The notes below the pieces were generated by a model, which made no database searches, had not been told where the DNA came from, and saw only the letters and a program-made list of their open reading frames with translations. A program made the position numbers and the translations under genes. Positions 1 to 28,039 of a stretch of 28,039 nucleotides of DNA are shown in pieces (positions within the stretch are counted from its first letter, which is position 1; every line of letters begins with the position of its first letter). Origin of the DNA: a virus. Location: the IMG/VR virus record IMGVR_UViG_3300032282_000772, positions 1-28,039 of that record, one strand, 5' to 3'.

Positions 1-31
1 AGTGTGGCTTTGTAAAGTGTCGAATAATCAT
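1..31 (-). CDS. Start of an unknown small gene (truncated by window edge)
   Basis: Only the first ten codons are visible, reading MIIRHFTKPH. The ATG at 31 follows the leader GGAAAAAACT, nearly the same ribosome-binding leader as used by the genes starting at 525 and 25782. It lies 21 bases downstream of the 5' hairpin of a class E promoter, so a real translated gene is likely. Nothing can be said about function. Confidence 0.6.
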   Translation of the reverse strand, partial: MIIRHFTKPH

Positions 32-52
32 AGTTTTTTCCATAAAGTTTGT

Positions 53-106
53 ATACACCGAAATTAGTGTATGTATAATTATACACTAAAATCGGTCGAA
101 TGTACA
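53..106 (-). promoter_or_regulatory. Class E promoter with 5'-terminal hairpin (copy 1)
   Basis: On the minus strand a -35 box TGTACA (101-106), a 17-base spacer and a -10 box TATAAT (78-83) are seen. A stem-loop at 53-72 (ATACACT pairing with GGTGTAT through one T-G pair, loop AATTTC) begins 6 bases below the -10 box, where the transcript should start. The -10 box sits inside the palindrome TGTATAATTATACA. The -35 box begins 5 bases after the stop codon of the upstream gene. It should drive the gene starting at 31. Boxes and hairpin are seen directly; promoter activity is inferred from four copies with the same geometry. Confidence 0.8.
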
Positions 107-111
107 CTGTT

Positions 112-525
112 TTATTCAGTGTCCTGTTTAGTACGAGCACGAATTGCCGGTACTAAATTGTTGTTAATGTCATCCTCGAGTTTACGAGTCCATTTTTCCA
201 TATGTGCAGCAATTGCTTCGTGTATTGCCAAGTCAAGTTCGCGCTCGTAGTCGATAGAACGTCTAGTAGCAGGGTCCCACCAGTTGTCAACGTAGTTTTC
301 GAGTTCTTCGAGGTTGTCGTGTGCAAAGTCGCTATCGCATTCGATATTGTTTGCATATTCGACTTCGCCTTTGTAGTTAGTACGTTTAAAAATATACAAT
401 AAACGCGGCAGTGTATCGTATTTTGTATGTTTAAACATTTTGCCATTCCATTCGCTAGCCTGAAACCAGCGAGTAGTCATGTCGCGAGCAGTAGTCGCAA
501 GTCGTATAAGTCGGTATTTTGCCAT
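112..525 (-). CDS. Hypothetical 137-residue protein, probable early gene
   Basis: The start ATG at 525 follows CGGAGAAAACT, a good ribosome-binding site, and lies 23 bases after the 5' hairpin of class E promoter copy 2. The protein is rich in charged and aromatic residues, has no signal peptide or membrane segment, and contains an acidic stretch near residues 70-85 and a helical, charged C-terminal third. I do not recognise a family. It stands alone between two class E promoters, which suggests a single-gene transcript of early-type genes. Its DNA has more CG dinucleotides than the tail genes. Confidence 0.8.
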   Translation of the reverse strand: MAKYRLIRLATTARDMTTRWFQASEWNGKMFKHTKYDTLPRLLYIFKRTNYKGEVEYANNIECDSDFAHDNLEELENYVDNWWDPATRRSIDYERELDLAIHEAIAAHMEKWTRKLEDDINNNLVPAIRARTKQDTE

Positions 526-548
526 AGTTTTCTCCGTAGATTAAGTTG

Positions 549-604
549 TATACTACTAAACTGCAGTATAGATATATTATAGCACAAAAGTCACAAGATG
601 TACA
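549..604 (-). promoter_or_regulatory. Class E promoter with 5'-terminal hairpin (copy 2)
   Basis: The -35 box TGTACA is at 599-604, the spacer is 17 bases, and the -10 box TATAAT is at 576-581. A stem-loop spans 549-570: TATACTGC pairs with GTAGTATA using one G-T pair, and the loop is AGTTTA. The hairpin base is 6 bases below the -10 box. The 137-residue gene starts 23 bases further on. The stretch 605-661 upstream contains no gene, only AT-rich sequence between this promoter and the stop of the coiled-coil gene. Confidence 0.82.
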
Positions 605-661
605 CAAGTTTGTGAAAAGTGTGTCAAAAATGATACACTTTGGAACTGTATACCGAGGTTT

Positions 662-904
662 TCAGTTTATTGCCTCTAAATATTGTACCCGCCGTTCAAG
701 TTCTGCAATCCGAAGTCTCAGTTTAAGCATTTCAGTACCTAAAGAAGCAATGTCCTTAATCTGTTCTCGCGACTTACCACTATATTGATTGCCTAAATTT
801 GCAAGTTGCTCAATAGTTTTACAATTAGTTTCAAGTACATATTCTATAAAATTAAGGCGATCATACGGATCGTTAAATTCACTATTTTCAAATATGTCAG
901 ACAT
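662..904 (-). CDS. Small coiled-coil protein of unknown function
   Basis: Read from ATG 904 the protein has 80 residues; an in-frame ATG at 919 would add five. I prefer 904 because GGGAAA lies upstream of it and it overlaps the previous stop by only 8 bases, whereas 919 has no ribosome-binding site. The C-terminal half (about residues 45-78) is a clear amphipathic coiled coil, with a leucine and isoleucine heptad pattern ending in LRLRIAELERRVQYLEAIN. This suggests an oligomerising protein. It is the last gene of a small cluster with the two HNH-like genes. No family recognised. Confidence 0.65.
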   Translation of the reverse strand: MSDIFENSEFNDPYDRLNFIEYVLETNCKTIEQLANLGNQYSGKSREQIKDIASLGTEMLKLRLRIAELERRVQYLEAIN

Positions 905-1208
905 GTGCAAATTTCCCATGACGTGTGCGTGAAAGAAGTGTACGACGCAAGATTACTTCGCAGTTTTCGAATGTCCAATCACCATCTCTATCTCGTCTTG
1001 TAAGTATGTACGAATCGCTGTTTTTACCACGACGATTCCACTTATCTTCGTCATTCCATAATTCGAAATATTCTTCTATAGAGAGTTGCCAATTTTCACC
1101 ACGTGTCTTTACACTTGTACGAGTCTTTAAAAAACCGTAATGACGAGCATGTGAAAAGTCATCTTTAAAATACCAATATTGGTTATGTACTTGTCTTAAT
1201 CTTGGCAT
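897..1208 (-). CDS. Small HNH-family-like protein, probably catalytically degenerate
   Basis: The preferred start is ATG 1208 (MPRLRQVHNQYW), preceded by GGAAATAAGT. An upstream ATG at 1220 lacks a ribosome-binding site. The protein has 103 residues. The segment TRRDRDGDWTFENCEVILRR (about residues 72-91) resembles the 'xRIDNDGxYxPxNCxW' segment of phage HNH-like proteins, and the preceding aromatic and basic stretch (HARHYGFLKTRT) fits the same family. I see no clear HNH catalytic triad. It overlaps the 146-residue gene upstream by 26 bases; the two look like distant relatives. Assignment is by motif resemblance only. Confidence 0.6.
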   Translation of the reverse strand: MPRLRQVHNQYWYFKDDFSHARHYGFLKTRTSVKTRGENWQLSIEEYFELWNDEDKWNRRGKNSDSYILTRRDRDGDWTFENCEVILRRTLLSRTRHGKFAHV

Positions 1209-1623
1209 ACTTATTTCCATATTTTGCTGGTATTGTTATTGCATCTATGACTTCCCAACCACGCTGCAATCTTGTTAGCACTGTATTTTCATTAGCACCT
1301 AATTTTTTAGACCAAACGGCCATTGTATGTACTTCACCATTAAATTCAATTAATGTATATGAAGGACATCTATCTGAAATTTCGTGGTGTGTTGCCCATT
1401 CTAAATTTCCACGTACCCATCCAATATTCTGATCAATACGAGCAAGGTTTTGTCCTGCCTCTGGATGTCCAAGTTCACTTTCTATATATTCTCTAAATTC
1501 ACTAAATGACCCAAATTCGCAAGTTAAATTCTTTGCTTGTGCTTTATGATAATGTGGCGAATTTGGATTTGTCATTGATTGTTTTATATGACCCCATTTA
1601 CCAAGTAACCAATGTTTTGCCAT
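1183..1623 (-). CDS. HNH/AP2-like homing-type DNA-binding protein
   Basis: This 146-residue protein has an excellent ribosome-binding site (AAGGAG) before ATG 1623. Residues about 60-85 (LARIDQNIGWVRGNLEWAT) match the signature 'LxRIDNxxGYxxGNCxWAT' of phage HNH-type proteins. The C-terminal part (about 91-133: FNGEVHTMAVWSKKLG followed by TRLQRGWEVIDAITIP) matches the 'YNGxxxSLxEWAxxLGxxxxTLxxRLxRGWSVEEAL' helix-turn-helix module often fused to AP2 or HNH domains. The metal-binding histidines of an active HNH are not obvious, so it may bind DNA without cutting. It is preceded by a class L box and directly follows the large structured RNA region, a typical place for a mobile gene. Confidence 0.72.
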   Translation of the reverse strand: MAKHWLLGKWGHIKQSMTNPNSPHYHKAQAKNLTCEFGSFSEFREYIESELGHPEAGQNLARIDQNIGWVRGNLEWATHHEISDRCPSYTLIEFNGEVHTMAVWSKKLGANENTVLTRLQRGWEVIDAITIPAKYGNKYAKIKTST

Positions 1624-1624
1624 G

Positions 1625-1656
1625 ATATATCTCCTTTAATAGATATATTTATTATA
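1625..1656 (-). promoter_or_regulatory. Class L promoter overlapping a hairpin over the ribosome-binding site
   Basis: The minus strand carries TATAAT at 1651-1656 and, overlapping it, AATAAATA at 1646-1653. There is no recognisable -35 box. A perfect 8-bp stem (ATATATCT with AGATATAT, 1625-1648) encloses the loop ATTAAAGG, so the Shine-Dalgarno AAGGAG of the 146-residue gene lies partly in the loop and partly in the 3' arm. The hairpin could limit translation. Promoter identity is inferred from similarity to the boxes at 2262, 2443, 20213 and 24255. Confidence 0.55.
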
Positions 1657-1679
1657 CACAGGTATTTGACTGAAATATT

Positions 1680-2260
1680 TTACCCAATATGTCATTAGTA
1701 CATATGTGATATATCTGTGAGTAGGTGTTAGATGTAAACATCTAACTGATCCGTCGCTGTCGCTCCGTCTCAATTTCTCTTCTTCGAATTTCTATTAAAA
1801 GTCATTTAATAGATGCTGATGGCTTGAATGAATGCACCTATATACCGCTACGCGGTTAAAATGCAATCGATTCTGGTGGAATCACTCGTGCAGTAAGCTT
1901 ATTTGGTTGTGCTGTAGATTCATGTGTTAGGCTCTGACCCATACCTTACTTACGTCGATTTTTAAGATTTACTCTCAGGTGCATTAGTGTAAATCATAAC
2001 ATGATGGTCACCACGGACTATGTCCTTGGTAGTCTACAGACTGTTTAATAGGATCTATGTCCTAAACCATTTCCGATAGAAGAAAGCAGTGGCATACTGG
2101 GTATGTTTGCTTTAAGGCATTCGCCGAATCGAGTTAATTCATTGAGTAGTCTTCTAAAGTCACTTTATAGCGAAGTGATTTGGTTGCCGTCACACTTCAG
2201 AACGGATTCACCAACAGTATTATGATCGGCCTGTCAACCTTAAGCTATATGATTATGTGT
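1680..2260 (-). ncRNA. Candidate large structured non-coding RNA (about 580 nt)
   Basis: No convincing reading frame exists here. On the minus strand the region is a chain of local stem-loops: 2160-2178 (TCACTT/AAGTGA), 2083-2113 (AAAGCA/TGCTTT enclosing CATAC/GTATG), 2043-2067 (TAGGA/TCCTA), 2031-2042 (AGTC/GACT), 2010-2030 (ACCA.GGAC with GTCC.TGGT, one mismatch), 1966-1995 (GATTTAC/GTAAATC), 1869-1883 (GATTC/GAATC), 1844-1856 (ACCGC/GCGGT), 1791-1813 (TCTATTAAA/TTTAATAGA) and 1727-1746 (GTTAGATG/CATCTAAC, loop TTTA). It begins just below a class L box after a terminator, so it would have its own transcript. Size and setting recall ornate phage RNAs such as ROOL or GOLLD, but I cannot match a consensus. 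The 3' end is uncertain. Strand is inferred from promoter and gene direction. Confidence 0.6.
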
Positions 2261-2261
2261 T

Positions 2262-2272
2262 TATTTATTATA
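2262..2272 (-). promoter_or_regulatory. Class L promoter for the large structured RNA
   Basis: The minus strand reads TATAATAAATAA here: TATAAT at 2267-2272 and AATAAATA at 2262-2269. No -35 box lies 16-18 bases upstream (TTTATT at best). It sits between the terminator ending at 2325 and the first hairpin of the structured RNA. The intervening 2273-2324 holds only AT-rich sequence. Confidence 0.5.
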
Positions 2273-2324
2273 TACTGCTGAAACCAAAAAATAAACAACT
2301 ATTTTTCACAAGTGATGGACAAGC

Positions 2325-2359
2325 AAAAAAAACCCGACGGGTTCAAGCATCGGGTTTTT
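2325..2359 (-). terminator. Strong intrinsic terminator
   Basis: The minus strand forms a 10-bp stem AAAAACCCGA/TCGGGTTTTT around a 12-nt loop and runs into T residues down to 2325. Because the stem is flanked by A and T tracts it could also work on the plus strand. The loop contains a second copy of AACCCG, so an alternative smaller hairpin (ACCC/GGGT) is possible. It ends the small-RNA candidate and the holin-like/zinc-ribbon operon upstream. Confidence 0.88.
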
Positions 2360-2436
2360 AAAAGAAAGTGACAGCTTTCTTTTACATCAGTGGTTATCCG
2401 AGGAGAATAGAATCATATAGCAATCAACTCCACTGA
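2326..2436 (-). ncRNA. Candidate small RNA of about 110 nt
   Basis: Below the class L box at 2443-2450 and the stop of the zinc-ribbon gene, the minus strand folds as three consecutive elements: a long-range stem TCAGTGG (2430-2436) with CCACTGA (2387-2393) enclosing 36 nt; a 9-bp hairpin AAAAGAAAG/CTTTCTTTT with loop CTGTCA (2360-2383); and the terminator (2325-2359). The first stem starts 6 bases after the class L box, near the predicted first base. There is no reading frame. It could instead be the structured 3' end of the upstream mRNA. Confidence 0.55.
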
Positions 2437-2442
2437 CAATAA

Positions 2443-2450
2443 TATTTATT
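2443..2450 (-). promoter_or_regulatory. Class L box at the end of the zinc-ribbon gene
   Basis: AATAAATA overlaps the stop codon region of the upstream gene and lies 6 bases before the first stem of the small-RNA candidate. This is the same spacing as between TATAAATA (20213) and the hairpin base (20206) before the scaffold gene. It is a candidate late promoter by similarity only. Confidence 0.42.
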
Positions 2451-2745
2451 ACCTCTCGTGAAGTGACTTAATTTTTTTAACCACATCACAGGCAAGACAC
2501 TTGCGTTCCCAATGTTCTTTAGGTGTACCAACAGCCCGCTTTTTTATATGTACTACACGTCCTGCAACTTCTTCTTTACAATCACTACACTTGTCTCGTA
2601 CAAGAACTGGTGCAAGACGAATACTATCTGCATCAAAGTTTATGTTTAAACTCTTGCGTTGTAAACGTCGTTGTTCAATGATGTAGTCTTTAGGTCGTGG
2701 CTCTAACAGTATCTCTACTATTTTATTAAATTTGTTTTGCTCCAT
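2449..2745 (-). CDS. Zinc-ribbon-like protein of unknown function
   Basis: From ATG 2745 the protein has 98 residues. A GTG at 2775, overlapping the previous stop, would add ten (MNSSICIIKH). Neither start has a clear ribosome-binding site. Two CxxC pairs (CSDC and CLAC, about 30 residues apart, near residues 53-56 and 84-87) should bind one zinc ion, with basic residues around them. The N-terminal half is helical and charged. This fits a small nucleic-acid-binding protein, for example a recombination or HNH-derived accessory factor, but no specific family is recognised. The ATG lies in an inverted repeat containing a TATAAT box, so a leaderless transcript is possible. Confidence 0.65.
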   Translation of the reverse strand: MEQNKFNKIVEILLEPRPKDYIIEQRRLQRKSLNINFDADSIRLAPVLVRDKCSDCKEEVAGRVVHIKKRAVGTPKEHWERKCLACDVVKKIKSLHER

Positions 2746-2766
2746 ATGTTTAATTATACATATGGA
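2741..2766. repeat. Inverted repeat around the zinc-ribbon start codon
   Basis: TCCATATG (2741-2748) and CATATGGA (2759-2766) form a perfect 8-base inverted repeat with a 10-base centre. On the minus strand the centre contains TATAAT (2753-2758) and the 3' arm contains the ATG at 2745. It could be an operator, an RNA hairpin over the start, or chance in AT-rich DNA. Confidence 0.5.
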
Positions 2767-2774
2767 ACTATTCA

Positions 2775-2981
2775 CTAAAATTTAACTATGAATACTGCAC
2801 CACAGACAATAGCAAATATAGATACGCCTGATTTTACTGCTAATTTCACAATAAACGTCTTAAAACCATCAATTTCTCGATGTATTTCATCAACTTTATA
2901 CTCTAATTTAACTAGTTTTTCATCAATAGCGGCGTACCTAATATTGCATACATCTTCGTGATCTTTTAATGATCGTGCCAC
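2775..2981 (-). CDS. Small membrane protein, holin-like (XhlA-type layout)
   Basis: The start is GTG at 2981, preceded by TAGGA; the protein has 68 residues. The N-terminal two thirds (residues 1-43) are charged and helical with a coiled-coil pattern (IDEKLVKLEYKVDEIHREID). The C-terminus is one hydrophobic segment (about residues 46-66, VKLAVKSGVSIFAIVCGAVF) followed by K and F. This layout is that of XhlA-like and related phage small membrane proteins linked to lysis. Its place just after the fibre genes is a usual lysis position, but no endolysin is present in this window, so holin function remains an inference. Confidence 0.62.
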   Translation of the reverse strand: MARSLKDHEDVCNIRYAAIDEKLVKLEYKVDEIHREIDGFKTFIVKLAVKSGVSIFAIVCGAVFIVKF

Positions 2982-2985
2982 AGGA

Positions 2986-3132
2986 TTATCCTAAATCTGC
3001 CAATTCAACTTCAGGATGCTCTCTACGTAGTTGTGCTTGTAGACGCATTAAGTGAGCTTGCTTCTGTGCTTGCCCAATATCTGTGCGTGCCACGATTTCA
3101 TCTCTTTTTTGTTTTGCTTGTTCTAATGTCAT
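2986..3132 (-). CDS. 48-residue charged helical protein
   Basis: The start is ATG 3132 with a strong ribosome-binding site (AAAAGGAAA, about 9 bases upstream), identical in style to the neighbouring structural genes. The product begins MTLEQAKQKRDEIVARTDIG and ends with a leucine- and glutamate-rich helix (HPEVELADLG). It lies 18 bases below the big fibre gene and 4 bases above the holin-like gene, so it is in their operon. Small helical proteins of this type recur beside phage fibre genes, but I do not recognise a function. Confidence 0.7.
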   Translation of the reverse strand: MTLEQAKQKRDEIVARTDIGQAQKQAHLMRLQAQLRREHPEVELADLG

Positions 3133-3150
3133 TTTATTATTTCCTTTTGT

Positions 3151-5955
3151 TTAACCGCCGTTGCGTGTTTTTACAGCAAATATGCTGAAGTTGCGACTTG
3201 CTGCCAAGTTAGTGAATACATAACTTCCCGCAGTAAAATCCATACTTACATAATCTTCAATGCCCACTGAACTATCTGGACCCACTGTCACTGTTTTGCT
3301 TAATCCACGAGCATATTGATTTGTGTCAGCATACATCATAGCAACACCTGATCCAGCCAAGAACTTATAGACGAATCCATCATATAAGTCATTGATTAGG
3401 ATGTCACCGCTGAAGTTGGCAAATGTGATTGTGTCATTTGTTGCCAGTGTGACAACTTTGCTATCACTGGCATCAAAGGTGTAATTTGTAGTGTCACTCA
3501 AATCTACCACTGGCAGTGTAATTGTGCCATTGTAGTTTAATGTTAGTTGATGATCAGTATATGTGTCAGTGCCATAGTCATAATTATCAACACCAATACT
3601 AATGCCTTCATCATTGGTTGTTATAATTCTACCACCACGATATATGGTTTCGTTGTCATCATACTCTGTGGCAATGCGAACGACACCACCGTCATTTGTT
3701 GTTAATCCAACACCATTGGGATAAGCGTTGCCTAAAATACCATTGGCTAGGATAACATTACCTTGACGGCTGATAGCAACATCTTTGTTAACACCACTGG
3801 GGTTCTTCATTGAGAATAAGATTGATCCACCATTGTTGAGATTCTCAATCTTCATGTCATTGGCGTTGGCAACTAACCCGCTTAGAGCGCGATCACCATT
3901 GTTTAGTCCAATTGAGACAGATTGTATAGTTGCTGTTTGATTAAATGTCCAGCCCTGTTCATTGGCAATCACAGTGTCTATGCTGTTGTTCTTAAAGCGT
4001 AAGTCACCATCACCCCAACTGAACATACCAGTGTCTTGACTGCCATCATTCTTAAAGGAATAACCACCACTACCGCCATACCAACCAGCACGGAAGCCAG
4101 TCATTGAAGCAGTATAACCTTCACCACCATCTAAATTGCCTGTTAAGTGAATGCCAGTATTATCTACGCTTAATGATTTTGTTTCATCTGGACTTGCTAA
4201 TGATACGTTAGGTGTGCCTTGATTTGTCACACGAAGCTTACCACTGCTAGAGGAATCACCACTAGCGCAGATAGTAAATGTACTCGATCCTTGACTGTTT
4301 AACTGCGGATTACCATCCATATTACCAATGTTATGGTAGTTTCCGTAGAATGTAGTTCCATTATTAGAAGTTTGTAGTTGTAGATTATAGTCGTTATCTC
4401 TGATTTCGAACTGACTACTGCGTAGATAGTTGGTAAATGTGTTTAAGTTAGCAATCTCGTAGGTCTGGCTTGGACCACTGAACATTTGAATACCAGCACC
4501 ATCACCACTACCAATAACAATGCTACCGCCAGGTCCATCATTGTCACTTGTTTGTAAAACTAGATTAGTATCGCCCTTACTTGTGATATAACCATAACCA
4601 CTGCCATCACCAACTTGTAGAACACTGGCTACATTTAAATAACCGCCACCTAAACCTGTGATTTGATTGACATCAATCTGACTGCTACCAGCACCATCAC
4701 CAATGATAAGACCTTGGTCACCATTGATCCTAACAGCACTATCACCCGCATACATTAAAATATCATTGTATTGTGGATTTGAAATAATGGCTGAATTGGT
4801 AAATTTTATTTTTTCTACAGTTGCAGTTGTTGCTGATAATGTTGGTACAGTAAATACACCGTTTGTAGCAAAATTAGCTTCATAATAAACATCTTCCTCG
4901 GTGTTATAATTATATGTATCAACAACCCACGAAATTCCACTACTTGTAGTAATTGTTTGAAATGCGCTATGACCAAACAACCCATCATTAAATGCAGCAC
5001 TAACATTAACAGGTCCGCCATCGTGCGATGATAGTGAAACGCCATTAGGAAATGCGTTAAACAACGCACCTTGTTGTAGTATAACATGTCCTTGTCTGCT
5101 TATACCTACATTCTTTTGAACACCTTGTGAAGTTTTTACTGCAAAGAATAAACTACCGCCGTTGTTGGGTAGTTCTAACTTCATGTTATTGGCATTTACT
5201 GGCATAAAACCATTGCCAAAACTACGTGCAGTTGAACCAGTGTTTAATCCAATAGTTGCTTTCTGAACTGTGATTGTGGAATTAAATGTTGCCGTAGAAT
5301 TATATGTGGCACTATTAAACCACTGTGAAGGACTGTTAAACTGAACAAAATCTAGTTGATCATAGAACAATCTTACATTGCTACCGCCAGTGCCGTTGAT
5401 GTAGAACTGGTTGTCACTGCCAGGAGGGCTCTGTCCCCAGATTAATCTATATGTGCCTGTGCCAAATGACAGTGTTTTACCTACATCTAACAAATTAGTT
5501 GCAGTTAAATTAAAGTATGTAGAAGTAGATGATCCACCACCTCCACCAGTGTAAGCAGTTAATTGTGTTGTACTATCTGGGAATGTAATACTACCATCAG
5601 CATTAAATTGCCAATAACTACTACCAGCATCAATTCTAACCTTGCCTGCGGCGTCGACATTAAATAATTCTACAGCACTACCACCAGCGGCGTTTGAGTC
5701 ACTGGGAATATACAAACCAGTATTGCCATCTTGTGGACTGATATAGATATCACCTGTACCAGTATTGCGAATCCATGTGCCTTGAAAACCAATATCACCT
5801 GTGTTTGCAGCACCGCCAGAAACTTCAATACCACCTGGAGTAATTCCATCACCTACATATAGTACATGAGTATCAGTAGTCCATACTGGTTCGCCTTCAG
5901 CGAATGTTGTTGTTGCTCTGTCAGCGTCTAAGCCTCTGCGTAATTGTAAACTCAT
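3151..5955 (-). CDS. Large tail fibre protein with duplicated module
   Basis: The 934-residue protein begins MSLQLRRGLDADR, and residues 1-45 (through EGEPVWTTDTHVLYVGDG) are the N-terminal module typical of marine phage fibres. The rest is low-complexity beta-rich sequence with many G, N, S, T residues and motifs such as NADGSITFPDSTTQLTA (about 118-134). A module of about 145 residues occurs twice, at about 227-373 and 674-818, sharing NNGGS, ISRQG(H/N)VIL and PNGV. The last 100 residues look like a compact beta domain. It probably forms a trimeric fibre that meets the cell surface; the receptor is unknown. A ribosome-binding site AAGGAA precedes the ATG. No chaperone or enzyme domain is seen. 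Confidence 0.85.
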   Translation of the reverse strand: MSLQLRRGLDADRATTTFAEGEPVWTTDTHVLYVGDGITPGGIEVSGGAANTGDIGFQGTWIRNTGTGDIYISPQDGNTGLYIPSDSNAAGGSAVELFNVDAAGKVRIDAGSSYWQFNADGSITFPDSTTQLTAYTGGGGGSSTSTYFNLTATNLLDVGKTLSFGTGTYRLIWGQSPPGSDNQFYINGTGGSNVRLFYDQLDFVQFNSPSQWFNSATYNSTATFNSTITVQKATIGLNTGSTARSFGNGFMPVNANNMKLELPNNGGSLFFAVKTSQGVQKNVGISRQGHVILQQGALFNAFPNGVSLSSHDGGPVNVSAAFNDGLFGHSAFQTITTSSGISWVVDTYNYNTEEDVYYEANFATNGVFTVPTLSATTATVEKIKFTNSAIISNPQYNDILMYAGDSAVRINGDQGLIIGDGAGSSQIDVNQITGLGGGYLNVASVLQVGDGSGYGYITSKGDTNLVLQTSDNDGPGGSIVIGSGDGAGIQMFSGPSQTYEIANLNTFTNYLRSSQFEIRDNDYNLQLQTSNNGTTFYGNYHNIGNMDGNPQLNSQGSSTFTICASGDSSSSGKLRVTNQGTPNVSLASPDETKSLSVDNTGIHLTGNLDGGEGYTASMTGFRAGWYGGSGGYSFKNDGSQDTGMFSWGDGDLRFKNNSIDTVIANEQGWTFNQTATIQSVSIGLNNGDRALSGLVANANDMKIENLNNGGSILFSMKNPSGVNKDVAISRQGNVILANGILGNAYPNGVGLTTNDGGVVRIATEYDDNETIYRGGRIITTNDEGISIGVDNYDYGTDTYTDHQLTLNYNGTITLPVVDLSDTTNYTFDASDSKVVTLATNDTITFANFSGDILINDLYDGFVYKFLAGSGVAMMYADTNQYARGLSKTVTVGPDSSVGIEDYVSMDFTAGSYVFTNLAASRNFSIFAVKTRNGG
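3502..3936 (-). repeat. Fibre internal module, copy 2
   Basis: Codes for residues 674-818 of the large fibre. At the protein level it aligns over its length with 227-373 of the same protein (copy 1 at 4837-5277), for example IGLNNGD with IGLNTGS and AISRQGNVILANGI with GISRQGHVILQQGA. The DNA has diverged, so the duplication is old. Confidence 0.75.
4837..5277 (-). repeat. Fibre internal module, copy 1
   Basis: Codes for residues 227-373 of the large fibre; the partner is at 3502-3936. Shared signposts in order are IGLN, NNGGS, ISRQG, PNGV, then a segment with a Y/D-rich stretch (DTYNYNTEED versus DNYDYGTDTY) and a short strand leading to P-L or P-V. Confidence 0.75.
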
Positions 5956-5973
5956 TTTATTATTCCTTAATCT

Positions 5974-6231
5974 TTAAAAACTACCTAGATCCAATGTGAA
6001 TCCTGCTGGTTGTAAAATATATCCAAAGTCTAGGTTGCCACCATTGCCACCGCCACTTAATAATAATCCACCTACGGCATCACCTGTGCCAACAAATAGT
6101 TGATTAGTGGTTGTTGAATAAACTAGTTCTGCCAGTGCTGGAACATAGTTTTGAACTTCTGCTAGACTACCGCGTCTAAGTTGTTTAGGAGCAACTCCTC
6201 CGAAAAATGGATTGCTTGGGTAAATTGGCAT
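5974..6231 (-). CDS. Short fibre-related protein with the QLRRG module
   Basis: This 85-residue protein carries the same module that opens the 934-residue fibre: PKQLRRGSLAEVQNYVPA followed by ELVYSTTTNQLFVGTGD (residues about 15-53), then a glycine-rich link and a short tail. In other phages this module is the N-terminus of long fibres; here it is the whole protein. It starts 3 bases below the stop of the 626-residue fibre and ends 18 bases above the large fibre. It may be an adaptor or a remnant of a once longer fibre. No clear ribosome-binding site is seen, so translation may be coupled. Confidence 0.75.
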   Translation of the reverse strand: MPIYPSNPFFGGVAPKQLRRGSLAEVQNYVPALAELVYSTTTNQLFVGTGDAVGGLLLSGGGNGGNLDFGYILQPAGFTLDLGSF

Positions 6232-6234
6232 AGT

Positions 6235-8115
6235 TTATACCGCTGGCAGCGGTCCTCCGTCTGGGTGAAATGCTGTTATTTGAACTGTGCTGTCTGCGTA
6301 TTGAACGCCTGCTGGAAAGAATGGTGCGTAGGTGCCCGCATAATTATAGATTTTATTGACACGCAATTCACCAATATTTGTAAACCCGTCAATTTGATCA
6401 CCAATTGTAATTTCAGGAGCATTAACAACAATGTGTTCGTCGTGTAAAATTTCCAAACCACTGTTTTCAATTTTAACTCTGCGTGGATAATCCGGACCTA
6501 CATTAGGCAAACGCAGATCAAGAATAGAACCGCCTTCAATACCAACATAACTAGCATTTACATTAAGTGAACTATTAGCGCCAATGGTAAGGTCATCTTG
6601 AGCAATTCTAATATGTGTATCACCGTAGTCTTCATTAAATCTTATATCATACCCGTTAGTATACATATCAGATGTTAAGCTAACTGTGCCTGTGCTACTA
6701 CCACCGCCACCTGTGGCACTTAATACCCCAGTTGATGGGTTCATTGCTAGACCAGCACCAACACGAATACCACCTAATGTGCTATTGCTAGCAAAAGGTA
6801 AAGTATAAGAATATGAATTACTTAATACACCACTAGTAGGATCAATATTTAAACCACTACCAACCTTAATGCCACCTAACAAACTACTAGTAGCAATAGG
6901 AAGTATACCACTGATATCAGGGAATGCTGTGGTTAATCGTGTGCCATCGCTGAACTCAAATCCATTAGGACCAACGTGTACTCTATCATCAGTGTAATAA
7001 CCACCTCGTAGTGTTCCACTTAATCTAACAGTTCCATCAATGTCAGTTCTACTGGCACCAATTCTAATTTGACCACTATCACCAACGCTGGTCTTTCCAC
7101 CAATCTTAATATCAACACCGCTTGATATTAAATGAATTCTTTCATCAGATTGAACAGTGACACTTTTGTATAATGTTCCACCATCATTTTCAGTGAATAA
7201 ATTAATGTAAGCAGAACTAGTATTAATTGATGAACCACGAATTAAAGCAAGATCAACTGTAGGAGAGCCAGTTAATAAATCAAAGCCATTTGTTTTTAAA
7301 TCATCATTGAGTGACCAAAAGTTTAAATCACCTAAGTTGCGCCATTCTGCGTGTCCATCACCAAAGTTAGCAATGACTTGTCCATACAATCCATAGTTAG
7401 TAGGGTATGTAACACCTGCCACAGTTAGCTGTGTTGTATCTATTTCTTCAAATGTCGCTGTGCTGTTAAAATCAGCAACATCATTAAACGTCACTGGCTT
7501 GTTAAATGTCGCTGTGTTAAATGTAGCTACACCATTGACGTTAAATTCGTTGCTGAATGTAGCAGTGCCTAATACATTAACACGATTACTAAATGTGCTT
7601 ACTCCACCAACACGCAACGGTCCAGCGATGTTTACTCCGCCACTGCCATTGATGTCACCTACGTTTAATCCACCAAGTATAGTAGCTGTGTTAGTTACAG
7701 TTAAATTGCCAGCTATACTAGCATTACCAGCTATAGTGGCATTGCCATTTAGTGTAGCAGTAGTGTCAACAATCAAAGACTGTGTTTGTAGCTGACGATC
7801 AACAGTTAAGTTATTGTCAATGTCAACACTGGCAGTAAAATTAGTAGTGCCTAATCTATTTGTGCCATCTAAGTGTGAGTCACTTGATACGTTTAGTGTA
7901 GTAAATGTGCTGTTAGTTGAGGTAAGGTTGCTAGTGACTAATAAATCTTTTACAGTATAAGATGCGCTGGTGTTAAGCACATCAACTAATTTCCAAGTGC
8001 CGTTGCCAGCTAGGAATGTCTGTGATGTTGCTGTAGTGTCAGGCGTGTATAAGTTGTCTGGAACAATTACTGATCCATTTGCCAACATTCCACGGGTAAT
8101 TCTTGTTAGTGCCAT
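6235..8115 (-). CDS. Tail fibre protein (626 residues)
   Basis: The N-terminus MALTRITRGMLANGS is a common phage fibre opening. Residues about 60-225 are short beta repeats of the type 'NxxATFNxxxxF' (for example FNTATFNKPVTFNDVADFNS), expected to form a beta-solenoid or trimeric spiral. Two near-identical segments follow at about residues 410-470 (LGGIKVGSGLNIDPTSGVLS and LGGIRVGAGLAMNPSTGVLS). The C-terminus ends with ADSTVQITAFHPDGG, echoing the other fibre. There is no catalytic motif and no intramolecular chaperone. It sits in a run of four fibre genes with almost no spacing, so they should be co-transcribed. Role: receptor contact or fibre shaft, inferred from composition. Confidence 0.82.
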   Translation of the reverse strand: MALTRITRGMLANGSVIVPDNLYTPDTTATSQTFLAGNGTWKLVDVLNTSASYTVKDLLVTSNLTSTNSTFTTLNVSSDSHLDGTNRLGTTNFTASVDIDNNLTVDRQLQTQSLIVDTTATLNGNATIAGNASIAGNLTVTNTATILGGLNVGDINGSGGVNIAGPLRVGGVSTFSNRVNVLGTATFSNEFNVNGVATFNTATFNKPVTFNDVADFNSTATFEEIDTTQLTVAGVTYPTNYGLYGQVIANFGDGHAEWRNLGDLNFWSLNDDLKTNGFDLLTGSPTVDLALIRGSSINTSSAYINLFTENDGGTLYKSVTVQSDERIHLISSGVDIKIGGKTSVGDSGQIRIGASRTDIDGTVRLSGTLRGGYYTDDRVHVGPNGFEFSDGTRLTTAFPDISGILPIATSSLLGGIKVGSGLNIDPTSGVLSNSYSYTLPFASNSTLGGIRVGAGLAMNPSTGVLSATGGGGSSTGTVSLTSDMYTNGYDIRFNEDYGDTHIRIAQDDLTIGANSSLNVNASYVGIEGGSILDLRLPNVGPDYPRRVKIENSGLEILHDEHIVVNAPEITIGDQIDGFTNIGELRVNKIYNYAGTYAPFFPAGVQYADSTVQITAFHPDGGPLPAV

Positions 8116-8125
8116 TGTTTAATCC

Positions 8126-9298
8126 TTATACATTTATATAAATCATTTCACCTGTAGTTGGATTGTAGTAAACTTGTTTGAATCCACTTGGAACACTTGT
8201 GACTGCTCTAACTGGCTTAACAAAGAACGCACTTGCTCTATCTGAATTTAATTCACCACCTGCGGCATTTAAAATAATTGTGTTAGAACTTGCTGTAGTA
8301 TATCCAGCACCATTACCAATAGCAATTGAATTGGCACCTTGATTATTTCTACCAGCGCCTGATCCTAATGCCACAGCATCACTGCCTTGATTAGTTTCAC
8401 CTGCTCCAGTTCCAAGGGCAAATGCTCTTAGTCCTTGATTAGTTTGCCCAGCACCGTCGCCAATAGCAGTTGCCCATCTAGATTGATTAGTTTGCCCAGC
8501 ATAGTTACCAATGTTAACTGTATTTGCTCCAACACTTTGATTACCAGCATAATTTCCAATAGATACAGACGCAACACTCGCTTTAGCACCTGAACCAATA
8601 CCAACACCATAATCATATGCTCTAGCATTATTGCCAATAGCAACATTAATACCATCACCAGTTAATGCTCCATTACCAATAGCCACACTATCAGCATTAG
8701 ACGAAGTGACATTCTTACCAAGTAAAACTTGTGTAGGACCATTGACGCCTACTTTATCACCTAGTGTTGCCCAAGTGCCTGTAGTGCCATATCCGCCGCC
8801 TGGACCTGTTGCTCCCTGTGGACCGGTTGGTCCTGTGTCGCCTTTAATTTCCTTGGCAATAAGAATACTAAAATAACGTGCTGTGACATTGTTAACACCA
8901 ACTAAAGGTGCTTCACTAAAAATAATGTAGCCAGTTAATGTACTTCCAACTAATGTTGAAGTAGTTGTATAACTGTCATTGGGTGTTTGAACAACACCAC
9001 CAACAATTACTTCAACGTTGTCAGCATCAACAGGAGCTTCAGTTAATTGAAATTGTGTAGTAGTACCATCACCATTAAATGTATCAACAGTAATAACTGA
9101 AGGTGCAAGAATACTAATAATACCGTTTTCAACAACATCAACCTGACTTATTGTCTGAGTTGCAGTGACTATATTATTAGCAGGAGGAGTGACAGTGACA
9201 GGCGTACCATCAATAGTCACTGTAAAATTACTCGGTGATGCTAATGTTGCAGTAAACTTGTATTGAACAAGATCAACAGTAAAATTATTGACTGCCAT
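8126..9298 (-). CDS. Tail fibre with collagen-like and YadA-head-like repeats
   Basis: Domains of this 390-residue protein in order: a beta N-terminus; residues about 72-141 matching a common phage fibre domain (VDTFNGDGTTTQFQL through a Gly-Val-Val-Gln-Thr motif to VTARYF); a short collagen-like stretch GDTGPTGPQGATGPGG (153-168); residues about 204-330 made of 'AIGNGAG'-type repeats with a 16-residue period, as in trimeric autotransporter heads (left-handed beta-roll); and a C-terminal RAVTSVPSGFKQVYYNP segment seen in marine phage fibres. These all indicate a trimeric fibre or fibre tip. It follows the 174-residue gene by 3 bases. Confidence 0.85.
   Translation of the reverse strand: MAVNNFTVDLVQYKFTATLASPSNFTVTIDGTPVTVTPPANNIVTATQTISQVDVVENGIISILAPSVITVDTFNGDGTTTQFQLTEAPVDADNVEVIVGGVVQTPNDSYTTTSTLVGSTLTGYIIFSEAPLVGVNNVTARYFSILIAKEIKGDTGPTGPQGATGPGGGYGTTGTWATLGDKVGVNGPTQVLLGKNVTSSNADSVAIGNGALTGDGINVAIGNNARAYDYGVGIGSGAKASVASVSIGNYAGNQSVGANTVNIGNYAGQTNQSRWATAIGDGAGQTNQGLRAFALGTGAGETNQGSDAVALGSGAGRNNQGANSIAIGNGAGYTTASSNTIILNAAGGELNSDRASAFFVKPVRAVTSVPSGFKQVYYNPTTGEMIYINV
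8309..8560 (-). repeat. Tandem 48-bp coding repeats (YadA-like beta-roll)
   Basis: Residues 247-330 of the fibre repeat every 16 residues: IGNYAGQTNQSRWATA, IGDGAGQTNQGLRAFA, LGTGAGETNQGSDAVA, LGSGAGRNNQGANSIA, plus partial copies at each end. Such in-frame repeats can change copy number by recombination. Confidence 0.8.
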
Positions 9299-9301
9299 GG
9301 T

Positions 9302-9826
9302 TTATACAGTAGGTGCAGCGACTGGAATATATGCAGCGTCTAAAGTTGGATCAGTTGGTTCTACACCAGGCTCCCAACATTGAATGAATGCCCAGCGATG
9401 ACTAGCTATTTGAGGAGGAGTTCCTGCATCTGTCCATTGTACACTAATAACATTAATAGGAACATTAACACGAGCATCAGCAAGAATAGGGCCTGTATAA
9501 AGGTCTTTAGGAAGTGTAATATTAACTACACCTGCAATTGAATTTAGAACTGTAAGATATTGATTATCATTAATTGCAGTATCAACAATTACTGTACTAG
9601 GAAAATATCCAATGACTTGACTTGCTGCAAAGTTTGGTGCACCTGTATTACGATCAAATGTCACTGCATCAACTACAATAACTTGTTGTTCTACTTGCCA
9701 ATCCCAATTAGTGATGTTAACACCATAATTGTATTGTAAAGTTCTTTGATCTGAGGGAAATACTTGTTCTACGTTGACCTGATCGGGTCCACCCAAGTAT
9801 TGGGAAAAGTTTAGTACACCAGCCAT
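9302..9826 (-). CDS. Structural protein between tail tip and fibres, unknown
   Basis: This 174-residue protein begins MAGVLNFSQYLGGPDQVNV and has a good ribosome-binding site (TTTGGAGATATC before ATG 9826). It is beta-rich, with several tryptophans (NITNWDWQVEQQVI, VISVQWTDAG, SHRWAFIQCW). Position and composition suggest a tail-tip or fibre-attachment protein, for example the collar that connects the fibre genes just downstream with the hub protein upstream. No family is recognised. A hairpin lies 24 bases before the start. Confidence 0.72.
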   Translation of the reverse strand: MAGVLNFSQYLGGPDQVNVEQVFPSDQRTLQYNYGVNITNWDWQVEQQVIVVDAVTFDRNTGAPNFAASQVIGYFPSTVIVDTAINDNQYLTVLNSIAGVVNITLPKDLYTGPILADARVNVPINVISVQWTDAGTPPQIASHRWAFIQCWEPGVEPTDPTLDAAYIPVAAPTV

Positions 9827-9850
9827 GATATCTCCAAATAAGTTGTAAAA

Positions 9851-9872
9851 TTACAGCACTGTGGCGCTGTAA
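9851..9872 (-). promoter_or_regulatory. Leader hairpin or weak terminator before the 174-residue gene
   Basis: The minus strand folds into TTACAGCG/TGCTGTAA (8 bp with one G-T pair) and loop CCACAG, followed by TTTT and then ACAACT. The 6-nt loop and the 24-base distance to the ATG match the class E leader hairpins, but no good promoter boxes lie at the expected distance. TGTAAATA at 9894-9901 is a weak class L match. A weak terminator is equally possible. The rest of 9827-9930 shows nothing else. Confidence 0.45.
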
Positions 9873-9930
9873 AGTTGTTATGCTGTTAATATATATTTAC
9901 ATTAACCTGCAGTTTACTATTAGTTATATG

Positions 9931-11772
9931 TCAAATTCCACCATAATCATTTGGATTCCAATAAAATCCTGGACTACTAGCAGCACTAAAATCACTTAAT
10001 CTACTTCCTAGTCCTGCTTTTGCACGGAAATAATATGTACCAGCAGTTGCTAATGTCACGTTATTATCAGTAATAGTTTGTCCTGCAGTAAAATAGCCTG
10101 TTGCAGGAATTTCATTTGTAAGATATAAAAATCCTGTTGATGATGATGTACTATAATACCATTGTATTTGATCTACACTTCCGCTAGTAGGTGCAATTGT
10201 AGTTGTTAATGAAAAACCTGGTGTTGTTGTAGAAATTACTCCAGGAATAGGTGCTGATGGTGCAGGAATATTTCCATATACAGGAATACCACTAACAGGT
10301 TTAGTATTGCCATCAATTAATAATAAATCATCATACACATTTGCATTATATTCTAGAGCACTAATCTCTGCTGCTAGACTGCCATCTTCACCTTCTGTTT
10401 CTCTAACGCGAGTGACACGAAATAATTTATCAGTAAAATCATATATAGGATTAGTCACCGAAATAATATCACCTGCTTCTACTTGTAATGATGAATAGTC
10501 TGCAGTAAATGTAATAACAAGATCTAATCTACTTTGTTGTAGTTCTATATTACCTATACGACCAGCATGCACTCTGTTGTTAACCATTTCTGCACGCATA
10601 CGCATAATGTTTACTGGCTCAAGATCATTCATCTGTGTAGGATCAATTTCTACTCTATAATAATCAGTTTGATCATTTGTACCGCGGTTAGCATACGCAA
10701 CCTCTGTTTGATTGTATAGATCTTCTAAGTTAGTTGCGGTGACAGTTATTTCACCAATAATGTTATCATCATTAAAGTTCATAACTGCTGTACCAGTGGT
10801 GTTGGCAACTAATTTCCATTTACCACTTTTATGGTCAAACGTAGTCCAACTAGCACTAGATATATTAATGCGATCTAGGTTATTTTTAAGTGTGTCGCCT
10901 GTGTTTAGTACACCATTAATCTGGTATCGTGGTTGTATAAGAGGTGTACTACCATCATTTTCATATTGATTTGCTGGTATAGTATTACTTAATACTCTCA
11001 TAGTATTTAAACTACTTAAATCAAGGTCACTATCACCAAATCCTGCACCATATCTTTCACTGCTCATATAATCATACCACACATCTGCTGGGTTAGATAT
11101 ACTATTAGTTATATCAAATGACATTGTTGGTAAACCAGTGACACCTTTATCTTGGCTATAAGTTAATCGCACAACAGCAAATACAAGATCACTCATGTTA
11201 TATGTTGATGTACTACTAATTAAATCATAGGCATTTTCAGTTGGAATTACACCATCTTCAATTGCAATATTACTTGTGCTATCACCTGCAAACATCCATA
11301 CTTTTACAAGACCAGCAAGTGTAGTAGAGGTAGATCCATCTGCAGGAATACTGCTTTGAACAGTATAACCATCTGCACCAAACACTAATTTTTGATCATT
11401 CCAATAAACACCACCACAGGTAAATGTACTTGTACTTGTTCGTTCGCTTAATGTAAGTACATATGTCATTGTATCATTAGTAGCACTATCACTGCTTGTT
11501 AATACTGCGTCAGTCACCGCACCTTGTTGAAATACACGTCCATACACAACGGGTACTTTATTTTCAGTTGCAGGTGGTAATTGAATACGCACACCCTGAT
11601 CTTGTGTACCACCACCACCTCTACTTCCACTACCATTAATAAGTCGCGAAGTGACCATTGCAATACCAGTTGCTACAACTGATACAGCAAATGCTGCCCA
11701 AGTACCTGCTACAATAGCACCTTCAACGAATGCTCCTACAATTGCTGTTGCGATTGCTGTAAAAATGGCCAT
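9931..11772 (-). CDS. Tail tip / host-specificity protein (gpJ-like)
   Basis: The 613-residue protein opens with a long hydrophobic, alanine-rich segment (about residues 1-45), then GSGSRGGGG and RIQLPPATENKVPVVYGRVF (about 62-81). This is the usual start of gpJ-type tail tip proteins ('xxLPxxxxNKIPVVYG'). The middle is a beta-rich hub domain (YDYMSSERYGAG near 240, typical of these proteins), and the C-terminal part includes a fibronectin-like segment with PTSGSVDQIQWYYS. It forms the tip of the tail and contacts the host or carries the fibres. The gene comes after two hub genes and an acetyltransferase, as expected for the tip. It is shorter than lambda gpJ, so receptor binding may be left to the fibres. 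Confidence 0.82.
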   Translation of the reverse strand: MAIFTAIATAIVGAFVEGAIVAGTWAAFAVSVVATGIAMVTSRLINGSGSRGGGGTQDQGVRIQLPPATENKVPVVYGRVFQQGAVTDAVLTSSDSATNDTMTYVLTLSERTSTSTFTCGGVYWNDQKLVFGADGYTVQSSIPADGSTSTTLAGLVKVWMFAGDSTSNIAIEDGVIPTENAYDLISSTSTYNMSDLVFAVVRLTYSQDKGVTGLPTMSFDITNSISNPADVWYDYMSSERYGAGFGDSDLDLSSLNTMRVLSNTIPANQYENDGSTPLIQPRYQINGVLNTGDTLKNNLDRINISSASWTTFDHKSGKWKLVANTTGTAVMNFNDDNIIGEITVTATNLEDLYNQTEVAYANRGTNDQTDYYRVEIDPTQMNDLEPVNIMRMRAEMVNNRVHAGRIGNIELQQSRLDLVITFTADYSSLQVEAGDIISVTNPIYDFTDKLFRVTRVRETEGEDGSLAAEISALEYNANVYDDLLLIDGNTKPVSGIPVYGNIPAPSAPIPGVISTTTPGFSLTTTIAPTSGSVDQIQWYYSTSSSTGFLYLTNEIPATGYFTAGQTITDNNVTLATAGTYYFRAKAGLGSRLSDFSAASSPGFYWNPNDYGGI

Positions 11773-11774
11773 GT

Positions 11775-12230
11775 TTAATCTCCAATCATATAAGTTGATT
11801 CAATAAATCTGAATCCTCTGCTTTCATAGTTAAAATCAGGGCTGTTATATAACTTACTGATTGTATAACCACTAATCTTTCCACTATCTTTTAATTCTTG
11901 CGATCTGCTGCGATATTCAATAAACAATTTAGCACCTACAGTTGTATTTCTCCATTCAGGAAGTACCCACCATGCAAGTTCACGAAGACGTATAATCTCT
12001 GGCATCCAAATCTCTTGAACTCGCATACTAAGAATCATTCCAACTATTTTATCTTCAACTTCTGCAACAAGACTTACACCTGTTTTTTCACAACGTAAAA
12101 GAACATTTTTAGCATATTCATAATCATATGTATCTTTGTTGTAAGTTTTTATTCCTGACTCATTTGCAAATTGTATCATTAATTCGCAAATACTGTCATA
12201 ATCAAATCTGTTAATCTCTCTAATATTCAT
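11775..12230 (-). CDS. GNAT-family acetyltransferase inside the tail-tip genes
   Basis: The start is ATG 12230 (MNIREINRFDYDSICELM); translation further upstream would only read the glycine-coding end of the previous gene in another frame. The 151-residue product has the GNAT layout: beta1 MNIREI, helix to about 30, SLVAEVEDKIVGMILSM (53-69), ELAWWVLPEWRNTTVGAKLF (84-103) with the V-x-P-x-x-R pattern and a degenerate acetyl-CoA loop (NTTVGA instead of RxxGxG), and YESRGFRFIESTYMI near the C-terminus. It begins 4 bases after the preceding stop with no ribosome-binding site, so coupled translation is likely, and ends 2 bases before the tip gene. It may acetylate a tail or host protein; substrate unknown. 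Confidence 0.8.
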   Translation of the reverse strand: MNIREINRFDYDSICELMIQFANESGIKTYNKDTYDYEYAKNVLLRCEKTGVSLVAEVEDKIVGMILSMRVQEIWMPEIIRLRELAWWVLPEWRNTTVGAKLFIEYRSRSQELKDSGKISGYTISKLYNSPDFNYESRGFRFIESTYMIGD

Positions 12231-12234
12231 AATT

Positions 12235-12918
12235 TTAAAAATTATAATTTGAATAATCTGGATTATTAGGTGAACCACCACCACCACCTCCAGGACTACC
12301 AGTACCACCACCAGTATATGGTTTACCAAAGTCAAAACTAGTTTTACTAATAGCAACTACACGATCCATACATATATCTGTGGGGTATAACAACTTCTGG
12401 TCAATGCTGTTTGTGCGGCGACCAACAATATTTTTTTCTAAAATAGCATGTATACTCGACATTTGAATAACACACGTATAACTATCACTTCTCGAATTTA
12501 CATCTGTACTATCACTAATTGTGTAGTTGCTTACATAACCACTAAAGCGAAGACTAACAGAATCAGGTAAAAGTGCGCCAGTTATAGTGTCAAAGAATGC
12601 ACGATATATTTGTACTCGGCTTCCCTTAATCTTACTACCTAAAATAAGACTGACAAAACTTGAATAATCACCTAAACCTGCTTCGCCTGGATCTTTAGGT
12701 ATACCACTTAGACTAAGTTGTAGCACATTATTAGTTGCACGCAGGTCATCCTGTATTTCATTCATACCTAAGTAATGACCTAACCCAAGGTATGTAGTAC
12801 CATTATAGACAACAGGACTATATGTATTGGCAATTGTATATGTGCTAGTATTCACGGTCATCTTAATTAAGACACCATGAACCACACTGCTTGATGTGAC
12901 TGCTGGAATTACGTTCAT
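12235..12918 (-). CDS. Tail hub protein, DUF2163/GTA-hub-like
   Basis: This 227-residue protein shows the family signposts in order: YNGTTYLGLGHYLGMNEIQD (38-57), LRATNNVLQLSLSGIP (59-74), a segment for the F-x-x-x-T-G-x-L-L-P motif (FFDTITGALLPD, about 108-119), VSNYTISDSTD, and RRTNSIDQKLLYPTDICMDRV (about 167-187), matching 'RxxxxDQxxxYPxDxxxxxV'. Such proteins form the ring between the distal tail protein and the tip. The C-terminus is an odd glycine-rich tail (GGGTGSPGGGGGGSP). Start and stop overlap the neighbours closely (ATGA with the upstream gene). Confidence 0.75.
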   Translation of the reverse strand: MNVIPAVTSSSVVHGVLIKMTVNTSTYTIANTYSPVVYNGTTYLGLGHYLGMNEIQDDLRATNNVLQLSLSGIPKDPGEAGLGDYSSFVSLILGSKIKGSRVQIYRAFFDTITGALLPDSVSLRFSGYVSNYTISDSTDVNSRSDSYTCVIQMSSIHAILEKNIVGRRTNSIDQKLLYPTDICMDRVVAISKTSFDFGKPYTGGGTGSPGGGGGGSPNNPDYSNYNF

Positions 12919-13559
12919 ATGATTTTCTCTACTAATTCAAAATCACCACTAAAGTTTACACGATTTTTTTGTGCAAATTCATATGTAGGCATTTGTGTGA
13001 CTACCATAGTAAATGATGTCTGTGTACCAACTAGGAGTGTATTAGTTATTGTAGTATTTTCACTTGTAATTAACGGGCGATTTGTTTTTACATTTACTGT
13101 AGTTTCACTTCCACGAAGTACAGGTTCTGCAACTACGTATGGATATCTACTAAATCGCGGTTGAATTATATCGCCAGCACCAAATAAAAGAGCACTACTA
13201 CCTATAGCAGGAAGTCCACCTACTGTCATTGTAGTACCAGTAAAATTAGTGACAGTCATAGCAGCTAATTGTGTTTCATCAGCAACACCCTGATATTGTG
13301 TAAGAAAACTCATACGTGGGTTGTCACTTAGTTTAACTACAACTTCAGTATTTTTATCTGTATTTTGTATGTATTCTATATAAGGACGTGCAATATCCCA
13401 TGCATAAATTGGTGCAGGTGTTATTGTTAACTTCCAAGGTTGTGCACTATTTCGTGTTGCAGTTTTAATTCGTTGTGAACGACTAATACTCTGTCCTACA
13501 ACTCGGCGTCTATCAACAGCAATTTTAGTTGCTGTGTTAATTATTGCTTGTATACTCAT
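12915..13559 (-). CDS. Distal tail / minor tail protein
   Basis: The 214-residue protein begins MSIQAIINTATKIAVDRRR, and the segment GQSISRSQRIKTATRN followed by PWKLTITPAP is typical of the minor tail protein encoded just after the tape measure in many phages. The protein is beta-rich with an internal TVTNFTGTTMTVGGLPA repeat-like hairpin. By position it is the Dit/gpM-like adaptor at the end of the tail tube. Its ATG overlaps the tape-measure stop, and its stop overlaps the next ATG, so the three genes are translationally coupled. Confidence 0.68.
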   Translation of the reverse strand: MSIQAIINTATKIAVDRRRVVGQSISRSQRIKTATRNSAQPWKLTITPAPIYAWDIARPYIEYIQNTDKNTEVVVKLSDNPRMSFLTQYQGVADETQLAAMTVTNFTGTTMTVGGLPAIGSSALLFGAGDIIQPRFSRYPYVVAEPVLRGSETTVNVKTNRPLITSENTTITNTLLVGTQTSFTMVVTQMPTYEFAQKNRVNFSGDFELVEKII

Positions 13560-16075
13560 GCTAATCTCCTGCTTGGCTGACTTCTTCTTCCAGCTTCTGT
13601 TATGTTGTATATAAATTGTGGATCACGCGCAATCATTGTACGGAAACTCTGTGAATCAACAGCATTGATGTTATACGTGACGTTAGTTGATCCACCACCA
13701 CCTAGTTGATCACCTGGAATAATTCTACCTGCACTGTTAGGTACAAATAATTCTCGCCCACTTTCACCAACCATGTAAGGTTTACCTGACATTACATCGC
13801 CACCACCTGCTTTACCAAAGAAACCACCAAATAGACTACCTAATAATCCACCGCCTCCACCCGCTGTGTTATCACCGAATAATTGTACAAACATTTTCTT
13901 TGCCTGTATTCTAGCAAATTCAGCAATCATCGAATTAGCAAGATCTTTAAATGATAGTTTACCTGTCTTAACAAAGTTAACAATAGCATCTTCCCAACCC
14001 TTAGTGAATGTTTCAAAGTATGTCTTTGCTTGATTAGCAGCATCATCTGCTTCATTAACATAAGTTGCAAATGCCTCTGTCCAACCTGCACTCCATTCTC
14101 GCGTTGCAGATAAATTGTCAACTTGACGATCAGCAATTTCTTTATAACCATCTGCAATTGCTTTTAATCCAACAGATAATTGTTTCATACGTTCTGGTGT
14201 AAGACCATCACCAGTATCTTCAAATGCTGCAGCAAATGCACGACCTGCTTCTAACTCGGCCTTACGTTGATCCTCTCTAATCTGAGCCATTTGTTTTTGC
14301 AGTGGACTCTTACCAATTAGACGCGCCGCAAATGCTTGATCTTGTTTGCCTTCACCGATTTTTAATCGTGCTGCAGTTAATGATTCAGCAATTTTAGTTT
14401 GCTGTTCCATTAATGATGTTATACGTGCAATTGTATTTTCACGGTCTTTTTCAAGTAAGGCTAGACCTTGACCACGATCAATTAACTTGGTTCCTGCTTC
14501 TAATTGAACTTCGTATTGACGAGCCAATGCCATAACAGTCTTTTGAACATTCGCACTATAAGCATTGTAGGTAGCAACTTCTTCTTTAGTGCCTACTTCG
14601 GATGCGGCTTTTAATTCTGCTTGCTTGGCAAGAATCTCATTGACTTTACCAATGTAAGCGGTTTCTAATTCAAACAGTTTACTTTTCTTATCTTGTTCTT
14701 CTTGTGTTTTACCAATTAGAGTATTTTGAAAATCTAACTGTCTAATGCTGTTATTGATTTCTAGTTTATATCCAGCAACAAGTTTATCTTGTTCTAAACG
14801 CTGGGCACGGAAAGCATTAACAATTTTATCTCTTTCTTCTTTTTGTTTTTTAAGTTCTTCTGTTCTAATTTTTTCTGCATCGGCATTTTCTTGTTGACGA
14901 AAATCCTTTTTTGCTTGTTCTGTACTTACTGTTTTAGGTTTGTCTATAATACCTAAAAATTCTCCAGCTTTTCTTATTAGACTAGATAGTGAATCTTCCA
15001 TCCATTTAACAGCAGGACTTAAGAAGTCAATGTTGAATAATTTACGTAAGGCAAAGTCAAGTATTTCTAATCCAGTGTATACCCAACCAACAACACCTAA
15101 AAATCTAGCAAATAAACCAATAAGTCCAGAGAAGAAACTCATTAATCTGCCAAGCGGTGTTAAGACAGTTTGAACTTTGGAAAATAAACCTGTAAATGCT
15201 AATCCAATGAGTTCAATGTCTCCTAAGAATCCTGTTATTACTCGTGTTATCGGGGCAAATACACTTGAAATTTTAAAACCAAGTGTAGATACAGCAACAG
15301 CCGCACCTTCAGCAGATGTAGCAACAGCTGTTAATGGAGTAATAATATATTTAAAAACACCAAAGGCAGCAGCAACAGTACCAACAATAATAATTAATTC
15401 TTTAAATGTTTCTTTACTAACATTAACAGATTTTACAATGTCGTTTAAAGGTTTAATTACTTCAATTAATGCAGCTTGTAGTGTTCCAATATTTTTTGCT
15501 AAGTTTCTTTGAGCTTCAGCAGCACTTTTAATGGCACCAACATCTGCCCCACCACCTCCGCCTGCAGCCATTGTTTTAGCAACATCACGAACATCAATGT
15601 CTTTAAAACTTTTGCCCAGCATTTGAACAGCCAATGCATTCCTTGTTGATGCATCACCTATTTTAGCAATACCTTGAACTGTTTGTTTAAACAAATCTTC
15701 ATTGCTCATCTTACCTAAGTCACTTAAACTTATTCCAATACGTGCTAGAGCAACTTGAGCACTTGCACTGCCTTGTTTAGCTGAATCTAATCCAGCAACA
15801 AAGTCAATAATATCGCCTGCGGCACGATTAGCATCACCACCTAGATTTGAAACAGCCGTGCTAAATGACTGAACTGTACCTAACGCCACTCCTGATGCAC
15901 GACTTGCTTGATCTAGTGATAGAGCAAATTGATTTGCTTGTGCAACTGCTGCACCTATACTAAGTCCTAATAGTTTACTCTTTAATCCATCAAACGCTGA
16001 GTTAAGAGTGGCAATACTTCGTACGGCACTCGAGGTGTCCGCTTCAATCTTTAGTGTTGTATCTGCTCCGGCCAT
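13556..16075 (-). CDS. Tail tape measure protein
   Basis: The 839-residue protein has the expected build: an alpha-helical N-terminus (ADTTLKIEADTSSAVRSIAT), a hydrophobic centre with two or three membrane-type stretches (about residues 220-250 around ELIIIVGTVAAAFGVFKYII, and about 310-345 around FFSGLIGLFARFLGVVGW), long charged coiled coils (about 390-610), and a C-terminus with GGGGGLLGSLFGGFFGKAGGG and GRELFVPNSAGRIIPG, seen in many tape measures. It sets tail length; at about 0.15 nm per residue the tail would be about 125 nm. It lies after the chaperone pair and one gp10-like gene. No peptidase or lysozyme motif was seen. Confidence 0.93.
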   Translation of the reverse strand: MAGADTTLKIEADTSSAVRSIATLNSAFDGLKSKLLGLSIGAAVAQANQFALSLDQASRASGVALGTVQSFSTAVSNLGGDANRAAGDIIDFVAGLDSAKQGSASAQVALARIGISLSDLGKMSNEDLFKQTVQGIAKIGDASTRNALAVQMLGKSFKDIDVRDVAKTMAAGGGGGADVGAIKSAAEAQRNLAKNIGTLQAALIEVIKPLNDIVKSVNVSKETFKELIIIVGTVAAAFGVFKYIITPLTAVATSAEGAAVAVSTLGFKISSVFAPITRVITGFLGDIELIGLAFTGLFSKVQTVLTPLGRLMSFFSGLIGLFARFLGVVGWVYTGLEILDFALRKLFNIDFLSPAVKWMEDSLSSLIRKAGEFLGIIDKPKTVSTEQAKKDFRQQENADAEKIRTEELKKQKEERDKIVNAFRAQRLEQDKLVAGYKLEINNSIRQLDFQNTLIGKTQEEQDKKSKLFELETAYIGKVNEILAKQAELKAASEVGTKEEVATYNAYSANVQKTVMALARQYEVQLEAGTKLIDRGQGLALLEKDRENTIARITSLMEQQTKIAESLTAARLKIGEGKQDQAFAARLIGKSPLQKQMAQIREDQRKAELEAGRAFAAAFEDTGDGLTPERMKQLSVGLKAIADGYKEIADRQVDNLSATREWSAGWTEAFATYVNEADDAANQAKTYFETFTKGWEDAIVNFVKTGKLSFKDLANSMIAEFARIQAKKMFVQLFGDNTAGGGGGLLGSLFGGFFGKAGGGDVMSGKPYMVGESGRELFVPNSAGRIIPGDQLGGGGSTNVTYNINAVDSQSFRTMIARDPQFIYNITEAGRRSQPSRRLA

Positions 16076-16076
16076 T

Positions 16077-16376
16077 TTATTTCATCCTTGCTATTTTCTT
16101 GAGTTGCTCCAGCCACCATTTAGTGAATGGTCTTATAATACCTCGTGGTGCTTGCTTACTCCATCCATTATCCAATCTACGTGCATATGGATAATCACCT
16201 ACAATCTCGTTTCGTGTTGTTAGTTCTGTGTGTGATCGCGCATTACCTGTACGTTTAGGTGTAAGTGCAGTAAATTCTCGTAAACCATCTTGTGGAAGTT
16301 TTTTAAGTGCAAATCGTTGTTTGTACAATTTACTTTGCAGGATTTTATCATCAACTTTTACACTTACCTTAATCAT
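16077..16376 (-). CDS. HK97 gp10-like tail/neck completion protein
   Basis: The 99-residue protein contains ALTPKRTGNARSHTELT (37-53), YPYARRLDNGWSKQAPRG (62-79) and a final IIRPFTKWWLEQLKKIA. These match the HK97-gp10 family pattern 'P.rTGnlr.s.....YA..ve.G....p.g.irp'. In most phages this gene lies between the head connectors and the tail tube gene; here it is between the chaperone pair and the tape measure. Its ATG overlaps the stop of the T frame by 4 bases, so it is coupled to the chaperone genes. Confidence 0.72.
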   Translation of the reverse strand: MIKVSVKVDDKILQSKLYKQRFALKKLPQDGLREFTALTPKRTGNARSHTELTTRNEIVGDYPYARRLDNGWSKQAPRGIIRPFTKWWLEQLKKIARMK

Positions 16377-16609
16377 AATCCATCCTTGATTGCTAATAGT
16401 TGATCTTCACTATAGTGATCGAACTTACCTTCTGCTTCATTCTGTTTAATCTGCTGATACTTAATTGCTGAATTGCAAACGTAGAGATCAAATGTCGTCG
16501 CACGTTCTAACAATTCACTGGGAAGTAAACCATATCGTTGACTAAGTGTATCTATACTTAATAGTGCACTCATCTTAGCTCCTTCCCAATTAGGTTCAGC
16601 AGCACTTAC
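16373..16609 (-). CDS. Tail assembly chaperone, frameshift extension (T part of GT)
   Basis: This frame has no need of its own start: it is open from the slip site at 16609 and adds 78 residues (VSAAEPNWEGAK, then MSALLSIDTLSQRYGLLPSE) to the 98-residue G protein, giving a 176-residue GT fusion. An internal ATG at 16573 with a preceding GGAAGGAG could also start a separate 66-residue product. In lambda-like phages the T part binds tail tube subunits while G coats the tape measure. The segment YGLLPSELLERATTFDLYVC is typical of this family. Its stop overlaps the gp10-like ATG. Confidence 0.82.
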   Translation of the reverse strand, partial: VSAAEPNWEGAKMSALLSIDTLSQRYGLLPSELLERATTFDLYVCNSAIKYQQIKQNEAEGKFDHYSEDQLLAIKDGL

Positions 16610-16902
16610 TTTCCCAGAACTTCAGTCATCTTATTCATTACCTTCATTAGTACTGCAGTTGGCAATGTATCTTCACCTTGAAGTAGTGGTCGTCCTTCTT
16701 CATCAAGGATCATATCCTTCATGATGCTCATAATCTGTTCACCACTACTTACATCACTACCTGCAAATCGCATAAATGTAGAAAGTGGTTGTCTATCCCA
16801 TACATACCATTCAATGGGTTCACCAAACTCCTTGACGGTTTCTTCGTCAGTAAGTTCGCATTTAATTAGTTGGGGTTTTGCTACTAAGCTGTTTAATTTC
16901 AT
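16606..16902 (-). CDS. Tail assembly chaperone G
   Basis: This 98-residue protein (MKLNSLVAKPQLIKCEL) ends with VMNKMTEVLGK directly on a GGGAAAG slip heptamer followed by TAA. Length, position before the tape measure and the slip site identify it as the short product of the G/GT chaperone pair. Middle residues WYVWDRQPLSTFMRFAG fit the small helical G fold. The ATG overlaps the stop of the 57-residue gene. Confidence 0.85.
   Translation of the reverse strand: MKLNSLVAKPQLIKCELTDEETVKEFGEPIEWYVWDRQPLSTFMRFAGSDVSSGEQIMSIMKDMILDEEGRPLLQGEDTLPTAVLMKVMNKMTEVLGK
16609..16615 (-). promoter_or_regulatory. Programmed -1 frameshift slip site GGGAAAG
   Basis: In the G frame the codons are CTG GGA AAG TAA, so the heptamer reads G GGA AAG in the correct register, identical to the lambda G/T slip site. 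A -1 slip moves ribosomes into a frame open through the whole T part. The stop codon immediately after the heptamer should pause ribosomes on it. Confidence 0.88.
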
Positions 16903-17072
16903 TTTAATCTCTCTTCTTTTAATATGTTAACAACGGTAAGAATAAATCGCAATCTTCCGTTAATTTTATCGAGGTCGCCCTGCACTTTACGTACTTCGCT
17001 TAGTGCCTTGGCAGTTTCTGCAATGAGACTTGTAGTTAAATCTTCATTTGAATATTCATTTAAATCTTTCAT
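16899..17072 (-). CDS. 57-residue hypothetical helical protein before the tail chaperones
   Basis: The start is ATG 17072 with a good ribosome-binding site (GGAGATCAACAG). The product MKDLNEYSNEDLTTSLIAE... is helical and charged, with a coiled-coil-like middle (ALSEVRKVQGDLDKINGRL, residues 23-41) and a hydrophobic stretch RFILTVVNIL. Its stop overlaps the ATG of chaperone G (ATGA), so it is coupled to the tail assembly genes. It is the first gene after the terminator at 17105. No family is recognised. Confidence 0.7.
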   Translation of the reverse strand: MKDLNEYSNEDLTTSLIAETAKALSEVRKVQGDLDKINGRLRFILTVVNILKEERLK

Positions 17073-17104
17073 CTGTTGATCTCCATATATTTAATCTACC
17101 TACG

Positions 17105-17131
17105 AAAAAAGGCACCGTTAAGATGCCTTTT
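17105..17131 (-). terminator. Intrinsic terminator after the tail tube gene
   Basis: An 8-bp stem AAAAGGCA/TGCCTTTT with a 9-nt loop ends in six T residues on the minus strand. It should cut transcription between the abundant tail tube protein and the chaperone/tape-measure genes. Just below it ATTAAATA (17088-17095) is a weak class L match that could restart transcription. Confidence 0.85.
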
Positions 17132-17148
17132 CTAGGTTTAATATAGTA

Positions 17149-17616
17149 TTAAACTGTACCAGGTGTTAAGTCACCATCAACACTGATCTGAATAGGTGTG
17201 ACCCATACAGGTGCTGTTGGATTAACAGTTGGTGCAATATTGCTTAAGTAGCCAGAGCCGCTTAGATATTGCGATCCAGTTGTCTTACCGTTAAAATACA
17301 CACGGAATTGAACTAGAGTTTTGTTATTGCTTAGATCAAAAATTCCTGGCACGCCGTTTGTAGCTGCAAAGAATGTTGCTGAGTCAACAACAATATTACC
17401 GGAGATTTGGTTAGTAGCAGGTGTTGCTACTGCCAATTGGCTGGTAGAGTCCAGCTGGGTCCAGTTAAAGATACCATTTGAGTTAGAAACGGTGATGTCT
17501 TGAAGTGCTCCAACCACATATCCAGTTGTTGTGCTAGCGATAGCAACGGTTCCTGTGGATAGTTGAAGAATGGCACGACTAGACGGACTTGAGACATTGA
17601 TGTAATTGTTTGCCAT
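17149..17616 (-). CDS. Major tail tube protein
   Basis: This 155-residue, beta-rich protein has almost no cysteine or histidine and is rich in T, S, N and V (MANNYINVSSPSSRAILQLS, IQISVDGDLTPGTV at the end). These features and its place after the two connector genes and before the chaperone pair identify the tail tube subunit. QDITVSNSNGIFNWTQLDST lies at about residues 38-57. It is expected to be highly expressed; the following terminator fits a high-output gene. It starts 13 bases after the preceding stop. Confidence 0.78.
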   Translation of the reverse strand: MANNYINVSSPSSRAILQLSTGTVAIASTTTGYVVGALQDITVSNSNGIFNWTQLDSTSQLAVATPATNQISGNIVVDSATFFAATNGVPGIFDLSNNKTLVQFRVYFNGKTTGSQYLSGSGYLSNIAPTVNPTAPVWVTPIQISVDGDLTPGTV

Positions 17617-17629
17617 CGTATTTTTCCTT

Positions 17630-18025
17630 TTATGTTATTGTGTTTAATCTAAACTCGAATGTATAGATTAACACATCCTCTTGTTTGTCTAAGGTATAAT
17701 CACTTTCTGCGACAAAATTAACTATACCTGTCTGGTCTTTACATGCTAATATTTTAGTGACAATTTGATCTAGTTGAGAGGGTGTATTTTTAGCATCAAC
17801 AGCTAGATAAGTGCGACATATTAAGTTGTCCTGTGAGATATTACGATAATCAAGTGTAGGAATTAATACTGCTTCCTCTTGATATGTTTTATCTACATAG
17901 ACTTTCTTCATATTCTTGCGAAATAATGGAGTTCCATTTTGTTCCCAGGGCAATTCCTGACTAACCGCAAACTGGGTAAGTGTGCTAGTAGCTGAGGTAA
18001 TTGCTGTTAACAGTTGTGCTCTCAT
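17630..18025 (-). CDS. Tail terminator-like connector protein
   Basis: This 131-residue protein begins MRAQLLTAITSATSTLTQFAV and contains WEQNGTPLFRKNMKKVYVDK (27-46) and a beta C-terminus DVLIYTFEFRLNTIT. Size, position directly upstream of the tail tube gene and alternating strands fit a gpU-like tail terminator or stopper that caps the tube. Its ATG shares one base with the previous stop (TAATG). Confidence 0.6.
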   Translation of the reverse strand: MRAQLLTAITSATSTLTQFAVSQELPWEQNGTPLFRKNMKKVYVDKTYQEEAVLIPTLDYRNISQDNLICRTYLAVDAKNTPSQLDQIVTKILACKDQTGIVNFVAESDYTLDKQEDVLIYTFEFRLNTIT

Positions 18026-18564
18026 TATCGTGCTCTTATGATGTTGGTGCGACTAACCAATTTTTCGTTGTTAGTCACTACACCGTTGTTATTCCAATCA
18101 TACCAAGACCCATCATCGATGAGTTCCTGGAATAGACTGCGATATTTTTCATTCATAAATCCAATCTTAACACGCTCAGCATTGTCCTGATTACTAAAGT
18201 CAGCAATCTTAGGATACAAATAATAACTTAGTGCATAGAATACACATAGGTCACTAAAGTCTGCCTGACGGTTAAGAATCTTATTTGGATCTGGATCTGG
18301 AATAGGGATTAATCCTAGGCTATTATAAACAATAGGATCATATGTCCCACCATTCATACGAACATAGAATGCTCTCCACCAATCAGTATTTCCAAAATTT
18401 TGAATAAGACGTGTTGTTGAACGAATTAAAATATCTTCAACTAGAGTGTCGGTAAGGCCTTCGTTGGCCTCGAATACGCGTTGGTCAATATTACGTACAT
18501 CAGCCGCATCTGCGAATGATATTACATTACCGCCACTAAGTATCCAATTGTTAGGAAAAGCCAT
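18025..18564 (-). CDS. Head-tail connector (adaptor) protein
   Basis: The 179-residue protein lies just after the capsid gene and has an alpha-helical body (DVRNIDQRVFEANEGLTDTL, ILIRSTTRLIQNFGNTDWWR, DLCVFYALSYYLYPKIADF). This matches gp6/gp15-type adaptor proteins that bind under the portal. It also contains DPDPNKILNRQADFSDL, a long loop. No enzyme motif. Assignment rests on order and fold-like pattern. Confidence 0.65.
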   Translation of the reverse strand: MAFPNNWILSGGNVISFADAADVRNIDQRVFEANEGLTDTLVEDILIRSTTRLIQNFGNTDWWRAFYVRMNGGTYDPIVYNSLGLIPIPDPDPNKILNRQADFSDLCVFYALSYYLYPKIADFSNQDNAERVKIGFMNEKYRSLFQELIDDGSWYDWNNNGVVTNNEKLVSRTNIIRAR

Positions 18565-18581
18565 ACCTTGTCTCCGTTATA

Positions 18582-19466
18582 TTAGTTGATTGTGCCTTCG
18601 GCTGTGATACGAACACCGAATGTACTTTGTAGAACACCAGCGCCTGCAACAGCTTTCAATACAACGTCAGTAGCACGAGCAGCTGGTAGATACAATGTAT
18701 TCATATCAATACCACCACGCATTGCATGACCGATAGCATTCATAGAGAATACACCGTTCTTGAATGCTGTAGCGCCGCCAGTTGCATCAGCAGCAACTAG
18801 GGCACTTTCAAAGATCTGAACACCAGCCAATTGGCCAACATAGAAGTTAGAAAGAACACTGTTACCAATGTCAGTGATAGCACCTAATTGTGCGCCAGCA
18901 CTAGCACCGCTGTAAGGCAATGTAGTTGTCAATTGTTTCTTCAAGTTGTAAGCACAATTTGGGTGCACAACTGCGAAGAAAGGACCTGTCAACTTACGAC
19001 CGCGTAGAGTGGCAGCGGCTTGAAGAATCAAGTTGCTGGTTAACTCTGTGGTAGTAGAACCAATGTCGCTGGATAAGCTAGCAAATGTAGCAAACACTTG
19101 TGTGTCTAGGCTTTCAGCAATAGCACGACCACTTTGGTCACCCAAAGAGCTCATAACGTCTTGGAAAGCTGAGTCACGTAACATGTCTGTTACTTGGTTG
19201 TAAACAACGTGTTCTGCCAATGTGATTGTAGGAGCACTTGTATTTGTTTCCAATAGAGTTGCGGCGCCTTCGTCAGTGATAATTTGAGCACCAATTGAAG
19301 CCCAAACTGGAACTTGAACTACTTTACCAGCGTTCATTGGAACATCGTATACACGAACTAATTGGCGTGCAATGGAGTTTTCGTAGGCAGCGTATTCGGC
19401 TTGGACTACTAGGGGAGCAAACAGTTCGCTGTTACGATCTGTATTATTGTTTGATGGAATTGTCAT
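18582..19466 (-). CDS. Major capsid protein (HK97 fold)
   Basis: At 294 residues this is a compact HK97-type coat protein. Recognisable parts: VRVYDVPMNAGKVVQVPVWA (N-arm and E-loop region), TDMLRDSAFQDVMSSLGDQS and SLDTQVFATFASL (spine helix area), GPFFAVVHPNCAYNLKKQL (P domain, typical 'xxxVxHPxxxxxL'), and the C-terminal AVAGAGVLQSTFGVRITAEG. There is no extra N-terminal delta domain, in line with a separate scaffold gene upstream. A good ribosome-binding site (AAGGAAA) precedes the ATG. Position between scaffold and connector genes is canonical. Confidence 0.9.
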   Translation of the reverse strand: MTIPSNNNTDRNSELFAPLVVQAEYAAYENSIARQLVRVYDVPMNAGKVVQVPVWASIGAQIITDEGAATLLETNTSAPTITLAEHVVYNQVTDMLRDSAFQDVMSSLGDQSGRAIAESLDTQVFATFASLSSDIGSTTTELTSNLILQAAATLRGRKLTGPFFAVVHPNCAYNLKKQLTTTLPYSGASAGAQLGAITDIGNSVLSNFYVGQLAGVQIFESALVAADATGGATAFKNGVFSMNAIGHAMRGGIDMNTLYLPAARATDVVLKAVAGAGVLQSTFGVRITAEGTIN

Positions 19467-19489
19467 CTTATTTTTCCTTTAAGGTAATT

Positions 19490-20152
19490 TTATCGTCTCT
19501 GACCTGTTTGATTTTCCTTGTACATTTTTCTATGTTCAGGGTTTTTCATGTCTAATTTTGTCAGGTCTAATTTTTGAGATCCTTGATTAATATTACTTTT
19601 ACCATTTGTTGTACTAGCACCTGCGGCTACGAAGTGTGGATTAGTGTCTAAGAATTCTTTAACTAAATCTTCTACTCTGAAAGGTGTTCCTTGGTCATTG
19701 TATCTAACAGTACCCTTTTGATCAAGTACTTCAACTTCACCATGTTCATTTAACCTTAACTGCGGTTTCAACAATTGCTTAACCTGTTCTGCGTTAACAG
19801 CACGAAGTTGTGCAGCTGCTGAAACTAATGGTACATCAACCGTATAGTTTCTAATAATCTCGTCTCTCTTACGGATTTCTTCATCCTTCTTCTGTGCCAA
19901 ATTTTGCAATATGCTATCAAATTCTCCACGTTTCTTTTGTTCGTCGAGCTTTTGTTTATCATATGACTGCTTGATCTGTCGCAGTTCGTCAGGATCGCCT
20001 AACTCATTAAAAAGCTTCTCATATTTCTTGCTAATTGCACCTTTGGTGCGAGCCATCATATCATCAACTTCTTGTTGTGTGTAGGTCTTTGTTGCCTGGT
20101 TATTGTTATCTAAAGACCCAGTGTCTTCGTTAGCCGGTGTATTGTCTGACAT
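19490..20152 (-). CDS. Capsid scaffolding protein
   Basis: The 220-residue protein is highly charged and helical. The acidic N-terminus MSDNTPANEDTGSLDNNNQA is followed by a helix and then a coiled coil (about residues 58-100: QIKQSYDKQKLDEQKKRG, AQKKDEEIRKRDEIIRN) as in gp20-type scaffolds, and a basic C-terminal end (NPEHRKMYKENQTGQRR) that would bind the capsid protein. It directly precedes the capsid gene. The ATG follows AAAGGGAGG. A class L box and a leader hairpin are upstream. Confidence 0.86.
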   Translation of the reverse strand: MSDNTPANEDTGSLDNNNQATKTYTQQEVDDMMARTKGAISKKYEKLFNELGDPDELRQIKQSYDKQKLDEQKKRGEFDSILQNLAQKKDEEIRKRDEIIRNYTVDVPLVSAAAQLRAVNAEQVKQLLKPQLRLNEHGEVEVLDQKGTVRYNDQGTPFRVEDLVKEFLDTNPHFVAAGASTTNGKSNINQGSQKLDLTKLDMKNPEHRKMYKENQTGQRR

Positions 20153-20186
20153 CGTCGCATCGCCTCCCTTTCAGAGTGTTGTTAAT

Positions 20187-20220
20187 TGATTACTGGATAG
20201 CAATCAGTTTAATATTTATA
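20187..20220 (-). promoter_or_regulatory. Class L promoter plus leader hairpin before scaffold and capsid
   Basis: TATAAATA (20213-20220) equals the T4 late promoter consensus. Six bases further the transcript would begin with a stem TGATTGCT/AGTAATCA (20187-20206, 8 bp with one G-T pair, loop ATCC), much like the class E leaders. It would drive scaffold, capsid and downstream genes at high level. No -35 box is obvious. Promoter role is inferred. Confidence 0.58.
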
Positions 20221-20223
20221 TAA

Positions 20224-20268
20224 TTAATATTTTTTAGGTGGTTTTTTACCTGTTTTCTTAGTTTTCAC
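20224..20268 (-). CDS. Possible 14-residue lysine-rich peptide
   Basis: A GTG overlapping the stop of the 53-residue gene (GTGA) opens MKTKKTGKKPPKKY. Eight of the 14 residues are lysine. It may be a translated micro-peptide or the basic tail once fused to the upstream gene. There is no independent ribosome-binding site, so confidence is low. Confidence 0.25.
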   Translation of the reverse strand: MKTKKTGKKPPKKY

Positions 20269-20426
20269 TTTGATTTTCCTCGATAACCACTTGCATATGC
20301 AGCACGACCTTGCGCTGCAGCTCGTTGTTGAGCACCTGGACCGGTGTATATATGTCCATGTTGACCCCACTTATAACCTACAGCAGGTTTACCATTTTTA
20401 GTTGTAGTGACTTTGTGTACTGGCAT
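20265..20426 (-). CDS. 53-residue small phage protein
   Basis: The product MPVHKVTTTKNGKPAVGYKW... continues with GQHGHIYTGPGAQQRAAAQG and ends in AAYASGYRGKSK. The pattern 'MPVHKV....GKxxYRWGxxGKxYxGxxAxxxAxxQGRAAxASGY' is familiar as a small conserved phage protein found near head genes, of unknown role. It begins one base after the stop of the Dps-like gene, so it is coupled to it. The C-terminus is basic. Confidence 0.75.
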   Translation of the reverse strand: MPVHKVTTTKNGKPAVGYKWGQHGHIYTGPGAQQRAAAQGRAAYASGYRGKSK

Positions 20427-20427
20427 A

Positions 20428-21033
20428 TTATTCTTTTACTTCAACAGTATAACCTGCAGCAATTGCAGCATCATGTTCTTCAGGTGTTTCTACTTCTACC
20501 ATTAACCCAGTATCAGGGTTCTGCATTTTATGGCAATATTCTGATGGATCAGGTGGTGGAGGTGTAGTACCAGGAACGATGTAGTCAGCTTCATCAACAA
20601 CACTTGCAGTTAACATCCACTGTTGTTTACGATGTTCGTCAATGCGCTCTGCTAGGAAGTTTTGTAGACCGTATTCTCTTACAACTCCTGCTTCATCATA
20701 CACATCTTGTAAGTATGGAACAATAACATCAAGGTCTGCTAATAAATTTAAGTACATTAAATTAGCTTCCCGCATCTCATTTAGAGGTGCATCTATAATA
20801 GAGGCATTCTTTACAATCTCTTGAATGTCACCTTGTGGGAATGCACCAATACGGCGAAGTTGTTCAGCATATCCATCGATATTTTCCTGTGCAGCAGCGT
20901 AGATTTCACCTAGGAACTCATGGTCTTGTTTGAATGTCTCACCACTTACAGTCCAGTGATAGTTATGTGCTTTTAAGTAGAATGTAAAGTTGTTGGCAAA
21001 AGCAACCATCATACATTTAATTAGTTTATCCAT
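20428..21033 (-). CDS. Dps/ferritin-like protein in the head gene cluster
   Basis: The N-terminal 130 residues match the Dps four-helix fold: KAHNYHWTVSGETFKQDHEF (21-40), then ENIDGYAEQLRRIGAFP (50-66). Against E. coli Dps the ferroxidase residues H51, H63, D78 and E82 correspond to H26, H38, D53 and E57; D67 is replaced by G42 with E43 next to it. Iron oxidation is thus plausible. Residues about 145-201 are an extension (proline link PGTTPPPPDPSEY, then a small domain ending AAGYTVEVKE) absent from Dps. The gene overlaps the portal stop by one base and stands where a capsid protease usually is. Role could be iron/oxidant protection, DNA binding or a virion part. Confidence 0.78.
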   Translation of the reverse strand: MDKLIKCMMVAFANNFTFYLKAHNYHWTVSGETFKQDHEFLGEIYAAAQENIDGYAEQLRRIGAFPQGDIQEIVKNASIIDAPLNEMREANLMYLNLLADLDVIVPYLQDVYDEAGVVREYGLQNFLAERIDEHRKQQWMLTASVVDEADYIVPGTTPPPPDPSEYCHKMQNPDTGLMVEVETPEEHDAAIAAGYTVEVKE

Positions 21034-22481
21034 TATTCTAGTCCTGTTGTAGTTGATGAGAAGTATCTGCGTGGTCTACTAGATTTATTTGTAGTTGGTC
21101 CAGTCTTCTGTGGTCCTGCTTCGCTAAATCCCTGTCCTGCAAGGTGAGTTGCAGGTTCTGCTGGTAATGAGGGATCATCTAATAATTCACGTAGTCTATA
21201 GTCAATTACATCTGTCACTGCAGGACTACTTGATGCACTCTTAGCAGTATTCAATTCATTATATTCACGTTGCACATCACGTATAGAATAGTTATCAGGG
21301 TACTTAACACTGCCGTTAAATTGTCGACCTTGATACATACCAAATAGTTTCCATATCTGTTCTTCTGCTAATTCTAGCGAATCTGCTTTTTCACTAAGGC
21401 GCGCATTTAACAATTGAAATTCTGTTTCAAGGGCAATACCTGACATAGCACTACTCTGTGTAGCACGAACACCACCTGTATTTGCCATTTGATCGATCTT
21501 CTCAATGAGATCTTTCATGGTTTCACGTATGCTTGTGACGTTATTAGATGAATGTTCTAGGTAGTAGGGATTAAGAGCAGGATCACTACCATCTTGTAGG
21601 ACAATCATACCACCTGCACCACTACCTAATTGTGCAGTAGGTGGAACTACTAACGTAGGATGTCCATCCATACGAATGCTCGAATCAATCTCAGATGTAA
21701 GGTTATATATCATGCGTTGTACATCGGCAATATCAGTGATATCTGAAATACCTTGACCACGAACAATACTCTTACGGTTATAGACACATATGGCAGGTAC
21801 TCGACCTAGTCCGTTAGGTTCAATACTCTTAATTTGTGCTTCACGACGTTGATCATCTAAAATCCAAGTACGAATTTCAGTAGGTGTCCATTCTTTGACC
21901 ACTGTGATCTTATCTAGGACATCTTCAATGTAGCGTATGTATACTAAGTCATAACTACCATTTAAGTTTCTATGCCATGTCCAATCATTAACAACCATAG
22001 GTGTGATGATGTTTACATAAGGACGAACATTTGCTGCTTGTTCTTGTGCTAGGGTTTCTGCACCAATGTTAGGCTTGGTCATTAACAACCACGTATGTCC
22101 GAACACCGATGTCCATGTAGATACTTCCTTCATGAAAGCATTAAATGATCTACCTTCATAGTCAGCATCTTTAAGAAATGCTTCAAGGTCTGCTTGACCT
22201 TCCCAATCTGCAAAATCACGTTCAATGTCATTGCGAAATAGGAATGAGAGGTATGTACTAATAATGCTGTTGCAATGATTGTCTAAGGGAGTATTGCGTA
22301 AGCGTGCTTGATAGTCAGCATCATTCTCTAGTTGATACTTAGTAAGATAACCTGCTCTACGGTAGTCGTCACCGCCCATAAAACTGTCTAACAAGAATTG
22401 GAAGCGAGGGCGCATTCTTCCATATTCACGATTTACCATGCTTAGTCTAACATAGTCTTCAACGAGTGTTTGATTTGCCAC
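21033..22481 (-). CDS. Portal protein
   Basis: The start is GTG 22481 with AAGGATAAAGCA before it; 482 residues, a normal portal size. Recognisable parts: DSFMGGDDYRRAGYLTKY, NTPLDNHCNSIISTYLSFLF (60-80 area), a central beta section with DWTWHRNLNGSYDLVYIRYI, then RGQGISDITDIADVQRMIYN and the long helix MKDLIEKIDQMANTGG characteristic of portal stems. It forms the dodecameric ring for DNA entry at the capsid vertex. It sits between TerL and the head genes, as in most tailed phages. The C-terminus is proline- and serine-rich. Confidence 0.9.
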   Translation of the reverse strand: MANQTLVEDYVRLSMVNREYGRMRPRFQFLLDSFMGGDDYRRAGYLTKYQLENDADYQARLRNTPLDNHCNSIISTYLSFLFRNDIERDFADWEGQADLEAFLKDADYEGRSFNAFMKEVSTWTSVFGHTWLLMTKPNIGAETLAQEQAANVRPYVNIITPMVVNDWTWHRNLNGSYDLVYIRYIEDVLDKITVVKEWTPTEIRTWILDDQRREAQIKSIEPNGLGRVPAICVYNRKSIVRGQGISDITDIADVQRMIYNLTSEIDSSIRMDGHPTLVVPPTAQLGSGAGGMIVLQDGSDPALNPYYLEHSSNNVTSIRETMKDLIEKIDQMANTGGVRATQSSAMSGIALETEFQLLNARLSEKADSLELAEEQIWKLFGMYQGRQFNGSVKYPDNYSIRDVQREYNELNTAKSASSSPAVTDVIDYRLRELLDDPSLPAEPATHLAGQGFSEAGPQKTGPTTNKSSRPRRYFSSTTTGLE

Positions 22482-22495
22482 TGCTTTATCCTTTT

Positions 22496-23773
22496 TTATC
22501 TAACTGCCCAAGTCTGATTTATGGACTTAGTGCGATCTTCAGCGATACTATGTGTCCAATGTTGGTTAGGATTAATAGAATTTGGCTGTCTAATTGGGAA
22601 CAAGAAATCGACCATATAACGAAGTGCATCATTCATATGGTCAAATCCACTGTTCTTGTCAGGAACAGAAGTTCCCTCTTTGTACGTATGCTTCTCTAAG
22701 CACTCTATTACATATTTACATTTAGGGTCAATATATAGTGTTCTTTCATTAGTAGAACTACACAGTTTTGCATTAACTGCGTTTACTCCGTCTCTAATGG
22801 CGTTATGTGAGTGTGGGGCTTTTACAGTAAATCCAGCTGAACGTAGTATAGTGTGGTCAGTGCGTCCACCCGCTGATGTACGACGTTGTGCTCCTGCTGG
22901 ATCTGGATAGCAGATTATGTTGTTAGTGGGATAGCGTGTTTTTATCTCTTGTACCATCTCATCAGTAGATGATCCATAGATTTTAATTTCATCTATAACG
23001 TGTAGCAAGTTGCCAATCTTAATTGCTACTACAGCACTCATAGGATCAACGTTAAAGTCCATTCCAATATGTATATCAGCAATCTTACGTTCAGGTGGTG
23101 TGTATGCTACTACATTAGTACGACGGTCAAATGCATAAAATATTCTACCAGAGAAGGTTTCAAAGGTTGCTTCAAATTCTTGTCTGAACGTACGCTCATC
23201 TAAACTACGACGTGCTGCTTCTACTTCTTCAGGCTTTACATTACCACCTTCAATAGTAGTATATGAGAAACTACGCCATTCATGGGGAAAATCATCTTGT
23301 GCAGTGTAAAGATCATGTGCCCAATTAAGACCTTTAGGTGTACCAATAAAGAGTGCACCACCTTCACGATCTGCTAGTGTAGGACGTAGTGTTTCGTACC
23401 ATGCTTCTGCTGCGATGTCAGCAAATTCGTCTAATACCAGGTAGTCGAGACCAATACCGCGCAGACTATCATAATTGTCAGCACCTTTGAGAGCAATAAC
23501 GGATCCATTTTTAAGTTCGAATGATAATTCAGTTTCGTTAATCTTCTTTGCCCAACGCAGGTTGACTAACTTTTTCTTGAGTGCTTTAAATGCAATCATC
23601 TTAGCTTGCTTATATGTAGGTGCTACATACCAAACTGTTTGATCTGGCATTCTTGCTGCTCTACATAATTCACGTATAGCAAGGTGTGTCTTACCAAAAC
23701 GACGACCTGCAACTACTACCTTAAATCGGTGTGGTGCATTTACTATCTCTGATTGTGCTGCACTTAGTGGCAT
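22496..23773 (-). CDS. terL: Terminase large subunit
   Basis: This 425-residue ATPase-nuclease packages the DNA. The Walker A motif AGRRFGKT is at residues 22-29, Walker B LVLDE ends at D115-E116, and the coupling motif is near FIGTPKG. The nuclease domain has the first acidic strand HIGMDFNVDP (about 237-246), a middle YPDPAGAQRRTSAG, and the final acidic FDHMNDALRY near 380. All key residues seem present. The ATG shares one base with the TerS stop (TAATG). It acts on the portal with TerS at the procapsid. Confidence 0.95.
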   Translation of the reverse strand: MPLSAAQSEIVNAPHRFKVVVAGRRFGKTHLAIRELCRAARMPDQTVWYVAPTYKQAKMIAFKALKKKLVNLRWAKKINETELSFELKNGSVIALKGADNYDSLRGIGLDYLVLDEFADIAAEAWYETLRPTLADREGGALFIGTPKGLNWAHDLYTAQDDFPHEWRSFSYTTIEGGNVKPEEVEAARRSLDERTFRQEFEATFETFSGRIFYAFDRRTNVVAYTPPERKIADIHIGMDFNVDPMSAVVAIKIGNLLHVIDEIKIYGSSTDEMVQEIKTRYPTNNIICYPDPAGAQRRTSAGGRTDHTILRSAGFTVKAPHSHNAIRDGVNAVNAKLCSSTNERTLYIDPKCKYVIECLEKHTYKEGTSVPDKNSGFDHMNDALRYMVDFLFPIRQPNSINPNQHWTHSIAEDRTKSINQTWAVR

Positions 23774-24249
23774 TATTCGTCGTCAGTCCAAGGTAGTGGT
23801 TGATTGGCTTCACTATCTAGAGGGTTGTCACTCTGTCCTAAGAGATTCTTCCCTAACCAAATCAACATAACTACATTACCACCTAGTGCAGCTTTAAGTT
23901 GTGCCATACGTAGAGACTGACGGATATCCTCTCTTCCCTTTCGTAGCGCCATCTCAAAGTTTCGTGCTAATGTATTTTCATCTATGTCAAACCAACGCGC
24001 AATCTCACCGTCTTTACAACCTATTGCTGCTAGTTTATATACATCTTCAGGATTGACAACACGCTTACGAATGCCACGCCCTACTTCATAACCTCGAACT
24101 TCAACTGCTACAAGTTCTTTAGGTTTATTTCCTCTTTTGGATGGGTCGCGCGGTACTTCAACGATACCACGTTCTTCTAGTGATATTATATAGGGATCCG
24201 TGTCTTCTTCTAGTGACGGATCGGTCTGCATTTCGAGTTGTTCTTGCAT
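23773..24249 (-). CDS. terS: Terminase small subunit
   Basis: The preferred start is ATG 24249 (MQEQLEMQTDPS, 158 residues). A longer frame opens at 24303 but would run through the terminator hairpin and the promoter, so I reject it. ATG 24231 is an alternative. The DNA-binding helix-turn-helix is EDVYKLAAIGCKDGEIARWF (about residues 68-87), then DIDENTLARNFEMALRKGRED, and the oligomerisation part LKAALGGNVVMLIWLGKNLL matches TerS proteins. It recognises the packaging site. No Shine-Dalgarno is seen; the transcript may begin only a few bases before the ATG. Confidence 0.85.
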   Translation of the reverse strand: MQEQLEMQTDPSLEEDTDPYIISLEERGIVEVPRDPSKRGNKPKELVAVEVRGYEVGRGIRKRVVNPEDVYKLAAIGCKDGEIARWFDIDENTLARNFEMALRKGREDIRQSLRMAQLKAALGGNVVMLIWLGKNLLGQSDNPLDSEANQPLPWTDDE

Positions 24250-24254
24250 GCATA

Positions 24255-24265
24255 TATTTATTATA
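24255..24265 (-). promoter_or_regulatory. Class L promoter before the terminase genes
   Basis: TATAAT (24260-24265) merges into AATAAATA (24255-24262), directly after the T-tract of the terminator. No -35 box is present at 16-18 bases. Predicted transcription starts near 24253, about 4 bases before the TerS ATG. Confidence 0.6.
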
Positions 24266-24268
24266 CGC

Positions 24269-24301
24269 AAAAAAAGACCTACAGGTTTTATGCTGTAGGT
24301 C
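24269..24301 (-). terminator. Intrinsic terminator closing the early-type operon
   Basis: A perfect 9-bp stem GACCTACAG/CTGTAGGTC with an 8-nt loop is followed by seven T residues on the minus strand. It ends the operon of four small genes 25331-24325 and insulates the terminase promoter that starts right after it. Confidence 0.92.
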
Positions 24302-24324
24302 ATAAATCGGAGATTATGTAGTTA

Positions 24325-24669
24325 TTATTTTATAGCAGATACTACTGAACGAGATTTAAAGCGTTGTCGCTCGAGTGCTTCTTCTTGCATACGGCGATCG
24401 TACTCTTCATCGTAGTCAGGATTTTCGTATTTTTCTAGTCGTTCAACTTGTGTAGTAAACTTGTAGATATAGTACTCTTCACAGGGCTCATAATAACCGT
24501 GTTCTTGTCGCAACTTGCCCAATTTAAGCAATGTAAGGAATGCCTGTGCTTCTTCCATTGTCTCGCATTGCGGTGTACCAGGTTGTTGTGCAATTACTAC
24601 TGTACCGTCAAGTTTAGTACGTTTGTTATGTATCTCATAATGAGTAGTGGATGTAAATGTAAGTTTCAT
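24325..24669 (-). CDS. Hypothetical 114-residue protein, last gene of the early-type operon
   Basis: The product MKLTFTSTTHYEIHNKRTK has a beta-rich N-terminus, an acidic helical middle (ETMEEAQAFLTLLKLGKLRQ) and a very charged C-terminus (ERLEKYENPDYDEEYDRRMQEEALERQRFK). It is soluble with no membrane segment. Its ATG overlaps the upstream stop by 4 bases. No family recognised. Confidence 0.72.
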   Translation of the reverse strand: MKLTFTSTTHYEIHNKRTKLDGTVVIAQQPGTPQCETMEEAQAFLTLLKLGKLRQEHGYYEPCEEYYIYKFTTQVERLEKYENPDYDEEYDRRMQEEALERQRFKSRSVVSAIK

Positions 24670-24869
24670 ACTGATTCCTCGAGTTTATTAACACGAATTT
24701 TATCGTTAAGTTGACAAACAAGTTCAGTACCTGTATCGTCAAACCAAATAAAGTCACTGCCATCACCATCCCAACGAATTTCACATTTGACTTCGTTTTG
24801 TTCAGTACGATTGCGAGTCGGTATAACTAAGTAGTCCATACCATTTAATTTTCCAGAATATGCTTTCAT
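24666..24869 (-). CDS. Hypothetical 67-residue protein, early-type operon
   Basis: A small beta-rich acidic protein (MKAYSGKLNGMDYLVIPTRN ... WFDDTGTELVCQLNDKIRVN). It reads like a compact beta-barrel fold of about seven strands, but no family is recognised. The ATG and stop overlap both neighbours by 4 bases (ATGA), so translation is coupled in series. Confidence 0.7.
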   Translation of the reverse strand: MKAYSGKLNGMDYLVIPTRNRTEQNEVKCEIRWDGDGSDFIWFDDTGTELVCQLNDKIRVNKLEESV

Positions 24870-25057
24870 TGTGTTTCCTTCAGTTTAATTTCGTATGCTT
24901 CTTGCAGCAAGTTAAATTCGCGCAAAAAATCCTGCTTGTCTTCGAATGATAAGTCGGTTTTCATCAGACTATCTCGTGCATGTCGCATATATGCTAATAC
25001 ACGCACACGTTCAAATAGTACGCGGTGTGTAGGTCTAGGCGGTTGCTTATTGTCCAT
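24866..25057 (-). CDS. Hypothetical 63-residue helical protein, early-type operon
   Basis: I start it at ATG 25057 (MDNKQPPRPTHRVLFERVRV) because AGGAG lies 10 bases upstream and the overlap with the preceding gene is then only 11 bases; a longer version from 25111 would lie mostly inside that gene. The product is helical and charged (ARDSLMKTDLSFEDKQDFLREFNLLQEAYEIKLKETQ). No family recognised. Confidence 0.65.
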   Translation of the reverse strand: MDNKQPPRPTHRVLFERVRVLAYMRHARDSLMKTDLSFEDKQDFLREFNLLQEAYEIKLKETQ

Positions 25058-25331
25058 TTTGCATGTTCTCCTGTAAGAATTCGTCAAGCAGTGCTTGTTT
25101 GTACGGTACAATTAAGTCGTTAAATGTACCACCAATAACGTACATTTCGTCAGTTGCATCGCCACACAGAATGTCGAAGAATTCGTTGTCGAGCATAGTT
25201 ATGTCGAGCACACTATCGCGTTCGAGAATACCGGCAAGAGAATGTAGACGATTACCGAGTTTACGCATACGCTGTGCAAATTCGGGAATATCGACGTGTT
25301 TAATTTCGTCAGAGTTTACGTAGATTGTCAT
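25047..25331 (-). CDS. Hypothetical 94-residue protein, first gene of an early-type operon
   Basis: I start it at ATG 25331 (MTIYVNSDEIKHVDIPEFAQ) because the leader GCGAAAAAACT equals those of the other class E genes; an in-frame ATG at 25352 has no ribosome-binding site. The protein is acidic and mixed alpha/beta, with RMRKLGNRLHSLAGILERDS (about residues 22-41). It lies 39 bases below the hairpin of class E copy 3. No family recognised. Confidence 0.72.
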   Translation of the reverse strand: MTIYVNSDEIKHVDIPEFAQRMRKLGNRLHSLAGILERDSVLDITMLDNEFFDILCGDATDEMYVIGGTFNDLIVPYKQALLDEFLQENMQNGQ

Positions 25332-25370
25332 AGTTTTTTCGCTTTCTGGCATATAGCCAAGGGTTTATAC

Positions 25371-25429
25371 ATGTACAGCGGGATTGCTGTACATATATTT
25401 ATTATACACTAAAGTTAGTGTAATGTACA
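25371..25429 (-). promoter_or_regulatory. Class E promoter with 5'-terminal hairpin (copy 3)
   Basis: The -35 box TGTACA is at 25424-25429, the spacer is 17 bases and the -10 box TATAAT is at 25401-25406. A perfect 9-bp hairpin ATGTACAGC/GCTGTACAT with loop AATCCC lies at 25371-25394, its base 7 bases below the -10 box. Upstream is an A-tract (AAAAAACTG) shared with copy 4. An AATAAATA class L box overlaps the -10 box, so it may serve at both times. Confidence 0.88.
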
Positions 25430-25444
25430 CAGTTTTTTTTAACT

Positions 25445-25630
25445 TTATTCGTAGTACGAAGGGTGCACGTCGTTTAAGACGAGGAATGATCGAAGTTCGC
25501 AGATCTCGTCTTCGTGCTCGTCATAGTCGAGACCGGCGATTTCGCATACTGTCGATAGCGCATGTTCGGTTTCATAACCGTGTTTACGCAACTTGCGAAA
25601 TACTGAGAGTGCTGTAGTGTTATACATCAT
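25445..25630 (-). CDS. Hypothetical 61-residue protein
   Basis: The start MMYNTTALSVFRKLRKHGYE overlaps the stop of the upstream gene; GAGGAG 8 bases before ATG 25630 is a good ribosome-binding site (ATG 25627 is possible). The N-terminal half is a basic helix, the C-terminal half is acidic (DYDEHEDEICELRS). Second gene of the operon from class E copy 4. No family recognised. Confidence 0.7.
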   Translation of the reverse strand: MMYNTTALSVFRKLRKHGYETEHALSTVCEIAGLDYDEHEDEICELRSFLVLNDVHPSYYE

Positions 25631-25782
25631 TCTGCAAACTCCTCTTCCATGTAAGAATCGACATCGTCGAGTTCGTACTCAGATTCTGGCAAGTGTTGTG
25701 CTGCATAAAGTGCTTCTTCGAGTGAATCAGCTTCGATGGTTGCGTAATGTGTAGTTATACGTTTAATTACAAATGTTTTCAT
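25627..25782 (-). CDS. Hypothetical 51-residue acidic protein
   Basis: The start is ATG 25782 (MKTFVIKRITTHYATIEADS) after AAAGGAAAAAACC; an ATG at 25812 lies inside the leader hairpin and is rejected. The protein is an N-terminal beta stretch followed by a strongly acidic helix (SLEEALYAAQHLPESEYELD, then DDVDSYMEEEFAE). The strand-helix pattern with 'IEADSLEEALYAA' is found in many small phage proteins without known role. First gene of the operon from class E copy 4. Confidence 0.75.
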   Translation of the reverse strand: MKTFVIKRITTHYATIEADSLEEALYAAQHLPESEYELDDVDSYMEEEFAE

Positions 25783-25802
25783 GGTTTTTTCCTTTAGTTT
25801 AT

Positions 25803-25858
25803 ATACACTCATTATCGAGTGTATGAATAATTATACATCAATTTTAGGTTGGTGTACA
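25803..25858 (-). promoter_or_regulatory. Class E promoter with 5'-terminal hairpin (copy 4)
   Basis: The -35 box TGTACA is at 25853-25858, the spacer is 17 bases and the -10 box TATAAT is at 25830-25835. A perfect 8-bp hairpin ATACACTC/GAGTGTAT with loop GATAAT lies at 25803-25824, its base 6 bases below the -10 box. The first gene starts 20 bases below the hairpin. It begins 21 bases after the glf stop, in an otherwise empty spacer. Confidence 0.88.
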
Positions 25859-25879
25859 CAGTTTTTTACGAAAAGTGTA

Positions 25880-26893
25880 TCATTTCGGACACAGTTTTAG
25901 GTAGTCACGAGCAATTTTTAGTGAACTGGCGATCGCTTGATGCATGTCCAAATAAGCATACATCCCACACCTACCAATAAATGTCATTTTCTCATGTGGA
26001 ATATCACTATATTTTTTATATAATGCTCTATTATCTCCATTAATATCTTTAACTGGATAATATCTTTCCATATTATTATCTCGATAATCACAGGGTTCTT
26101 CAAATGTCACTGTAGTATAATTACCGTCACCACCATGATGCGGTAAATGTCGCCATTCAGTCACTCGTGTAAAGGGTCTATCATGAGTAAAATTAACTGT
26201 AGCAACTGGGAATATCTTTGATTCTTTTAATGTAGTACTATGAAACTTAATAGATCTCCATGGTAATGGACCGAATCGATATTCCCAATATTCATCTATC
26301 GGCATACTATTGAATATATGCTCATATTGATCTTCAAAATGTTTGTCATATGAAGTACTACATATTGTAGTTATATTCGGGTGATCGAGCATATTCTTAA
26401 TAATGTCTGTATATCCATTAACTGGTAATGCCTGAAATTCATCATCTGGAAAATAATATTCATTATCATCATCTCGAATTTTAACTCGATTAACAATATC
26501 TGGATCAATTTGTTCTAATTCCATACCCCACATTTTACGAGTGTACGGTTTATAGAATATATCTATAATATTATCTCGACCTACTGCATTTGCAGTTTCT
26601 TTATTAACTGGTAAAGTATAATACTTACCATTATATAATGCTTTTACACGATGTTTATAAGGTGTCCATTCACCAAATCTTTGCAGATAATCCCATACTT
26701 CTCGATTATTGGTATGAAATAAGTGTGGTCCATACTGGTGTATACGAATACCGTGTTTGTCTCTATAATCGAATGCATTACCCGCAAGATGCGGACGACG
26801 ATCTATAACTGTCACCGATTTACCTGCATCGGCAAGTTCACGAGCAACTGTTGCACCACTAAATCCTGCACCAACCACTAATATTTTTTTCAT
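25880..26893 (-). CDS. glf: UDP-galactopyranose mutase
   Basis: This 337-residue flavoprotein converts UDP-galactopyranose to UDP-galactofuranose, using reduced FAD. Seen in order: the dinucleotide motif GAGFSGATVAREL (8-20), RRPHLAGNAFDY (32-43), YGPHLFHTNN (54-63), IFYKPYTRKMWGM (about 111-123, the YT.K.W signature), SMPIDEYWEYRFG (about 194-206), and the C-terminal FAD motif FIGRCGMYAYLDMHQAI (about 306-322). Bacterial Glf proteins are about 360-390 residues, so this is slightly short but complete. Its ATG overlaps the upstream stop by 4 bases. With a GalE-like gene in the same operon it points to a galactofuranose pathway for a surface or virion glycan. Confidence 0.94.
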   Translation of the reverse strand: MKKILVVGAGFSGATVARELADAGKSVTVIDRRPHLAGNAFDYRDKHGIRIHQYGPHLFHTNNREVWDYLQRFGEWTPYKHRVKALYNGKYYTLPVNKETANAVGRDNIIDIFYKPYTRKMWGMELEQIDPDIVNRVKIRDDDNEYYFPDDEFQALPVNGYTDIIKNMLDHPNITTICSTSYDKHFEDQYEHIFNSMPIDEYWEYRFGPLPWRSIKFHSTTLKESKIFPVATVNFTHDRPFTRVTEWRHLPHHGGDGNYTTVTFEEPCDYRDNNMERYYPVKDINGDNRALYKKYSDIPHEKMTFIGRCGMYAYLDMHQAIASSLKIARDYLKLCPK

Positions 26894-27906
26894 AAGTCTA
26901 ATACCACCTGCAATTCTCGTTGTTGCACACTCTTATCAAGTGGATGTAAGGTGTATAGAGCATGTCGTTGTGCTTCAGCAATTACAGTCAATTCGTGTGT
27001 ACTGCAATCTTTTAAGTCAGCGGCAGTTAAACTTGCTAATGACTCATCACCATAATAAATTTTCATTTCCGCTGGTTCACCGATTAAAATACTACCTACA
27101 TCAGCAACTTGAGTAGGTCGTGCTCTCCACCATCCACTACCTGCATGATAGTATCCTGGCATTAAACAACCCCAGTGATGTGCATATACAGCAACCATTA
27201 CGTCTTCAGTGATACGTTCCTGATTGTCTTTCTTACTACCAAAGTATTCGATTGGCCAAGGGCAGTTTTGTTTCTTTAACCACTTTTGTGTTTTACCTTG
27301 TACTAAACTAGCAAAGTTGAATGTACGATCTTTATCTTCAGGATGTACCCGCATTGTTTGACGGTGTAGGTGATATGGATTAGGATTGTATGTATGTACA
27401 TTCTCTAAATTAGTTAACTTACTCACATCACCACCTGAGAATGCACTAATAAGTACTGGCAACTTTTCTTTACGAATACGACTTAAACCTTTAAGAATGA
27501 ATTTTTTACTTACTTCATTAAATCCTTCAAGTTGTACGTGTTGATTTTTAAGATGATCTCTAAACAAGTCTTCTTCACACCGTTCATTGGAGAAGTATAG
27601 ACTATTATAGATACTCTCGATTTGCCAGTCATCATAGGCTAATATAGCATCAGGACGTTGAAATAGTGTCCATCCTACGTTATACACGCTCTGTACAAAT
27701 GATCCTGCATTATGCAAGAAGCATATAACTCGATCATATTCGTCAAGTGTTTCGCCAATCTTTACTACACGTTGATCGACTGTATGTCCCATATCTCGCA
27801 GACATCTTAATAAACTATAGTGTGATGGCACTACTTTAAGTTGCTGAAACTTATAGAAGTCTTCTGTACACTGTAGTTTGTTCATTCCTGTTATCAAAAT
27901 TCTCAT
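26890..27906 (-). CDS. Possible GT-B-type glycosyltransferase
   Basis: The 338-residue protein begins MRILITGMNKLQCTEDFYKF. Its first part has a Rossmann-like pattern with LRDMGHTVDQRVVKIGETLD and YDRVICFLHNAGS (about 56-68). The second half includes LPVLISAFSGGDVSKL, RTFNFASLVQGKTQKWLKKQ, and a segment GYYHAGSGWWRARPTQVADVG then ILIGEP (about 256-284). Such a 'GxGWWRxRPxQ' C-terminal patch with a following small loop suits the nucleotide-sugar site of GT-B enzymes. It lies between a GalE-like and a glf gene, which supports transfer of a sugar such as galactofuranose. There is no clear catalytic proof, so the call rests on context and a fold impression. Confidence 0.5.
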   Translation of the reverse strand: MRILITGMNKLQCTEDFYKFQQLKVVPSHYSLLRCLRDMGHTVDQRVVKIGETLDEYDRVICFLHNAGSFVQSVYNVGWTLFQRPDAILAYDDWQIESIYNSLYFSNERCEEDLFRDHLKNQHVQLEGFNEVSKKFILKGLSRIRKEKLPVLISAFSGGDVSKLTNLENVHTYNPNPYHLHRQTMRVHPEDKDRTFNFASLVQGKTQKWLKKQNCPWPIEYFGSKKDNQERITEDVMVAVYAHHWGCLMPGYYHAGSGWWRARPTQVADVGSILIGEPAEMKIYYGDESLASLTAADLKDCSTHELTVIAEAQRHALYTLHPLDKSVQQRELQVVLDL

Positions 27907-28039
27907 CGTTTATTCCTTTCGAGTTCTAATTGGCTAATACACATCTCCTCTAGAGTGTACTGCGGTTTTACTAGTGTGCTTACGGTGTCTACTGTCAATT
28001 TTTCGGCATCACCAGGTCGTCTATCTTTATACACATGCG
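27903..28039 (-). CDS. C-terminus of a GalE-like NAD-dependent sugar epimerase (truncated)
   Basis: Only the last 44 residues are in the window. They read (H)VYKDRRPGDAEKLTVDTVS... and end YTLEEMCISQLELERNKR. The RRPGD motif followed by a helix-rich end resembles the C-terminus of UDP-glucose 4-epimerases (GalE: RREGD ... TLDEMAQDTWHW). The stop overlaps the next ATG by 4 bases (ATGA), so it heads the sugar operon. It could be another short-chain epimerase/dehydratase. Confidence 0.6.
   Translation of the reverse strand, partial: HVYKDRRPGDAEKLTVDTVSTLVKPQYTLEEMCISQLELERNKR

Follow-up and report, generated by a model that had tools for sequence, protein, structure and literature searches.

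ROOL and GOLLD form RNA cages, whose structures are given in PMC12286853, and Polynucleobacter-1 RNA (Rfam RF01718) was marked by its authors as possibly cis-regulatory, by our own reading of the relevant column (Weinberg et al. 2010, PMC2864571). We analyzed the whole IMG/VR record IMGVR_UViG_3300032282_000772 (28,039 bases; hereafter the window), in which a structured RNA lies on the minus strand. This RNA resembles ROOL and GOLLD in its size class, phage location, multiple pseudoknots and lack of a fixed protein partner, but shows no sequence or structure match to either, including the conserved 3′ region of GOLLD. Moreover, tRNA islands commonly lie close to ROOL and GOLLD, whereas tRNAs were present in the fetched DNA of only 2 of 36 loci here, and none was found in the window. 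Similarly, an HNH-like gene lies downstream of the window RNA as with HEARO (omega RNA); however, this neighbor is a 146-aa HNH-like protein rather than a large IscB or IsrB, and it is not conserved beside the RNA. Searching the Rfam families at E ≤ 10 against the window RNA returned nothing except a terminator-like match and other weak noise; ROOL, GOLLD, HEARO and group I/II introns (the RNA lies between two whole genes) were therefore rejected as its identity. The original prediction had raised a distant member of ROOL or GOLLD as one possibility, which was not borne out by this search or by the rarity of nearby tRNAs.

The long genes of the window are all on the minus strand and include those for terminase, portal, capsid, tape measure and tail proteins; the terminase shares 52% identity with that of pelagiphage HTVC111P. 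On the same strand, positions 3151–5955 encode a putative tail fibre of 934 aa whose N terminus carries an Mtd_N (major tropism determinant) domain. An 825-nt gap separates the minus-strand ORF at 2449–2745 from the HNH-like gene, also on the minus strand, and is three times larger than the second-largest gap (275 nt), confirming the gene-free stretch that had been read from the sequence. The sense strand of the gap has no open run longer than 39 codons, by which coding sequence was rejected as its identity; a conserved reading frame, named beforehand as evidence against an RNA, is thus absent. The terminator-like hairpin and promoter-like box expected ahead of the RNA were likewise recovered (Table 1). 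The promoter-like box TATAATAAATA occurs as four exact copies, all on the minus (gene) strand, which are candidate promoters of this phage; the two copies distant from the RNA are located at 24255–24265 and 25396–25406. Among the relatives, TATAAATA-like boxes were present upstream of the RNA at 36 of 89 loci, compared with 7.6% of background stretches, and the exact TATAAATA box was not enriched in the window. A search for an intrinsic terminator at the 3′ end of the window RNA gave none, a point against the reading favored below.

Table 1 Features of the RNA locus in the window (strand and supporting evidence).
Feature	Position	Strand	Evidence or remark
Intrinsic-terminator-like hairpin, end of upstream gene	2328–2359	−	
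Promoter-like TATAATAAATA, just upstream of RNA	2262–2272	−	4 exact copies in window
Structured non-coding RNA, ~567 nt, 3′ end approximate	1690–2256	−	M1/M2 model homology; no ORF
M1, 5′ module common to whole superfamily	2083–2256	−	Leave-one-out model and covariation
P1 pseudoknot, 5′ strand UAUAGC	2244–2249	−	Pairs with 2171–2166; double changes in 7/7 pairs
P1 pseudoknot, 3′ strand GCUAUA, within P4 loop	2166–2171	−	Double changes, swap test
P2 hairpin GACAG/CUGUU	2213–2235	−	97% of cells paired; double changes in 4/5 pairs
P3, outer GGU/ACC, inner CCGU/ACGG	2182–2212	−	P3a double changes
P3 loop, UCUGAAGUGUG in window	2201–2191	−	Usual family loop UCUGAUGUGUG
P4 hairpin UCACUU/AAGUGA, loop pairs with P1	2160–2178	−	91% paired; double changes in 5/5 pairs
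M2 module, window-type RNAs only	1872–2012	−	R2 match and covariation
H7 helix UCAUGU/ACAUGA (2004–1999 with 1925–1920)	1920–2004	−	89.5% paired; double changes in 5/6 pairs
H6 hairpin GAUUUAC/GUAAAUC	1966–1995	−	99.2% paired; double changes in 6/6 pairs
H8 pseudoknot GUAAG/CUUAC (1953–1949 with 1897–1893), crosses H7	1893–1953	−	
H9 AGG/CCU (mostly GGG/CCC elsewhere)	1929–1946	−	Covariation alignment
M3 region, hairpin (~1864–1833) and possible twin sites	1808–1875	−	Fold
Possible twin sites CAGAAUCGAUU and CAGCAUCUAUU	1875–1865 and 1818–1808	−	Not significant in window itself
Second promoter-like TATAATAAATA, before HNH-like gene	1646–1656	−	Exact copy
HNH-like endonuclease gene, 146 aa, 3′ of RNA	1183–1623	−	PHROG 3377 HNH endonuclease, E = 1e-19

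Relatives of the RNA were sought by several routes. By blastn, the RNA had no match in 50,697 phage records and no homologue among cultured phages and plasmids (short AT-rich pieces only, E = 0.9), and no relatives were found with the neighboring proteins as queries. Homologues were reached through relatives of the terminase, within whose records a DNA search revealed two (E = 1.6e-30 and 1.5e-27), both on the terminase strand and 5–7 kb upstream of the terminase, a position equivalent to that of the RNA in the window, provided that the window is circularly permuted. Further loci were then collected with a 19-mer taken from the shared block, which matched at least 119 viral stretches and 57 bacterial stretches; by our own estimate about 30 of the latter are expected by chance, and these have no flanking similarity, whereas the genuine loci have a long flanking architecture in common. 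The homologues number over 150 loci, viral and bacterial, carried by many water-dwelling phages and by bacteria including Polynucleobacter, Limnohabitans and Loktanella, at one to three copies per genome. Their distribution is patchy, with the RNA present in 19 of 81 Polynucleobacter species and in 3 of 121 genomes from the family of one Loktanella carrier. The RNA is thus widespread and patchily inherited, in different phages and in small integrated islands.

We characterized the 5′ module, M1, in an alignment of 40 members containing the helices P1, P2, P3a, P3b, P4 and P5, of which P5 is weak in the window. The leave-one-out model R3, built from the other 39 members with the window excluded, found the M1 of the window with 117.8 bits (E = 5.7e-33), and a similar model, R1, run over 738 kb of control loci, gave no match at E ≤ 1. 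Standard pairs made up 89.5% of the M1 pairings, compared with 68.0 ± 0.9% when the 3′ letters were shuffled and 31–49% in slid-partner controls. Double-change cells numbered 265 versus 94 ± 9 in shuffles (0 of 500 shuffles reached this value), with changes on both sides in 24 of 29 pairs, and the P1 pseudoknot also stood out in an alignment-free swap test (13.98 versus 10.49 ± 0.29). P3b is invariant in the 40-member set because the search motif fixed it, and for the same reason most loci selected by the motif have the P3b loop in common; the proper evidence for homology is the common M1 architecture, not this loop. Among loci selected through the second module, M2, P3b stems vary (CCCA/UGGG, GCA/UGC) while the loop UCUGAUGUGUG is unchanged, except for a few with a different 11-nt loop in its place. 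This variant, UCUUACAGGUG, was seen in four loci (L275, L287, L283 and L288) and keeps UCU...GUG.

M1 relates the window RNA to Polynucleobacter-1. Its helices correspond to the RF01718 consensus, with the 5′ hairpins in the same series, covariation, and invariant residues in common; P2, P3 with its UCUGAUGUGUG loop, P4 and P5 occur in identical order. T4-like viral relatives scored 38–74 bits against RF01718, whereas the window did not match at the gathering threshold (37 bits), nor at E ≤ 10 over 1600–2460, and none of the window-type members tested reached the threshold. Conversely, R1, built without the RF01718-matching loci, found those loci over its full length (1–163) at E values of 1e-6 to 1e-10, with about 31 bits of the R1 score coming from the selecting motif itself, as gauged from loci such as L115 that hold only the motif. 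The RF01718 model covers 141 nt, whereas the RNA gene here is ~500–600 nt; since in all branches 450–600 nt of non-coding sequence typically follow the motif, RF01718 looks like the 5′ part only and appears, from these sequence comparisons, to be the 5′ end of an RNA superfamily of ~500–600 nt. The window RNA appears to be an unrecognized branch of this superfamily that, unlike RF01718-type and bacterial-island-type RNAs, carries its own M2 module. What was previously known is a 141-base fragment of one branch; the full-length RNA, M2 and the phage branch of the window are outside the RF01718 model. The suggestion of a new class is only partly borne out, because the 5′ module is homologous to RF01718.

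M2, which many members carry about 190 nt farther downstream, consists of helices H6, H7 and H9 and the pseudoknot H8. The R2 model matched the M2 of the window with 104 bits (E ~1e-22), the window being inside its training set. In the first 17 members, aligned without model fitting, 60 double changes were counted versus 24 ± 4, and 40 distinct members in a model-fitted alignment gave 181 versus 54 ± 5 in shuffles, with 95.0% standard pairs versus 63.6 ± 1.4%. H8 was paired in 77% of alignment A3, with double changes in three pairs, and its pairing in the window was read from the sequence of the window itself. Both pseudoknots, P1 and H8, are supported by compensatory changes. A pattern based on M2 only retrieved 34 viral loci (contigs up to 354 kb), and M1 was present upstream in all the newly found loci but one, which was cut by the locus end; loci selected by the P2 region alone (L298, L299 and L304) in turn contained M2. 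This reciprocal finding indicates that M1 and M2 are parts of a single RNA.

Compensatory changes were found in every main helix of the homologues, by which chance hairpins were rejected. This covariation, conserved synteny and the lack of a reading frame all support the original prediction of an ornate, structured RNA, non-coding and about 580 nt long; its hairpins belong to the minus strand and are genuine, as covariation in M1 and M2 demonstrates, and its extent of 1680–2260 was corrected to approximately 2256–1690. The strand is fixed by the excess of G-U pairs over A-C juxtapositions in the family (83 versus 20). Folding energy by itself is weak and not decisive evidence for the window RNA: the 611-nt region gave z = −4.8 on the minus strand and −1.3 on the plus strand, the 500-nt core alone gave z = −1.9, and antisense scores equal sense scores in some relatives. 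The decisive evidence is comparative, from covariation and model detection. Conservation is lower over the last ~180 nt of the window RNA, where 1872–1690, including the M3 hairpin, folds with z = −3.9.

In 104 of 139 RNAs, the region near the 3′ end contains CTC-N6 followed 43–71 nt later by YCT-N6 with the identical six letters, the two sites flanking a G+C hairpin, a pattern essentially never reached in shuffled sequences. The distinct set includes 17 different units (e.g., AGCGAA, AGATAA and AGTGAA), and the two letters before the sites also tend to match (39% versus 11 ± 4%). Examples are seen at L098, L133, L140, L200, L216, L221 and L280, among about 100 others. The twin sites covary by identity, as direct repeats that are the same within each RNA and different between RNAs. 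No complement was found within the RNA (a perfect complement occurred in 4% of own RNAs versus 14% of others), and copies or complements elsewhere in the locus were not clearly enriched. Identity-type covariation without a complement suggests either a single partner that is bound twice or a role at the level of DNA. Though unlikely, the superfamily could be a novel type of mobile-element RNA, with two identical, lineage-specific recognition sites around a hairpin near the 3′ end and a fixed recognition loop near the 5′ end; if true, it would bind one variable trans partner twice, serving phages and minimal integrative islands as a symmetric adaptor or guide-like RNA.

The genes around the RNA differ between lineages. 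In T4-like viruses the RNA follows a SegE-type GIY-YIG gene, downstream of recombination genes that we take to be gp46/gp47-like from our own reading of the sequences; the SegE-type gene ends ~60 nt before the RNA motif at about 68 loci (L094–L211, T4-like subset). Bacterial copies adjoin DUF6641 genes and a short tyrosine recombinase. Small islands in Polynucleobacter, Limnohabitans and Rhodobacteraceae (L330, L331, L332 and L333; L221, L239, L241 and L227) contain a tyrosine recombinase of ~190 aa and DUF6641/DUF6876 genes, and inspection by eye of 20 kb around four bacterial copies revealed no obvious phage structural genes. The bacterial islands are possibly a minimal mobile element.

The window RNA (~2256–1690, minus strand) is probably a large structured phage RNA that is transcribed independently, acts in trans and would work as a scaffold or binding platform. 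It would be made from its own promoter-like box, between the terminator-like hairpin and the next gene; separate transcription is favored by this upstream hairpin and by the presence of TATAATAAATA before both the RNA and the next gene. The transcript may then fold compactly, as a particle containing two or more pseudoknots, and serve as a scaffold or binding platform during infection; contacts would be made through the conserved UCUGAUGUGUG loop and, for most relatives, also through the twin 3′ sites. Such a function could be likened to that of ROOL and GOLLD in kind rather than by descent, by analogy in size, pseudoknots and phage setting. The main rival to a scaffold or binding platform is a decoy or sponge, somewhat unlikely, that would titrate a factor of host or phage origin (a regulator, an RNase, a defence protein or another RNA) through the invariant P3b loop and the twin sites, with the remainder of the RNA as a stabilizing scaffold. 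The retention of the UCUGAUGUGUG loop while its stem covaries, in loci selected without the loop, is consistent with a decoy, as are the twin sites, which are identical in 104 of 139 RNAs (17 different units) and have no complement within the RNA and no clear enrichment of copies or complements elsewhere in the locus; the loop and the twin sites both point to trans partners. Covariation nevertheless extends over most of the RNA, beyond the need of a simple sponge.

The remaining explanations fare worse against the same observations. A cis-regulatory, riboswitch-like leader of the downstream gene would agree with the possibly cis-regulatory listing of RF01718 (as we read that column) and with the position of the window RNA upstream of the HNH-like gene in the same orientation, but the downstream gene is not conserved, which argues against leader function, the next gene is oppositely oriented at many bacterial copies, and a promoter-like box and RBS of its own precede the HNH-like gene; we consider a leader improbable. 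Recombination cores and protein-binding iterons show direct repeats that covary by identity, and the bacterial copies have a short tyrosine recombinase nearby, so a DNA-level element could be envisaged (a recombination site, or a replication or packaging locus, in which direct repeats surround an inverted repeat and the RNA is secondary). This is highly improbable, considering that the covariation of M1 and M2, with pseudoknots and G-U bias, is of the RNA type, and that T4-like carriers have no adjoining recombinase. Finally, the HNH-like gene downstream in the window and the SegE-type GIY-YIG gene upstream in most T4-like relatives would fit a divergent group I/II intron or a ribozyme linked to a homing endonuclease, which is scarcely credible given that no Rfam intron model matched at E ≤ 10, that the RNA interrupts no gene and that its neighbors vary between lineages.

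With a scaffold or binding platform as the preferred reading, the superfamily represents a further widespread class of large ornate phage RNA, described by full comparative models, of which RF01718, to which little attention has been paid since 2010, appears to be a fragment. The RNA is placed in bacterial genomes, some from cultured isolates, making deletion and assay possible, and the covarying twin sites make a concrete, testable claim of a trans partner.

The motif search also recovered ten viral contigs (L115, L116, L123, L145 and L146, and likewise L156, L180, L183, L191 and L193) that contain the exact CCGTTCTGATGTGTGACGG hairpin, with the rest of M1 absent; this hairpin either arose by chance within one lineage or belongs to a different RNA with the same hairpin.
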